Positions 1 to 64,000 of a stretch of 64,000 bases of DNA are shown here, one piece after another. This DNA is from Thermodesulfobacteriota bacterium (GTDB lineage: Bacteria; Desulfobacterota; Syntrophorhabdia; Syntrophorhabdales; JANXAF01), in NCBI GenBank assembly GCA_025062045.1, contig JANXAF010000004.1, positions 62,001-126,000 on the forward strand, given 5' to 3'. A program made the translations under genes and the position numbers. Positions within the stretch are counted from its first letter, which is position 1. Every line of letters starts with the position of its first letter. The notes under the pieces were generated by a model. The model worked only from the letters and a program-made list of their open reading frames with translations. It was not told the origin of the DNA and did not search any database.

Positions 1-1444
1 TGAAAGAAGCCTTATCTTCATGGCTGATGGCTACGCAAGGGCATCAAAAAAAACGGCAATTGTCGTGCTTACCCCCGGTCCGGGTCTTTGCAATTCCGTT
101 CTTGGCTGTTTTGAGGCTTTCTCCTCCCAGGTTCCGATCCTTCTTATTCACATGGACACCGACAGAGTCGAGAAAGAAATTGGTGTACTTCATGAGTTAA
201 AAGAGCCCGAAAGAATCTTCGAAGGGATAACAAAGAAAATTATTCGGGTAACCGAGCCAGTAAAACTCTTTTCCTCCCTTGAAAATGCGTTCAAAGAGAC
301 CAAAAGAGGAAGATGGGGACCCGTTTTGGTTTCCATACCTTTTGTTTTACTCGAGAAAGATATTAAGTGCGATTTTCAAGAAGAAGAGACGGAAGAGAAA
401 GGAGAGGGTCCTGGGGAATTCTGTAGTAAGTTCAAAGAGCTTATGAAAGAGAAAAAAAGGCCTTTAATAATTGCAGGTTCGAACGTAATGATAGAGGCCG
501 CAAAAGAAACTTTCGACAGAATATGTATGGAAGGCCGCATCCCTTTACTTACCACAACAGGGGGCAAAGGGGTTGTGGATGAGCGAAAGCCCTATGCATT
601 TGGGAATGTCATGCAAAGGGGTTTAGTAAGACGGATGCTGGAAGAAGCAGATATCGTGATAGCCGTAGGGACAAGGCTTAGGGAGCAAGACACGAAAAGG
701 AGGGGAATAAAATTCCGAAACCTTGTCCAGTTAGATGTGGATGGGGCATGGTTCAATAAAAACTTTAAGGCAGCCCTCACCTTTATTGGAGAACCAGAGA
801 CGTTACTCGATGTGTTAAGCGAGGTCCTTTCTGGCATAAAATCTGATTGGCGAATCGATGAACTAAAAAAAACGTACAGGGAGGAAATTGAAAAGAAAAG
901 GGAAAATCTGGGATTTAGGGTCATAGAAACTATAAGAAAAGCCATCCCGCCAGAAACAATCACAGTTTGGGACTTAAGCATGCTTTCTTACTGGGCAGAA
1001 TACTGTTTTCCGGTCTATGAGCAGAGAACCTTCTTGATTTCCAGAGGTTCGTCGACAATATTTTACGGCTTGCCTGCCGCAATTGGAGCTAAGCTCGCAG
1101 TCCCAGAAAGGCCATGCCTTTCCGTCTCTGGCGATGGTGGAATACTTCCGTCCATAGCAGAACTTTCCACGTTAACAAAGTACAGAGTTCCTGTAATTGT
1201 TCTAATCTATAACAACTTAAGCTTTGGAATTTTAGAACGGATGATGGAAAAAAGGTACGGGTTTAAAGGATCGATGGACCTTGAAAATCCGGATTTTTTA
1301 AAAATTGCGGAGGCTTTCGGGTTAAAAGGGGCCAGAGCTAAAACTGAAGAGGAGATTCTAAATATCCTAAGAAAAGTGAACTGGGATGAGCCACTTGTTA
1401 TTGAGGTTTCCATGCCCGGCTTTGCTCTGCCTTGGGAATTCTAG
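1..1444 (+). CDS. Thiamine-diphosphate enzyme, acetolactate synthase family (5' end outside window)
   Basis: The reading frame is already open at base 2. The first full codon (GAA, 2-4) gives the Glu of the motif E-x-x-x-x-F-MADGYAR, which in this family is the catalytic Glu that activates ThDP, so about 45-50 N-terminal residues lie before the window. The order is the usual one: a PYR domain remnant, a central NAD/FAD-fold domain (visible around LIIAGSNV and IVIAVGTRLRE), and a C-terminal PP domain with the diphosphate motif GDGG...YNN. Homologues make acetolactate or decarboxylate 2-oxo acids; the substrate cannot be told. It is the first visible gene of a same-strand run into nadE (24-bp gap). 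It could be a biosynthetic IlvB or a catabolic benzoylformate- or oxalyl-type enzyme; no IlvN partner follows. Confidence 0.85.
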   Translation, partial: ERSLIFMADGYARASKKTAIVVLTPGPGLCNSVLGCFEAFSSQVPILLIHMDTDRVEKEIGVLHELKEPERIFEGITKKIIRVTEPVKLFSSLENAFKETKRGRWGPVLVSIPFVLLEKDIKCDFQEEETEEKGEGPGEFCSKFKELMKEKKRPLIIAGSNVMIEAAKETFDRICMEGRIPLLTTTGGKGVVDERKPYAFGNVMQRGLVRRMLEEADIVIAVGTRLREQDTKRRGIKFRNLVQLDVDGAWFNKNFKAALTFIGEPETLLDVLSEVLSGIKSDWRIDELKKTYREEIEKKRENLGFRVIETIRKAIPPETITVWDLSMLSYWAEYCFPVYEQRTFLISRGSSTIFYGLPAAIGAKLAVPERPCLSVSGDGGILPSIAELSTLTKYRVPVIVLIYNNLSFGILERMMEKRYGFKGSMDLENPDFLKIAEAFGLKGARAKTEEEILNILRKVNWDEPLVIEVSMPGFALPWEF

Positions 1445-1468
1445 GCTTGTTGCACATTATCACTTGTT

Positions 1469-3139
1469 ATGTTAAAAAAAACCATGCCAGTCCTAAGGGT
1501 TGCTATTGCCCAGATAAATTCAAAGGTGGGCGATATCTTGGGCAATGCGCAAAAGATCGCTTCTTTTATTGAGAAATCTAAAGACTTTGGAGCAGATCTC
1601 GTTATATTTCCCGAGTTTTCCGTAACAGGTTCCCCTGCTTACGATCTATTCACCTGCAAGAGTTTTGTAAAAGAAGCGGAAAAAGGCATAGAATATCTTT
1701 TGCCACACACAAATGGTATAGTTGCGGTAATTCCATCCGTCAGGCTTTTTGGAGACTCGCTATTTAATTCAGCCTATATCATTTCAAAAGGGGGCGTTCT
1801 TAAATCTTACGAGAAAAGGCGAATAAAAAGGCTTACCCATCTCGATGAGACCAGATACTTTCATCCGGGTGATAGGCCATGTGTCGTAAGTGTTGGTGGC
1901 GTACAACTAGAGATTCTTATGGGAGAAGAGTTTACGGATTACGAAAAGCGAAAGGATACACCCTTGATTTTGGTTTTGGATTCCTCGATCTATAGGGTCG
2001 GAGAGATAGACAAGAAAAGAGAGGCCCTAAAGAAATCATTTCCCGATCTTCATTTTTGTTACGTGAACCTTGTGGGTGGACAGGATGAGTGGATTTTTTA
2101 CGGTGGAAGCTTTGTAGGTTACGGTGAAAGAATCCTATCTGAAGCAAAGACTTTTGAAGAGGACTTAATCTTTTTTGACTTCGAACTTAGAGGAGAAGTT
2201 TCGCTTTTTGAGGAGAAAGTTTCTAAAAAGGATTATGAAAAACCTATAGTACCGTTACGTGGAAGCCCTCCAAAGGATGTTCTTGAAGAAGAGATACTGA
2301 AAGCACTTATTCTTGCAACGAAGGACTATGCCCATAAAAACGGGTTTCAGACTGCCTGCCTCGGTATAAGCGGGGGGATCGATTCTGCCCTCACCGCGTA
2401 TATAGCCTCTCGGGCATTGGGTTCTCAGAACGTAACTGGTCTTTTTATGCCGAGCCGTTATACGGCTAAAGAAAGTTATGAAGATGCAAAACAACTTGCC
2501 CGTAACCTCCAAATAGAGCTTTTGGAAGTACCAATAGATGGTTTAATTGAATCCTATTTCAATCTTCTAAAGGGAATACTAGTTGAAGAATTGAGAGAGG
2601 TTACAGTAGAAAACATACAGGCAAGAATAAGGGCTAACCTACTTATGGCCTTTTCAAACAACAAAGGAGCGCTTGTCCTTACGACTTCGAATAAATCCGA
2701 ACTTGCAACGGGCTATTTTACTCTTTACGGAGATTCCGCCGGGGGTTTCGCGGTCTTAAAGGACGTGCCTAAAACTTTAATTTACAGGCTATGCGAATAC
2801 GTAAACAAAAAAGAAGGGCGTTTCATCATTCCAAAAAGGGTGCTTGAAAAGGAACCGAGTGCTGAGCTTAAGTTTAATCAGAAAGACACAGATGAGCTAC
2901 CTCCCTATCATGTCCTCGATTCATTAATCGAAGAGTACATCGAAGGAAAAATGGGTGGTTTGGAAGTTGAGAACAAGCCTCTGCTTGAGACTGTAAAGGA
3001 GACTCTCATGAGGTTCTTTAAGAACGAATACAAAAGGAGGCAAGCACCGTGCGGTCCCACAATTTCTTTAAGGTCTCTGGGAAGAGACTCTGATTTCCCC
3101 ATCACGAATCTTTGGAGGTATCGGGAATGGAGCTTGTAA
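1469..3139 (+). CDS. nadE: NAD+ synthetase with N-terminal nitrilase-like domain lacking the catalytic Cys
   Basis: Makes NAD+ from deamido-NAD+, ATP and a nitrogen donor. Residues 1 to about 260 form the carbon-nitrogen hydrolase domain that normally frees ammonia from glutamine. The rest is the synthetase, with the P-loop GISGGIDSA near residue 302 and the conserved TTSNKSE segment. In the glutaminase half, Glu49 (FPEFS) and Lys116 (YEKRR) of the Glu-Lys-Cys triad are present, but the nucleophile position, usually ICED, reads MGEE with Gly152. The later YVNLVGGQDE motif is kept. The protein should therefore use free ammonia. The start is uncertain (ATG 1469 or 1484); neither has a good ribosome site. 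The 3' end overlaps the next gene by 13 bp. Confidence 0.9.
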   Translation: MLKKTMPVLRVAIAQINSKVGDILGNAQKIASFIEKSKDFGADLVIFPEFSVTGSPAYDLFTCKSFVKEAEKGIEYLLPHTNGIVAVIPSVRLFGDSLFNSAYIISKGGVLKSYEKRRIKRLTHLDETRYFHPGDRPCVVSVGGVQLEILMGEEFTDYEKRKDTPLILVLDSSIYRVGEIDKKREALKKSFPDLHFCYVNLVGGQDEWIFYGGSFVGYGERILSEAKTFEEDLIFFDFELRGEVSLFEEKVSKKDYEKPIVPLRGSPPKDVLEEEILKALILATKDYAHKNGFQTACLGISGGIDSALTAYIASRALGSQNVTGLFMPSRYTAKESYEDAKQLARNLQIELLEVPIDGLIESYFNLLKGILVEELREVTVENIQARIRANLLMAFSNNKGALVLTTSNKSELATGYFTLYGDSAGGFAVLKDVPKTLIYRLCEYVNKKEGRFIIPKRVLEKEPSAELKFNQKDTDELPPYHVLDSLIEEYIEGKMGGLEVENKPLLETVKETLMRFFKNEYKRRQAPCGPTISLRSLGRDSDFPITNLWRYREWSL

Positions 3140-3885
3140 AAGAATCGTTAGAGGAAGGGGTTTATACAATTATTCTTAATAGGCCCGACAAAAGGAATGC
3201 CCTAAATAGCGACCTTTTAAAATCCTTAAAGAAATCTGTCTATAACGCGGAAAAGACAGATTCATCTATCGTAGTTCTTAGAGGTTCGGGAAATTTCTTT
3301 TCCGCGGGAGGGGACATAAAGGAGTTTGTGGATGCCCATGATTCGAAAGCCCGCATTGACGGAATGGCTATGATATTAAACGAAATCATAAAAAAGATCA
3401 GAACTATGCCAAAGATATGGATTTCAGTAATCGAAGGAGGGATAGTAGGAGCCGGAATAGGTCTTGCTCTTGCTTGCGATTTAACGATAGCATCAAAAAG
3501 CTCTTACCTCAATTTGGGTTACAGGAGGATAGGCTTAACCCCGGATGGGGGCGTAACTATATTTCTATCAAGGATACTGGGACTAAAAAGGACGAACGAA
3601 CTCTATCTTTTGTCTGAAAATATACCCATTGAGAAGGCGTACGACATGGGTCTTATAAACTTTGTCGTAGAGGATAGAGATTTAGATTCGGTTCTCCAAA
3701 AATTAATAGCCGATCTCAAAGCCTTGCCCCTACACGTTTTAGGCCCGTATAAAGAGCTCATAAACGCGAGCATATTCCCGGATCTTTCGACTCTTCTTGA
3801 GAAAGAGAGGTATTTTGTTTCCGAAATGGCAGACGAACCATCATTCAAAGAGACGATCAAAAAATTCCTCACCAAAAAAGGATAA
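3127..3885 (+). CDS. Enoyl-CoA hydratase/isomerase family protein (isomerase-like active site)
   Basis: Crotonase-fold protein of 252 aa. The start ATG at 3127 is chosen because GGAGG (3114-3118) lies 8 bp ahead; it sits inside the nadE 3' end. The oxyanion-hole segments AGGDIKEF and GGIVGAGIG are clear. By alignment from memory with rat enoyl-CoA hydratase, the position of Glu144 is Tyr while the Glu164 position (NELYLL) is kept, and the PDGG loop resembles PaaG-type isomerases whose Asp acts as base. A double-bond isomerase is thus likelier than a hydratase. The substrate is unknown. The gene ends 3 bp before hypA, so it is probably co-transcribed with the hydrogenase maturation genes without an obvious functional link. 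Confidence 0.8.
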   Translation: MELVKESLEEGVYTIILNRPDKRNALNSDLLKSLKKSVYNAEKTDSSIVVLRGSGNFFSAGGDIKEFVDAHDSKARIDGMAMILNEIIKKIRTMPKIWISVIEGGIVGAGIGLALACDLTIASKSSYLNLGYRRIGLTPDGGVTIFLSRILGLKRTNELYLLSENIPIEKAYDMGLINFVVEDRDLDSVLQKLIADLKALPLHVLGPYKELINASIFPDLSTLLEKERYFVSEMADEPSFKETIKKFLTKKG

Positions 3886-3888
3886 GCG

Positions 3889-4305
3889 ATGCATGAGTGG
3901 GCAGTTGCGGAATCGATTGTCCTTACGGTCCTCAAAGAGGCTGAAAAAAATGGAATGAGATTCCTTGACCGGATAGTCTTGCGGATCGGCGAGCTCCAAA
4001 GGATGGAAAAGGATATTTTGTGCTTCGCCATGGAGAGCATCTTTAGGCATTACGGATACGAACTTTCCGAAAAGAACTTCGACATATTAGAAGAACCCGC
4101 CTTTTTTAAGTGCCATGTCTGTGAGACGGAATGGCCATATGTGGAGGTACTAAGATCAATGGGTGAAGAGGAAAAGGAATTTATCCACTTCATACCTGAG
4201 GTGGCTCACGGGTTCATAAAATGTCCATCCTGCGGAAGCTCAGATTTTGAACTTGAAAGAGGAAGGGGTGTAGTTATCGAGTCTATAAGCGGGAGAATAT
4301 GCTAG
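3889..4305 (+). CDS. hypA: Hydrogenase nickel incorporation protein HypA (archaeal-type spacing)
   Basis: Nickel metallochaperone that helps load Ni into the large subunit of [NiFe] hydrogenases. It begins with the obligatory Met-His-Glu, where His2 and the N-terminus bind Ni. The zinc site is C75-x-x-C78 and C112-x-x-C115. The 33-residue stretch between the two pairs is much longer than in E. coli HypA and, as I recall it, matches the Thermococcus kodakarensis protein (Cys73/76/110/113). The stop overlaps the next gene by 7 bp. That partner is an Mrp/MinD-type ATPase and not the GTPase HypB, which is the archaeal arrangement. Confidence 0.95.
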   Translation: MHEWAVAESIVLTVLKEAEKNGMRFLDRIVLRIGELQRMEKDILCFAMESIFRHYGYELSEKNFDILEEPAFFKCHVCETEWPYVEVLRSMGEEEKEFIHFIPEVAHGFIKCPSCGSSDFELERGRGVVIESISGRIC

Positions 4306-5033
4306 ATCCAAGACTGTCAGTGATTGAAAAGAGACTTTCAAATATAGGTGAGATAATAGCTATCTCCGGTGGAAAAGGGGGGGTAGGAAAGACCACAGTG
4401 GCCTGCCTTCTTGCACTTTTTCTTTCCAAGAGAGAAAAAAGGGTAGGACTATTCGACATGGACTTTTACGGACCATCCACACACGTTATCCTGGGAATTG
4501 ATGACGTCCATGTTGAAGAGGATAGGGGGATCATTCCTCCTCAATGGAATGGGATTTCATACATGTGTATCTCTTTATTTACCAAAGGGAACCCTCTTCC
4601 TATGCGGGGAAAAGATTTATCTAACGCAATATTGGAGTTCCTTTCCACTACGATCTGGAAAAAGCTCGATTATCTGATCCTTGATTTACCTCCAGGAACA
4701 GGCGAAGTTACGCTCGAAGTTTTAAGGTTTTTAAAAAAGGCCAGGTTTTTGCTCACAACAACTCCTTCGAAAGTGGCAAAAGAGGTACTGAAAAAAGAGA
4801 TAGCCATTCTTAAAGGAAGGGGAATCGAAATAATAGGAGTTATTGAGAACCAAAAAATAGATAAAGAATCACAGGATCTCTGTTTTTTAGACCATGTTCC
4901 TATCCTGGGAACCCTTCCTTTCGACGAAAATTTTGAGAAAGCCTTGGGTTCGGTGGATAAGATTCTTGCCACCGATCTTTATGCCAGAGCGGAAAAGCTC
5001 TTCCAAGATATTTTTTTTAGCGATGGCCGGTAG
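4299..5033 (+). CDS. Mrp/MinD-type ATPase in the HypB position (ATPase-type HypB)
   Basis: A 244-aa SIMIBI-class P-loop ATPase with the deviant Walker A motif GGKGGVGKTT (residues 24-33), a switch I-like Asp (FDMDFYGPS) and a Walker B/switch II segment (LILDLPPGTGE). Generic family members are Mrp/ApbC iron-sulfur carriers. Placement exactly between hypA and hypF, with overlaps on both sides (7 and 11 bp), and absence of any GTPase HypB in the cluster argue that it is the ATPase-type HypB that binds HypA in Thermococcus and drives Ni transfer. The conserved C-terminal CxxC of Mrp iron-sulfur carriers is not seen. Function in nickel insertion is inferred from context; an Fe-S carrier role is the alternative. 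Confidence 0.8.
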   Translation: MLDPRLSVIEKRLSNIGEIIAISGGKGGVGKTTVACLLALFLSKREKRVGLFDMDFYGPSTHVILGIDDVHVEEDRGIIPPQWNGISYMCISLFTKGNPLPMRGKDLSNAILEFLSTTIWKKLDYLILDLPPGTGEVTLEVLRFLKKARFLLTTTPSKVAKEVLKKEIAILKGRGIEIIGVIENQKIDKESQDLCFLDHVPILGTLPFDENFEKALGSVDKILATDLYARAEKLFQDIFFSDGR

Positions 5034-7356
5034 CTCGGAAGCTATACGGTATCTTATAAAAGTTCATGGGACAGTCCAGGGAGTCGGATTCAGACCTTAC
5101 GTTTACCAGCATGCGAGGGAGTTCAATCTAACGGGGAAAGTCTTCAATTCCAGTGAAGGCGTTGTGATAGATGTGGAGGGTAAAAAAGAAAAACTTTTTC
5201 GTTTTTTGGAACTTCTGCGAAAAAACCCCCCTCCTTTGGCAAAAATTGAAAATATAGAGTTTGAGGAGCTGCCAGTATGTAACTACACTTCATTCGTCAT
5301 AGTTGAAAGTGAAAAAGACAAAGAAAGGAAGGCCCTTATTCCTCCAGATGTGGCAACATGTAATGATTGCAAAACCGATATTCTGAACCCCAAAGACAGA
5401 AGGTACATGTATCCTTTTACGAATTGCACAAACTGCGGTCCGAGGTTTACGATAGTCTATTCGATTCCCTATGATAGAGACAAAACATCGATGAAAAAAT
5501 TCGTCATGTGTTCGGATTGCGAAAGGGAGTATCACGACCCTAAAGATCGGAGGTTTCACGCTCAACCGACATGCTGTCCAAGGTGTGGTCCAAAAGTATG
5601 GGTTGCGAATAGAGAAGGAATTAAAGTTGCCGATGAGAATAACTGGTTACAATTCGTTTGGGAGAAATTACAGGAGGGAAAAATAATTGCGTTAAAAAGC
5701 CTTGGCGGTTTCCATCTTGCATGCGATGCAAAAAACGAAGACGTAGTACAAGAGTTGAGATTAAGAAAGAGAAGGCCAAAAAAACCTTTCGCGGTCATGT
5801 GTAAAGACAAAGAGACTGTAAAAAAGTATTGCCTTCTCTCGGAAGAGGAGGAAAGACTTCTTACATCTTGTCACGCTCCGATTGTCGTTCTAAAAAGGAG
5901 AATAGATTGTGATCTTCCGGATATTCTTGCCCCTGGTATTAAGACCCTCGGTGTAATGCTCCCTTACACGCCTCTCCACATATTGCTTTTTTTAGGTCCA
6001 TTCGAAGTACTTGTTATGACAAGTGGAAATGTCTCGGAACTCCCAATCGTCATAAGTAATGAGGAGGCAGTGACAAAGCTTGGAAAGATATGCGATTTTT
6101 TTGTCTTTCACGAAAGGGATATAGTTAACCGGTGTGATGATTCAGTCGTCAAATTAGTAGACAATAATGTCCAGTTTTTCAGGCTCTCTAGAGGATATGT
6201 CCCAGAACCGATAACCCTTCCCTTTGTGGCACCAAAAGTAACTGTGGGAATAGGTGGAGAAATGAAGAATAATATTTGTATCATAAAAAACGATAAAGCT
6301 TTTATGAGCCAATACGTGGGCGAAATAGACACAGAGGAGGGCCGGGAAAATCTCCTAAACTGTTTTAGGAACCTATGTAGACTTTTAGACGTTTCACCTA
6401 AAGCGATAGCCTTTGACCTTCACCCGAATTACCTTTCTAGTTCTTTTGCCAAATCCTTGCCTGCCGAGATTCATTTTGGATGCCAACACCACCACGCCCA
6501 TATGGTGAGCTGTATGGCAGAAAACTGTTTAGATGAAAAAGAAGTGATAGGTGTTGTACTTGATGGAACAGGTTACGGAACTGATGGAAACCTTTGGGGC
6601 TTTGAGATCCTTCTTGGGAACTACAGAACTTACGAAAGACTTTTTCATCTTGCATACTGTCCACTACCTGGAGGCGAAATAGCAATTCGGGAACCTTGGA
6701 GAATGGCCATAAGCTATCTCTATTCTTTTTTGGGGGAAGAGGGACTATACTGGGCTGAAAAGATTTTTGGAAAGGAAAGGACCGCGCTTATAGTTGAGGT
6801 CTTAAAAAAGGGGTTCAACAATCCTTTATCCTCAGGATGTGGGAGACTTTTTGATGCGGTATCAGCTATGGTCGGTTTATGCGAAAAAACGAGTTATGAG
6901 GGACAGGCTGCGATCGAACTTGCCGAACTTGTGCAAACCTTTGAGGGTGATGAAATGGAAGATCGGTACGATTTTGAGATAGTAAATGGGGTTATTTATC
7001 CGGATAAGGTGATCTTGGGGGTCGTTCGCGAAAGGGTCTCTGGTCGATCTGCCGAGTTTATATCCCATAAGTTCCATAACACCGTAGTTGAGATTATAAA
7101 GGAATGTGTGAAAATGGCTAGCGCTCAAAGAAACGTAAAAAGGGTTGTGCTTAGCGGGGGCACGTTTCACAATGACTTTATTCTAAAGAAGACAAAAAGA
7201 ATTTTAAAAGATTTGGGGTTAGAAGTGTACTTCCACACAAAAGTTCCCCCAAATGACGGAGGAATAGCCTTGGGTCAGGCTGCTATACTTGCCGCAAAAA
7301 TAAAGGAGGGTGAGGATGTGCCTGGGAATTCCTGCTTTGGTCTTAGATGTGAATGA
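5023..7356 (+). CDS. hypF: Carbamoyltransferase HypF
   Basis: Makes the thiocarboxamide on HypE that becomes the CN- ligands of the hydrogenase active-site iron. The start ATG 5023 (777 aa) overlaps the ATPase gene by 11 bp; longer in-frame starts would add about 43 residues of non-homologous sequence. Domains in order: acylphosphatase (residues about 8-95, with GTVQGVGFR), two zinc-finger units (about 110-195: CNDC, CTNCG, CSDC, CPRCG), a YrdC-like domain (about 200-385), and a Kae1-like domain whose metal-binding segment includes HHHAH near residue 490. Length fits the family. It is co-transcribed with the rest of the hyp set. Confidence 0.96.
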   Translation: MAGSSEAIRYLIKVHGTVQGVGFRPYVYQHAREFNLTGKVFNSSEGVVIDVEGKKEKLFRFLELLRKNPPPLAKIENIEFEELPVCNYTSFVIVESEKDKERKALIPPDVATCNDCKTDILNPKDRRYMYPFTNCTNCGPRFTIVYSIPYDRDKTSMKKFVMCSDCEREYHDPKDRRFHAQPTCCPRCGPKVWVANREGIKVADENNWLQFVWEKLQEGKIIALKSLGGFHLACDAKNEDVVQELRLRKRRPKKPFAVMCKDKETVKKYCLLSEEEERLLTSCHAPIVVLKRRIDCDLPDILAPGIKTLGVMLPYTPLHILLFLGPFEVLVMTSGNVSELPIVISNEEAVTKLGKICDFFVFHERDIVNRCDDSVVKLVDNNVQFFRLSRGYVPEPITLPFVAPKVTVGIGGEMKNNICIIKNDKAFMSQYVGEIDTEEGRENLLNCFRNLCRLLDVSPKAIAFDLHPNYLSSSFAKSLPAEIHFGCQHHHAHMVSCMAENCLDEKEVIGVVLDGTGYGTDGNLWGFEILLGNYRTYERLFHLAYCPLPGGEIAIREPWRMAISYLYSFLGEEGLYWAEKIFGKERTALIVEVLKKGFNNPLSSGCGRLFDAVSAMVGLCEKTSYEGQAAIELAELVQTFEGDEMEDRYDFEIVNGVIYPDKVILGVVRERVSGRSAEFISHKFHNTVVEIIKECVKMASAQRNVKRVVLSGGTFHNDFILKKTKRILKDLGLEVYFHTKVPPNDGGIALGQAAILAAKIKEGEDVPGNSCFGLRCE

Positions 7357-7546
7357 GGATGAAAATTGGGCACTTGTAGATTCTAACGGAGCGGTCTTCA
7401 AAGTCCATCTCCACATCCTGGATGAGGAAGTAAAAAAGGGTGATTACGTGATGGTCCACGCGGGGTTTGCAATAGGAAAGATAGAAAAGGAAGATGCAAA
7501 GATGCGATTGGAGATGCTAAGGGAGATAATCTACTATGGTCGATGA
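7316..7546 (+). CDS. hypC: Hydrogenase assembly chaperone HypC/HupF
   Basis: Small chaperone (76 aa) that holds the Fe(CN)2CO unit with HypD and delivers it to the hydrogenase large subunit. The start ATG at 7316 is fixed by the strong site AGGAGGG (7304-7310) and by the family signature MCLGIP, in which Cys2 binds iron after Met1 is removed; a GTG at 7310 would bury this Cys. The gene overlaps hypF by 41 bp and hypD by 11 bp, so translation is probably coupled. Confidence 0.95.
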   Translation: MCLGIPALVLDVNEDENWALVDSNGAVFKVHLHILDEEVKKGDYVMVHAGFAIGKIEKEDAKMRLEMLREIIYYGR

Positions 7547-8621
7547 ATGGGTAAAAGATCTAATCGATGAAGTTTTGTCTTTAAGTAGAAGTCTTAAAGA
7601 AAAACTTGGGCGAAGAATAAAGATCATGGAAGTATGCGGTACGCATACGATGGTTATCTCGAAAAGCGGAATAAGATCCCTCTTTTCTGAAACGGTAGAA
7701 CTTATAAGTGGTCCTGGTTGTCCAGTTTGTGTCACGGACCAGATGGACATTGACAAAATAATCCTTTATGCTCAGATGGACAATATAACCCTTTGTACGT
7801 TTGGTGATATGATTAAGGTTCCAGGCTCTCTATCTTCGCTTGAGAAAGAAAGAGCCAAGGGCGCTCGAATTGAAGTCTTTTATTCTCCTAGTGATGCCTT
7901 AAATTATGCCAAGGACCACCCAGACGAAGAGATCGTATTTGTGGGAATAGGCTTTGAGACCACAATTCCCCTTCTTGCGCATTGTATCCTTGAGGCAAAA
8001 AGGCAAAGACTACAGAATTTTTCTTTATTTTCGCTACACAAGTGCCTTCCTCCTGCGATGAAGGCGCTTCTTGATGATCCAGAGATTTCGCTGGACGGAC
8101 TTATCCTTCCAGGTCACGTTTGCACAATCACAGGGTCGAGGGCGTTCGAATTCATAGCCGACGATTATAGAATACCCTGCTGTGTTTCTGGTTTTGAGCC
8201 TACAGATGTCATTGAGGCGATAGGCATCATTTTAGCTCACATAAAAAGAGAAGAAGCTAAAGTTGAGATAGGGTACAAAAGACTCGTTAAACCTGAGGGT
8301 AACTTAACTGCAAAGCGAGCTATTTATACGGTATTTGAGCCTTCGGATGCGCGTTGGAGAGGGTTTGGGGAGATCCCGGGAAGCGGTTTGAAGATAAAAG
8401 AAGAGTATAGGGATTTCGATGCGGAGGCTAAATTTCCGCTACCGGAGGTGGAATCAGTCCCGGAGAGAAAAGGTTGTATATGCGGGGATATAGTCAAAGG
8501 GAAAAAGATACCCACCGATTGTAGTCTCTTTTCAAAAGTCTGTAATCCTAAAGAGCCATTTGGCCCCTGTATGGTTTCTCAAGAGGGAGCCTGTGCAGCC
8601 TATTACAACTATGGGGGATAG
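7536..8621 (+). CDS. hypD: Hydrogenase formation protein HypD
   Basis: Iron-sulfur scaffold on which the Fe(CN)2CO moiety of [NiFe] hydrogenase is built. Signature motifs are present: CGTHT with Cys34, and GPGCPVC with Cys62 and Cys65, the iron-binding and redox Cys residues. The C-terminal cluster of Cys residues (CICGD, TDC, KVC, GPC) that ligates the [4Fe-4S] centre is complete. At 361 aa it has the usual length. It starts inside hypC and ends 3 bp before hypE. Confidence 0.96.
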   Translation: MVDEWVKDLIDEVLSLSRSLKEKLGRRIKIMEVCGTHTMVISKSGIRSLFSETVELISGPGCPVCVTDQMDIDKIILYAQMDNITLCTFGDMIKVPGSLSSLEKERAKGARIEVFYSPSDALNYAKDHPDEEIVFVGIGFETTIPLLAHCILEAKRQRLQNFSLFSLHKCLPPAMKALLDDPEISLDGLILPGHVCTITGSRAFEFIADDYRIPCCVSGFEPTDVIEAIGIILAHIKREEAKVEIGYKRLVKPEGNLTAKRAIYTVFEPSDARWRGFGEIPGSGLKIKEEYRDFDAEAKFPLPEVESVPERKGCICGDIVKGKKIPTDCSLFSKVCNPKEPFGPCMVSQEGACAAYYNYGG

Positions 8622-8624
8622 CCA

Positions 8625-9638
8625 ATGAAAACGAAAGATGTCATTCTCCTTTCGCACGGTGATGGTGGGTTACTCACGCACGAGCTCTTGGAACAGTACT
8701 TCCTGCCGTATATCGGGAATGAACTCCTCCTCCAGATGGACGATGCGACCGCGGTCGATTTAAAAAGCGAAAAGATAGTCATAACGACGGATAGTTACGT
8801 TGTGGATCCAATCTTCTTTCCTGGCGGGGACATAGGTAAGCTCTCTGTTTTTGGCACGGTTAACGATCTTTCAGTTTCAGGTGCAAAACCCCTCTATATC
8901 GCAGCTTCTTTTATTATGGAAGAGGGGCTCGAACTGGAGATTCTTGAAAAGATCGTAATTTCTATGTCTTACGCGTGTAAAGAGGCAAATGTGAGCATAA
9001 TAGCAGGGGATACAAAAGTTGTTGGTAGAAACCAAGTTGACAAGATATTTATAACCACAACCGGAATTGGAGTTCGCTTAAACGGGGTAAGACTCGGAAA
9101 GATGTATATAGAACCCGATGATTCAATAATCGTGAGCGGGCCTCTTGGGAATCATGGGCTTTGCATACTGCTTGAACGGGGAAACTTTAACTTTAGGACA
9201 AAGATTGTAAGTGACTGTGCTCCTTTAAATGGCGTAATAGAGAGGATTCTCAAAGAATTCAAAAAGGTAAAATACATGAGAGATCTAACAAGAGGCGGCC
9301 TTGCCACTTGTCTCAAAGAGATAGCATCATCCATAGGTAGTGTAGACTTCCTATTAGAAGAAGCTGACATCCCGATCGATGAGGAGGTAAAGGGGATATG
9401 TGAGACCTTAGGTTTAGATCCGCTCTATCTCGCAAACGAAGGGAAATTTGTGCTTTTCATTGGAAGAGACGAAGCTCAGAGTGTCTTGAATTTTATGAGA
9501 GATGAACTTGGGCTTAAAGGAGCATCGAAGATAGGGGTAGTGAGAGAAGGGAGTGGAAACGTATTTATGAAAACATTAATCGGCGGGACAAGAAGGCTAA
9601 ACATGCTCTCTGGAACTCCTCTTCCTAGAATTTGTTAA
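8625..9638 (+). CDS. hypE: Hydrogenase maturation factor HypE
   Basis: ATP-dependent dehydratase of the AIR-synthase fold that turns the carbamoyl group received from HypF into a thiocyanate, the source of the cyanide ligands. The protein (337 aa) ends in PRIC; the C-terminal Cys is the acceptor in all HypE proteins. The N-terminal HGDGG and the internal GDTKVV and TRGG segments fit the ATP and phosphate sites. It is the last gene of the hypA-hypE cluster; a 49-bp gap follows before enolase. Confidence 0.95.
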   Translation: MKTKDVILLSHGDGGLLTHELLEQYFLPYIGNELLLQMDDATAVDLKSEKIVITTDSYVVDPIFFPGGDIGKLSVFGTVNDLSVSGAKPLYIAASFIMEEGLELEILEKIVISMSYACKEANVSIIAGDTKVVGRNQVDKIFITTTGIGVRLNGVRLGKMYIEPDDSIIVSGPLGNHGLCILLERGNFNFRTKIVSDCAPLNGVIERILKEFKKVKYMRDLTRGGLATCLKEIASSIGSVDFLLEEADIPIDEEVKGICETLGLDPLYLANEGKFVLFIGRDEAQSVLNFMRDELGLKGASKIGVVREGSGNVFMKTLIGGTRRLNMLSGTPLPRIC

Positions 9639-9669
9639 AGATTTCTTCCAAATGAAGGTTGATTTTTGA

Positions 9670-12216
<2,547 letters not shown>

Positions 12217-12227
<11 letters not shown>

Positions 12228-12408
12228 CGTTGAAAAGAATCTAACTTTTTGCACATGCACCTACGAGCCTTGTTCGAGAAAGGGAAGGTGCTGTGAATGT
12301 GTCATATACCATAGAAAGAAAAAAGAGCTTCCAGGCTGCTTTTTTTCAAAAGAGGCTGAAAGAACCTACGACCGCTCAATAAGGAGGTTCATTCTGGACA
12401 ATAGCTGA
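12217..12408 (+). CDS. Small cysteine-rich protein (DUF6485-like)
   Basis: A 63-residue protein with eight Cys, most in the pattern CTC...C...CCEC, which suggests a bound metal or Fe-S cluster. ATG 12217 is preferred over 12202 because GGAGGAGG lies just ahead of it. It overlaps the LarA homologue by 11 bp and ends 1 bp before the convergent rimM. It looks like the DUF6485 family of anaerobes, which has no known role; the call is from the Cys pattern and size only. Confidence 0.65.
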
Positions 12409-12409
12409 G

Positions 12410-12907
12410 TCATATATACTCTGGTTCTTTCACAATCACAGTTTTTGCTTTGGTGTCAATGGCTCTTACGAAGTCTTCTACCATCGGAATTAGAATCTCC
12501 GTCTCCTTTCCAATTACTAAAACAGGGTTTGCGCCAGTATGGATAATCTCTTTAACTTCCCCAAGGATCCTTCCCTCTTCGTTTTTTACGAGCGAACCAA
12601 TGATTTGGTATTCGTAGTATTCATCCTCCCTTAAGGGAGGAAGGTCCTCTTCTTTTACCTCAAGGATTTTACCCTTTAAAGCTTCAGCCGAGGTTCTGTC
12701 TGATATTTCCTGAAATTTTATTATAAACCTTCCTTCTCTGAACTTTACCCTCTCTACGGTGAGTTTAACTTTTTGTCCAGCCGAACCGTAGTACAACGAG
12801 GTGTATCTTTTAAATTCTTCGTACACCTCGTTGTAGTAAAGGAACTTCACTTCGCCTTTTATACCGTGCGCGGAGAGAACTTTACCGACCGGTATATAAA
12901 GGCTCAT
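12410..12907 (-). CDS. rimM: Ribosome maturation factor RimM
   Basis: Binds S19 and assists 30S head maturation. 165 aa with the N-terminal beta-barrel starting [15 protein letters not shown] and a C-terminal PRC-barrel ([10 protein letters not shown]...). It overlaps khpA by 4 bp. The usual downstream partners trmD and rplS are absent; the convergent DUF6485-like gene ends 1 bp away. An exact 14-bp inverted repeat lies inside the coding sequence (12792-12835). Confidence 0.92.
12792..12835 (-). repeat. 14-bp perfect inverted repeat inside rimM
   Basis: Arms 12792-12805 and 12822-12835 are exact reverse complements with a 16-nt loop. In the rimM mRNA they would form a strong hairpin within codons for residues near 25-39. 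No U-tract follows, so it is not a simple terminator. Confidence 0.7.
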
Positions 12908-13137
12908 TCAATTATCTCGAGCACAGCTCTCTTTTTGACCTTCGTGGAGGCTGCGCTCAGGATGGTCCTCATCGCTCTTGCGGTCCGTCCCTGCTTCCCT
13001 ATGACCTTACCTAGGTCCTCCTTTGAAACGTTGAGTTCGATGACAGAGGTTTTCTCTCCTTCAATCTCCGAAACCCTTACCTGATCAGGATGATCGACCA
13101 AGGCCTTCGCAATGTACTCGATCAACTCTTTTAACAC
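12904..13137 (-). CDS. khpA: KH-domain RNA-binding protein KhpA
   Basis: 77-aa single type II KH domain with the RNA-binding loop GKQG ([16 protein letters not shown]). In other bacteria it pairs with KhpB/Jag and affects cell division and translation. It lies between rpsP and rimM, its typical place, and overlaps rimM by 4 bp. Confidence 0.92.
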
Positions 13138-13153
13138 GGCTCCACCTCCATCC

Positions 13154-13414
13154 TTATTTTTGTGTTAATTCGCTCAAAATTCCTTCTCTTTTGAAGATGT
13201 TTTTTACAGTCTCCGTGGGACGAGCACCTTTTTTATACCATTCTATAATTTTTTCCCTGTCGAGGACAATTTTTGAAGGATTGGAAAGAGGATCATAGAA
13301 CCCAACCTTTTCGATAAATCTACCATCCCTTGGCGCCCTGGAATCGGCAACCACAATCCTGTAGAATGGTCTCTTTTTCGTTCCAAAACGTGCAAGCCTA
13401 AACCTAACTGCCAA
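13154..13414 (-). CDS. rpsP: 30S ribosomal protein S16
   Basis: 86-aa primary 30S assembly protein. The N-terminus [22 protein letters not shown] is cut here to the key parts: RLAR, GTKKRP and FYRIVVADS, followed by [12 protein letters not shown], all family signatures. A GGAGG ribosome site precedes the ATG. It follows ffh by 12 bp. Confidence 0.96.
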
Positions 13415-13426
13415 GATAACACCTCC

Positions 13427-14737
13427 TCACGGAAAAGGTATTTTCGACCCAAAACCTTTAAAGCTGCCTTTGGAAAGGCTCTTAATCATTTTTTTCAGCT
13501 CGCTATACTTTCTTAGGAGCTCATTTACATCCTGAACGGTCGTTCCGCTACCTTTTGCTATCCTCAGTCTTCTACTGCCATCTATTATGTGAGGATAGAG
13601 CCTTTCCTTTTTCGTCATAGAGTTTATTATCGCCTCCATCTTTTTCAACTCTTTTTCCGTCTCTTCGATCTTCACAATCTTCTTGAACTTTGAAAAACCA
13701 GGAATCATACTGAGAACCGACTCTAAAGATCCGAGTTTTCTCAATTGTATGATCTGTTCCTTGAAATCCTCGAGAGTAAATTCGTCTCTCTTGAGTTTTC
13801 TTTCAAGCTCCTTCGCTTTTCTTTCTTCAAAAGCTTCTTGAGCCTTTTCAACGAGAGTGATTATGTCACCCATCCCCAGGATGCGGGAAGCTATCCTTTC
13901 TGGATGGAACTGCTCTATGGCATCGAGTTTCTCACCTGTGCCTATGAACTTGATCGGTTTGCCAACGGTTGCCCTTATCGAAAGCGCAGCCCCACCCCGG
14001 GCGTCTCCATCAAGTTTTGTAAGGATAAAGCCGGTTACACCTATTTTCTCGTCAAAGGCCTTCGCAATATTTACGGCATCCTGGCCTGTCATGCCATCGA
14101 GAACTAAAAGAACTTCTGAAGGGGAAAGCACATTTTTCTGTTCCACGAGTTCCGAAAGAAGCTCCTCATCTATATGAAGCCTTCCGGCCGTATCTATTAT
14201 CAAGACATCACAGTAGCTCTTTATCGCGTACTCTTTTAGGCTCGCAAGCTTTGAGTCGGAGTAAAAAGGAACGTTTATCTGGGAAGCGAGCTTTTTTAGC
14301 TGATCGATAGCGGCAGGTCTTCTTACGTCAGTCGCTACGAGCAATGGCCTTCTACCCTTCTTTTTTAGAAATAGAGCTAGCTTTCCGGCTGTTGTGGTTT
14401 TTCCTGATCCCTGAAGCCCAATTAACATAATGGAATGCGGAGAAGGACCCGAAAAACTAAGGGGTACATTCGAACCTCCAAGTAACTCGCGAAGCTCATC
14501 GTAGACGATCTTAACAAATAGTTGACCTGGGGTTATGCTTGTTAGTACTCCCTGCCCTATGGCCTTATCTTTAACCTTATCCAGGAACTCCTTTACTACT
14601 TTATAGTTGACATCGGCCTCAAGTAAGGCGACCCTTACATCTCTTAAGGCCTCTTTTATGTTGTCCTCTGTTAGTTTTCCGTGCCCTTTTACCTTCTTTA
14701 TTATCGACTCAAACCTTTCCTGCAATCTTTCGAACAT
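13427..14737 (-). CDS. ffh: Signal recognition particle protein Ffh (SRP54)
   Basis: GTPase that targets nascent membrane proteins to FtsY at the membrane. 436 aa in N-G-M order: N domain helices, G domain with GLQGSGKTTTAGKLA, DTAGR and TKLDGDARGG, and an M domain with a Met-rich groove (MIPGFSKF) and the RNA-binding GSGTTVQDVN. It is the first gene of ffh-rpsP-khpA-rimM. A TTGACT-17-TAAGAT promoter ends 8 nt from the ATG and no ribosome site is seen, so the mRNA may be leaderless. Confidence 0.96.
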   Translation of the reverse strand: MFERLQERFESIIKKVKGHGKLTEDNIKEALRDVRVALLEADVNYKVVKEFLDKVKDKAIGQGVLTSITPGQLFVKIVYDELRELLGGSNVPLSFSGPSPHSIMLIGLQGSGKTTTAGKLALFLKKKGRRPLLVATDVRRPAAIDQLKKLASQINVPFYSDSKLASLKEYAIKSYCDVLIIDTAGRLHIDEELLSELVEQKNVLSPSEVLLVLDGMTGQDAVNIAKAFDEKIGVTGFILTKLDGDARGGAALSIRATVGKPIKFIGTGEKLDAIEQFHPERIASRILGMGDIITLVEKAQEAFEERKAKELERKLKRDEFTLEDFKEQIIQLRKLGSLESVLSMIPGFSKFKKIVKIEETEKELKKMEAIINSMTKKERLYPHIIDGSRRLRIAKGSGTTVQDVNELLRKYSELKKMIKSLSKGSFKGFGSKIPFP

Positions 14738-14745
14738 GACTCATA

Positions 14746-14774
14746 ATCTTAATAGAAAAGCCAGGATTAGTCAA
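14746..14774 (-). promoter_or_regulatory. Sigma70-like promoter of the ffh operon
   Basis: On the minus strand TTGACT (14774-14769), a 17-bp spacer, then TAAGAT (14751-14746). Only 8 nt separate the -10 box from the ffh ATG at 14737, so transcription should begin at or within two bases of the start codon. Confidence 0.6.
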
Positions 14775-14809
14775 CGGGTGGCCTTTATGCTTCATTTTTT
14801 ATCAGGGAA

Positions 14810-14839
14810 TTGAAAGGTTTTAAAGATTCGTTGTATTAT
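14810..14839 (+). promoter_or_regulatory. Sigma70-like promoter of the S41 protease gene
   Basis: TTGAAA (14810-14815), 18-bp spacer, TATTAT (14834-14839), followed by a ribosome site AAAGGAGAG before ATG 14862. It is divergent from the ffh promoter in the same 124-bp gap. Confidence 0.5.
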
Positions 14840-14861
14840 TCTTTTCGAAAGGAGAGAGAAC

Positions 14862-16103
14862 ATGAACCGAAAGATAAAGATCTTATTTAGCAGCTCCCTC
14901 ATAGTCATATTCCTTTTGGGCTTCATACTGGGAGCCCACGGCAAAAGGACAGAAAGACCGGCAGAAAAAGAGGAGATTTACGAATACCTAAAGACTTTTT
15001 CCCATGTCATAGAACTTGTAAAGAAGAACTATGTGGAAGATGTGAAAGATAGAGATATCGTGTATTCCGCAATAAAAGGGATACTGGGATCTTTGGATCC
15101 CCACTCCGCATTTCTAGATCCGGAGACGTACAAAGAGATGCAAAGCGAAACTAAAGGGGAATTTGGAGGGATAGGTATAGAGATCACGATAAAGGATGGG
15201 CTTCCTACCGTTATAACCGCAATAGAGGATACACCAGCAAGTAAAGCAGGGCTTCAACCTGGTGACCACATACTGAGGATAGATGGAAAGTCCACAAAGA
15301 ATATGGGCCTTATGGAAGTAGTTCGGTTAATAAGGGGAGAAAAGGGAAAGCCTGTAACGCTCACCATCATGAGGGAAGGATTTACATCGCCTAAAGACAT
15401 AACTATTGTCAGGGACATAATAAGGGTAAAGAGTGTAAAACATCGTCTGATCGAAAAAGAATACGGCTACATAAAAATAACCCAGTTCCAGGAAAGGACA
15501 TTGGAGGATTTGAGAAAAGCTATAAATGAGCTGACAAAAAGTTCAGGAGGTATAAAAGGGCTCGTTCTAGATCTGAGAAACAATCCCGGAGGACTTTTGG
15601 ATCAGGCTGTTTCTGTGGCAGATGAGTTTTTAAAGGAAGGACTTATCGTATCGATTGAGGGAAGAAACAGAGAGAGCAAGATGAGGTTCTTTGCTGAGAA
15701 AGAGGATGCTTATTTGGGTCCTCTCGTTGTTCTCGTGAATGAGGGGAGTGCAAGCGCATCAGAGATCGTTGCGGGGGCGTTGCAGGATCATAAGCGAGCA
15801 ATTATAGTCGGAACGAAGACATTCGGAAAAGGTTCTGTGCAAACGATCTTTCCTTTGGGTGATGGATCTGCCGTAAAGCTCACAACGGCAAAGTATTTTA
15901 CCCCGAAGGGAAGATCCATACAGAAGGAAGGTATAACACCGGATATCACAATCGAAAAGGATATTGGAAGAATAAGAAGCCAGGATAGAAAAGATAAAGA
16001 TGTGAGAAGGCAGGAAGATGATTCTAAAGAAGATCAGGAAGATTTCCAGCTTTATATGGCCATGCAGATACTTAAAAGCTGGGATTCACTAAGGGGTAAA
16101 TGA
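14862..16103 (+). CDS. C-terminal processing peptidase, S41 family (CtpA/Prc)
   Basis: Envelope serine protease that trims or degrades proteins from their C-termini. 413 aa: an N-terminal membrane anchor or signal (residues 6-25), a PDZ domain (about 95-180, with GGIGIEI) and the S41 catalytic core. The Ser lies in GSASASE (residues 295-301) and Lys323 in TFGKGSVQ forms the Ser-Lys dyad. The tail after residue 370 is highly charged. It stands alone between its own promoter and the FprA gene. Confidence 0.92.
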   Translation: MNRKIKILFSSSLIVIFLLGFILGAHGKRTERPAEKEEIYEYLKTFSHVIELVKKNYVEDVKDRDIVYSAIKGILGSLDPHSAFLDPETYKEMQSETKGEFGGIGIEITIKDGLPTVITAIEDTPASKAGLQPGDHILRIDGKSTKNMGLMEVVRLIRGEKGKPVTLTIMREGFTSPKDITIVRDIIRVKSVKHRLIEKEYGYIKITQFQERTLEDLRKAINELTKSSGGIKGLVLDLRNNPGGLLDQAVSVADEFLKEGLIVSIEGRNRESKMRFFAEKEDAYLGPLVVLVNEGSASASEIVAGALQDHKRAIIVGTKTFGKGSVQTIFPLGDGSAVKLTTAKYFTPKGRSIQKEGITPDITIEKDIGRIRSQDRKDKDVRRQEDDSKEDQEDFQLYMAMQILKSWDSLRGK

Positions 16104-16209
16104 CGGCTTATTTAAAGAACAATCCTAGTCCTGCCAAGTCTGGGTCTTCCAATCGATTCTTATGGAGTTACCGAATTCTTGAGTAAAAATAATTTAAACC
16201 TCTCTTTGC

Positions 16210-16238
16210 TTGATATTTGAACCCTCTTCCTTTAAGAT
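16210..16238 (+). promoter_or_regulatory. Putative promoter of the FprA-FeoB pair
   Basis: TTGATA (16210-16215), 17-bp spacer, TAAGAT (16233-16238). The rest of the 161-bp gap 16104-16264 shows no gene or clear terminator. Confidence 0.4.
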
Positions 16239-16264
16239 TTCTTAAAAAAATTGGGAGGTGGCAT

Positions 16265-17488
16265 GTGAAACCAATAAAAGTTTCCGAGGATCTGTATTGG
16301 GTTGGAGCGATAGACTACGGTGTTAGGGATTTTCACGGATACGTAACTAAGAATGGCACGACTTACAACAACTACCTTCTCGTAGACAGGGACGTTACAC
16401 TTTTTGATGCTGTACACAAGGACTTTTTCCACGTGAGCATCGACAACATCCGTAGTATAGTCGATCCGAAAGAGATAAAGAATTTTGTCGTAAACCACAT
16501 TGAGCCTGATCATTCCGGTGCGATTGAGGCTTTTCTCAGAGAGATGCCTCAAGCGACTGTCTTCATAACAGAAAGAGGAAAAAAGGGATTAAAAAGGATG
16601 TTCGATATTCCGGAAGAGAGGATCAAGGTCGTAAAGAACGGAGAAAGCCTCAACACAGGAAAATACACCCTTTTATTTATAGAAACGCCGATGCTTCACT
16701 GGCCAGACTCGATGGTCACATACATAACCGAACTTAAAACGCTTATAACCCAAGACGCATTCGGTTTTCACTTTGCCTCCACGTGTCGGTTCGATGATGA
16801 GTTTGTGAAAACGTACTCAGAGTATGAGCTCGAAGATGCCATTTACGACTACTACGCGAACATACTTATGCCATTTGGAAATCTGATTCTTAAAAAGGTC
16901 GAAGATATAACGAAACTAGGGATAGAGATAAAGATCATCGCTCCTGATCATGGAGTAATCTGGAGGAGTAATCCGGAAAAGGTTTTAAAACTCTATACCC
17001 AAATGGCAGAAGGTAAAGCCGAATGTTCGATAACGATAATCTACGATACCATGTGGCACGCAACGGAACGAATGGTCTTTCCAATAGTTAAAGGAATCGA
17101 GGACGAGGGTGTAAAAACGAAGGTTGTAAAGCTTAGATCGAGTCCTATGAGTGAAGCAGTTAAAGAATTCTGGAAAGGAAGAGGAATGCTTGTTGGGACA
17201 CCAACCTTGAACAATTCAATGTTTCCATCGGTTGCAGAGTTCCTCTATTACCTTTCCGGGCTGAAACCCCGCCTAAGAATGGCAGGAGCTTTTGGAAGCT
17301 ACGGATGGTCAGGAGGTGGGGTAAAGGATGCATACGAGTATCTAAAAAAGATGGGGCTTGAGACTGTGGAACCTGGCATTGAGATAAACTACGGACCCAC
17401 AGAAGAGGACAAAAAGGCATGTTACGAATTCGGTAGGACATTCGCCAAAAAAGTTAGGGAGTATCACAGATCAATTGAAGGGAAATAA
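16265..17488 (+). CDS. A-type flavoprotein / flavodiiron protein FprA
   Basis: Cytosolic flavodiiron protein (407 aa) that reduces O2 to water or NO to N2O, an oxygen-defence enzyme of anaerobes. GTG 16265 is taken as start because GGGAGG (16253-16258) lies ahead; the longer TTG start at 16217 has no site. The metallo-beta-lactamase half carries the diiron ligands NHIEPDH and, later, APDHG. The C-terminal flavodoxin half has a T-x-W-H-x-T phosphate loop (YDTMWHAT). No rubredoxin domain is fused. It overlaps feoB by 14 bp. Confidence 0.92.
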   Translation: MKPIKVSEDLYWVGAIDYGVRDFHGYVTKNGTTYNNYLLVDRDVTLFDAVHKDFFHVSIDNIRSIVDPKEIKNFVVNHIEPDHSGAIEAFLREMPQATVFITERGKKGLKRMFDIPEERIKVVKNGESLNTGKYTLLFIETPMLHWPDSMVTYITELKTLITQDAFGFHFASTCRFDDEFVKTYSEYELEDAIYDYYANILMPFGNLILKKVEDITKLGIEIKIIAPDHGVIWRSNPEKVLKLYTQMAEGKAECSITIIYDTMWHATERMVFPIVKGIEDEGVKTKVVKLRSSPMSEAVKEFWKGRGMLVGTPTLNNSMFPSVAEFLYYLSGLKPRLRMAGAFGSYGWSGGGVKDAYEYLKKMGLETVEPGIEINYGPTEEDKKACYEFGRTFAKKVREYHRSIEGK

Positions 17489-19730
17489 CACTCTAGCCGA
17501 GAAAGATTTATCCCCCCTCCTTTCTCTTGATGAAGGAGAGGAGGGGATCGTTGAGAGGATCCTTGGTGGGGAACGGCTGATCGCCCGACTTGCGGGACTT
17601 GGAATTACAGAAGGTGTCCACCTAAAAGTAACGAGGAACATTCAAGGACTCCTAATAGTTATCGCGAGTGATACTCGTATCGCATTGGGAAGGGGGGAAG
17701 CAAAAAAGATACTTGTAAAAAAGCTCGAAACCAAAAAAGAGGAGAGTATCGAAAAGAAGCATCTTCTCGTTGCCCTCGCAGGCCAGCCTAATGTGGGAAA
17801 ATCGACAGTCTTCAACGTTCTTACGGGTCTTTCTCAACACATAGGCAACTGGCCTGGAAAAACAGTTGAAAAAAAAGAAGGCATCTACACATCCGATGGA
17901 GTAACGATGACCATTGTAGACCTTCCTGGGACGTACAGCTTGAGTTCTTTTTCGGAAGAGGAGAAAATAGCGAGGGACTTCATACTTAAAGAAAAACCAG
18001 ATGTGATAGCCTTGATCGTTAATGCACAGGCCCTTGAAAGGAGCCTTTATCTCTTGTCAGAACTTCTCCTTCTTGGCCCTCCGGTCGTACTGGGAGTCAA
18101 CATGCTCGATGTGGCGGAAGCCCAAGGAATAAACGTGGATATCGAGGCCTTAAGGGAATCACTTGGGATTCCAGTAGTTCCGATGATTGCAACGAAAAAC
18201 AAGGGGATTAAAGAACTTGTGCGCGAAATCAGAAAAGTCGCGGAAAAGAAAGTAACTTATAGACCGAAATTGCCTGAAGTTGCCAAAAACCATGCGGAAA
18301 TGTTCGAGAATCTTTTAAAGTTACTCGATGACCACATCCCGGAAACCTACCCTAAGGCCTGGGTTGCAACAAAACTCATGGAAGGCGACAGAGATGTGAC
18401 AGAGGAAGTTGAGAGAAATGTTCCCATCGCCGTCTGGAATGAGATAAAAAAGATCCTTACAGAGCACGAAGACGCTTTACGGGCAGTGGTTGGTGGTAGA
18501 TACGATTGGATAGAGAAAGTAACAAGATCTGCGATAAAGAGATTCAAACCGGGACAGGTTCTTTTAACGGACAGGATCGACCATATTCTTACCTATCCAA
18601 TGTTTGGAATTCCTGTGCTTATCGGTGTTCTTGGATTGGTCTTCGGTTTGACATATAAATTAGGACTTCCCATACAGACATTGCTGGAGACGGCGTTCGT
18701 TAACCTTGGAAAAACTCTAGAACCTTTTCTTAAAGTTGGACCTAGCTGGGTGGAAGGGCTTTTCATTGAAGGGATTCTGGCTGGGGTTGGATCTGTCCTG
18801 TCCTTTGTGCCAATACTCATCATATTCTTCGTCGCCCTCTCCTTCCTTGAAGATACAGGTTACATAGCAAGAGTGGCCTTCGTTATGGACAGATTCATGC
18901 ACGTGCTCGGATTACACGGAAAAAGCTTCTTACCTTTATGTCTTGGCTTCGGTTGCAATGTTCCGGCAGTGCTTGCGAGCCGCATTGTTGAGTCGAGGAA
19001 GGCACAGCTTCTCACAATATTTTTAAGTCCTTTTGTTCCTTGTGTTGGTCGGCTAAGTGTTTTGACGTTTCTGTGCGGGGCTATCTTCTTTGAAAAAGCA
19101 GCGTTAATAATGTGGCTTTTGGTTACGGTAAACATACTTGTACTGGTATCTGTGGGAATAGTCTTCAGTAAATTCCTCAAGCTTGAATCCATCCCATTTA
19201 TCATGGAGTTACCTTTATACCACAAGCCGAGTTTCAAGAATATTTTTGCTGCAGTGACGGGCAGGGTACTCTCCTTTGTGAAAAAGGCAGGGAGTGTAAT
19301 CTTGATCTTCTCAGTGGTCCTTTGGGTTCTTTCGAGCTTTCCCGGAAAGGATCTGGAGGAGAGTTACCTAGCGAAGATTGGAAAAGGGATGGAGAGTATA
19401 GGCCATGTTTTTGGGCTCGACTGGAAACTCACAGTCGCCCTCATCTCCAGCGTTGTTGCAAAGGAAAACAGTATTGCCACCCTCGGGATCCTCTACGGAG
19501 CAGGTGAAGAGGGGCTTAGAAAAGTTATATCCGAAAACATAAAAAGACCGTCATTGCTCTCCTTTTTGGTGATCCTTATGCTCTTTCTTCCCTGTGTGCC
19601 CACATCTGCTGTGCTTATGACTGAGATCGGAAGTAAAAGATGGTTTTTGGTTCTCTTCTCTGTTATGCTCTGTGTTTCTTTGGGCGCAGGCTTTTTAGCC
19701 TATAGGATTGCCCTCCTTTTTGAACTTTGA
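17475..19730 (+). CDS. feoB: Ferrous iron transporter FeoB with fused N-terminal FeoA domain
   Basis: Fe(II) uptake GTPase of the inner membrane, 751 aa. Residues about 10-80 are a FeoA-like SH3 domain (EGEEGIVERI...LGITEG...RIALGRGEA). Then comes the G domain with GQPNVGKST, DLPGTYSLSS and NMLD, and two Gate/core regions with the conserved Cys motifs LGFGCNVPA and PFVPCVGRL and about eight to ten membrane helices. FeoA is usually a separate gene. The TTG start at 17475 has no clear ribosome site and may be translationally coupled to FprA; the start is uncertain. Iron uptake beside an O2-scavenging protein fits an iron-rich anaerobic life. Confidence 0.93.
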   Translation: MKGNNTLAEKDLSPLLSLDEGEEGIVERILGGERLIARLAGLGITEGVHLKVTRNIQGLLIVIASDTRIALGRGEAKKILVKKLETKKEESIEKKHLLVALAGQPNVGKSTVFNVLTGLSQHIGNWPGKTVEKKEGIYTSDGVTMTIVDLPGTYSLSSFSEEEKIARDFILKEKPDVIALIVNAQALERSLYLLSELLLLGPPVVLGVNMLDVAEAQGINVDIEALRESLGIPVVPMIATKNKGIKELVREIRKVAEKKVTYRPKLPEVAKNHAEMFENLLKLLDDHIPETYPKAWVATKLMEGDRDVTEEVERNVPIAVWNEIKKILTEHEDALRAVVGGRYDWIEKVTRSAIKRFKPGQVLLTDRIDHILTYPMFGIPVLIGVLGLVFGLTYKLGLPIQTLLETAFVNLGKTLEPFLKVGPSWVEGLFIEGILAGVGSVLSFVPILIIFFVALSFLEDTGYIARVAFVMDRFMHVLGLHGKSFLPLCLGFGCNVPAVLASRIVESRKAQLLTIFLSPFVPCVGRLSVLTFLCGAIFFEKAALIMWLLVTVNILVLVSVGIVFSKFLKLESIPFIMELPLYHKPSFKNIFAAVTGRVLSFVKKAGSVILIFSVVLWVLSSFPGKDLEESYLAKIGKGMESIGHVFGLDWKLTVALISSVVAKENSIATLGILYGAGEEGLRKVISENIKRPSLLSFLVILMLFLPCVPTSAVLMTEIGSKRWFLVLFSVMLCVSLGAGFLAYRIALLFEL

Positions 19731-19735
19731 TGCTG

Positions 19736-20857
19736 TCACGAGTCGAGCTTTAGCTTGAAGCCTCTAGTCTTCTTTTCAGTTTCTTCTTTTGTGATCTGGG
19801 CCATCTTTATCTTAAGCCTCATGTCATTTGGGCTGTCTGCGTACGCAATGGCGTTATTTTGGTCGACCTTTCCTTGCATGTAAAGTTCGAATATGTGCTG
19901 GTCGAAAGTTTGCATCCCTTCATTTGTGGACTGAGCCATGGCCTCTTTGAGAAGTCCTATCTCACCCTTAAGGATCAAATCTTTTACTCTGGCTGAATCC
20001 AAGAGGATCTCAACGGCTGCAACCCTTTTTCCATCAACACCCGGGATTAACCTCTGGGATATTATCGCTCTAAGATTCAAAGACAACTGCATGTATATCT
20101 GGAGGTGCCTTTCTACTGGGAAAAAATTTATTATCCGTTCTATTGCCTGATTCGCGTTATTGGCATGGAGTGTTCCCATACAGAGATGGCCTGTCTCGGC
20201 AAAAGTAATGGCATGTTCCATCGTCTCTCTATCCCTGATCTCCCCGATAAGTATCACATCTGGTGCCTGTCTTAAAGTGTTCTTCAAAGCGTTGAAGAAA
20301 GAGTGTGTGTCGAATCCAACCTCCCTCTGGGTAATGACACTCATTTTGTGTTCGTGGACGAACTCTATTGGATCCTCTATGGTTACTATATGTCCCCTCT
20401 GATTTGAGTTTCTGTAGTCTATCATGGCTGCAAGGGTAGTAGATTTTCCGCTCCCTGTCCCTCCAACAACTAAGACAAGCCCCCTTTTGCTCATGGCGAT
20501 GTCTTTGAATATCTGAGGAAGCCCCAGTTCATCTATAGACTTTATCTGGGTCTTTATCTGTCTTATGACAAGCCCAACGTAAGATTTCTGTCTAAATACG
20601 TTTACCCTGAATCTGCCAAGTTCAGGATAGAAAAGGGCGAGATTCATTTCGAGCTCGTTTATAAACTCTTTTTTTTGTCTCTCATTCATTACTGAGAAGG
20701 CTATGCTTTCAGTCTCTTGAGGAGAAAGCGGTGGCTCATCGTAAGGATAGGTTTCACCCTCAATCCTGAACATAGGAGGAACTCCGACCGTTATGTATAT
20801 GTCGGAGGCATCCTTCTCAACCATATACCTAAGGTATTTTTTTAGATCCCTCTCCAT
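19736..20857 (-). CDS. Type IV pilus retraction ATPase, PilU-like
   Basis: Hexameric secretion ATPase (373 aa) with Walker A GGTGSGKST, Asp box and His box (EDPIEFVHEH, GEIRDRETMEHA, TGHLCMGTLHA). It follows pilT by 1 bp, as pilU does in many bacteria, and is the more divergent of the two with a longer C-terminus. Probable helper of PilT in twitching motility. Confidence 0.85.
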   Translation of the reverse strand: MERDLKKYLRYMVEKDASDIYITVGVPPMFRIEGETYPYDEPPLSPQETESIAFSVMNERQKKEFINELEMNLALFYPELGRFRVNVFRQKSYVGLVIRQIKTQIKSIDELGLPQIFKDIAMSKRGLVLVVGGTGSGKSTTLAAMIDYRNSNQRGHIVTIEDPIEFVHEHKMSVITQREVGFDTHSFFNALKNTLRQAPDVILIGEIRDRETMEHAITFAETGHLCMGTLHANNANQAIERIINFFPVERHLQIYMQLSLNLRAIISQRLIPGVDGKRVAAVEILLDSARVKDLILKGEIGLLKEAMAQSTNEGMQTFDQHIFELYMQGKVDQNNAIAYADSPNDMRLKIKMAQITKEETEKKTRGFKLKLDS

Positions 20858-20858
20858 C

Positions 20859-21890
20859 TTACCTCCCCTGTGGCAAATAAAAGGCTACCTCTTCTTTAGT
20901 GACGAGATTCTTGGCCAAAAGTTCTTGACAAGCTGCCTCCATCGTCTGCATCCCGATTGCCCTACTTGTCTGCATAATTGAAGGGATCTGGGCGATTTTT
21001 CCTTCCCTTATTAAGTTTCTCACCGCAGGTGTTCCAAGCATTATTTCAAAGGCTGCAACTCTCCCTTTACCATCCTTCCTCTTAAAAAGAACCTGCGAAA
21101 TGACAGCCTGAATCGATTCCGCAAACATTGCCCTGACTTGGGCCTGTTGAGCAGGGGGAAAAACGTCTATTATTCGATCTACGGTTTTCGGAGCTCCACT
21201 AGTATGTAAAGTTCCGAAAACTAGATGGCCAGTTTCTGCTGCGGTCAATGCCAATGAGATTGTCTCCAGATCCCTCATTTCTCCAACCAGTATTACGTCC
21301 GGATCTTCCCTTAAGGCGCTTCTTAGTGCATTGGCGAAGCTTTTCGTGTGGGGTCCTAGTTCGCGCTGGTTAACCAGGCAATTTTTAGATTTGTGTACAA
21401 ACTCTATGGGGTCCTCAATGGTAAGTATATGACCCTTTTCGTGGGTGTTTATATAGTCAATTATTGCAGCAAGGGTTGTCGATTTACCACTACCCGTTGG
21501 GCCAGTAACAAGTACCAGACCCTTTTCTAAACTCGCAATCTCCGCAAAGACTTTTGGCAAATTAAGTTCTTCAAAGGTCGGTATCTTCATAGGTATCGTT
21601 CGAAAAACCGCAGCATCGCCACGGAGCTGACGAAAAACGTTGACTCTAAATCTTGCTATATCTCCCAGTGCAAAAGAAAAATCGAGCTCGAAATTCTCTT
21701 CATAAATCTTTCTCTGCTGATCATTCATTATGTCGTAAATCATTCTGTGCACTTCGTCCTTGTCTAGAGGAGGCATCTCCAACTTTCTCATATCCCCGTG
21801 GATCCTTATCATTGGAGGTTCACCAGCCGACAAATGGAGATCGGAGCCTTGGTTTTCAACCATGAATAAAAGAAGTTCAGATATATCCAT
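20859..21890 (-). CDS. pilT: Type IV pilus twitching motility ATPase PilT
   Basis: Retraction motor of type IV pili, 343 aa. N-terminal PAS-like domain, then Walker A GPTGSGKST, Asp box EDPIEFVH, Walker B ILVGEMRD and His box ETGHLVFGTLHT. The AIRNLIRE-type motif that PilT needs for retraction is present as AVRNLIREGK. It overlaps scpB by 14 bp. The pilus structural genes are not in this window. Confidence 0.93.
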   Translation of the reverse strand: MDISELLLFMVENQGSDLHLSAGEPPMIRIHGDMRKLEMPPLDKDEVHRMIYDIMNDQQRKIYEENFELDFSFALGDIARFRVNVFRQLRGDAAVFRTIPMKIPTFEELNLPKVFAEIASLEKGLVLVTGPTGSGKSTTLAAIIDYINTHEKGHILTIEDPIEFVHKSKNCLVNQRELGPHTKSFANALRSALREDPDVILVGEMRDLETISLALTAAETGHLVFGTLHTSGAPKTVDRIIDVFPPAQQAQVRAMFAESIQAVISQVLFKRKDGKGRVAAFEIMLGTPAVRNLIREGKIAQIPSIMQTSRAIGMQTMEAACQELLAKNLVTKEEVAFYLPQGR

Positions 21891-22425
21891 CGTTACACCC
21901 CCTTATCGATCCTAACCCCAATTCTTCTGCTTCAGAGACACCGGGAAGGTCACTTAAGCTTTTTAGACCAAACGATTCTAAGAAAATCTCTGTGGTCTCA
22001 AAGACCGTTGAGGACAAAGCCTTATTTTTGCCCGAAACCCTAATAAACCCCTTTTCGAGGAGCCCTTTTAAGGCTCTCGATGAATCGACCCCCCTTAATC
22101 TATCTATCTCCTTCTTCGTTATAGGTTGCTTGTAAGCTACTATTGCAAGAGTTTCGAGCATAGATTTTGTAAGGATCGGTTCTCTTTTTTTCACAAACCT
22201 TTCGATATACGTTGCGTAAGTTTTTTTAGTCCTCATATGGTAGCCTGTTGCAACCTCAACGATCTCTATAGGTCTTCCATTCTCTTTGTACTCTTTTACT
22301 AGTTCATCCAAAGCCTGCTTTATATCTTGGGGATCAAATTCGGGAAGCCTCTTTGCAATTAATGAGAAAGAGATAGGTTTTGAACTCACAAAGAGTATTG
22401 CCTCTAATATCGTCTTTAGGTTCAA
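21877..22425 (-). CDS. scpB: Segregation and condensation protein ScpB
   Basis: Winged-helix kleisin partner of SMC-ScpA in chromosome condensation. 182 aa, with the conserved LETLAIVAYKQPITKKEI segment and RGVDS turn that define the family. It overlaps miaA by 4 bp (ATGA-type) and pilT by 14 bp. scpA is not adjacent here. Confidence 0.93.
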   Translation of the reverse strand: MNLKTILEAILFVSSKPISFSLIAKRLPEFDPQDIKQALDELVKEYKENGRPIEIVEVATGYHMRTKKTYATYIERFVKKREPILTKSMLETLAIVAYKQPITKKEIDRLRGVDSSRALKGLLEKGFIRVSGKNKALSSTVFETTEIFLESFGLKSLSDLPGVSEAEELGLGSIRGCNDGYI

Positions 22426-23360
22426 GTCTCAGACCCCAAAAAAAGCCGTACTTCTTCCTCTATCTTTCGGATCTCTTCTGGAAAGACAAACCATTTTAGA
22501 TACTTCTCTTTCGAAAACCAGGTAATCTGTCTTTTCGCATAATTTCGCGTCTTTTTCTTGATTATTCTTACCATATCCGTGTACGAAAGTTCACCCTTCA
22601 GGTACCGCAGGATGTCTGAATATCCTATGGCCCTCATCGGCTTTATATCCTCTGGAAAGTCCATCGAAAGTATGGACCTTACCTCTTCTATCCATCCATT
22701 GGCCAGCATCCTATCCACCCTTTCCGAAATCCGAAAGTAGAGTTCTTTTCTTTCACGGTGTAATCCAAGAAATAAAGCGTCGTATCTCAATTCTTTAAAA
22801 CCGTGAATTTTTTCCCATTCGGACATCTTTCTACCTGTCGTGTAATAGACTTCCAATGCCCTAACTATCCTTATTCTGTCCTTGGGGCTTATCTTTTTTG
22901 CGTACTCTGAATCTATCATTAGGAGTTTTTCATAGAGAGCGAAAGGATCTCGTAAATAATTTTCGCTCAGTCTCCTTCTCAGATCCTTGTCCTTTTTGGC
23001 CTCAAAAAGGCCAAAGAGTAAGGCTCTTATGTAGAGACCTGTTCCTCCAACTACAATTGGTATTTTTCCCCTACCTTTTATGTCCTCTATAGCAGAATCT
23101 GCCAATTCCACAAATCTTTTGGCGTCAAATTCTTCATCTGGCTCGACCACATCTACTAAGTGGTGGGGAACGGTTTTTCTTAAAGCCGGATCAGGTTTTG
23201 CCGTTCCTATATCGAAGTACTTATATACTTGTAAAGAGTCAGCATTTATGATTTCGCCACCGTACTTTTTGGCTAGATATATACCGAGATCAGACTTTCC
23301 AGAACAGGTTGGCCCGCCGATAACTATTATCTTTGGAAGGTTTGAAGGATTCCGCGACAT
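22422..23360 (-). CDS. miaA: tRNA dimethylallyltransferase MiaA
   Basis: Adds the isopentenyl group to A37 of tRNAs that read UNN codons. 312 aa from ATG 23360; a GTG at 23378 is possible but overlaps the -10 box. Motifs: P-loop GGPTCSGKS, the DSLQVYKYFDIGTAKP segment, GGTGLYIRALL, and the C-terminal KKKTRNYAKRQITWF. First gene of miaA-scpB-pilT-pilU. A TATTAT box lies 6 nt before the ATG with no ribosome site, hinting at a leaderless mRNA. Confidence 0.94.
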   Translation of the reverse strand: MSRNPSNLPKIIVIGGPTCSGKSDLGIYLAKKYGGEIINADSLQVYKYFDIGTAKPDPALRKTVPHHLVDVVEPDEEFDAKRFVELADSAIEDIKGRGKIPIVVGGTGLYIRALLFGLFEAKKDKDLRRRLSENYLRDPFALYEKLLMIDSEYAKKISPKDRIRIVRALEVYYTTGRKMSEWEKIHGFKELRYDALFLGLHRERKELYFRISERVDRMLANGWIEEVRSILSMDFPEDIKPMRAIGYSDILRYLKGELSYTDMVRIIKKKTRNYAKRQITWFSKEKYLKWFVFPEEIRKIEEEVRLFLGSET

Positions 23361-23375
23361 TGGAATATAATAATA
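23342..23375. promoter_or_regulatory. Overlapping divergent promoter of miaA and PBP1A
   Basis: Plus strand: TTGAAG (23342-23347), 18-bp spacer, TATAAT (23366-23371), then ATG 23383. Minus strand: TATTAT on the same AT-rich run (23372-23367), 6 nt from the miaA ATG; no good minus -35 is seen. The two -10 boxes overlap almost fully. Confidence 0.5.
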
Positions 23376-23382
23376 CACTCAA

Positions 23383-25218
23383 ATGTACTCGAGGCACCTG
23401 AAAATTGCAATAGTGCTACTGCTTATACCTGTCTTACTTGGGGTTGGATTCGCCTATTCCCTTGTGAACTATCTCGAGATTCCAGACGTAAAACAGCTAG
23501 AAAGCTTCCGTCCTAGATCTACGACCAGACTTTACTCCGACGACGGAACGCTTTTTGCAGAACTCTTCGTCGAAAAGAGGATACCAATCCCTTTAAGCGA
23601 AATGCCTAATCACCTGAAGTACGCCTTCATAGCAGCGGAAGATATTCGGTTTTACAAGCACTTTGGCATTGACATTAGAGGTATATTCCGGGCCCTCTAC
23701 AATAATCTTGTAAAAGGTAGGATTGTAGAGGGTGGCTCCACCATAACCCAACAGCTTGCCAGAAATCTCTACCTTACACCTGAGAAAACTTTAAAGAGAA
23801 AGATAGAAGAGGCACTTCTCGCAATCCAGATAGAGAGGACCTATTCGAAAGACGAGATACTGGCAATGTATTTGAACCTCATATATCTTGGTGAAGGTTG
23901 CTATGGAGTTGAAGCGGCAAGTTACGCCTATTTCGGAAAAAAGGCGAAAGATTTGACCCTTCCTGAGGCGGCAACTCTTGCGGCTCTAACAAAATCCCCA
24001 TCCAAGCTTTCGCCATTTAAAAACCCGGAAAGGATCTTGGCCAGACGGAACTACGTTTTAAAGAGAATGTACGAGGGTGGTTTCATAACAAAAGCGCAGT
24101 ATGAGCAAGCGTCAAAAACCCCTCTCAATGTGTCTCAGAGGAGGATGTATGAAAAGAAGACCGGTTACTTCGTAGAATACGTAAAAGACATCCTAGAGGA
24201 GCAACTCGAAAAGAAGGATCTAATATACACTGGTGGGATGAGCATACACACAACGATAAATCTTAAGATGACGGATTACGCTTACGAGGCTATCTCTAAA
24301 GGTTTGAACCTCTATAAGGCAAGACATCCGAATGCAAAGGAGCTTCCTGAAGTGGCCCTTTTGGCAGTGGAAGTAAAGACAGGTGATATAAAGGTCATGG
24401 TAGGCGGAAAGGATTTCGTCGTTTCACCATTCAATCGAGTCTACCAGGCCCGAAGACAACCCGGAAGTGCATTTAAACCTATCATTTACCTTGCGGCTCT
24501 TGAGAAAGGACTATCTCCCGATCATGTCCTTTTGGATGCACCTATCTCATATAAGGATTCCACAACTGGCAGAGTTTGGGCACCAAAGAATTACAAAGAC
24601 GAGTATCACGGATACGTATCAATGAGAAGGGCTCTCGAACTCTCCCTTAACACTGCTACCGTAAGACTATTGGAAAATGTAGGTCTGGATAGTGTTTTGG
24701 ATGTTGCAAAAAGACTCGGAATCAAAAGTGAGCTCGAAAGGAATCTCTCGTTAGCCTTAGGAACCTGTGACGTAACACCAATTGAGCTTGCTAAAGCTTA
24801 TCTAACCATAGCAAGACTCGGTTCGAAAATTGAACTTCGGGCAATAAAGGAGGTAAGAGACATACACGGTGAGATCATAATCCCAAACGAAGAGGACGAA
24901 GAAGAGAAGGTTGTTGAAGAGGATGTCGCAGGAGAACTGATATCGATGATGGAAGGGGTTATAAAGAATGGAACAGCAAAACTTGCAAGTCGACTACCCT
25001 ATAAGCTTGCGGGCAAAACCGGAACTACTGACGATTTCAGGGATGCCTGGTTCGTAGGTTTTTCCCCTGACCTTCTATGTCTTGTATGGGTAGGTTATGA
25101 CAGAGGAAAAAAGTTAGGCAGCGGAGAATCGGGAGCCCAGGCTGCCCTTCCTATTTGGGTTGAATTTATGTCTAAAGTTCTGCCAATGTACGAACGGAAA
25201 GAATTTGAAGGTCCGTAA
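23383..25218 (+). CDS. Penicillin-binding protein 1A (class A PBP)
   Basis: Bifunctional peptidoglycan synthase, 611 aa. One N-terminal membrane anchor (residues about 7-27); glycosyltransferase domain with EDIRFYKHFGID, GGSTITQQLARN and the RKIEEALLA segment; transpeptidase domain with the active-site Ser in PGSAFKP, the SLN motif (LSLNTA) and KTGTT. At 611 aa it is shorter than E. coli PBP1a and lacks its large inserts. Its stop overlaps the next start (TAATG). Confidence 0.94.
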   Translation: MYSRHLKIAIVLLLIPVLLGVGFAYSLVNYLEIPDVKQLESFRPRSTTRLYSDDGTLFAELFVEKRIPIPLSEMPNHLKYAFIAAEDIRFYKHFGIDIRGIFRALYNNLVKGRIVEGGSTITQQLARNLYLTPEKTLKRKIEEALLAIQIERTYSKDEILAMYLNLIYLGEGCYGVEAASYAYFGKKAKDLTLPEAATLAALTKSPSKLSPFKNPERILARRNYVLKRMYEGGFITKAQYEQASKTPLNVSQRRMYEKKTGYFVEYVKDILEEQLEKKDLIYTGGMSIHTTINLKMTDYAYEAISKGLNLYKARHPNAKELPEVALLAVEVKTGDIKVMVGGKDFVVSPFNRVYQARRQPGSAFKPIIYLAALEKGLSPDHVLLDAPISYKDSTTGRVWAPKNYKDEYHGYVSMRRALELSLNTATVRLLENVGLDSVLDVAKRLGIKSELERNLSLALGTCDVTPIELAKAYLTIARLGSKIELRAIKEVRDIHGEIIIPNEEDEEEKVVEEDVAGELISMMEGVIKNGTAKLASRLPYKLAGKTGTTDDFRDAWFVGFSPDLLCLVWVGYDRGKKLGSGESGAQAALPIWVEFMSKVLPMYERKEFEGP

Positions 25219-26039
25219 TGGCCCCACCGGTAGATCTCATAAAAACAGGGATCAGCGAAGAGATAGGTTACAGGGATAGTTACGAAGACGAATACGCTAT
25301 CTACAGGTTCTCAGATCTTTGCTTCTTCAGTGCGGAAATTTACGATGGACACGGCGGAAAAATGGCTGCTCAGGTAGCCTCAGAGATGCTCACTCCCTAT
25401 TTCATCCATCTCCTTAGGACAAGAAAAGAAGAAGATCCGATAAGTCTTATAGAGGAAGCGTATCTTGCCGTCGATTCTTACCTCGTTGAAAAAAAAGTAG
25501 CAAGCGGTACGACCGCCGCAATATTATACGTATGGGAAGACCGGTTTTATGCCTCCAATGCGGGAGATTCAAAAATAGTAATCGGGACAGAAAACGGCGT
25601 AGAAGTCTTAACTAGGGATCACAAGCCATACTTCCCAAAGGAGAAAGAGAGGATCGAAAAGATGGGAGGAAGGGTCATAACGTATGACATCCCAAGGGTT
25701 CAAGGGATTCTTGCCATTTCAAGGGCTTTAGGCGATCCTTATCTCAAACCTTACGTCATAGCCAATCCGAGGATCGTGGAAGGATACCTTTCTAAGGAGA
25801 ACGATTATGCTATTGTCGCATGCGACGGGGTATGGGACGTACTTGAACCTGAGGATGTGATAGATATAGCTCGCAGAAAAAAGGAAGCAGACGAAATAGC
25901 CCAAAGCATAGTCCAAAAGTCGCTAAACCTTGGATCGATGGATAATATCACTGTAGTTGTTGTGGATCTCAGGGATTATACCGATAAGTTAGAAAGGACG
26001 AAGATGAATATTTTACGGGTTTGGGAGAGGGAAGGATAA
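25218..26039 (+). CDS. PP2C-family serine/threonine protein phosphatase
   Basis: Metal-dependent phosphatase, 273 aa. The diagnostic motifs are YRDSYEDEY (metal Asp/Glu), YDGHGG, SGTTAAI, NAGDSKIV, ITRDHKP-like LTRDHKP, SRALGD and the late metal Asp in CDGVWD, so the metal site looks complete. The N-terminus is cytoplasmic with no signal. The start codon overlaps the PBP1A stop by one base, implying coupled translation. No Ser/Thr kinase is next to it. Its targets are unknown; a link to cell-wall synthesis is inferred from the pairing. Its end overlaps the convergent kinase gene by 27 bp. Confidence 0.9.
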   Translation: MAPPVDLIKTGISEEIGYRDSYEDEYAIYRFSDLCFFSAEIYDGHGGKMAAQVASEMLTPYFIHLLRTRKEEDPISLIEEAYLAVDSYLVEKKVASGTTAAILYVWEDRFYASNAGDSKIVIGTENGVEVLTRDHKPYFPKEKERIEKMGGRVITYDIPRVQGILAISRALGDPYLKPYVIANPRIVEGYLSKENDYAIVACDGVWDVLEPEDVIDIARRKKEADEIAQSIVQKSLNLGSMDNITVVVVDLRDYTDKLERTKMNILRVWEREG

Positions 26040-28217
26040 GGTGAAAGTCGTTCCTCCAGTATTCTTACATTCGCTAGGATGAGAGATGTAGCGACAGACA
26101 CTTGTATCTCCCGGACAGACATCCTTTTCCGTTGGGATATGGATACACCTTTCGCTCTTTACTGATATGTCGAAACCGTATTTCAGAGAGTATCTCTTTA
26201 TCATGAATAGTTCTAACCCTTTACCCCCAGCTCCGAAATCGTAAGGTCTTTTCGATCTATACAATTCTGTAGCCTCCGTGTGGAAGAGGCCATCGAATAT
26301 ATGGGCCAAATTCTCGCTTGTTATGCCAACGCCCGTGTCCTTTATGTGGATTAAGATATTTTCGTCATTTCTTTCTACTTCAACAGAGATCATACCGCCA
26401 TCTGGGGTATTTTCTATAGCGTTCTTTAAGATCCCTTCGAGAGTGGTTTGGAGGATCTTTTGATTTATTTTCAAACTCATACCTTCACCATTTTTCAAAA
26501 ACAGATCGACCTCTCTGTGTCCTATTTTTTCTTTCGTTGTCGTAATCAGCTTTTTAAGGAAAGGCCCAAGTTCCACGTCATGTACATCGTCGCTTTCGCC
26601 GATAATGACTTTACTTAGCCAATCTTTTATAGCATCCCAGTAAAATCTAATTGCCTGAGGTATCTCCCTCATCCTCTCAAGCCTTCTTAAAAAATCTTCC
26701 ATCTCTAGGGTAAGGGATACGCTCTGAAATTCTGTCTGGGATCTAAATATCTCGTCAGTTTCTCTTGATATCTCCAAAAGCCTTGTTACGTTTCTCTCCA
26801 TAGCTTCTACAATCTCCCTGAAGGTCTCAAATAAGCCCATCTCCTTCAGTCTCTTCTTCATTATCCTTATGTTCCCCAAAAGGACCGATGTTGGGGTTTT
26901 AAGTTCATGGGATATGTGGTCTATAGCCTTAGACTTGATCCTATTTAGTCTTTCCAGTTCGTCTTTGGACCTCCTTAGAGCTTCCTCGGCCTCTATCCGT
27001 TCCGTTATGTCTTCAAAAGCTATTATATGTTCTTTCGTTGCGAGCCGCACGGGAATGAAGTTGACTATCCTTTTTTCGTTATCCTTAGTTTGGACGGTAA
27101 AGATTCTAGGAAACTTCTGTCCGGTCTGTGTGTTTCTTACGTTTTCGATCCACCCCGAAATAACCATTTTCCTTGTCTCATGATCTGGGAAAAGTCTTCT
27201 CAAAAATGTTCTGCCATCTGGAACGTCTTTTATATCGTAGCCGAATATCTCTTTGAATTTCGGATTGACGTATTTGAAAACCCCATTCTCACTGATTAGT
27301 GCTATCCCGATGGGAGCATTCTCAAGAAGTGTGTTTAGCCTTTCCTTTTCCTCTCTTAACAATTTTTCAGATTCCTTTCTTTTCGTTATGTCCCTTAAAT
27401 AAAAGAGATGAGCTTGCCTACCTTTAAAACTTATACTCGCTACTGAGACCTCGATGTAAATGACTCTTCCCGTCTTTGTTATTCCTCTGAATTCGTAACC
27501 TTTAGGGAGAGAATCACCTTCCGCTATTTTGGTAGTTATACTTTCCACAACTTCGTGGTCTTCAGGGTAGACAACGGAGACTACGGGCCTTCCTATGATC
27601 TCTTCCGGACTTTCATACTCAAAGATCTTGACAAACCTTTTATTGACAAATAAAAAGGTAGAATCTGATACAATGGCTACACCGTCATTTGAGTTCTCTA
27701 TGGCTATCCGGTATCTTTCCTCACTTTCACGCAAAGCTTCCTCTGCGAGTTTTCTCTCCGTAACATCCTGCATTGTGCCTTCGTAGTAAAGGGTTTTACC
27801 ATTCTGGTCCTTTATAGCCCTCATATTGATAGATATCCATTGGATAGAACCATCCCGTTTACGCATTTTGACTTCGAAATTGTTCACCTTACCTTCTTTT
27901 TCGACAAGCTCTAAGAGTCTTTGCCTGTCTTTCGGATCAACGTAAAGATCACGGGCAAGATCCTTAATCTCCCTTATCATCTCTTCGGGAGAGGAAAATC
28001 CGTGGATCTTTGCAAAAGAGGGATTGGCGTTGAGTATTTTTCCATCCGGGGTTGTCTGAAAAATACCCTCTGTTGCGTTTTCGAATATATTTCTAAACTT
28101 TTTTTCTACCTCTTTAAGTTCAGCCTCTCTCTTTTTTAGTTCCAAAATGGAGTTTTCGAGCTCAGCTATTTTTTTCTTAAGTGATTCAATCTCCTGCGTG
28201 CTTTGTATCTCTCTCAT
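26013..28217 (-). CDS. Sensor histidine kinase with three PAS domains and a Cys-rich insert
   Basis: Soluble sensor kinase of 734 aa (from ATG 28217; TTG 28232 and GTG 28226 are less likely as they sit at the predicted transcription start). A coiled coil (residues about 5-40) is followed by PAS1 (about 42-160), PAS2 (165-285) and PAS3 (292-410), a HisKA box with His437 (ISHELKTP), and an ATPase domain with N box KNAIENTPDG, G1 DTGVGI and G2 GGKGLEL. Between the G2 box and the last strand is an insert with Cys691, 701, 708 and 717. No membrane segment is seen. It is divergent from the receiver-cyclase gene, the likely partner. Confidence 0.92.
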   Translation of the reverse strand: MREIQSTQEIESLKKKIAELENSILELKKREAELKEVEKKFRNIFENATEGIFQTTPDGKILNANPSFAKIHGFSSPEEMIREIKDLARDLYVDPKDRQRLLELVEKEGKVNNFEVKMRKRDGSIQWISINMRAIKDQNGKTLYYEGTMQDVTERKLAEEALRESEERYRIAIENSNDGVAIVSDSTFLFVNKRFVKIFEYESPEEIIGRPVVSVVYPEDHEVVESITTKIAEGDSLPKGYEFRGITKTGRVIYIEVSVASISFKGRQAHLFYLRDITKRKESEKLLREEKERLNTLLENAPIGIALISENGVFKYVNPKFKEIFGYDIKDVPDGRTFLRRLFPDHETRKMVISGWIENVRNTQTGQKFPRIFTVQTKDNEKRIVNFIPVRLATKEHIIAFEDITERIEAEEALRRSKDELERLNRIKSKAIDHISHELKTPTSVLLGNIRIMKKRLKEMGLFETFREIVEAMERNVTRLLEISRETDEIFRSQTEFQSVSLTLEMEDFLRRLERMREIPQAIRFYWDAIKDWLSKVIIGESDDVHDVELGPFLKKLITTTKEKIGHREVDLFLKNGEGMSLKINQKILQTTLEGILKNAIENTPDGGMISVEVERNDENILIHIKDTGVGITSENLAHIFDGLFHTEATELYRSKRPYDFGAGGKGLELFMIKRYSLKYGFDISVKSERCIHIPTEKDVCPGDTSVCRYISHPSECKNTGGTTFTLSFPLPNP

Positions 28218-28238
28218 GTTCGTCACCGTCAAGCTTTA

Positions 28239-28266
28239 ATTATAAGAAAGTTTTTTCCATTTTCAA
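28239..28266 (-). promoter_or_regulatory. Promoter of the PAS histidine kinase gene
   Basis: Minus strand TTGAAA (28266-28261), 16-bp spacer, perfect TATAAT (28244-28239). Start of transcription would be near 28232, 15 nt before ATG 28217. Confidence 0.6.
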
Positions 28267-28280
28267 ACTCGGTACCGAAC

Positions 28281-28309
28281 TTGTCATTTCGGTCCCATTG
28301 GGCTATTAT
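28281..28309 (+). promoter_or_regulatory. Promoter of the receiver-cyclase / rel pair
   Basis: TTGTCA (28281-28286), 17-bp spacer, TATTAT (28304-28309). The predicted leader before ATG 28326 is only about 10 nt and has no Shine-Dalgarno site. Confidence 0.6.
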
Positions 28310-28325
28310 TAATCCAAACTTCCCC

Positions 28326-29309
28326 ATGAGCTTCGGTATCCTTGTAATAGACGACGAAGATGGAATAAGAAGGATTCTAAAAAGGTTACTCGAGGAAGAC
28401 GGGCACCGGGTTTACACTGCCAAGACAGGTGAAGAGGGTATAGCCGTAGTAAGAGAGAATCTGGAAAGTATAGACGTTGTCATATGTGATCTCATAATGC
28501 CCGGACTCGATGGACTAAGGACAATAGAGGAAATTAACAAACTGAACCATGGAATTGCCAAGATAGTACTTACCGGATACGGAACAGTGGAGATGAGTAT
28601 AAGAGCAATAGAACTGGGGGTTGACGGGTTTATTACAAAACCTTTCGAGAATAGGTTTCTTAAGCTCAAGGTGAAGGAATGTTACATAAAAAGGAGGATA
28701 AAACAGTTCATACAGCCAGATATTCTAGAAAAGCTTATAAAACAGCCTGATCATCTATCTCCCAGACTCTCGCACGTAACGATTCTTTTTTCTGATGTTA
28801 GAGGTTTTAGTCAGTTGGCCCTTTCTATCCACCCTCTTGAACTGGCCCAGCTTATGAACAGGTACTACTTCGAGCCAATAAGCGAAATCATCACAAAATA
28901 CGGCGGGCTTTTAGACAAATACATCGGAGATAGCGTAATGGCTATCTTTGGCGCACCGATTGAATTGGACAGACACGAGGAAAGTGCCGTATTATGCGCA
29001 ATAGATATAGTTCGGAAGATGAGAGAAAATGGGGGTATCCTAAAAGTCGGCATTGGTATAAGCACTGGTTATGCCATAACAGGCATATTTGGTTCGGCGA
29101 AAAAAAGAGAATACACCGCCTTCGGAACACCCGTTAACATTGCTGCCAGATTACAAAAAATGGCAAGAGCATGGGAAATTCTCATAACCGAAGAAACTAA
29201 AGCAAAATTACGGTCTAATTTTCCTTTTGAAAAGGCTGGTACTATTTCCGTAAAGGAAGGTTCTGCCCCGACTGTTTTTTATAGATTCTTAGATAATGGT
29301 CAGGTTTAA
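28326..29309 (+). CDS. Response regulator with class III adenylate cyclase output
   Basis: 327 aa: a receiver domain with the acceptor Asp in VVICDLIMPG, then a class III nucleotide cyclase domain. Both metal Asp residues are present (FSDVRGF and YIGDSVMAIFG). The Lys of DKYIGD and the Thr of EYTAFG fit adenine specificity, and VNIAAR keeps the Asn/Arg pair that stabilises the transition state, so an active adenylate cyclase is predicted. The start is placed at the Met that opens the receiver. It overlaps the rel gene by 14 bp and is divergent from a PAS histidine kinase. Confidence 0.88.
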   Translation: MSFGILVIDDEDGIRRILKRLLEEDGHRVYTAKTGEEGIAVVRENLESIDVVICDLIMPGLDGLRTIEEINKLNHGIAKIVLTGYGTVEMSIRAIELGVDGFITKPFENRFLKLKVKECYIKRRIKQFIQPDILEKLIKQPDHLSPRLSHVTILFSDVRGFSQLALSIHPLELAQLMNRYYFEPISEIITKYGGLLDKYIGDSVMAIFGAPIELDRHEESAVLCAIDIVRKMRENGGILKVGIGISTGYAITGIFGSAKKREYTAFGTPVNIAARLQKMARAWEILITEETKAKLRSNFPFEKAGTISVKEGSAPTVFYRFLDNGQV

Positions 29310-31425
29310 CGACATCCTAGAGGAAGTTCAAAAGTACAATCCGAACGCGGACTTTGAGCTACTTAAAAAAGCGTACGTCTTTTCCGCACAAGCCCACAGG
29401 GGAAAACTAAGACTTTCCGGAGAACCGTACCTCGTCCATCCGCTAGCTGTTGCATACATCCTGGCAAAAATGAATCTTGACATTCCAAGCATCGTTTCTG
29501 GACTATTACACGACACGATAGAAGACACGCACGTAAAGAAAGAAGATATAGAGCAACATTTCGGGTCCGAGATCGCCTCCCTCGTAGATGGTGTTACAAA
29601 GATAAGCAGGATAGATGTAAAACCACACGAGGACACAAAGGCAGAGACACTAAGGAAAATGATAGTGGCAATGGGCAAAGACATAAGGGTCATCCTGATT
29701 AAATTGGCCGATAGGTATCACAATATGCAGACGCTCAATTTCATGCCGTGGCAGAAGCAGGTGGAGATTGCAAAGGAGACTTTAGAAATATACGCGCCTC
29801 TAGCACATAGGCTTGGTATAGAATGGCTTAAGGGAGAATTGGAGGATCTTGCATTCAAGTATCTCTATCCAAAAGAGTACAAAAGCATAACGGACAGGCT
29901 AAAAAGGACTAGAAAGGAAACGGAAGCATACATAAATGAAGTAGTAACTGCCGTTAAGGAGAAATTCCACGAGTACAAGCTAGAGGCTGAAATTCAAGGA
30001 AGGGTAAAGCGAGTATATAGCATCTACCGAAAGATGAAGCAGGAAAACAAAGATTTAGAAGATATATACGATCTAATAGCGTTCAGGGTCATAGTTGATA
30101 CGGTAAAAGAATGTTACCTTGCACTCGGAATAATCCATTCTTTCTTCAAACCGATTCCTGGCAAGTTTACCGATTACATAGCCATGCCAAAATCTAACAT
30201 GTATCAGTCGCTCCACACAAAAGTGATAGGATTGCACGGCGAAAAGATCGAATTTCAGATACGAACAAAAGAGATGCACAAAATAGCTGAAGAAGGTATA
30301 GCTGCCCACTGGAAGTACAAGGAAGGCAAAGTCTTCGATCCAAAAGAGGAGAAGATTTTCTCGTGGCTTAGAAGGATGATAGAATCGATAAGCGAGCTCA
30401 AAGATGGCAAAGAGATAATGGAAGCGGTAGCAGAGGATCTTTTCCCCGAAGAGATATACGTTTTTACTCCAAAAGGTGATGTAAAGGAATTACCCAGGGA
30501 TTCAACACCTATCGATTTCGCCTACGCGATTCACACGGAGCTTGGTCACCACTGTGTTGGTGCAAAGGTGAACGGGCGGCTCGTCCCTTTAAAATACAAG
30601 CTCAAAAGTGGCGATACGGTCGAAATAATAACATCTCCTTCTCAGACACCGAGCAAAGACTGGTTAGCATTTGTGAAAACGTCACGGGCAAAAACCAAGA
30701 TACGACAGTTTTTAAAAGCGAAACAGAGGGAACAGAGTATAGAACTGGGAAAGAGTTTACTCGAAAAAGAATGTTTGAGGAAGAATCTAAGTCTCTCCAA
30801 GATTATAAAGTCCGGAGAACTAAAAAATGTGGCAAAAGAGTTCGGGTTTGAGGAGGTGGATGATCTTTTTGCCTCCATTGGGTACGGACTCTATACCCCG
30901 CTGCAGGTACTCGGTAGACTATTGCCAGAATCTGAAAAGCAGACTAGTCCAGCGAAAGTTGCAAAAGAGAAAAATAAGGTAAGAGAAGCTCCAATCAGAG
31001 TAAAAGGGGTCGATGGCCTTGTTGTTAGGTTTGCGCGTTGTTGTAGCCCTATCCCGGGCGATAAAATATTCGGTTTTATAACGAGGGGGAGGGGCCTTAC
31101 GATTCACACGGAGGACTGCCCCAATTGTCACTCGTACGATGAACAGAGGAAAATAGACGTGATCTGGGATTCGGAGGAAGGGAAGACATATCCTGTGAAA
31201 CTGAGAATCTACGGAATAGACAGAAAGGGGCTTCTCTCAGACATAAGTACCGCGATAAGCACAAACAAAGTGAACATACTCAACGCTCATGCGATGTCCT
31301 ATCCTGACAAAACGGCAGTAGGGATTTATGAGGTTGAGATTGAAAACTTATCCCAACTGAACCGAATGATAAAGTCCATCCTTAGGATCAAAGGTGTAAA
31401 AAGCGTCGAAAGGTTAAGACACTGA
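29296..31425 (+). CDS. Bifunctional (p)ppGpp synthetase/hydrolase (Rel/SpoT)
   Basis: Stringent-response enzyme, 709 aa. HD hydrolase domain with the catalytic HDTIEDT intact; synthetase domain with DYIAMPK, YQSLHT and EFQIRT; TGS domain (about residue 390: EIYVFTPKGD); a helical and zinc-finger region with RCCSPIPGD; and a C-terminal ACT domain (VKLRIYGIDRKGLL). Intact HD plus synthetase motifs argue for the long bifunctional type. Starts inside the receiver-cyclase gene (14-bp overlap) and ends adjacent to the convergent rpmB. Confidence 0.95.
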   Translation: MVRFNDILEEVQKYNPNADFELLKKAYVFSAQAHRGKLRLSGEPYLVHPLAVAYILAKMNLDIPSIVSGLLHDTIEDTHVKKEDIEQHFGSEIASLVDGVTKISRIDVKPHEDTKAETLRKMIVAMGKDIRVILIKLADRYHNMQTLNFMPWQKQVEIAKETLEIYAPLAHRLGIEWLKGELEDLAFKYLYPKEYKSITDRLKRTRKETEAYINEVVTAVKEKFHEYKLEAEIQGRVKRVYSIYRKMKQENKDLEDIYDLIAFRVIVDTVKECYLALGIIHSFFKPIPGKFTDYIAMPKSNMYQSLHTKVIGLHGEKIEFQIRTKEMHKIAEEGIAAHWKYKEGKVFDPKEEKIFSWLRRMIESISELKDGKEIMEAVAEDLFPEEIYVFTPKGDVKELPRDSTPIDFAYAIHTELGHHCVGAKVNGRLVPLKYKLKSGDTVEIITSPSQTPSKDWLAFVKTSRAKTKIRQFLKAKQREQSIELGKSLLEKECLRKNLSLSKIIKSGELKNVAKEFGFEEVDDLFASIGYGLYTPLQVLGRLLPESEKQTSPAKVAKEKNKVREAPIRVKGVDGLVVRFARCCSPIPGDKIFGFITRGRGLTIHTEDCPNCHSYDEQRKIDVIWDSEEGKTYPVKLRIYGIDRKGLLSDISTAISTNKVNILNAHAMSYPDKTAVGIYEVEIENLSQLNRMIKSILRIKGVKSVERLRH

Positions 31426-31617
31426 TCATATAGCCTTCTGAACTTTCCCCCTCTTTATACACTTGGTACAGACCCTTGCTTTTCTTTTTGTCTTTCCATC
31501 GATTATGGTTATGTTTTGTAAATTCGGAAGCCATACCCTCTTTGTCCTATTATTGGCATGGGATACATTGTAGCCGACCTGCCTTCCTTTTCCACAAATT
31601 TCACAGGTCCTTGCCAT
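31426..31617 (-). CDS. rpmB: 50S ribosomal protein L28
   Basis: 63 aa from ATG 31617, which has GGAGGAG just ahead; the longer frame to 31701 only adds leader sequence. Motifs: [29 protein letters not shown] and a C-terminal CTKC. The two CxxC pairs suggest the zinc-binding form. It has its own promoter inside the end of the oxoamine synthase gene. Confidence 0.95.
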
Positions 31618-31651
31618 GACTCCTCCGAGCGCGTAGATCTTGAAGTTTCGT

Positions 31652-31680
31652 ATTTTATAACTTGTCTCATACCATGTCAA
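31652..31680 (-). promoter_or_regulatory. Sigma70 promoter of rpmB
   Basis: Minus strand TTGACA (31680-31675), 17-bp spacer, TAAAAT (31657-31652): consensus -35 and near-consensus -10, in the 70-bp gap before rpmB, giving a leader of roughly 25-30 nt with a GGAGG site. Confidence 0.65.
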
Positions 31681-31687
31681 GTAAGCC

Positions 31688-32860
31688 CTATACGATTCCA
31701 AAAAACCGTGCGGACTTATAGAGCGTATCTATAATGTAGTCCAGTTCGGTCTTTGTAAATGCCCGAACAACTGTGAACCTGAGTCTCGAGGTGTTGGGAG
31801 GCACGGTTGGCGGTCTTATGGCTTGTATGAAAAGACCCTTCGACATGAGCATCCTCTGGAGCTTAACAGTCGTTCTGTCATCGCCGACGATTATTGGTAT
31901 TATTGGTCCAACACTTTCTTTTAGATTAAAACCTAAAGAGGTTAATCGGTCTCTCACGTAGTTTACGTTTTCCCAAAGTTGTCTAACTAATTCTTTATCC
32001 CCCCTTATTAAATTGAGAGCTTTATGTGCGGCCGCAACGATCGAAGGAGGAAGAGCCGTCGTATACATGAAAGTTTTTGCCCTGTTTATTAAAAGTCGAA
32101 TGGTATACGGATCGGAAAACACAGCCCCTCCAAAAGAGCCCAAAGCCTTTCCTAATGTGGCCATATGGATGTCGGCTGAGCCTTTTATCCCTAAGGCCTC
32201 TTCAACTCCAGAGCCGTCCTCGCCAAAGACACCGGTTCCGTGAGCATCGTCTACGATCGTGTAAAGCCCGTACCTCTCTTTTAAAGCCAAAATCTCCTTC
32301 AAGGGTGCTATGTCACCATCCATGCTGAAGATACTTTCTGTAACTATAAAGCCTTTTCCGTCTCTTTTTAACTCTTTTTTTATTAAGTCCTCCAAATGGT
32401 TTACGTCTCTGTGTCTATATATGACTTTTTTTGCCTTTGAGAGCCTCACCGCGTATATGAGACTCGAATGGTTAAGCTCATCTGTAAAGATCGTGTCCTT
32501 TTCGGTTGTGATGGTCGGTATTATTCCCATGTTTGCCATGTATCCACAAGAAAAGACAAGACACTTCTTGTAGCCTTTAAAATCGGCGAAATCTCTCTCA
32601 AAGATCTTTAGAATGTCTACACTTCCAGAAAGGCTTCTCGACGAACAGGAGCCAGCTCCGTACTCAAGGAGAGCATCCTTTGCGGCTTGAAGAACTACGG
32701 GATGGACATGGAGGGATAAGTAACTATTAGAACATAGATTGAGATACTCTTTGCCGTTGTACAGTATTTTTGTTGCGGATACCGGTTTTATGTACCTTAA
32801 GACCCTATAGTTTCCGGACTCTTTTATTTCGGATAAGATCGATTTTATACGATCGTACAT
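31688..32860 (-). CDS. Alpha-oxoamine synthase (BioF / KBL family), PLP enzyme
   Basis: 390-aa fold-type I PLP enzyme that condenses an amino acid with an acyl-CoA or splits 2-amino-3-oxobutyrate. The PLP Lys is Lys238 in [11 protein letters not shown]; the Asp and His contacts are in VDDAHGTG; the substrate segment [10 protein letters not shown] is typical. BioF (8-amino-7-oxononanoate synthase) and KBL cannot be separated from sequence alone. No bio or tdh genes are near. It lies 47 bp downstream of the radical SAM gene and is probably transcribed with it. Confidence 0.85.
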
Positions 32861-32907
32861 GGCCGTAAATTTTACAGGCTTGGAATTTTAAGTTCAACTC
32901 AAAAAGG

Positions 32908-34005
32908 TTAAGACCCTTTTATGAGGTGCACGTTTCCTATCCTTACGTTTTTTAGTCCCTGAGCTTTTGCTGCCTCAAAACACGCCATTATGAGATCACG
33001 ACTGACGAATGGAAGATCGTTCATGTAAAAATGGGGGTAAAAGGCTAAAATCGCGTAAGGGATCTTATCGTTTATCTCTGCGATAAGACCTGCTATTTTG
33101 GCGATCTCGTCCTCCTCCACGTAACCTGGCACAACAAGGGTACTTGCCACAACAGGCGGGGGTTCTGGCCTCAAAGAGAATCTTTTGGCAACTGAGATAA
33201 AATTCGCGAAGGTGAGCTCGTTATCCATACCGGTTATCGCCCTGTGTATCTTTTTGTCGTAAGCTTTAAGATCGAATTTTATGCATCCGCCACTCCTAAG
33301 GCAAAGCTCAAAGGCCTCATCGAGAAGGGCAGGGTTCATGGATCCATTAGTCTCGAAACATATCCTTAGGATCCTGTTTTTACTCTTTTTTAGCGCCAGT
33401 TTTGAGAAAGCTATTGCAAAAGGCATCTGGCAGCTAGGATCACCCCCGAAAAAACAGATACAACTAGTCTTATCGTCGATCTCCTCAAGCAATGTTTCTT
33501 TGCTAACTCGAATGGACTTTTTCGTTTCAATGCGATAATGCCAGTTTTGGCAGTAAAGGCAGTTAAAAGAACACGCACAGAAAAAAACGGCAAGATTTTT
33601 GTAACCGTATTCGGGCCCTTTTCTGTAAGCGTGCTTTGGATATCCAGTTCCGGTTCCCCCTGCACAAACCCAGTCGGCGACGCAATTGGTAGGCAGAGGA
33701 TCGTGATAGAATTGGAGATTTGCGTAATCCTGGGTATAAGTGAGAAAATGCTTTTCCTTTTCTCTTAAGCCACAGTATCCTCTGTCCAAATCTCCAATTA
33801 CGCACTCATTTCCACATATGTTGCATCTCACACCACCTTCTGACTTGGGAGGCTTCTTCGGAAGGCCAAACTTAGTTCTCGATAGTTCGTGGGCCTTCTC
33901 AATGTGTTCTAAAGCTTCGTCCTTCTCGATTATGCAACTTTTACAGACACCTAAAAAGGAGGAAATATCTCTATTTTTTTTACCGCACAGTTGGCATAAA
34001 CCCAC
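32908..34005 (-). CDS. Radical SAM protein with N-terminal zinc-ribbon (PflA-like)
   Basis: 365 aa. Residues 1-30 hold CxxC pairs (C4, C7, C21, C24) like a zinc ribbon; a second Cys group lies at 61-78 (CNICGNEC...GYC). The radical SAM cluster motif is C145-x3-C149-x2-C152, followed by FGGDPS. Such proteins resemble pyruvate formate-lyase activating enzymes and the AmmeMemoRadiSam group; no glycyl-radical enzyme is nearby, so the target is unknown. The GTG start lies 7 nt from a TATAAT box with no ribosome site. It is divergent from the hydrogenase operon. Confidence 0.85.
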   Translation of the reverse strand: MGLCQLCGKKNRDISSFLGVCKSCIIEKDEALEHIEKAHELSRTKFGLPKKPPKSEGGVRCNICGNECVIGDLDRGYCGLREKEKHFLTYTQDYANLQFYHDPLPTNCVADWVCAGGTGTGYPKHAYRKGPEYGYKNLAVFFCACSFNCLYCQNWHYRIETKKSIRVSKETLLEEIDDKTSCICFFGGDPSCQMPFAIAFSKLALKKSKNRILRICFETNGSMNPALLDEAFELCLRSGGCIKFDLKAYDKKIHRAITGMDNELTFANFISVAKRFSLRPEPPPVVASTLVVPGYVEEDEIAKIAGLIAEINDKIPYAILAFYPHFYMNDLPFVSRDLIMACFEAAKAQGLKNVRIGNVHLIKGS

Positions 34006-34012
34006 GTTTTTA

Positions 34013-34018
34013 ATTATA
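34013..34018 (-). promoter_or_regulatory. -10 box of the radical SAM gene
   Basis: A perfect TATAAT on the minus strand (34018-34013), 7 nt before the GTG at 34005. No good -35 is seen at 16-18 bp; the region overlaps the divergent hydrogenase promoter. Confidence 0.45.
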
Positions 34019-34039
34019 GTTCATTTTTTCACATTTTTC

Positions 34040-34067
34040 TTGACAAAGAAATTCTACATAACATAAC
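34040..34067 (+). promoter_or_regulatory. Promoter of the hydrogenase-metVF operon
   Basis: TTGACA (34040-34045), 16-bp spacer, CATAAC (34062-34067), then a leader with the strong site AAAGGAGG before ATG 34112. The -10 is weak, which could mean activator dependence. Confidence 0.5.
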
Positions 34068-34111
34068 TTTTTCGCGTAAAAGAGCCAGTCTATTTTTCGA
34101 AAGGAGGAAAA

Positions 34112-34981
34112 ATGGGAGAAGTTTTGGAGGTTCCTGCAATATGGATACAGGCTGCAGGATGTACAGGATGTTCCATATCGATTCTTAACGCGGACTACCC
34201 TAATATAAAGAATCTTCTCATCGATGAGGTTCTTCCTAAAAAGCACATAAATCTGAGATTCCATCCAAACATCATGGCAGGACAGGGTGAGGCAATCCTT
34301 GAGGTGCTAAAGGAGACAAGTACGGAAAAAAAAGGAAAGTATCTTCTTATCATTGAGGGGGCAGTCCCCACAAAGGATAACGGCATATACGGTGTTATTG
34401 GGGAAAGGGAAGGAAAACCAATAACGATGCTCGAATGGATAAGAGAACTATCCGCCTCGGCAATGGCCGTTGCAGCATTAGGGTCCTGTGCTACTTTTGG
34501 GGGTATCCCAAAAGCTAGGCCCAATCCGACCGGTTGTAAGTCTGTGGGAGAAATCTTAGAAGAGTACGGAATTAAGACACCCTATGTTAACATCCCCGGC
34601 TGTCCTCCCCACCCAGATTGGTTTGTCGGTACTCTGGCAAGCATCTTATTGATGGGGCTTCCAAGGGAAGAGGATCTCGATGAGCTGAGAAGACCGAAGC
34701 TATTCTTCTCCCAGACGATTCATGAGAACTGTCCAAGAAGGGCTTACTACGATGAGAGAAAGTTTGCAAAAAAGTTTGGAGAACCTGGCTGCCTTTATGA
34801 GCTTGGATGCAGGGGACCTGTCACGTACTCAGATTGTCCGGTAAGAATGTGGAACGGCAGAGTAAATTGGTGTGTCGGATCGGGCGCAACGTGCATCGGA
34901 TGTTGTTCAGAGGGATTCCTCGATGAGATCTCTCCGATTTACGTCAAATTAGAAGAAGCTGAATTTCCCAAGGAGGTATAA
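34112..34981 (+). CDS. [NiFe] hydrogenase small subunit (group 1-like, no Tat signal)
   Basis: Electron-transfer subunit with three Fe-S clusters, 289 aa. The proximal cluster starts at C17-x-x-C20 (AAGCTGCS), with ALGSCATFGG and IPGCPPHPDW supplying the other ligands. The distal site (IHENC, GCLYELGC) and the medial site (DCPVRMW, WCVGSG, CIGCC) follow in the order of group 1 uptake hydrogenases. Those normally have a Tat leader with RRxFxK; here the strong ribosome site fixes ATG 34112 and the mature domain starts at once, so the enzyme should stay in the cytoplasm. The stop is directly followed by the large-subunit ATG. Confidence 0.93.
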   Translation: MGEVLEVPAIWIQAAGCTGCSISILNADYPNIKNLLIDEVLPKKHINLRFHPNIMAGQGEAILEVLKETSTEKKGKYLLIIEGAVPTKDNGIYGVIGEREGKPITMLEWIRELSASAMAVAALGSCATFGGIPKARPNPTGCKSVGEILEEYGIKTPYVNIPGCPPHPDWFVGTLASILLMGLPREEDLDELRRPKLFFSQTIHENCPRRAYYDERKFAKKFGEPGCLYELGCRGPVTYSDCPVRMWNGRVNWCVGSGATCIGCCSEGFLDEISPIYVKLEEAEFPKEV

Positions 34982-36541
34982 ATGGGAAGGATAGTTATAG
35001 ATCCTTTAACACGTATAGAAGGCCACCTAAAGATTGAAGTGGAGATAGAAGGTGGCACTGTGGTTCAGGCTAATAGTTCTGGGATGCTATTTAGAGGCTT
35101 AGAGATAATACTTAAAGGGAGGGACCCAAGGGATGCTCAGACTATAACGCAGAGGGTATGCGGAGTCTGTCCCACTCCCCATGCCATGGCGGCAGCCCTT
35201 AACCTCGATTCGGCTTTCGGAATCGACGATAAAATTCCCGACAACGGTAGGATCATAAGGAATCTGATTCTTGGAGCTTCCGAACTGTCCGACCATGTTC
35301 TCCACTTTTATCATTTGTCTTCCCTCGATTATGTTGATGTGACGAAGATCAAAAGTTACGAGGGTAAAGATCCTTTTCTTACCTCGATAAAGAACTTCAT
35401 AAATAGAGGAGAACTCAGCCCCTTTGTTCCGAGGTATGAGGGGGATTATAGACTACCAGACAAATTGAACGAGGCTTTGGTAAGCCATTACATTGAAGCA
35501 CTCAACATAAGACGGAAAGGCCAGGAAATGGTTGCGATTTTCGGTGGAAAGATGCCGCATAATGTTGGGATACTTCCAGGGGGTGTGGCATCGATTCCTA
35601 CGCCAGATAATATCTCAAGCTTTTTATGGAGGCTAAAAGAGATAAAAGGATTTATTGAAAATGTGTACCTTCCCGATGTGATTGCTCTTGCTAAAGTATA
35701 TTCGGACTATTTTGAAATCGGAAAGGGTTGCGGAAGACTCCTATCATTTGGAGTGTACGACCTAGAAGGAAAGGAAAAAGATCTCACAAAAAGAAAGAGG
35801 TTCTATTCTTCCGGAAGAACTGACACGAGCATGACCTATTCGGAAATTGATCCTTCAAAGATCGCGGAGTATGTAAAGTACTCTTTTTACGAAGATTCAT
35901 CCACAGCCAGACATCCGAAGGACGGAATCACGGCTCCGAAACCAGAAAAAGCCGGTGCGTATTCATGGCTAAAATCTCCAAGATACGATGGGATGGTCTA
36001 TGAAGTGGGTCCCCTTGCCAGAATAATGGTGAACTACGCAAAGGGGAACGAGAAAGTGAGGAAACTTGTGGATTCTACTCTTTCTGAAATTGGTGTGAAG
36101 CTGGAAAACATGTTCTCAACGATGGGCAGACATCTGGCTCGGGCACTAGAGACGAAGCTTCTTAGTGAAGTTATGGAAGATTGGGTTTTGAGTTTAAAGA
36201 TAGGAGAGCCGTGCTACGTACCTTATGAGATTCCGGAAGAATCGGAAGGCATAGGACTACTTGAGGCAGCCCGGGGTGCATTGTGCCATGCCATAAGGAT
36301 AAAGGAAGGAAAGATCGAAAACTATCAGGTGATAACGCCTTCAACCTGGAACGTTTCACCAAAGGATGACAAGGATCAACCTGGAGCCCTTGAACAGGCG
36401 TTAATAGGGACAAAGATAAAGGATGAAAAAAACCCGTTCGAGATTGTAAGGATAGTAAGGTCTTTTGATCCCTGCCTAGCCTGTTCCATCCACTTGATAG
36501 ATGCACGGGGAAAAGAAAGAACGGCTTTTCGTATAACATAA
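34982..36541 (+). CDS. [NiFe] hydrogenase large (catalytic) subunit
   Basis: 519 aa, carries the Ni-Fe site that splits or makes H2. N-terminal IDPLTRIEGH; L1 motif RVCGVC with Cys60 and Cys63; L2 motif DPCLACSIH with Cys498, Cys501 and His504. Fifteen residues follow His504 and should be cut off by a maturation endopeptidase after Ni insertion; no such protease gene is in this window. Group 1-like by motif. It is 12 bp upstream of metV, so hydrogenase and reductase genes appear to form one operon. Confidence 0.94.
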   Translation: MGRIVIDPLTRIEGHLKIEVEIEGGTVVQANSSGMLFRGLEIILKGRDPRDAQTITQRVCGVCPTPHAMAAALNLDSAFGIDDKIPDNGRIIRNLILGASELSDHVLHFYHLSSLDYVDVTKIKSYEGKDPFLTSIKNFINRGELSPFVPRYEGDYRLPDKLNEALVSHYIEALNIRRKGQEMVAIFGGKMPHNVGILPGGVASIPTPDNISSFLWRLKEIKGFIENVYLPDVIALAKVYSDYFEIGKGCGRLLSFGVYDLEGKEKDLTKRKRFYSSGRTDTSMTYSEIDPSKIAEYVKYSFYEDSSTARHPKDGITAPKPEKAGAYSWLKSPRYDGMVYEVGPLARIMVNYAKGNEKVRKLVDSTLSEIGVKLENMFSTMGRHLARALETKLLSEVMEDWVLSLKIGEPCYVPYEIPEESEGIGLLEAARGALCHAIRIKEGKIENYQVITPSTWNVSPKDDKDQPGALEQALIGTKIKDEKNPFEIVRIVRSFDPCLACSIHLIDARGKERTAFRIT

Positions 36542-36553
36542 GGAGGATGGGAG

Positions 36554-37201
36554 ATGCTTATTTCGAAACAGAAACCCCTTGAAGAAATTATGGAATACAT
36601 AGAGGGAGAAAAGAAAGTATTTTTAGTCGGATGTAAGGGATGCGCAGAGGGTTGGGAGAGCGGAGGAGAAAGGGAGATATTAGAAATGAAAAAAAAGCTT
36701 GAGGAAAAAGGAAAGATAGTTACAGGACACGTTGTTGTAGATATGCTCTGTGATAAGGCACTTTCAGCAATTAAGTTGAAAAATTTCAAAAAGAAGATAG
36801 ACGAGGCAGACTCCTTGATAGTATTTACAGACGGGGCTGGAGTCCAAGTGGTAGCTGAACTCGTAAAAAAGATGGTTCATCCAGGGTGTAATACGATATC
36901 ATCAGGAGGAGCCCACGCTGAATGGAAAGGTGCTGAAAGGTGTATGGAATGTGGAAATTGTGTCCTCGAATACACAGGAGGGTTATGTCCTATCGCCAGG
37001 TGTTCAAAGCATATACTTAATGGACCATGCGGTGGTTCCCAATACGGAAAATGCGAGGTTGACGAGACTATCCCGTGCGTATGGCACCTAATATACGAAA
37101 GGTTGAAGGAGATCGGTCGGTTAGATAAGATGGAGATGTTCGTAGCTCCTAAAGACTGGAGTTTAAGCCTTATAGCCGGTCCGCCTGTAAAAAGGTTCTA
37201 G
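36554..37201 (+). CDS. MetV-like methylene-THF reductase C-terminal-domain protein (hydrogenase-linked)
   Basis: 215-aa zinc/Fe-S protein of the MTHFR_C family, the MetV partner that feeds electrons to MetF in acetogens. Cys motifs: VGCKGCAEGWESGGE near residue 26, then CMECGNC and CPIARC...GPCGGSQYGKCEV in the C-terminal half. A GGAGGAT ribosome site precedes ATG 36554. It sits between the hydrogenase large subunit (12 bp) and metF (10 bp). A second copy is at 42040-42693. Confidence 0.88.
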   Translation: MLISKQKPLEEIMEYIEGEKKVFLVGCKGCAEGWESGGEREILEMKKKLEEKGKIVTGHVVVDMLCDKALSAIKLKNFKKKIDEADSLIVFTDGAGVQVVAELVKKMVHPGCNTISSGGAHAEWKGAERCMECGNCVLEYTGGLCPIARCSKHILNGPCGGSQYGKCEVDETIPCVWHLIYERLKEIGRLDKMEMFVAPKDWSLSLIAGPPVKRF

Positions 37202-37211
37202 GAGGTAAGAA

Positions 37212-38135
37212 ATGAAGACGAAAAGTAACCTTGAGAGGGTTTTGAACGCCGGTTATTTTGCAGTTACGGCAGAAGTCGGTCCACCCCAGAGCGCGGATCC
37301 CGAAGTTATAAGAAAGAAGGCCAAGCTTCTTTCCGGTTACGTAGACGGGTTTAACGTCACAGACGGTCAAACTGCGGTCGTAAGAATGGCAAGCTGGGCC
37401 GCCTGCTTGATCGGAAAGGAGTTTGGGCTAGATCCAATAGTGCAGATGACCTGCCGTGACAGAAATAGAATTGCACTACAAATGGACATATTGGGTATAG
37501 CGGCTTTAGGTATAAATAATGTCCTCTGCCTTACGGGTGATCACCCGAAGTTCGGCAACCATCCCCATGCTAAAGGTGTCTACGATATAGATTCTGTACA
37601 GCTCATAAAGATCGTAAAGGATATGAGGGACGAAAAAAAGTTTCAGAATGGAGAACCGATTCCTTACGAGCCGAGACTCTTTATAGGTGCTGCCGAGAAT
37701 CCTTTTGCTGATCCTTTTGAATTCAGAGTCCTAAGACTCAAAAAGAAAATTGAGGCAGGTGCTGATTTTATTCAGACGCAGATAATTTACAATGTCCCCA
37801 AGTTCAAAGAGTGGATGAAGAGGGTGTGCGACTTGGGCTTACACGAGAAAGTCAAGATTATAGCGGGCGTATCGCCGTTAAAATCTGTAGGTGCTGCAAA
37901 ATACATGAAGACAAAGATACCGGGAATGGATGTGCCCGACGAGATAATTACAAGACTCCAAGGCGTTCCCAAGGATCAGGTGCCAAAGGAAGGGATAAGG
38001 ATTTGCGTGGACATAATAAACGAGCTCAAAGAGGTTAAAGGTGTAGCAGGAGTCCACATAATGGCTATAGAGTGGGAAGAGACTGTACCGGAGATCGTGG
38101 AAGCGGCAAACCTCTATCCAAGACCTAAGTTCTAA
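37212..38135 (+). CDS. metF: Methylenetetrahydrofolate reductase MetF (hydrogenase-linked copy)
   Basis: TIM-barrel flavoprotein, 307 aa, reducing methylene-THF to methyl-THF (or the reverse) in the methyl branch of the Wood-Ljungdahl pathway. TAEVGPPQ, MTCRDRNRIALQ, NVLCLTGDHP, and GADFIQTQ...AGVSP mark the FAD and folate sites. It has no C-terminal regulatory domain and needs MetV as electron partner. Last gene of the hydrogenase operon; its stop overlaps the convergent regulator stop by 4 bp. Confidence 0.92.
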   Translation: MKTKSNLERVLNAGYFAVTAEVGPPQSADPEVIRKKAKLLSGYVDGFNVTDGQTAVVRMASWAACLIGKEFGLDPIVQMTCRDRNRIALQMDILGIAALGINNVLCLTGDHPKFGNHPHAKGVYDIDSVQLIKIVKDMRDEKKFQNGEPIPYEPRLFIGAAENPFADPFEFRVLRLKKKIEAGADFIQTQIIYNVPKFKEWMKRVCDLGLHEKVKIIAGVSPLKSVGAAKYMKTKIPGMDVPDEIITRLQGVPKDQVPKEGIRICVDIINELKEVKGVAGVHIMAIEWEETVPEIVEAANLYPRPKF

Positions 38136-38776
38136 ACTTTGACGATTCCCTTCTTTATGGCGTACTTTATAAGCTCCACCTTCTTTTTAAGGTGGAGTTT
38201 CTCCATTATTTTCGCTTTGTGGGTCTCAACTGTTCTTGGAGAAATAAAAAGGATCTGTGCTATTTCCTTGTCAGAGTAACCTTCCCCGATGAGCTTTAGT
38301 ATCTGTGTCTCTCTTTCCGTCAAAGTTTCGTATGGAGTCTTTTCAAGCCTCTTATCTCTATAGTCCTCTATAAGGAGTTTTGCAACGGAAGGCGAGAAAT
38401 AGGCTCCTCCCGTGTAGACTGCCCTTATTGCCTGAACGAGCTCTGTGGAAGCCGCCTTTTTGCTTACGAACCCTTTTGCCCCTGCCCTTATTGAGTCTAA
38501 GAGTTCATCTTTCCCTTCGTACTGGGTGAGCATAATTACTTTTGTTCCTCTAAATCTCGAAATTATCCTTCTTGTCGTTTCAATCCCGTCGATCCCAGGC
38601 ATCGAGATATCCATAAGAATTATATCTGGTTCCAGTTCTTGGGTTTTCTTTTGGGCCTCGATTCCATTCTCAGCCTCCCCCACTACTTGCAAATCGGCAC
38701 ATAAAGAGAGAAGGCTTTTTATTCCGTCCCTCACCATCGTGTGATCATCAACTATAAGTATCTTTATCTTCCTCAT
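38132..38776 (-). CDS. NarL/FixJ-family response regulator
   Basis: 214 aa: receiver with acceptor Asp in IILMDISMPG, then a LuxR-type HTH (LTERETQILKLIGEGYSDKEIA...TVETHK). ATG 38776 starts the receiver directly; an upstream ATG at 38803 would add nine residues. It overlaps the histidine kinase gene and is the likely DNA-binding end of that system. Convergent with the hydrogenase-linked metF. Confidence 0.92.
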   Translation of the reverse strand: MRKIKILIVDDHTMVRDGIKSLLSLCADLQVVGEAENGIEAQKKTQELEPDIILMDISMPGIDGIETTRRIISRFRGTKVIMLTQYEGKDELLDSIRAGAKGFVSKKAASTELVQAIRAVYTGGAYFSPSVAKLLIEDYRDKRLEKTPYETLTERETQILKLIGEGYSDKEIAQILFISPRTVETHKAKIMEKLHLKKKVELIKYAIKKGIVKV

Positions 38777-40295
38777 CACTCGTTCCTTTTTTTCTGGGCA
38801 CATATACGTTTATCCTTGTTCCCATACCTGGACTCGACTCTATGTTGCACCTTCCACCAACGAGTCTAACCCGCTCTTTCATCCCAAATAGTCCTGCGCC
38901 CCTTCCCCCTTCTTCTATAGTCTTTATCTCATGTACGTTGAATCCCATACCATCGTCCTCTATTACTAATTTGTACTCTTTGTCTTCCGAAGAAAAGATA
39001 ATTCTTGCTTTTTTTGCCCGCGAATGTCTCACTATGTTGCTCAAAGCTTCTTGAGTTATTCTAAATAGAGCAAGCTCAGTCTCAGAAGAGAGTCTCTCTC
39101 GTAATTCCTCAAAACGGATCTCTGTTTCGATTCCTTTAGGTTTTAAATTTGTTTCGACCAAGTGGTTTATAGCTGCAAAAAGACCCAAAGTATCTAGAAG
39201 GGTAGGTCGAAGCTCCCTTATGATCCTCGTAAGCTCCACACTTGCGCTTACAGCTATAGCATGGGATTTTTTGATAAGTTCTCTTACTTCGGAAGTGAGT
39301 CCCTCCTCCTCAATCATATTCTTTATAGCCTGAAGGTTAAGAGAGAGAGCCGTAAGATTCTGGCTAGTCTCATCATGAAGCTCTCTAGCTATTCTTTTCC
39401 TTTCTTCTTCCTGTATAACAAGGGCAACCTGAAGAAGTTTTCTATACCTTTCCCTGGCGTTTGTCAGATTCTCGTAGAGTCTTGCCTGTTCTATTGCCAT
39501 ACCTAACTGGTGCCCAACCGAAGAAAGGAGGTACATATCCTCCCTGGTGAACCTTTTAGGAATCGTGCTCATGACGTTTAGAACCCCCACCACCTTTTCT
39601 TTTGCCTTAAGAGGAACACTTATCAGTGACCTTATGCCCTCAGCGCAAAGAGTTGTCGACTCCGGGACCTCCCCTAGTAATATTGGACTTCCCTCTTCGG
39701 CAACTCTCCCAGAAACTCCCTCACCCTTTCTTACTTCCCTTCCCTCTATGATGCCCAAAGAGAAACCCTTCCAGACCTCGTATCTTAAGACAGATCTCTC
39801 TTCGTCAAGAAGCATAATCCCGCCGATAGACCCGTCGAATATGTCTAGGATTGTACTGAGAGCTGTCTCTAAGATAATTCTCAGGTCCTTAAGTCCGCTT
39901 ACGGCCCTAGATATTTTGCTTATGGCATCAAGATGGTTATGATGGATCATTATTTGCTTTTCGAGTTGCCTTTCTGCACTCACATCCCTGCGTAGCTCCA
40001 AAAACTCCGTGTCAGAGATCGGCCATATGGACACTTTTATGTACTTTGGATAAGGATCCTCAGACGTGGTGTACGGGTAGGTAATAAAAAACGATCTTTT
40101 TTCCCGTATAATCCTAGGTAAGGGGCACTCCCAAAGAGGGTGATCACATGGCATATCCCTCTTTTCTAAAAGTTCGAAGCATCTACCGTCCGCTTTTGGG
40201 ATCCTCGAGGCCAAAGTGTTGTTCAAAAATAGGACACGGTAGTCCCTTGTAAAGACGAAGGCTTCATCCTCTATGAGGTTTAGAAGCTCGTACAA
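38748..40295 (-). CDS. NarX/DegS-type histidine kinase with PAS and GAF domains
   Basis: 515 aa, no membrane helix. PAS-like domain (residues 1-105) carrying Cys39, Cys50 and Cys57; GAF domain (about 125-275); HisKA_3 box with His307 (RELHDETSQNL); ATPase with SNIVRHS, EDDGMGF and GLFGMKERV. TTG 40295 is the only fitting start, with GAGGG 7 nt ahead. The Cys-bearing PAS domain may sense redox state or bind a cofactor. The adjacent NarL-type regulator is the cognate partner. Confidence 0.9.
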   Translation of the reverse strand: MYELLNLIEDEAFVFTRDYRVLFLNNTLASRIPKADGRCFELLEKRDMPCDHPLWECPLPRIIREKRSFFITYPYTTSEDPYPKYIKVSIWPISDTEFLELRRDVSAERQLEKQIMIHHNHLDAISKISRAVSGLKDLRIILETALSTILDIFDGSIGGIMLLDEERSVLRYEVWKGFSLGIIEGREVRKGEGVSGRVAEEGSPILLGEVPESTTLCAEGIRSLISVPLKAKEKVVGVLNVMSTIPKRFTREDMYLLSSVGHQLGMAIEQARLYENLTNARERYRKLLQVALVIQEEERKRIARELHDETSQNLTALSLNLQAIKNMIEEEGLTSEVRELIKKSHAIAVSASVELTRIIRELRPTLLDTLGLFAAINHLVETNLKPKGIETEIRFEELRERLSSETELALFRITQEALSNIVRHSRAKKARIIFSSEDKEYKLVIEDDGMGFNVHEIKTIEEGGRGAGLFGMKERVRLVGGRCNIESSPGMGTRINVYVPRKKGTSDEEDKDTYS

Positions 40296-40346
40296 AGTCG
40301 AACCCTCAATTACAATATTACCAACTCCACCATATGATCACAACAT

Positions 40347-41129
40347 TTAGGCTGCCCTTTCCAACCGCTTTCCTGCGTAAACCTGTCTTATTCCGGATAT
40401 GAGCCTCTCTGAGGCAGACCTTTTTGGAATAAATCCGTAAGCTCCCACTTCTTCCGCCTTGAGTATGTTCTCTTCATCGTCATACTGGGTGAGCATTATC
40501 ACCTTCGTTTCCGGCCTTTCCTTTATTATTCTTTTTGCCGCCTCAAGACCATTCATGACAGGCATAACAATGTCCATTATTACCACATCTGGGAGGAGAC
40601 TTAGGGTTTTCTCGACCGCTTCCAACCCATTTTCAGCCTCCCCCACAACCTCTATATCTTTTTGAAGCTTAAGAACCACTTTTAACCCATCTCGAACTAC
40701 CGTATGGTCATCTACAATTAGCACTTTAATCCTTCTCGAGGCTCTTTCGATGAGGACTAGAATCCTGGGAATGAGAGCAGAAGGTTCAATCGGTTTTGTC
40801 ACATAGTCATCAGCGTCCATTTGCACTCCCTCGTCCATGCTCCACCCTTCCGTAAGTCTTTTTTCTAAAGGAGCATCTATCACAATGAGAGGGACATCCT
40901 TAAACCTAGGATGTTCCCTTATGAAGCGGTGAAGGTGAAAGGCGTCACCTCTTGGAGTTAACGTGCCAAGTATTATGAAATCTGGTTTATCCTGTGTAAG
41001 TTTCTTTTCGGCCTCATGTTTGTGGAAGGCAGTGACAACGGAAAAGCCATTTGCCTCAAGTGTCCTTTTAAACGCATCCAAAAACTCTTTTTCGTCGTCT
41101 ACGATCATTATCTTTTTTTTGTTTTCCAT
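40347..41129 (-). CDS. Double-receiver protein, first receiver degenerate
   Basis: 260 aa with two receiver domains and no DNA-binding or enzymatic output. In the first (1-125) the acceptor Asp is replaced by Gly55 (FIILGTLTP), so it cannot be phosphorylated in the usual way, though DDEKEF and the late TKP are kept. The second (about 134-255) is intact with Asp186 (VVIMDIVMP). GGAGG precedes the ATG. It probably adjusts phosphoflow in the same signalling cluster. Confidence 0.88.
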   Translation of the reverse strand: MENKKKIMIVDDEKEFLDAFKRTLEANGFSVVTAFHKHEAEKKLTQDKPDFIILGTLTPRGDAFHLHRFIREHPRFKDVPLIVIDAPLEKRLTEGWSMDEGVQMDADDYVTKPIEPSALIPRILVLIERASRRIKVLIVDDHTVVRDGLKVVLKLQKDIEVVGEAENGLEAVEKTLSLLPDVVIMDIVMPVMNGLEAAKRIIKERPETKVIMLTQYDDEENILKAEEVGAYGFIPKRSASERLISGIRQVYAGKRLERAA

Positions 41130-41142
41130 AAGTCCTCCTTTT

Positions 41143-42030
41143 CTATAATCCGGAAGCCTCCAAAACTTCCGGTATTATGTGTTCTCTTCCGATGGCCATT
41201 ATGTGAATTCCTTGGCAGAGGTTTTCTTCCTTTATCTTCCGGATGGTACGAGATGCTATCTCTATTCCTTTTTTTTCGGCGGCTTGCCTATCTAAACCCC
41301 TTAATTCCTCAAGTACTTCTGATGGTACCCGTATTCCCGGGACGTTCTCATTCATGTAAAGAGCCATCTTGTAGGAAAAAAGCACAATTATGCCCGCTAA
41401 TATCTTTACCGGAAATTGTCTAGCATACTGCATGAACTTTCTTAATGACGAAACATCGTATATACCTTGAGTTTGAAAGAAACGAGCTCCCGATTCGACC
41501 TTCTTTTCGAACTTGAAAAGTTGCGGCTCAATGGGGTCCGCTTCTGGATTACAGGAGGCACCAATAAAAAACTCGACCTTTCCAGAGAGCTTGGACCCGG
41601 AAAGATCGTAGCCACTCTCAAGGGTCTTTATCGTCCGTATAAGCTGCACGGAATCGAGGTCAAAAACAGGCTTCGCATCTTTGTGATCCCCAATCTCCAC
41701 CGCATCACCCGTAAGACAGAGAACGTTTTTAATTCCCCTAGAGTATGCGAAAAGAAGGTCGGCTTGGAGGGCAATCCTATTTCTGTCCCTGCAAGTCATC
41801 TGAAGGATTGGCTCTCCGCCCATCTCCTTTATAAGTAGACATACTCCTAAGGATGGATACCTCATCACAGAACTTTGATGGTCGGTGACATTTAAAGCGT
41901 CGACCCTGTCTTTGAGCAGTTCAATGATCTTTTTTGTGTGGGAAAGATCGCTGCCTTTTGGTGGACCAACCTCGGCTGTGACAACGAACTTCTTTGAGTT
42001 CAATTTTTCTTCAAATAAAGAGATCGCCAT
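41143..42030 (-). CDS. metF: Methylenetetrahydrofolate reductase MetF (second copy)
   Basis: 295-aa MetF with the same motifs as the first copy: TAEVGPPKG, MTCRDRNRIALQ, NVLCLTGDA, GARFFQTQG, and a C-terminal IMAIGREHIIPEVL. The two copies are clearly related but diverged. It follows metV by 9 bp and ends 13 bp before the double-receiver gene. It belongs to the mvhD-fusion/metV/metF operon and should accept electrons from that fusion protein instead of the hydrogenase. Confidence 0.92.
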   Translation of the reverse strand: MAISLFEEKLNSKKFVVTAEVGPPKGSDLSHTKKIIELLKDRVDALNVTDHQSSVMRYPSLGVCLLIKEMGGEPILQMTCRDRNRIALQADLLFAYSRGIKNVLCLTGDAVEIGDHKDAKPVFDLDSVQLIRTIKTLESGYDLSGSKLSGKVEFFIGASCNPEADPIEPQLFKFEKKVESGARFFQTQGIYDVSSLRKFMQYARQFPVKILAGIIVLFSYKMALYMNENVPGIRVPSEVLEELRGLDRQAAEKKGIEIASRTIRKIKEENLCQGIHIMAIGREHIIPEVLEASGL

Positions 42031-42039
42031 AAGCTGTCT

Positions 42040-42693
42040 TCAAGCTATCATAACCCGTTTCGGCTTTTTCTTTAGACTATATTCCCTTGGAGGTACGTAA
42101 GTTCTCAAAGTTTGGACTCTGCCTAACTTCAGTAACCTCTCGTAGATCATTATCCATCCGCAGTCCATCTCTCTATCCACCTCGCACTTTCCATCTTTTG
42201 ATCCACCACATGGCCCATTCAATATCCCCTTCGCGCATCTCGTTATGGGACATATCCCACCTGTTTCATAAAGTCTGCAATCACCGCAGCCTGCGCATCG
42301 CTCATCCCAGATGCCAAGTTTAGAAGAAGAGCCCATAAAAAGGGTGTTCAGACCTGGAATACAGACAACGTGTGGAAAAAACTCGGCCAAAACCTGAACA
42401 CCCACTCCGCATGCGAGTGTAAGAATTGCATCGACTTCATAAGATTTGCCTTTTATAGCCTCGAGGAATTCATTATCACACTGCCTTTTTACCGTATACT
42501 CGTGGAATCTTTTCCCATCCAGAAGACCCTTTGTTTGAGCGACTCTCAGTGCGGAGTGTATGAGTGCAACCTCCCTCTCTCCTCCACTGTTACATACCGT
42601 AACGCACGTTCCGCAACCGAGTATCAAAATACTATCGTACGGGGCCAAAAACCCTATTATTTCTTCGATCGGTTTTCTTGTTGCAACTATCAT
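42040..42693 (-). CDS. MetV-like methylene-THF reductase partner (second copy)
   Basis: 217 aa, MTHFR_C-type zinc/Fe-S protein. LGCGTCVTVCNSGGE in the first 40 residues, then CAGCGDC and CPITRC...GPCGGSKDGKCEV. The N-terminal Cys group has three Cys (C-x2-C-x3-C) against two in the hydrogenase-linked copy, so its cofactor set may differ. ATG overlaps the stop of the fusion gene (ATGA), showing tight coupling. Confidence 0.88.
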   Translation of the reverse strand: MIVATRKPIEEIIGFLAPYDSILILGCGTCVTVCNSGGEREVALIHSALRVAQTKGLLDGKRFHEYTVKRQCDNEFLEAIKGKSYEVDAILTLACGVGVQVLAEFFPHVVCIPGLNTLFMGSSSKLGIWDERCAGCGDCRLYETGGICPITRCAKGILNGPCGGSKDGKCEVDREMDCGWIMIYERLLKLGRVQTLRTYVPPREYSLKKKPKRVMIA

Positions 42694-44759
42694 CTTTCCC
42701 CCGTCAATGTTCGTTTAAGGATTATCTTGCTTACAACTTCTATAAAATCGTCCAGGGTTTTTCCCACATCTTTTTCCGACCCACTAAATAGCCTTATTCT
42801 TTCCGGTTCTAACCCCAGACCCTGTATAATCTCTTTTGCCCTTTCAGCTTTAAGTTTCGCGAACATTTCTGTATTCTGTCTTGCACATCTCTCTTCCCCA
42901 CAGGCCGCAATAAATACGCCCTGGGCATTAAGCTCAAAGGCCTCTACTATGTGCTCAGTTTCCAGTTTCCCGATGCATAGAACCGGAACTATATGTACCC
43001 CTGTCTTCGGAATGCTAAAAAATCGTGCCAAACTGCCCTCTCCAAAGAGACCGTACTGGCACACAAATCCAACGATGTAAAAACTTTTTTCTCTTGTTGG
43101 ACGGGATGAAAGATAAAGTAACTCGAGTTCTATCTGACGCCTATCTGACGGTTTACGAAGGAAGATCGCTTTTGCGGGACATTCGCTTACGCAAATGCCA
43201 CAAGCGACGCACTCGGAGGCGGGTATTTCGACGTCCCCTTTTTCGTCCACAAATGGACTACTATAAGGACACACTCTCACACATCTAAGACAGCTTGCGC
43301 ACTTTTCCTTATGGAGAATTTCTGCGCCAATACCGCACCTTAAGCATCTTTTTGCTTCCAAAAAAGCGCTTTTCCAGTCGTAGACGAGCTCAAATGGTTC
43401 GAATCTCTCTATCCTTTCCTCCTTTGGCTTAAGAGGGGGCTCGATCCTCGATATTTTCCTTATCATCTCAACGGTCCTCGGATTCATCTCGTCCCGCACT
43501 TTCTCCTTCTTTTTTTTGTCCTCAAGGGGGTATCTCATCCGGAGATAGTCATCTATTCTTTTTGCCGCTTTCTTTCCTGTGGCTAGTGCTTCTACAACTG
43601 ATGCTGGACCGGTGACAGCATCTCCTCCGGCAAAAACACCCTCTCTACTGGTTGTAAGTGTTACAGGATCAACTTTTATAGTCCCCCTTTCCACATGGAG
43701 ATGAAAATCTTCTGGGATCTTTGGCATCTGGCCAATGGCAAAGATAACCATATCGGTCTCATGAAAATAAGTCTCCGATTCGTCGAACTTGGGATTGAAC
43801 CTTTTCTGTTCGTCAAATACAGAGAGGCATCTTATAAGTTTGAGACCCTTTACGCTTCGTTCTTCTGTGATCACAGCTTTTACCCCAAAACCCGGGTGGA
43901 TTATGACTCCCTCGTCCTCACACAGTTTTATCTCGTCTTTTCCAGCAGGCATCTCTTCTTTTCTTTCGAGACATACGATATCGACTCTTTTTGCTCCAAG
44001 TCTTATGGCAGCCAAAGCGCAGTCCGCGGCAACTCCTCCCCCACCGACAACAGTTACACGTTCTTTTACCTTCATTTTAAGACCCAAATTTATCTCCCTT
44101 AGAAAGGATATGCCATCTACTACGCCATCGGTATCCTCTCCTTCTATTCCAAGCTTTCTTCCTTGGTGGGCACCTACGGTCACGAAAATGGCTTTGTAAC
44201 CTTTTTCAAAAAGGAGATCCAAGGAGGTTACAGGAGTGTTCACCCTTATCTCTATGCCCATCTGGGTAAGTCTTTCGATCTCCAGATCGAGCATCTTTTT
44301 AGGGAGCCTAAATTCTGGTATACCAACCCTTAACATTCCTCCTGGCTCGCTTAAAGCTTCAAAGATCGTGACAGGGTAACCGAGGATCCTGAGGTAGTAA
44401 GCACAGGAAAGGCCCGCCGGACCTGAGCCTACTATCGCTATCCTCTCCTGATATTTGTCTTCCACTTTTTCCCTCACCATCCGGTCACCACCGAATTCAA
44501 CGGCGAACCTCTTTAGAGCCCTTATCGCTATGGGTTTATCGATCCACCTTCTTCGACATTTTTCTTCACATTTGTGAGGACACACAAATGCGCAAATGGA
44601 AGGGAAAGGATTTTTATCCCTTATCACCCTTAAAGCCTCCATTATCCTTCCCTGTGCTATTAGATCCACGTACTCCCTTATGTCCTGATCTAGCGGACAA
44701 GCATCCTGACAGGGAGGGATGAGCGTTCTGTCTTCAATACTATGCACTCTTTTTACCAT
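42690..44759 (-). CDS. GltD-like flavoprotein fused to 2x[4Fe-4S] ferredoxin and MvhD domains
   Basis: 689-aa soluble electron-transfer protein. N-terminal Cys-rich Fe-S helix domain (CQDACP...CAFVCPHKCEEKCRR, residues about 15-70); FAD/NAD(P)-binding GltD core with VGSGPAGLSCAY near 110 and VGGGGVAADCA near 250; a CLRCG segment, then two 4Fe-4S motifs (CASCLRCVRVCP, CVACGICVSECP, about 470-550); and a C-terminal MvhD/FlpD-like domain (about 565-689) with GFVC, VLC and CGEERC as likely [2Fe-2S] ligands. It likely moves electrons between NAD(P)H and MetV-MetF downstream. Moorella uses separate HdrABC-MvhD proteins with MetFV; this is a single-chain version. Confidence 0.88.
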   Translation of the reverse strand: MVKRVHSIEDRTLIPPCQDACPLDQDIREYVDLIAQGRIMEALRVIRDKNPFPSICAFVCPHKCEEKCRRRWIDKPIAIRALKRFAVEFGGDRMVREKVEDKYQERIAIVGSGPAGLSCAYYLRILGYPVTIFEALSEPGGMLRVGIPEFRLPKKMLDLEIERLTQMGIEIRVNTPVTSLDLLFEKGYKAIFVTVGAHQGRKLGIEGEDTDGVVDGISFLREINLGLKMKVKERVTVVGGGGVAADCALAAIRLGAKRVDIVCLERKEEMPAGKDEIKLCEDEGVIIHPGFGVKAVITEERSVKGLKLIRCLSVFDEQKRFNPKFDESETYFHETDMVIFAIGQMPKIPEDFHLHVERGTIKVDPVTLTTSREGVFAGGDAVTGPASVVEALATGKKAAKRIDDYLRMRYPLEDKKKKEKVRDEMNPRTVEMIRKISRIEPPLKPKEERIERFEPFELVYDWKSAFLEAKRCLRCGIGAEILHKEKCASCLRCVRVCPYSSPFVDEKGDVEIPASECVACGICVSECPAKAIFLRKPSDRRQIELELLYLSSRPTREKSFYIVGFVCQYGLFGEGSLARFFSIPKTGVHIVPVLCIGKLETEHIVEAFELNAQGVFIAACGEERCARQNTEMFAKLKAERAKEIIQGLGLEPERIRLFSGSEKDVGKTLDDFIEVVSKIILKRTLTGER

Positions 44760-44859
44760 CGAGAATATGATAGCCTTTTAAGATTCCACTTCAATCCGTA
44801 AAAACCCGTATCCTCAAACCGTATTCTACCGGATCCACTACCGTGGCGAGGGGCTGAAA

Positions 44860-44922
44860 TTGTATACAAATCTCTTGACATGGGACCGGTGTGGGTATAT
44901 AGTGATGGAAAATTGTATACAG
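44860..44922 (+). promoter_or_regulatory. GntR operator pair around the CaiB-operon promoter
   Basis: Two copies of TTGTATACA: a perfect palindrome TTGTATACAA at 44860-44869 and TTGTATACAG at 44913-44922, 53 bp apart start to start (five helical turns). They bracket the promoter. The sequence resembles known operators of FCD-type GntR proteins, and such a gene is second in the operon. Confidence 0.7.
44875..44903 (+). promoter_or_regulatory. Consensus sigma70 promoter of the catabolic operon
   Basis: TTGACA (44875-44880), 17-bp spacer, TATAGT (44898-44903). A ribosome site (AAGGGGGA) then precedes ATG 44938. A strong promoter flanked by operators suggests repression released by an inducer. 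The rest of gap 44760-44937 should also hold the minus-strand promoter of the GltD fusion gene, which I could not place. Confidence 0.75.
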
Positions 44923-44937
44923 ATTAAGGGGGATTAA

Positions 44938-46137
44938 ATGGAATTTTATGAACTCTTCAGCAGACTTACTGTTCTCTCGTTAGAGCAGGCCACCGTTCTT
45001 CCCTATTTGACTTACAGGCTCGCAATGGATGGTGCGAGGGTTATAAGGATAGAACATCCCATATACGGTGATCCAAATAGGAGAGTAGGCGATAACGTCT
45101 TAGGCGAAGACCGGATGTATACTTACTTTTTGCCTATCAACTGCAATAAGGAATGCATCACACTCGATCTTTCGGTCCCCGAAGGGCAGGAAATATTTAA
45201 AAACCTCATAAAGAAACTCAACGTCGACATTTTTTTGACGAATCAGCTTCCCAGAAATTACAAGAAACTGGGTATCGACTACGAGTCAATAAAGGCGATA
45301 AAGGAAGACATAATTTGGGTTGGCCTTACTGGGTTTGGACCGGAGAGTAACGAACCCGCATACGACCCAATCCTTCAGGCGAGGGGTGGGCTTATGGAGC
45401 TCACAGGAGAGAAAGACGGTCCCCCATATGTTTTAGGAATTCCTTTGCCAGATATGGGTGCGAGTGAGCATGCTTACGGTCTGATTATGAAGGCCCTGTA
45501 TAGGAGGGCATTAACAAAGGAGGGCGCAAGAATAGATGTTTCTATGTTTCAGAGCACAGTTTCTTGGCTTACAGTTCCAATAACCTTAACAAAATCCTTC
45601 AACAGAAAGATAACGAGAAGGGGAAATACGCACGAGTTTTTCGCTCCTGTAAGTGTGTACAAAACGATGGACGGTTACGTTTACATAGCGGTGGGTAACG
45701 ATCTTCAGTGGGAAAGAATGTTAAAGATCCCCGGTTTTGAAGTACTTGCAAAACCAGAATACGAAAGGAATGAGGGGAGAATAAAGGATGTGAAGAATCT
45801 GAATGCCAAAATCGAGGAGATAACAAAGACTTACACGACTGAAGAGCTGATAAAATTATTCACTGAAGCTACTATTCCGATATCTAAGGTGAATACAATT
45901 GAAGAGGTCATAGAAGATCCCTACGTTAAAGGAGAGATTCTCGAAGCTTGTGATGAAAAGACGGGGCTTACTATCTATTTGGCCCCACTACCCTATACGA
46001 CAGATTACGTAAAAATGAAGGGAAAGAAAGTTAAATTTCCTCCACGTTTCGGAGAACATAACGAAAAGATCTACTGCGAGACCCTTGGCTATCCTAAGTC
46101 TTACATAGAGGAACTTAGGGCAAAAAAAATAATTTGA
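44938..46137 (+). CDS. CaiB/BaiF-family (class III) CoA-transferase
   Basis: 399 aa; moves CoA between organic acids through an acyl-Asp intermediate. Asp172 in PLPDMG matches the catalytic Asp (169 in formyl-CoA transferase). NCNKECITLDLS and GFGP segments are typical. The substrate is unknown; the operon suggests it activates or recycles an intermediate. First gene of the operon, and it overlaps or nearly touches the GntR gene. Confidence 0.9.
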   Translation: MEFYELFSRLTVLSLEQATVLPYLTYRLAMDGARVIRIEHPIYGDPNRRVGDNVLGEDRMYTYFLPINCNKECITLDLSVPEGQEIFKNLIKKLNVDIFLTNQLPRNYKKLGIDYESIKAIKEDIIWVGLTGFGPESNEPAYDPILQARGGLMELTGEKDGPPYVLGIPLPDMGASEHAYGLIMKALYRRALTKEGARIDVSMFQSTVSWLTVPITLTKSFNRKITRRGNTHEFFAPVSVYKTMDGYVYIAVGNDLQWERMLKIPGFEVLAKPEYERNEGRIKDVKNLNAKIEEITKTYTTEELIKLFTEATIPISKVNTIEEVIEDPYVKGEILEACDEKTGLTIYLAPLPYTTDYVKMKGKKVKFPPRFGEHNEKIYCETLGYPKSYIEELRAKKII

Positions 46138-46145
46138 GGTTTAGT

Positions 46146-46832
46146 ATGCAGCCTGAAGAGGCTAGGCTAAAACTCAGAAAAGGGAAATCGTTAAGAGAAC
46201 AAGTGTATAAAAAACTTAAAGAGAGCATTTTAGATGGCACTTTTGAAGCTCACAAAAGACTCATTGAGGAAAAACTTGCAGACCAGCTTGGTACGAGCAG
46301 AACTCCAGTAAGAGAGGCGATCCAAAAGCTTGAAAAAGAGGGTTTAATTTATAGGCTTCCGAAAGGCGGTTTTGCTGTAAGCTCCATTTCGGACGATGAC
46401 ATAGAGGAGGTATTTGAAATAAGGAGCATTCTCGAAGGATATGCGGGCTATCTTGCAACAAAAAGAATAACTCAAGAAGAGCTGACTTCCCTTGAAGAGA
46501 TCGTAAAAAAGGGGGAGGAGTCTCTAAGAAAAAACGACTTTGAAGCTTTAGTTAAGCTTAACACGGAGTTTCACGACAGGCTTTACAGGGCTTCAAAAAG
46601 CAAACTACTATATAGGATCATAAATGACCTTAAGGACTTCATCTACAGGTTCCGTGTAGTCATTTTTCGACACAGACCCCTAGTAGAGATCTCACTTAAA
46701 GACCACAGGGAAATGATAGAGCTTATGAAGACGGGAAGCGCAAAGAAGGTGGAGTCTCTTATAAGAAAGCACATAATTAGGGGCAAAAAACTCGTAAAGA
46801 AGGCACTAAAGGAAGAGACAAAAAAGGGTTAA
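46146..46832 (+). CDS. GntR-family transcriptional regulator, FCD subfamily
   Basis: 228 aa with an N-terminal winged helix (SLREQVYKKLKESILDGTF...LGTSRTPVREA) and an all-helical FCD ligand domain whose Asp/His metal residues are suggested by FHDRLY and DHREM. ATG 46146 with GAGG 7 nt ahead is preferred to TTG 46134. It lies inside the operon it probably controls through the TTGTATACA pair, with an acyl-CoA or acid metabolite as inducer. Confidence 0.92.
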   Translation: MQPEEARLKLRKGKSLREQVYKKLKESILDGTFEAHKRLIEEKLADQLGTSRTPVREAIQKLEKEGLIYRLPKGGFAVSSISDDDIEEVFEIRSILEGYAGYLATKRITQEELTSLEEIVKKGEESLRKNDFEALVKLNTEFHDRLYRASKSKLLYRIINDLKDFIYRFRVVIFRHRPLVEISLKDHREMIELMKTGSAKKVESLIRKHIIRGKKLVKKALKEETKKG

Positions 46833-46835
46833 AGG

Positions 46836-47786
46836 ATGAAGAACGTAAGTGCTGATGAACTTGCGAATAGGATACTCTCTGGTGATGAAAGAGTAGCCTC
46901 GCGTGTTATCTCCCTTATCGAGAATGGAGACGAAAAGGGTTTTCAAGTTGTCTCATACCTTTACCCGAAGACAGGGAAGGCCTTTCGGATAGGTGTTACA
47001 GGGTCAACAGGTGCCGGAAAGAGCACAATAGTGGACAAAATAGCCTTGGCCTATGGGCAGATGGGGAAAAAAATAGGAGTCATTGCCATAGATCCGACTA
47101 GCATAAAATCGAAGGGAGCATTTTTCGGAGACAGGCTCAGGTTCAAAAACGCGGAAAAGATAGAGGGGATTTTCATAAGGTCTATGGCTCACAGGGGATT
47201 CTCGGGAGGGATATCGAAGGCCGCACTGGGAGCTGAGCTTGTGCTTGAAGCCTTGGGCAAAGAAATAATCATAGTGGAAAGCGTAGGTGTTGGCCAAACC
47301 GAACTTGGCATCTCCTATGTGTCGGATGTTGTAATTACCGTGCTAACCCCAGATTTTGGCGATGAGATTCAGCTGATGAAAGCGGGACTTTTGGACATCG
47401 GGGATATTGTTGTGATGAACAAAATGGACCTTCCGGGTGCGGAGGAAAAGGCCAAGGATTTGCTTGCCTATCTCGAAAGTATAAAAAAAGATAGCCAGAT
47501 GTCGGTTATTAAAGTGATTGGTAAAACGGGTGAAGGGATAGAAAGACTCATAAAAATTCTCGAAAAAAAGAGAGAGACGTTAAAAGAGGATGGAATAGAA
47601 AAGACAAAGGCTCTCGTTCTTGCATTTGCAAAGGAAGAACTTACAAAGAGTGTAGAAAAATTAATAGAAAAGGATCCGGAATGTGTAAGGCTCATTGAAG
47701 ATGTTCAAAAGAGAAGGAAGGATCCCTATTCTATTTCCCGAATGATAGTCTCCATTCTTGTAGGAGACGGAAGATCCCGTAAATAG
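46836..47786 (+). CDS. meaB: Methylmalonyl-CoA mutase-associated GTPase MeaB
   Basis: G3E GTPase (316 aa) that loads B12 into and protects acyl-CoA mutases. Walker A GSTGAGKST, then DPTS, ESVGVGQTE and NKMDLPGAEE are the MeaB/ArgK signature. Starts 3 bp after the GntR gene and precedes both mutase subunits, as in many mutase operons. Confidence 0.93.
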   Translation: MKNVSADELANRILSGDERVASRVISLIENGDEKGFQVVSYLYPKTGKAFRIGVTGSTGAGKSTIVDKIALAYGQMGKKIGVIAIDPTSIKSKGAFFGDRLRFKNAEKIEGIFIRSMAHRGFSGGISKAALGAELVLEALGKEIIIVESVGVGQTELGISYVSDVVITVLTPDFGDEIQLMKAGLLDIGDIVVMNKMDLPGAEEKAKDLLAYLESIKKDSQMSVIKVIGKTGEGIERLIKILEKKRETLKEDGIEKTKALVLAFAKEELTKSVEKLIEKDPECVRLIEDVQKRRKDPYSISRMIVSILVGDGRSRK

Positions 47787-47801
47787 AAGCGGGAGGAGTG
47801 G

Positions 47802-48188
47802 ATGATAAAGGTACTTATAGCAAAGCCTGGCCTAGATGGTCACGATCGGGGTGCTAAAGTCGTGGCGCTTGCCTTAAAAGAGGCGGGGATGGAGGTTGTC
47901 TATTCGGGATTACATAAAACGATAGATCAGATAGTAAGTATGGCTATCCAGGAAGATGTTGACGTAATAGGACTTTCGATAATGAGTGGTGCCCATATTC
48001 CCCTTACAAGGAAACTCATGGAAAAGCTAAAGGAATTGGGTATTGAGGACAAAAAAGTATTCGTGGGTGGAGTGATCCCGTCAAAGGACATACCGAAATT
48101 GAAAGAAATGGGGGTTACAGGAGTCTTCCCAGGGGGAACCCCCCTCGAGGAGATAGTGAAAGCGATAAAAGCCTCAGTGAATAAGTAG
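47802..48188 (+). CDS. B12-binding small subunit of acyl-CoA mutase
   Basis: 128-aa cobalamin-binding Rossmann domain. The base-off/His-on motif D-x-H-x-x-G is D12-G-H14-D-R-G17; GLSIMSGAH and VFVGGVIP follow. It equals the C-terminal part of single-chain methylmalonyl-CoA mutase and is the separate B subunit of two-part mutases. It ends 10 bp before the catalytic subunit. Confidence 0.94.
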   Translation: MIKVLIAKPGLDGHDRGAKVVALALKEAGMEVVYSGLHKTIDQIVSMAIQEDVDVIGLSIMSGAHIPLTRKLMEKLKELGIEDKKVFVGGVIPSKDIPKLKEMGVTGVFPGGTPLEEIVKAIKASVNK

Positions 48189-48198
48189 GAGGAACTGG

Positions 48199-49827
48199 AT
48201 GTCAACCGCGAGATACATAAAGGACGACAAGGATCAGATCCTGGATGTCATTTACGAGTCCGGAATTCATGTAAAACCTGTCTATACTCCGAAGGATTTG
48301 GAAGAGATCGGGTTTTCATACGAAGAGGATCTAAACGACCCAGGTAAGTTTCCGTTTACAAGGGGTATCCATGCTTTGGGTTACAGGTCGAGGGCCTGGA
48401 CGACAAGACAATATACCGGATTCGGTACACCAAAAGAAACAAATGAGAGATTCAAGTTCATGATTGCGCATGGCCAGACGGGATTGAATGTGGCTTTTGA
48501 TCTACCGACGCAGATGGGGTACGACTCAGACGATCCTATGGCGGAGGGTGAAGTTGGAAGGGTCGGAATGGCAGTAGACACAATAAGGGACTTTGAGATC
48601 GCCTTTGATGGGATTGAACTTGACAGAATAGGTGTGGGGCTCACAATAAATGCCGTTGCCTCAATTATACTTGCCATGTTTCAAACGGTGGCAGAGAAGT
48701 ACGGATACGATCCTAAAACAGTTTCAGCAACTCCACAGAACGATATCCTAAAGGAGATGATAGGACGAGGTGCCTGGATATTCCCTGTGGAGCATGGGGT
48801 AAGACTTACAGGGGATGTGATCGAGTACTGTATTAAGGCTATGCCAAAGACTAATCCCGTAAGTGTCTGCGGTTACCACATAAGGGAGTCAGGGGCAACA
48901 CCAGCCCAAGAGATAGCATACGCTTTTTTGATAGCCTTTGCCTATATAGATAACGTGAAGGAAAGGGGTTATGAGCCTGACGAATTTGTTGGTGGTTTTA
49001 CCTTCAATTTCAACGTCTTCGGAAACATGTGGGAGCAGATAGCAAAGTTCAGGGCTGCGAGAAAGCTTTGGGCAAAACTTTTAAAGGAAAGGTACAATGT
49101 GAAGAAAGAAAGGAACCTCTTTCTCAGGGGGATATTTGGAGGAGGAGGTTACGGTCTCACAAAGGCACAGCCCGAAAATAATATCGTAAGAGGGGCGTAC
49201 TACGCACTTGTTGCTGCCCTTTCCGGAGCCCAAACAACCGCCCTTTGTAGTTACGATGAGGCCTATACCATACCAACACCCCATTCAGCCCTTATATCTT
49301 TAAGGACGCTCCAGATACTTATGGATGAAGTTGGATTGAGGGATACGGTTGATCCCCTTGCAGGAAGCTATTTTATTGAGACCCTAACTAAGCAGATGGA
49401 GGAGAAGATCTTAGAGGAGATGGAGAAGATAGAAAAGTATGGTGGCATAATAAAAGCCATATCCGATGGGTTTATCCAGAGGATGCTTGCAAGGCAAGCT
49501 TACGAAATCGAAAAAGGCATAGAAAGGGGTGAGCTTTTAAAAGTGGGTGTTAACATATACGTTGAGGGAGAGCCTAAAGAAGTGGAGCTCCACGAGTATA
49601 ACGAAGAATCTGCAAGAATCCAGATAGAAAGCTTAAAAGAGATAAAGAGGACAAGGTCCCAAAAAGAAGTGGCAAAGACGTTAAAAGAGCTTGAGAGTGC
49701 AACAAGAAGCGGAAAAAACGTGATGCCTTATCTTCTGGAATGTTGCAAAGCGTATTGCACCCTTGGAGAGATGACTTCAGTGTTCAGGGAGATCTTTGGA
49801 GAGTTCCAGGAACCATCCATATTTTAG
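48199..49827 (+). CDS. Acyl-CoA mutase large subunit, methylmalonyl-CoA mutase type
   Basis: 542-aa TIM-barrel catalytic subunit. FPFTRG, RQYTGFGT, AFDLPTQMGYDSD, QNDILKE and SGYHIRE-like GYHIRESGATP are all family motifs. By alignment from memory with Propionibacterium mutase, Tyr72 takes the place of Tyr89, Ala99 of Ala116 and Arg190 of Arg207, the carboxylate-binding set of methylmalonyl-CoA mutase. Isobutyryl-CoA mutase has Phe/Gln and 2-hydroxyisobutyryl-CoA mutase Ile/Asp. A longer branched malonyl-CoA substrate remains possible given the operon. Needs the B12 subunit just upstream. Confidence 0.9.
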   Translation: MSTARYIKDDKDQILDVIYESGIHVKPVYTPKDLEEIGFSYEEDLNDPGKFPFTRGIHALGYRSRAWTTRQYTGFGTPKETNERFKFMIAHGQTGLNVAFDLPTQMGYDSDDPMAEGEVGRVGMAVDTIRDFEIAFDGIELDRIGVGLTINAVASIILAMFQTVAEKYGYDPKTVSATPQNDILKEMIGRGAWIFPVEHGVRLTGDVIEYCIKAMPKTNPVSVCGYHIRESGATPAQEIAYAFLIAFAYIDNVKERGYEPDEFVGGFTFNFNVFGNMWEQIAKFRAARKLWAKLLKERYNVKKERNLFLRGIFGGGGYGLTKAQPENNIVRGAYYALVAALSGAQTTALCSYDEAYTIPTPHSALISLRTLQILMDEVGLRDTVDPLAGSYFIETLTKQMEEKILEEMEKIEKYGGIIKAISDGFIQRMLARQAYEIEKGIERGELLKVGVNIYVEGEPKEVELHEYNEESARIQIESLKEIKRTRSQKEVAKTLKELESATRSGKNVMPYLLECCKAYCTLGEMTSVFREIFGEFQEPSIF

Positions 49828-49851
49828 GTTTAATTTGCTGGAGGATTGCAG

Positions 49852-51942
49852 GTGGAGAGAAGTTTTAGGCTTGGATGTGATATAGGAGGTACTTTCACAG
49901 ACTTCGTGCTATTAGATGATGTAACAGGCGAAATCTTTACCGCAAAATGCTTAACTACACCGAAAGACCCATCTCTCGCCGTAGAGGAAGGCATAAGGAT
50001 ACTTTCGAAAAAAGTTCCAGGATTTATCTCTGAGCTTAAAGAGTTCATACACGGAACAACACTCGTTATAAACTCAATAATAGAAAGAAAGGGGGCAAAG
50101 ACCGGTCTTATAACGACAAAAGGCTTTAGAGACGTACTAGAGATAGGAAGGGAGATAAGATACGCTCCATACGATATCTTTGCCGAATTCCCAAAACCCC
50201 TTGTGCCAAGGCGGCTCCGGATGGAACTAGACGAGAGAATAAGGAGTGACGGTTCCATCCTCAAACCCCTTGATGTTAAAGAAGCGAGGGAGGTAGTACG
50301 AAAGCTCGTAAGTATGGGTGTTGAATCAATAGCTGTCTGCCTTTTGAACTCCTTCGAAAATCCCGTACACGAAAAGATGATAGAGGAAATAATAAAAGAG
50401 GAGGCACCCTGGGTTTCCACTTCCATCTCTTACAAAGTCCTTCCCCAGATAAGGGAATACGAAAGGACAAGCACAACCGTAACTAATGCCTACGTCAAAC
50501 CGTTAACGGAAAAGTACTTATCGAACCTCAAAGAAAGACTCTCTAGACTTGGTTTTAAAGGTAGACTCTTTATAATGCTAAGTAGCGGAGGAATAACCTC
50601 CGTAGAGATAGCGAAGGAGTTTCCGGTAAGGATAATAGAATCCGGTCCAGTAGCAGCAGTTATCGCGGCTCAGTATTACGGCAGACACTTTAACATTTCC
50701 GAAATGTTCTGCTTCGATATGGGAGGCACTACCGCAAAATCATGTCTAATCCAGAAGGGTGAGGCAGGGGTCGTTCCCACTTTTGAAGTGGGAAGGGTTC
50801 AAAGGTTCATGAAAGGGAGTGGACTTACTATCCAAGTACCTGTTGTGGATCTCATGGAGATAGGGGCCGGTGGGGGAAGTATCGCTAAGATCAGCCGTAT
50901 GGGTACTTTGCAAGTAGGGCCGGAGAGTGCTGGAGCAGACCCCGGGCCCATCTGTTACGATAGGGGAGGGGAAGAGCCCTGTGTGACAGATGCCGATCTA
51001 CTCCTTGGATATCTAGATGAGAACTATTTTTTGGGTGGCGAAATGAGGCTAAATAGGAAGAAGGCAGAAAAAGGGATAGAAGAAAAGATAGCGAAGCCTT
51101 TGGGTGTGAGTTTAAAAAAGGCGATATGGGGAATACATGATCTTATAAACGAAACGATGGCTGCTGCTGCAAAAACCCATATAGCAGAGAAAGGGGGAAA
51201 TCCAAAGATAGTTACAATTGCCGCATTCGGCGGTGCAGGCCCCGTCCACGCTTACGGGCTTGCAAAGAAACTCGGAGCGAAAAGGATCATGGTGCCTCCA
51301 AATGCGGGTTGTGGCTCGGCCATGGGGTTTTTTACTGCTCCCAGGGCCTTCGACACATTAATTAGCCATAAAGTATCTTTGGGCAAGGCCGATTTGTACG
51401 CCATAGAGGAAACTTTAAGAAAACTTGAAAAAGAGGCGGAATCAACGTTAAAGGGAGAGTACTCTCAAGAACCTGTCCGCTTTATAAGATCTGTGGATAT
51501 GAGGTTTGTAGGACAGGGCTCTGAGATATCGATTCCAGTTCCTTCAAAGCCATTTTACACATTCACAAAGGAAGAGATAAGAAGGATGTTTGACGAAGAG
51601 TACCAAAGACTTTACGGAAGAACGTACCCCGAATCGGAGATCGAGTTTATAAATTTTAAGGTAAGAGCTGAGTTGCCTATAAAACTCCTTAAACTTTCGA
51701 AGCTCCAAAGAACCGACGGACAAAGCGTAGAATCTGCCATAAAGGGCAAAAGATTAGCTTTTTCTTCGATCGTTAAAGACTTCATACAGTTTACCGTTTA
51801 TGACAGGTATAAGTTACCTCCTGGCTCAAAATTTTTTGGTCCGGCGATAATAGAAGAAAGAGAATCGACTATTGTTGCAGGAGAGGACACAGAGATTACG
51901 GTGGACGAGTATGGTTTCGTCTGGATAGAGATAAGGGGCTGA
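49852..51942 (+). CDS. Hydantoinase/oxoprolinase/acetone carboxylase family, HyuA-like subunit
   Basis: 696-aa ATP-dependent subunit with the actin-like ATP sites CDIGGTFTDFVL and FDMGGTTAKSC, HGTTLVINSI, and GAGGGSIA. Relatives hydrolyse cyclic amides (hydantoins, 5-oxoproline) or carboxylate ketones (acetone, acetophenone). GTG 49852 is chosen since GGAGG lies 7 nt ahead; TTG 49846 is too close to it. Paired with HyuB (4-bp gap). Which of the two reactions applies cannot be told from sequence. Confidence 0.9.
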   Translation: MERSFRLGCDIGGTFTDFVLLDDVTGEIFTAKCLTTPKDPSLAVEEGIRILSKKVPGFISELKEFIHGTTLVINSIIERKGAKTGLITTKGFRDVLEIGREIRYAPYDIFAEFPKPLVPRRLRMELDERIRSDGSILKPLDVKEAREVVRKLVSMGVESIAVCLLNSFENPVHEKMIEEIIKEEAPWVSTSISYKVLPQIREYERTSTTVTNAYVKPLTEKYLSNLKERLSRLGFKGRLFIMLSSGGITSVEIAKEFPVRIIESGPVAAVIAAQYYGRHFNISEMFCFDMGGTTAKSCLIQKGEAGVVPTFEVGRVQRFMKGSGLTIQVPVVDLMEIGAGGGSIAKISRMGTLQVGPESAGADPGPICYDRGGEEPCVTDADLLLGYLDENYFLGGEMRLNRKKAEKGIEEKIAKPLGVSLKKAIWGIHDLINETMAAAAKTHIAEKGGNPKIVTIAAFGGAGPVHAYGLAKKLGAKRIMVPPNAGCGSAMGFFTAPRAFDTLISHKVSLGKADLYAIEETLRKLEKEAESTLKGEYSQEPVRFIRSVDMRFVGQGSEISIPVPSKPFYTFTKEEIRRMFDEEYQRLYGRTYPESEIEFINFKVRAELPIKLLKLSKLQRTDGQSVESAIKGKRLAFSSIVKDFIQFTVYDRYKLPPGSKFFGPAIIEERESTIVAGEDTEITVDEYGFVWIEIRG

Positions 51943-51946
51943 CAGT

Positions 51947-53695
51947 ATGGGTGATGGATTTGACCCGATCACTATAGAGATCCTCTGGCGAAGGCTCATA
52001 TCGATTGTGGATGAGGCGGACTCGGCAGTTGCGAGGACAGCCTTTTCTAGCCTTTTGAGGGATGCCCACGATTACACGTGTATGTTCACAGATCGATTTG
52101 GAAGAGAACTCGCCCAAGGAACTTTTGCAACTCCAGGACAATCGGGGGCAATGGCCCTGGGGATAAAAAAACTAATAAACAGTTTCCCGGAAGGTTATTT
52201 TGAGCCCGGAGACGTAATTATCACGAACGATCCGTGGATTCTCGCTGGCCACCTAAACGATGTTTGCGTTTTAAGCCCCATATACTTTAAGGATAGGCTT
52301 GTAGCATATACGGCTTGCGTATTCCATCACTCCGACATAGGAGGTAGAGTCTCCTCCGATAACCACGACGTTTTTGAAGAAGGACTCTTTATACCTCCCG
52401 TAAAGCTATACGAAAGAGGGGTTTTGAACCGGGCAATAATGGACATCATCCGGTGGAATGTGAGAACACCTGAAGAGGTTATAGGGGATATAAGGTCACA
52501 GATAGCGGCAAATCACGTATGTGCGGAAAAGATAAAACAGATGCTTGAGGAGACAGGACTTGATACTTTGGATGATCTGGCAGAGGAGATAATCACGATC
52601 ACCGAAAAAAGTATAAGGGAGGAGATAGGAAAGATCCCTGATGGAGTGTATTTTTCGGAGGGAAGGATAGAACAACCGAAAGGAAAAGAGGATGTGATAA
52701 TTAAAGCAAAGGTTGAGATTTCAGGTACAGATATCATAGTTGATCTCGATGGTTCCTCACCACAGGTCGATTGGGGTGGGAATGTTGTGTACAATTTCAC
52801 GTATGCATACGTTTTCATGGCAATAAAGAGCATGTTTGCTCCGGATATCCCGAATAACGAAGGATGTGCAAGACCGATAAAACTCTATGCCCCCTACGGG
52901 TCTGTAGTCAACTGTAAATTTCCAGCTGCCTGCGCGGCAAGGATGCAAATAGGGCACTTTCTAACAGAGATAATCTACAGAGCCTTTGCTGAAGTTCTGC
53001 CGGATAGGGTGATTGCAGGTTCGGGTGGGACACCCGCCGCCATGAACGTATTCTACGGCAGAAGGAGGGACGGGACACCATGGCACTCGGTTATTATAAG
53101 AGGCGGAGGTATGGGGGCAAGTGCAAAAAGCGATGGCAAACACGTTTTCATATTTCCGGCGAATGGGGCGAATACTCCTGTTGAAATTTTCGAAAACGAC
53201 ACTCCCATCATAGTTGAAAAACGCGAGCTGATCACTGATTCGGGCGGTCCCGGAAGATCAAGGGGCGGGCTTGGAAAAAGGGAAGTTTTTAGAGTTCCCG
53301 ATGACGAATATGCACCTTTGCCGCCTGTCAATCTTGGAATTCAGGCAGGAAGATACGTGTATCCTCCTGAAGGGCTTTTTGGGGGCAAACCAGGAAGAAA
53401 GGGTGCATTTCTTGTAAACGGAAAGGAAGGAAATCCCTACGGGCTTACCCGGCTCAATCCAGGAGACGTTGTGATTATCGATGCACCGGGAGGGGGAGGC
53501 TATGGAGATCCCTTTGAGAGGGATTGTGAGCTCGTACTGAACGATGTTATAGAAGGTTACGTTAGTTTGGAGAGTGCTCGTGATGACTATGGAGTATACA
53601 TAGATCCGGAAACCCTTCAAATCGACTGGGAGAGAACCAAAGAGCTGAGAAAGAAAAAAACAACTGATGGAGGTCCGCATGGAGAGACCCTTTGA
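51947..53695 (+). CDS. Hydantoinase/oxoprolinase/acetone carboxylase family, HyuB-like subunit
   Basis: 582 aa, partner of HyuA. Motifs: DPITIEILWRRL at the start, SSLLRDAHDYTC, NDPWILAGHLNDV, HHSDIGGR with its metal His/Asp, and a C-terminal PGGGGYGDPFERD. The intact NDP and H-x-D-x-G segments indicate an active enzyme. Overlaps the CoA ligase gene by 17 bp. No third small subunit of the acetone carboxylase type follows, which favours a hydantoinase-like two-subunit enzyme or a different carboxylase. Confidence 0.9.
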   Translation: MGDGFDPITIEILWRRLISIVDEADSAVARTAFSSLLRDAHDYTCMFTDRFGRELAQGTFATPGQSGAMALGIKKLINSFPEGYFEPGDVIITNDPWILAGHLNDVCVLSPIYFKDRLVAYTACVFHHSDIGGRVSSDNHDVFEEGLFIPPVKLYERGVLNRAIMDIIRWNVRTPEEVIGDIRSQIAANHVCAEKIKQMLEETGLDTLDDLAEEIITITEKSIREEIGKIPDGVYFSEGRIEQPKGKEDVIIKAKVEISGTDIIVDLDGSSPQVDWGGNVVYNFTYAYVFMAIKSMFAPDIPNNEGCARPIKLYAPYGSVVNCKFPAACAARMQIGHFLTEIIYRAFAEVLPDRVIAGSGGTPAAMNVFYGRRRDGTPWHSVIIRGGGMGASAKSDGKHVFIFPANGANTPVEIFENDTPIIVEKRELITDSGGPGRSRGGLGKREVFRVPDDEYAPLPPVNLGIQAGRYVYPPEGLFGGKPGRKGAFLVNGKEGNPYGLTRLNPGDVVIIDAPGGGGYGDPFERDCELVLNDVIEGYVSLESARDDYGVYIDPETLQIDWERTKELRKKKTTDGGPHGETL

Positions 53696-54980
53696 CACAA
53701 AAGTCAAAAGCGAAGAGGAACTTCGGCAGTTGCAACTTAAGGGACTTAAGTGGACCGTGAATCACGCCTATTACGGATCTCCAGCATATAAGAAGAAGTT
53801 TGACGAAGCCAAAGTAAGACCAGAGGACATAAAAAGCCTAGATGACTTAAAGCGTCTCCCATTTACAACTACGAAAGATTTACAAGAAGGATATCCTTTT
53901 CCACTCCTTTGTGTTCCAATGGAAAAAGTGATAAGGATCCACGCATCTTCTGGAACGACGGGCAAAAGGAAGGTAATATGCTATACGAGAAAGGATGTTG
54001 AGGACTGGGCTGACATGTTTGCTAGGTGTTACGCTTATGCTGGTTGCACAAAGGAAGATAGGATCCAAATAGCCGTTGGGTACGGGGTCTGGACAGCAGG
54101 ATGGGGTTTTCAGAATGGGTGTGAGAGATTCGGTGCTATGAGTATACCTATTGGGCCTGGAAATATTGACATGCAATGCCAATTCCTGGAAGACTTCGGA
54201 AGTACAGTTTTGTGCTGCACAGCGTCCATGGCGCTCCTTATGGCGGAAGAGATAGACAAAAGGAACCTTAGGGGAAAGATAAAACTGAAAAAAATTATCT
54301 TTGGTTCTGAGAGATCGAGTGATGCCATGAGAAGGAAGATATCAGAACTTTCCGGGGTTCCTTTGGACGAACTCTACGATATTCCTGGAATGACGGAACT
54401 TTACGGACCCGGTACAGGGCTTGACTGCAAATACCACAAAGGGATCCACTACTGGGCAGATTACTACATCTTAGAGATCCTAAATCCCGAAACATTGGAA
54501 CCGGTGGAACCCGGAGAAGTTGGAGAGATGGTTGTAACGACCCTTTGGAAAGAGGCTGTTCCTTTAATCCGCTATAGAACGAGGGATTTGACAAGATTTA
54601 TACCTGAGAAGTGCCCGTGTGGGAGTCTCATGCCAATGCACGACAGAATCCTTGGAAGATCGGACGACATGTTCATATTTAGAGGAGTAAACATCTATCC
54701 CAGCCATATTGATGAGATTCTTTCGAAGATCCCTGAGGTGGGAAGCGAGTATCAGGTACACCTAATAAGAAAAGAAGATGGAAAGGACTACATGACCCTT
54801 AGGGTGGAAAGGGCAAAAGAGCTACATCAAAGGTCTGATCTTGATGAAAGGATAAAACAGGTTATAGGAGAAAGAATAAAGAGTGAGATCATGGTGAGTT
54901 GTGATATCGAAATCGTTGATTATGGAAGCCTTCCAAGATCAGAAAGGAAGACAAAAAGGGTGTTTGACAATAGGGAGTGA
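53679..54980 (+). CDS. Phenylacetate-CoA ligase (PaaK)-type AMP-forming CoA ligase
   Basis: 433-aa acyl-adenylate enzyme making an acyl- or aryl-CoA with ATP. ATP loop SSGTTGKRK; TELYGPG for adenine; YRTRDLTRF; a zinc-like HDRILGRSDDMF segment and the PaaK C-terminal domain (FRGVNIYPSHI). ATG 53679 follows GGAGG and lies within the hyuB end. Closest to aryl-acid ligases, but the substrate is not proven. Overlaps or touches the next gene. Confidence 0.9.
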   Translation: MERPFDTKVKSEEELRQLQLKGLKWTVNHAYYGSPAYKKKFDEAKVRPEDIKSLDDLKRLPFTTTKDLQEGYPFPLLCVPMEKVIRIHASSGTTGKRKVICYTRKDVEDWADMFARCYAYAGCTKEDRIQIAVGYGVWTAGWGFQNGCERFGAMSIPIGPGNIDMQCQFLEDFGSTVLCCTASMALLMAEEIDKRNLRGKIKLKKIIFGSERSSDAMRRKISELSGVPLDELYDIPGMTELYGPGTGLDCKYHKGIHYWADYYILEILNPETLEPVEPGEVGEMVVTTLWKEAVPLIRYRTRDLTRFIPEKCPCGSLMPMHDRILGRSDDMFIFRGVNIYPSHIDEILSKIPEVGSEYQVHLIRKEDGKDYMTLRVERAKELHQRSDLDERIKQVIGERIKSEIMVSCDIEIVDYGSLPRSERKTKRVFDNRE

Positions 54981-54997
54981 ACAATAAGGAGGAAGAT

Positions 54998-55942
54998 GTG
55001 AAAAAATTCGACTACCATTTGCCAAAGACCTTGGATGAGGCTTTGAATCTTTTCGCCAGTCTTAAAAACTGTAAATACGTAGCCGGTGGGACGGATGTCT
55101 TTGTAGACATCAAAAGGAAGAAGATAGCGCCCGACAATCTCATCTCTTTAAGGAACATTGAGGCTTTAAAAATTATAGAGAAAAACGGTGGAATAAGAAT
55201 AGGAAGTTGTGTGACCCATGAAGAGATACTCAAAAATGAAGACATAAAAAGGCATTACACGGCGCTACACGACGCGGTAAAAAGGCTCGGCTCAAAGCAG
55301 ATAAGGAACGTAGCTACAATAGGCGGAAACATCTGTAATGCTGCACCTTCCGCCGATACGGCTTGTCCACTTTTGGTCTTCGATTGCGTAGTAGGAATCT
55401 ACGGAAAGAAAGGCGAAAGAAAACTCTCTTTGGACGAATTCTTTCTCGGTCCGGGAATGGTATCTAAAGAAGAAGACGAAATCGTGACATTTTTTGAGCT
55501 TTGTTATCTTCCCAAATATTCCGGATCGGCATACATAAAGCTCACAAGACGGGAGGCTATGGATCTTGCAATAGTAAGTGTTGCATCAAGACTCACCTTT
55601 GATTTGGAAGAGGATATTTTAAAAGTGAAAGAGACGATTGCAAATAGCGATTTAAAAGACATGGAAGAGAAGATTGCTAATTTAGGAATCAAAGTAAAAC
55701 AAGCGAGAATAGCCATGGGAGTTGCGGCTCCGACCCCCCTAAGGGCTAAGGAAGCGGAAACTTATCTATTGGGGAAAGTTTTGGACAGAGACAAAATATA
55801 TGAGGCAAGTGAGATTGCATCCTCAGTCGCTAGGCCCAGGGATACGATAAGAGGTGAAGCCGAATATAGAAGGGAGATGATTAAAGTTTTAACGAGAAGA
55901 ACTCTTCTCCTCTCAGTTAAAAGGGGACTCGGTTTGGAATAA
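54998..55942 (+). CDS. Molybdenum hydroxylase FAD-binding subunit (xanthine dehydrogenase family)
   Basis: 314 aa from GTG 54998, which has AAGGAGG (54986-54992) 5 nt ahead; the GTG at 54977 is less likely. FAD motifs AGGTDVFVD and TIGGNICNAAPSADT are clear, as is the C-terminal CO-dehydrogenase flavoprotein domain. It lacks the Cys-bearing insert of 4-hydroxybenzoyl-CoA reductase beta subunits. Passes electrons from the 2Fe-2S subunit to an acceptor. Confidence 0.92.
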   Translation: MKKFDYHLPKTLDEALNLFASLKNCKYVAGGTDVFVDIKRKKIAPDNLISLRNIEALKIIEKNGGIRIGSCVTHEEILKNEDIKRHYTALHDAVKRLGSKQIRNVATIGGNICNAAPSADTACPLLVFDCVVGIYGKKGERKLSLDEFFLGPGMVSKEEDEIVTFFELCYLPKYSGSAYIKLTRREAMDLAIVSVASRLTFDLEEDILKVKETIANSDLKDMEEKIANLGIKVKQARIAMGVAAPTPLRAKEAETYLLGKVLDRDKIYEASEIASSVARPRDTIRGEAEYRREMIKVLTRRTLLLSVKRGLGLE

Positions 55943-55970
55943 AAAACTAAACTTACGAAAAGGAGCTTAC

Positions 55971-56444
55971 ATGAAAAAGAAAATAGAATTCAACCTGAAC
56001 GGAGAAAACATAACTGTCGAAGTTGAGCCATACTGGAGCCTTTTATACCTCCTTCGGAACATTTTAAAACTCAAAGGCACAAAGGAAGGATGCGGATACG
56101 GGGAATGTGGAGCATGTACGGTAGTAGTTGACGGTTTGGCCGTAAACTCTTGCCTTTACCCTGTTATGGAGTTGGAAGGAAAAAAAGTAATAACGATTGA
56201 GGGGGTGTCGAAGAACGGGAAGCTCCATCCAATACAAAAAGCGTTCATCGAAGAGGGTGCAATCCAGTGCGGGTTCTGTACCCCAGGGATGGTGATGTCA
56301 GCCTATGCGCTTTATGAAGAAAAGAGAGAATATGACGAAGAGGACATAAAGGAAGCAATAGAGGGGAATCTTTGCAGGTGTACAGGATACGTAAAGATAA
56401 TCGATGCTATAAAGGCCGTAAAAGGGGGGAAATATGAATTTTAA
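55971..56444 (+). CDS. Molybdenum hydroxylase 2Fe-2S subunit
   Basis: 157 aa. First plant-type cluster with Cys41, Cys46, Cys49 and Cys61 (GCGYGECGACT), second cluster with QCGFCTPGMV and CRCTGY, the standard small subunit of xanthine-dehydrogenase-type enzymes. Its end overlaps the Mo subunit by 11 bp. Confidence 0.95.
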   Translation: MKKKIEFNLNGENITVEVEPYWSLLYLLRNILKLKGTKEGCGYGECGACTVVVDGLAVNSCLYPVMELEGKKVITIEGVSKNGKLHPIQKAFIEEGAIQCGFCTPGMVMSAYALYEEKREYDEEDIKEAIEGNLCRCTGYVKIIDAIKAVKGGKYEF

Positions 56445-58722
56445 CTTTGTGGGCCAAAAAATACCAAAAAAAGATGCGCCATTTAAAGTCACTGGTCAGG
56501 CGATTTACATAGACGATGTCGAACTTCCAGGCATGCTTCATGGAAAGATCCTTTACAGCAAGTACCCCCATGCCAGGATCCTGAACATAGATACTTCGAA
56601 GGCTGAAAGGCTTCCTGGCGTGAAAGCGGTGATTACGGCAAAAGACTTTCCACCTGGTTTCAGGATAGGTTTTATGAGGGACAACCCCCCTCTTAAAGGT
56701 AACAAAGTTCTATCGACGAGGGATGAGATCGCGGCGGTATGTGCCACTGATCCAGATGTGGCAGAAGAGGCTTTAAGCCTTATAGATGTGGAATACGAGG
56801 TTCTAAATCCTGTATTTGATCCCTTTTACGCTATAAGGGAGGATGCGCCAATCCTCCATGAGGAGTTTGGTTCTAATGTGCTTAATCTTCCTTGGAAGCT
56901 CGTCTGCGGAGATGTGGAAAGAGCAAAGATGGAGTCAGCGTACGTTGTGGAGGATACTTTTACTACTCAGTGGGTGACCCACTGCTGTCTGGCCACAAGT
57001 GGTTGTGTTGCCTATTTTGATGTTAATAACAATTTAACGATGTACAGTAATACTCAGATACCTTCTTTGGCCCAGAACCAGTTCCTTGAAGCCCTTTTAG
57101 CATTTGGACTCAAAAACAAAAGGGTGAGAATCATCCAGGTAACCATAGGTGGCGGGTTTGGAAGTAAGCTCGATACTTACCCATATGAGTATATAGCTAT
57201 CCTTCTCGCCCTAAAGACTAGAAAACCTGTAAAGATAGTATTTTCGAGAGATGAAGAGTTTTTTGCAACCTCACCCAGGCAATGTACTGTAACTAGGATA
57301 TCTCAAGGATGTACTAAGGAAGGTAGACTTACTTTCAGGGAAGTGGAGATGATCCTCGACAACGGAGCTTACACTTCTTGGGGAGCAACAACCCCATCGG
57401 TTATGATGATGCCTATCTCTTCTCTCTATAAAGTTCCTAACGTGAAGTACACGGCAAAGTGCGTCTACACGAATAACACTTACTGTCAGGCAATGAGAGG
57501 TTACGGAAATCCACAAGCCACTTTTGCTATCGAGTCTTCTTTAGACCATCTGGCAGAAGTGGCGAATATAGACCCGCTCGACATAAGAAGGATAAATGCC
57601 AACGAACCGGGAGAGATAACCCCACAAGGTTTTAAAGTCACAACATGCGGACTAAGGGAATGTATAGAAGAGGTGGCAAAGAGGCTGAACTGGCACGAAA
57701 GAAGGAAGAAAGGTAAAAATAGAAGAGGAGTCGGGATGGCTTCACTTATTCACGTGGGAGGCGGAGCAAGAGTTTACAAGTCTGACGGTTGTGGAACCAT
57801 AATCAAAATGGACGATTTCGGAAAGGTCGACGTTTTCACAGGGGCAAGTGACATTGGTCAAGGTGCGGATACGGTTATCGCCCAGATTGTGGCTGAAGAA
57901 CTTGGGGTTTCTGTGGAAGATGTGAACGTTATCCACAATGATACAGATGTGTGTCCGTGGGATGTGGGCGTGCATGCGAGTAGAACCACCTTTGTTGCTG
58001 GAAATTCAGCCCTTTACGCAGCACGAAAGATAAAGTTAAAGCTAGTGGAGATTATATCGAATCTCTTAGAGATTCCACCGGAGGATGTCGAAATAAAAAA
58101 CGGCGTAGGTTTTTCAAAAACAGATCCCAAAAAAAGTATTCCACTGGCCAAAGCACTAAGGAGGGCGCATTTTACGACTGGGGGTTCAATTCTTATGGCC
58201 GAACACTTCTACGATCCTGAAAATGAAAACTACGATAAAGAGTTCAGAGGGAACCTCTCTTCAGCCTATTCTTACGGGACTCATGGTGTCGAAGTGGAAG
58301 TGGATACAGAAACTGGTAAGGTTAAAATTTTAAAGTACGTAGCTGCCCATGACGTTGGGCGTGCGATAAATCCACTTTTGCTTGAAGGGCAGATATATGG
58401 GGCCGTCCTTCAGGGTATAGGTTTTGCCCTATCCGAGAGACTAATCTATGAGAACGGATACCTCATGAACGGAAATTTTCTCGACTATAAGATACTCACA
58501 GCCAGAGACGTAGTCCCCATAGAGACTGTAATAGTTGAAACCGATGAGAAAAAAGGTCCTTTTGGTGCAAAAGGGATCGGAGAACCAGGGCTTGTCCCAA
58601 CGGCACCGGCAATAGCCAATGCCATATACGACGCAATAGGCGTAAGGATAAGAGACCTTCCTATAACTCCGGAAAAGATCTTAAAGGCCCTAAAGGAGAA
58701 AGAAGATAGAGGGGAACGTTAG
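56434..58722 (+). CDS. Molybdenum hydroxylase catalytic subunit (xanthine dehydrogenase family)
   Basis: 762 aa, binds molybdopterin and hydroxylates a carbon next to a ring N or a carbonyl using water. Motifs: GGGFGSK, AMRGYGNPQ, GQGADTV, and catalytic Glu717 in GAKGIGEPG. The loop equivalent to the Cys of CO dehydrogenase reads AMRGYG, so it is a hydroxylase and not a CODH. Substrate unknown. It is the last gene of the operon; stop overlaps the convergent transporter stop (TTAG). Confidence 0.93.
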   Translation: MNFNFVGQKIPKKDAPFKVTGQAIYIDDVELPGMLHGKILYSKYPHARILNIDTSKAERLPGVKAVITAKDFPPGFRIGFMRDNPPLKGNKVLSTRDEIAAVCATDPDVAEEALSLIDVEYEVLNPVFDPFYAIREDAPILHEEFGSNVLNLPWKLVCGDVERAKMESAYVVEDTFTTQWVTHCCLATSGCVAYFDVNNNLTMYSNTQIPSLAQNQFLEALLAFGLKNKRVRIIQVTIGGGFGSKLDTYPYEYIAILLALKTRKPVKIVFSRDEEFFATSPRQCTVTRISQGCTKEGRLTFREVEMILDNGAYTSWGATTPSVMMMPISSLYKVPNVKYTAKCVYTNNTYCQAMRGYGNPQATFAIESSLDHLAEVANIDPLDIRRINANEPGEITPQGFKVTTCGLRECIEEVAKRLNWHERRKKGKNRRGVGMASLIHVGGGARVYKSDGCGTIIKMDDFGKVDVFTGASDIGQGADTVIAQIVAEELGVSVEDVNVIHNDTDVCPWDVGVHASRTTFVAGNSALYAARKIKLKLVEIISNLLEIPPEDVEIKNGVGFSKTDPKKSIPLAKALRRAHFTTGGSILMAEHFYDPENENYDKEFRGNLSSAYSYGTHGVEVEVDTETGKVKILKYVAAHDVGRAINPLLLEGQIYGAVLQGIGFALSERLIYENGYLMNGNFLDYKILTARDVVPIETVIVETDEKKGPFGAKGIGEPGLVPTAPAIANAIYDAIGVRIRDLPITPEKILKALKEKEDRGER

Positions 58723-59948
58723 TCCTTAAATGTTTCCTCACACAGTGAAACACTAAGGAGGGCAAGCAAACTTCCTATAAACAGAACTAGGATCACCCAC
58801 TCATACGGACCAAACGGGGTTCGTCCGAAATTCTTCGAAATATCCACAATGTATCCCAAAAGGGGTTGAAATACTACCCCACCTAGAAAAGGGAACATGT
58901 TTATAGTCCCCATCGATACGCCAGAGATTTCGGAGGGAAAACGTTCTCTTATTGAGATTACCGCAATGGTACCTACGGAACTTACTGTAGTCCCCATAAT
59001 GAAAAAGATGAGAAACAGTGAAAAGGCATCTAACTTTTTTGAAAAAGTAAGAAGGGTGAGCCATGAAAGAGAGTTAAGAATGGACGTATAAACGAGTACT
59101 TTTTTTCTGCTCTTGAGTATCTTATCAGAGATATGACCCATCACAGGACCCATAGTAACCATGGCAAAAGCGATCATGGAGAGGATATTTCCCGAATCTA
59201 CAACGGTGAATGAGTACGTCTCCATAAGATAGGGGCCAGCCCATAGACCGAAAAATCCAAAGAGGGCACCTCCTCTTATGAAGAACCAAAAGGCGATACC
59301 TATAAAATGCCGGTCCCTCAGGATCATTTTTAGGTCTGAAAAGAGTGATCTTAGCGATTGAGATTCGGATCTTTCTCTTTTTTGCGTAAAATCTTCGATT
59401 ATTAAGAAGGTAAGTAAAGTCAAAGAGAGAATGATCACTCCAAGCAGAACAAAAGTCGTTCTAAACCCGATCTCCTCTAAAATGTAGGCTAAGGGAAATG
59501 TGGCCAAGAACCAGCCAAGCCCGCCCAGGGTCATAAGCACTCCCGAGACTCGACCGATCTCGGTGGGCAAAAAATATTCGGTCAAGATCTTCATGGAAGT
59601 TACAAAGACAACGGAGACCCCAAGACCCACAAGGGTTCTAAAAACGATAGCCATCTCGAAAGAGTCTGATAGACCAAACATAATGGTAGAGATGGCGGCT
59701 ATGATCCCAAAGAGTGTGAGGGTTTTTTTAGGTCCCCATGAATCGTTGAGAAACCCGCAGGGCACCTGCATAAGGCCGTAGGTGTAAAAATAGGTGGAAG
59801 AGAGCATGCCCATGGAGGTGGCTGAGATTTTAAAAGTTTCCATAAGTTCCTGGGCTAAAACAGCAGGACAAACCCTTTGGAAATAAGCCAGAAGATACTG
59901 TATTCCGAGGATCCAGAAGGTGAGCCATCTTTTTTTCCTGCCTTTCAT
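58719..59948 (-). CDS. Major facilitator superfamily transporter
   Basis: 409 aa with about twelve hydrophobic helices and the loop motif GFLNDSWGPKK (like G-x-x-x-D-x-x-G-x-R/K). Probably moves an organic anion; being convergent to the catabolic operon it might import its substrate, but it is transcribed separately. A TATTAT box lies 7 nt before the ATG and there is no ribosome site. Confidence 0.88.
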   Translation of the reverse strand: MKGRKKRWLTFWILGIQYLLAYFQRVCPAVLAQELMETFKISATSMGMLSSTYFYTYGLMQVPCGFLNDSWGPKKTLTLFGIIAAISTIMFGLSDSFEMAIVFRTLVGLGVSVVFVTSMKILTEYFLPTEIGRVSGVLMTLGGLGWFLATFPLAYILEEIGFRTTFVLLGVIILSLTLLTFLIIEDFTQKRERSESQSLRSLFSDLKMILRDRHFIGIAFWFFIRGGALFGFFGLWAGPYLMETYSFTVVDSGNILSMIAFAMVTMGPVMGHISDKILKSRKKVLVYTSILNSLSWLTLLTFSKKLDAFSLFLIFFIMGTTVSSVGTIAVISIRERFPSEISGVSMGTINMFPFLGGVVFQPLLGYIVDISKNFGRTPFGPYEWVILVLFIGSLLALLSVSLCEETFKD

Positions 59949-59955
59949 GGGTAAT

Positions 59956-59984
59956 ATAATACTAAACGCTTTCTCCTATTTAAA
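59956..59984 (-). promoter_or_regulatory. Promoter of the MFS transporter (leaderless)
   Basis: Minus strand TTTAAA (59984-59979), 17-bp spacer, TATTAT (59961-59956); 7 nt then ATG. Confidence 0.45.
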
Positions 59985-59995
59985 GGATCAACGTA

Positions 59996-60024
59996 TTGAC
60001 TGGAAGGGTAAATGGTGATAAAGT
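59996..60024 (+). promoter_or_regulatory. Promoter of tatA
   Basis: TTGACT (59996-60001), 17-bp spacer, TAAAGT (60019-60024), 6 nt before ATG 60031 with no Shine-Dalgarno site. Confidence 0.4.
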
Positions 60025-60030
60025 GAAACT

Positions 60031-60237
60031 ATGTTCGGACTTGGCCTTCCAGAACTCATAGTTATCCTTGTTATTGTGCTTTTGATCTTTGGGGCGGGGA
60101 AACTTCCCGAAATAGGTTCTGCAATCGGCAAAAGTATTAAGAACTTCAAAAGGGCCACGAAGGGATTGGACGAAATAGACATCACCCCACCCAAGGATGA
60201 AAAGGAAAAAGAGAAGGAACAGCTAAAATCGTCATAG
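60031..60237 (+). CDS. tatA: Twin-arginine translocase subunit TatA/TatB
   Basis: 68 aa: one N-terminal membrane helix ([18 protein letters not shown]), the FGxxKLPE-type hinge GAGKLPEIG, an amphipathic helix and a charged tail, as in TatA of folded-protein export. Being short, it is TatA more than TatB. No tatC here. It is followed by folK, which overlaps its end if folK begins upstream of 60249. Confidence 0.92.
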
Positions 60238-60758
60238 AAAAAGTCTATTTGGGCATAGGTTCGAATTTAGGCGATTCGCGTAGCCTATGTTTGGAAGCCG
60301 TAAGAAGGCTGAGTAAAGTTTCTGGTTTTACTTTACGTAAAGTATCATCCCTTTACATCACATCTCCTGTAGGTTACTATTCACAGAACGATTTTGTGAA
60401 CATGGCAGTACTGGGCGAGTATTTGGGAACACCTAAAGATTTGCTTTGCGAGATAAAACAGATTGAGAAAGAGATGGGCAGGAAGGAAGGTCCAAGATGG
60501 GGGCCCAGAACCATAGACATCGATATTCTCCTATTCGGGAATCTTATCCTTGAAGACGATGATCTTAAAATCCCGCATCCTGAACTCCACAGAAGGAGGT
60601 TCGCCATAATCCCCCTTCTGGAGATAGAAAAAGACCTACTCCATCCCCTTTTTAACAAAAAACTCAAGGATATCCTTTTGGGGATAGATAGATCCCAGAA
60701 GGTTCGTTTCCTCGAAAGGATAGATCTTTCAAACCTCAAAGGTTTGGAAAGTTTTTAG
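60228..60758 (+). CDS. folK: 6-hydroxymethyl-dihydropterin pyrophosphokinase FolK (start uncertain)
   Basis: Second to last step before dihydropteroate in folate synthesis. [36 protein letters not shown] (two metal Asp) and [10 protein letters not shown] are the HPPK signature. The first canonical start is TTG 60249, but that drops the first beta strand; the upstream codons [10 protein letters not shown] match the family, so the real start is likely a non-canonical ATC 60228 or ATA 60234, or coupled from tatA. AAGGAAC (60214-60220) sits 7 nt before 60228. Folate supply fits the two MetF modules. Confidence 0.88.
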
Positions 60759-60763
60759 GTCTT

Positions 60764-61354
60764 ATGGAGAAGAAAGAAAGGCGAATAATAAATGAGATGA
60801 GGTCTATTGGAAGGGACCTTTTCTTAAGAGGTCTTGTCGGCTCCCACTCGGGTAATATGAGCGTCTTAGTTGATGAGGAGATCTATATAACTCGAACGAA
60901 ATCGATGTTGGGAAGGCTAAAGAGAGAAGACATAGTAAGGGTACCTCTCGTTAAGTTAACGGAGGAGGTACTGAAAATAGCCTCTTCCGAAATTTCTGTC
61001 CATTTATCGATTTACAAAAATACAGATGCGAAAGCGATACTACATGCCCATCCGCCTTATGCAGTCATTTTATCCCTTATCTCGGAAGAAATCGAAGTGA
61101 ATCCATGTGATTACGAGGGGAAACTAATTTTAGGATCTTTTCATATTTTGAGTACTGAAGGGCTAAGCAAAGAAGAAAGAGCAGAAAGGATCGCCTTTTC
61201 GTTGCAAAAAAGCAAAGCTGTCGTAGAAAAAGGACACGGAAGTTTTGCAAAAGGAGATAGCTTGGAGGAAGCTTACATGTACACGACAAGCCTTGAGTCT
61301 TCCTCCTTCTTTCAGTATCATTTAGAGACTCTAGTTAAACGGAGGGGCCGATGA
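60764..61354 (+). CDS. Class II aldolase/adducin-family protein
   Basis: 196 aa, zinc-dependent aldolase of the fuculose-1-phosphate type. Catalytic Glu76 and zinc ligands His94, His96 (HAHPP) and His158 (KGHGS) sit at the spacing of E. coli FucA (73/92/94/155), so the metal site is complete. The substrate is unknown. The start is 5 bp after folK, and it overlaps the transaldolase by 4 bp. Confidence 0.9.
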
Positions 61355-62010
61355 AATTCTTTATCGATACTGCAAATGTGGATGAAATAAAAAAAGGCAT
61401 AGAGATGGGGCTTGTAGATGGGGTAACCACGAACCCGACCCTCATCGCAAAGGAAAAAAAGGAACCTTTCGCGTTAATCAGAGAGATTCTATCGATCGTC
61501 GATGGACCGGTAAGCCTAGAAGTGATATCAGAGAATAGCCAAGGAATGTGTGAAGAAGCGGAAAGACTCGCATCTTTTGGCCCGAACGTTGTCATAAAAA
61601 TACCAATGACAGAAGAGGGAGTGAAAGCAGTAAAATACTTATCGAAAAAAGGCATAAAGACAAATGTTACGCTTATCTTCCATCCTACTCAGGCCCTTAT
61701 CGCAGCAAAAGCCGGTGCAACTTACGTGAGCCCTTTTATAGGAAGGCTCGATGACATATCTACCAGGGGTATGAACATTGTAAGGGACATAAAAAAGATC
61801 TTTGCGAATTACAATTTTCAAACTGAGATTATAGTCGCAAGCGTGAGAAACCCGATTCACGTTCTTGAAGCAGCTCTTATCGGCGCAGACATCGCAACAA
61901 TCCCCTATTCGGTCCTTAGAGAGCTAATCAAGCATCCATTAACCGATATAGGGATCCAGAGATTCTTAAAGGACTGGGAATCTATAAAGAAAGAGAAAGA
62001 GACAAATTAG
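61351..62010 (+). CDS. Short transaldolase / fructose-6-phosphate aldolase family
   Basis: 219-aa single-domain TIM barrel that forms a Schiff base with Lys83 (VIKIPMT). [21 protein letters not shown] and [13 protein letters not shown] are typical. The short form covers both transaldolase and FSA activity; the former is more likely in a bacterium with no other transaldolase in view. Overlaps the class II aldolase by 4 bp and the convergent recR stop by 4 bp. Confidence 0.93.
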
Positions 62011-62606
62011 GATATTAGTCTTCGATTATCGAGCGAGTTTTTTATGGTCTGGGGGTCCGCATACACTATATCGCCACCTGCAGGAATACCGGATGCAATC
62101 CTTGTTACTTTCACATTCATCTCCTTTAGCTGGTCTGCGATGTAGTATGCGGTTGTGTTACCTTCCAGCGTAAGGTTAGTTGCGATGACAACCTCTGTTA
62201 TCTTTGAGTTTTTTACCCTTTCGATTAGTTCTTGAATCCTTAAATTCTCAGGACCTATGCCTTCTAAGGGGTTTATTACCCCATGCAGGACGTGGTAGGT
62301 AAAAACGCCCGGATAAGCCTGCTCCATCACCATAACATGAGCAGGTTCTTCAACAACACATATTTTCGATTTGTCCCTCTTCTCATCTTTACAGATAAGA
62401 CAGGGCTCCATGTCCGTTATGTTTAAGCAGACGGAGCAGAGTTTTATTTTTTCCTTGATGTCGACTATGCTTTGGGCGAGATCCTTAACGTAGTCATCCT
62501 TGGAGTTCAAAAGAAAAAAAGCGAGTCTCGTTGCAGTCTTTCTTCCTATTCCTGGGAGTTTTGTTAAATTTTCGATCAACTTTTCGACTACTTGCGGGTA
62601 AGCCAT
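62007..62606 (-). CDS. recR: Recombination protein RecR
   Basis: 199-aa RecFOR mediator. HhH motif [14 protein letters not shown], zinc finger CSVC...CLIC, and Toprim domain (ICVVEEP...) with [17 protein letters not shown] 62606 just past the ybaB stop is chosen over an upstream GTG. Typical dnaX-ybaB-recR operon. Confidence 0.95.
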
Positions 62607-62610
62607 CTTC

Positions 62611-62934
62611 TCAGAATGGATAAAATGGAAGATTAAGCCCCCCAAGCCCTGCTAAATTAGCGATCTTTTCTTTAACCATCTCCCTTGATTTGTTAAGACC
62701 CTCGTTAATCGCTGCAACGATAAGGTCCTCTATAAGCTCTTTGTCACCCTCCTGCCATACCTCATCCGAGATTTTGATCGAAACAACCTCCTGCTTTCCA
62801 TTGACGACACATGTGACCATTCCTCCACCAGACTGAGCTTCCACTTTCTTTTCCGCCACCTCTTCTTGGAGCTTTTGGAACTGCTCCTGGATCTTTTTTG
62901 CCTGCTTTAGGATTTCGCTTAAAGCCTTATTCAT
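62611..62934 (-). CDS. Nucleoid-associated protein YbaB/EbfC
   Basis: 107 aa, DNA-binding dimer with a Lys/Gln-rich N-terminal helix (LKQAKKIQEQFQKLQEEVA) and the conserved EAQSGGGMV and VVAINEGL-like VAAINEGLNKS segments. Overlaps dnaX by 4 bp and sits just before recR. Confidence 0.93.
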   Translation of the reverse strand: MNKALSEILKQAKKIQEQFQKLQEEVAEKKVEAQSGGGMVTCVVNGKQEVVSIKISDEVWQEGDKELIEDLIVAAINEGLNKSREMVKEKIANLAGLGGLNLPFYPF

Positions 62935-64000
62935 GGCTCCTCCTCAAGATTAAATATCCTTTCAGCCTCCCTTATATACTCATCTAAAATGTTTTTTTTC
63001 AATTCTTTCTTTTCGATAAGCACAATCTCTACGTCTTTTCCAGTCTTTTCTTTGTAGGTAGCCACAAGTCCCGGAACGAAAGACGAATCCTCGGCGAAAA
63101 TCTTTAAAGCCTCATCGAAAAAGATCGTTATTTTCCCCTCCTCTATCTCGACATCCTGTAAATCTAAAACCTTTCCAAGTAGTGCATCCTTCTCTTTGAC
63201 CCATCCTATGAAATCTTCTTTTGTAACTCTGTCGTAAGATGTCCTTCGTTCCTCATTTTGTTTTCCTAGGGTTGATGCCTTTTCCTGTGGTGAAAGGAGC
63301 TTTTGAATCGTTCTTAGCTTGCCCAGATTATAAAGGTTTATGTAAAGGACCTCAAGGGCTATCTTTGGAAAACTTCCTTTTAAGAGATCCTCGTTGACCA
63401 AAAGGTAGTTAAGCATATTTTGGATTTCGTAATATTCGATTTTGGAAATAACACTTTGGATCCTTTGAAACTCATCATCAGAAACGTAGATAAAGTCCGG
63501 TTTTCCGTGATAAAGCTTAGTAAGTAGCATCTTTCTCAAAAGACCTACAAGACCTTTATAGATTTGGCTCGCCTCATACCCTTTCTTTAAGCCATCGTCG
63601 ATCATGGTGAGTCCAAAAAGGACATCCCCTTTTATCAACGAATCGACGAGCTCAAAAATGAAACGCTTCTCTACTATTCCCAAAAGCTCAATCACTTCTT
63701 TTTCTTTGACCGATCCATTGCCATATGCTATCGCTTTGTCAAGGATAGACTCCGCATCCCGTAAACTACCGTCTGCCTCTTCACCTATGTAGTGAAGGGC
63801 ACTTTCCTCGTAAGGAATCCCTTCTTGGTCACATATCTTTTTAAGCTTGGCTATTATTTCGCTCTCAAGGATTCTTCGAAAGTCGAACCTTTGACACCTA
63901 GACATAATAGTCTGAGGGATTTTTTGCGGTTCTGTAGTTGCAAGGATGAATATGTTATGGCCAGGTGGTTCCTCAAGCGTTTTTAAAAAAGCATCCTTGG
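62931..64000 (-). CDS. dnaX: DNA polymerase III subunit gamma/tau (N-terminus outside window)
   Basis: The frame stays open to the last base. Visible residues begin in the AAA+ core with LKTLEEPPGHNIFILATTEPQKIP and the arginine finger segment TIMSRCQRFDFR; the lid and collar domain III follow, and a C-terminal region near 120 residues could be the tau part. The ATP-binding P-loop and zinc finger lie beyond the window. First gene of dnaX-ybaB-recR. Confidence 0.94.
   Translation of the reverse strand, partial: KDAFLKTLEEPPGHNIFILATTEPQKIPQTIMSRCQRFDFRRILESEIIAKLKKICDQEGIPYEESALHYIGEEADGSLRDAESILDKAIAYGNGSVKEKEVIELLGIVEKRFIFELVDSLIKGDVLFGLTMIDDGLKKGYEASQIYKGLVGLLRKMLLTKLYHGKPDFIYVSDDEFQRIQSVISKIEYYEIQNMLNYLLVNEDLLKGSFPKIALEVLYINLYNLGKLRTIQKLLSPQEKASTLGKQNEERRTSYDRVTKEDFIGWVKEKDALLGKVLDLQDVEIEEGKITIFFDEALKIFAEDSSFVPGLVATYKEKTGKDVEIVLIEKKELKKNILDEYIREAERIFNLEEEP

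Follow-up and report, generated by a model that had tools for sequence, protein, structure and literature searches.

A bacterial hyp operon with a long zinc-loop HypA and a predicted ATPase-type HypB

The closest described counterpart of the gene pair considered here comes from the archaeon Thermococcus kodakarensis, whose HypA and ATPase-type HypB are represented by the structures 3a43, 3vx3 and 5aun-5auq (PMC7055735, which cites Sasaki 2013 and Watanabe 2015). HypA and ATP-bound HypB of this species form a 2+2 complex, HypA raises ATP hydrolysis by HypB threefold, and a nanomolar nickel site is made up of the HypA N-terminus, His2 and His98, the last of which is recruited upon binding of the ATPase; no nickel site was found on HypB itself (PMC7055735). 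The literature that we found on ATPase-type HypB covers this one archaeon, together with a general remark that ATPase versions occur in some organisms. Sasaki 2013 is reported to have noted this form, mmHypB, beside hypA in species that lack hypB.

Three other systems invite comparison. GTPase HypB (G3E family, TIGR00073), together with a short HypA, serves the same pathway step and is likewise hypA-adjacent, but the ATPase described here is of a different P-loop NTPase class. The Mrp/ApbC/Nbp35 carriers share its ATPase fold at 38-40% identity but have a CPxC motif and another N-terminus, and they form a separate clade. CooC is a MinD-class nickel ATPase (PMC9164220). Judged by its sequence, the pair described below is a predicted bacterial member of the known system of long HypA and ATPase-type HypB. 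It resembles the T. kodakarensis pair in fold, P-loop, DPR N-terminus, the MHEW start of HypA and the x33 zinc loop, and the IHFIPE motif of T. kodakarensis HypA is common to both; it differs in its bacterial host, in its 44-46% identity, in its overlapping hypA-hypB-hypF-hypC-hypD-hypE operon, and in being known here from sequence.

The hyp operon and its host genome

The window, by which we mean the whole 64,000-nucleotide stretch of DNA that was analysed, contains a compact hyp operon in the order hypA-ATPase-hypF-hypC-hypD-hypE; the hyp genes and the hydrogenase subunit genes given below lie on its + strand. The hypA gene (3889..4305, 138 aa) is of the long zinc-loop type (NF003008/PRK03824; 156.9 bits against the NF003008 cut-off of 125) and is followed by the gene for an ATPase of the Mrp/MinD fold (4299..5033, 244 aa), a putative hypB of ATPase type. 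Downstream are the carbamoyltransferase gene hypF (5023..7356; TIGR00143, 825.9 bits), hypC (7316..7546; TIGR00074, 63.3 bits, cut-off 48), hypD (7536..8621; TIGR00075, 447.6 bits) and hypE (8625..9638; TIGR02124, 406.8 bits). An earlier note on this DNA had described overlaps on both sides of the ATPase gene, and these are present: 7 bp with the end of hypA and 11 bp with hypF, which starts at 5023. An enolase gene and a larA-like gene lie 3' of hypE (9688-12227), an arrangement shared by the window's family and by several genomes of f3, another family of the same order. Since enzymes of the LarA family depend on a nickel-pincer cofactor, larA and the hyp genes may be linked functionally.

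The host genome (G000) has an assembly of 1.76 Mb that is 97.0% complete. Among its genes are those for [NiFe] hydrogenase large subunits, including one within the window, so that the host needs nickel insertion. The large subunit in the window (34982..36541; PF00374, 509 bits; NF033181, 619.3 bits) ends in DPCLACSIH plus a short tail and is a probable client of the pair. Directly upstream of it is an ORF for a small-subunit-like protein (34112..34981) that is Cys-rich by eye. These two subunits are followed by MetV-like and methylenetetrahydrofolate reductase-like genes (34112-38135 for the whole run), which suggests that this hydrogenase is tied to folate C1 metabolism.

A canonical GTPase hypB elsewhere in the genome had been named as one of two outcomes that would speak against the ATPase as its replacement. 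No ORF of G000 exceeded the TIGR00073 cut-off of 121.2; the best match, at 24.9 bits, belongs to a MeaB-like ORF. A GTPase hypB could possibly lie in the missing 3% of G000, though the sister genera G001 and G002 likewise have none over the cut-off, and they share the window's gene order (nadE-enoyl-CoA hydratase-hypA-ATPase-hypF-hypC-hypD-hypE-enolase-larA). G000 gave no strong Mrp-like match besides the ATPase itself. An ordinary Mrp/ApbC iron-sulfur carrier, which most relatives have, was not detected in G000, and G001 and G002 likewise showed no second match of this kind.

Sequence features of HypA and of the ATPase

The window HypA falls below the cut-off of the general HypA model TIGR00100 (56.8 bits against 88.1), and its best PDB match is T. 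kodakarensis HypA (3a43/5aun, 1.2e-32). The long spacing of its zinc loop that the earlier note had pointed out is borne out by the sequence, C75xxC78-x33-C112xxC115 (4111..4233), with 33 residues between Cys75/78 and Cys112/115. Both the N-terminal MHE and the two CxxC motifs for zinc are present, and in the alignment with T. kodakarensis HypA the protein keeps Met1, His2 and, as His100 (4186..4188), the equivalent of His98. The N-terminal MHEW (3889..3900) occurs in 23/23 long HypA sequences, T. kodakarensis included, as opposed to other residues at position 4 in 23/23 short ones, and a motif of the form [ILM]HF[IFV]PE is found in the same 23/23 long sequences.

Two features that at first appear characteristic of the long type were dropped as diagnostic signs of an ATPase partner. 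HypA ORFs that lie beside GTPase HypB (L067-L073 and L076) have zinc loops of x21 to x31, with x31 in L076 and x21-23 in several others, and in several of them a His-Phe precedes the second CxxC, as His98 does in T. kodakarensis; neither loop spacing nor the linker His, which therefore occurs in some GTPase-paired HypA as well, identifies an ATPase partner alone. By sequence these ORFs would be intermediate forms between the two kinds of HypA. What separated the kinds in our sample were the whole profile, MHEW and [ILM]HF[IFV]PE.

The ATPase has a Mrp/ParA fold by profile search (Pfam NUBPL/ParA) and lies under every equivalog cut-off. It keeps the P-loop, with a deviant Walker A, GKGGVGKT (4371..4394), that is conserved in all alignment rows. 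Its best PDB sequence match is T. kodakarensis HypB (3vx3, 5aun-5auq; 206.7 bits, 3.5e-60), with Archaeoglobus Mrp far behind at 115.1 bits, so that both window proteins find their best matches in a single solved complex, 5aun, one in each chain. The earlier note had already stated that in Thermococcus such an ATPase is the partner of HypA. An AlphaFold2 model built from 11 homologues (mean pLDDT 81.8, pTM 0.86) gave the same picture in a Foldseek search, where the first 12 matches were all T. kodakarensis ATPase-type HypB chains (TM 0.77-0.87; for 5aup, E 1.8e-26 and TM 0.87) and the next were ApbC/Mrp proteins (E 2e-16).

A maximum-likelihood tree split 19 bacterial ATPases and T. kodakarensis HypB from 23 Mrp sequences (22 from the phylum and one from Archaeoglobus) at 100/100. 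The grouping with Mrp iron-sulfur carriers that would have contradicted the proposed role was looked for in this tree and not found. Two motifs follow the split: a D-P/T-R motif before the P-loop (DPR or DTR N-terminus) is present in 20/20 rows of the HypB group versus 0/23 Mrp, and the CPxC Fe-S motif is present in 0/20 of the HypB group versus 22/22 Mrp of relatives, the Archaeoglobus row being too short to judge. Sequence and predicted structure thereby confirm the assignment of the ATPase as a putative Thermococcus-type HypB rather than a Mrp Fe-S carrier, and uphold the suggestion that a Mrp/MinD ATPase stands here in the place of GTPase HypB.

Distribution, competing readings and history of the pair

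Among 60 relatives, the host's own genome included, ATPase HypB was found in eight, all of the class, and in 8/8 it lies beside a long HypA. HypD, which all eight carriers possess, is present in 22/60 relatives, of which seven have the ATPase form only, ten the GTPase form only, one (G008) both and four neither; the ATPase form occurs in 0/38 relatives without HypD (Fisher p 1.2e-4, a value that is too small because it ignores relatedness and treats genomes as independent). The presence of both types in G008 means that exclusion of the GTPase form is not absolute. Of the 395 genomes covered in the phylum, seven passed the NF003008 cut-off; among them G199, which belongs to another family, again has the two genes side by side and lacks GTPase HypB.

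A scan of genome contigs with the ATPase alone yielded a single named relative, a Cloacimonadota MAG, which gave entry to a second phylum. In 125 Cloacimonadota genomes, long HypA occurred in 13 and GTPase HypB in 33, with no overlap; for the 49 with HypD the counts were 12, 28 and none with both, a pattern whose chance probability of 3e-6 is again too small, relatedness being ignored. The pattern is seen in each of the two phyla separately. Some HypD-bearing genomes had neither HypB type detected, namely the relatives G006, G039, G051 and G054 and nine Cloacimonadota (G498, G502, G503, G509, G515, G533, G535, G542 and G544); these may reflect either assembly gaps or another nickel-insertion solution. 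Plasmids searched with HypA gave no match, and a scan of viral contigs with the ATPase profile gave 69 matches, nearly all at 22-37% identity.

One locus was considered as a third kind of HypB and rejected. In G006, two Mrp-like ATPases in tandem that carry additional Cys-rich stretches at the N-terminus (L189:4724-6609) lie beside genes for UbiD-type decarboxylase-like proteins, with no HypA-like ORF nearby.

The type of HypA is closely matched to the type of its partner. Long HypA adjoins the ATPase in 19/19 genomes with a long enough contig, the window included, and in none does it adjoin a GTPase HypB; three further long-HypA loci are cut by contig ends, and in a few Cloacimonadota the two genes are separated by as much as about 550 bases. 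In a control set of 23 short HypA (outside NF003008), 21 were beside GTPase HypB and none beside the ATPase. Pairwise identities of HypA and of the ATPase track each other (Spearman 0.81), as expected under joint inheritance, though shared ancestry alone gives the same. Because the pair in other bacteria is almost always found without the usual HypB, it has the look of a nickel-insertion module that can be swapped. ATPase HypB occurs in at least two bacterial phyla, keeps to one HypA subtype and, in Cloacimonadota, never accompanies the GTPase form; this offers a natural experiment on what HypA needs of its NTPase partner, and the swap of HypA and HypB is directly testable in a tractable bacterium. 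The assignment would also allow proper names for genes that otherwise read "Mrp" or "ParA".

We consider it very probable that the pair is the ATPase version of the hyp nickel-insertion module, replacing GTPase HypB in this lineage. That the ATPase is instead an ordinary Mrp/ApbC/Nbp35-type iron-sulfur carrier, present in the hyp operon by chance, would fit its fold and Pfam family and its identity of about 38-40% with Mrp over the P-loop domain, and the lack of another strong Mrp match in the genome means that this role might otherwise be vacant. Yet its scores are far under the carrier cut-offs (MrpORP 148 bits against 450, ApbC 111 against 348), it falls in a clade separate from Mrp and has no CPxC cysteines, and it is always found beside hypA and, in relatives, only where HypD is present, all of which makes a carrier highly improbable. 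The least probable of the readings that we weighed is a CooC-like protein that provides nickel for carbon monoxide dehydrogenase, or one that serves several nickel enzymes: CooC is likewise a nickel ATPase of the MinD class (PMC9164220), and a larA-like gene does follow downstream of hypE, but no CooC was among the PDB sequence or fold matches listed, the partner is HypA in every readable case, and larA also follows the enolase gene in genomes where the pair is not beside hypF.

For a nickel-insertion module of this kind, a cycle like that of T. kodakarensis is the simplest reading, and the nucleotide cycle, the stoichiometry of the complex and the nickel site that we outline are inferred from that species. 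An ATP-bound dimer of the Mrp/MinD-fold HypB would dock two HypA, and docking would bring HypA His100 beside the N-terminal MHE to create a nickel site of nanomolar affinity. HypA would stimulate ATP hydrolysis, and this might then free Ni-HypA, which would load a large subunit in which the Fe(CN)2CO unit from HypCDEF is already in place.

The source of the pair is less clear than its likely function. The earlier note had proposed that both genes moved together into this lineage and had called the HypA archaeal in type. Their cohesion stands, since the genes stay together wherever the contig suffices, and the phylogeny places the ATPase with T. kodakarensis HypB and apart from Mrp; an archaeal source, a direction of transfer or a recent move does not follow from trees that have T. 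kodakarensis, by its PDB sequence, as sole archaeal anchor and whose AU tests were non-significant. Acquisition by this lineage specifically from a Thermococcales-like archaeon seems to us unlikely. Thermococcus does supply the closest relatives of the pair that have been solved and characterised, and in the trees both proteins side with it rather than with the ordinary bacterial forms, but T. kodakarensis, at 41-50% identity to the bacterial ATPases, matches this lineage (44%) no better than it does Cloacimonadota (47-50%), and the pair occurs elsewhere in the order at other loci. The bacterial sequences and Thermococcus form one clade, within which the bacterial rows stand together with T. 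kodakarensis outside in both the HypA and the ATPase tree, weakly (77/43 and 89/88); AU tests on the inner order and on monophyly of the class were non-significant, and placement of the window's family with T. kodakarensis was not rejected (p-AU 0.22 and 0.39). As the type is not restricted to archaea, "archaeal-type" is best taken as a historical label.

A somewhat more plausible history, though still one that is less likely than not, is that HypA and HypB form two matched modules, long with ATPase and short with GTPase, and that across bacterial phyla one is exchanged for the other as a whole, the ATPase module being old and widespread in bacteria, from which Thermococcales may have received it. 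At the scale of the order, the HypA tree joins the window's family with f3 (89/95) and the ATPase tree separates them, their joining not being rejected (p-AU 0.26). In the window's family the pair lies directly 5' of hypF. In f3, hypF-hypC-hypD-hypE form a run without adjoining hypA or hypB, and on contigs that reach far enough enolase and larA come after it. Those f3 genomes that have the pair carry it at another place, and at loci where hydrogenase structural genes can be seen they are about 6-8 kb away from it. These different loci imply either that the pair was relocated in the course of the order's history or that it arrived repeatedly.
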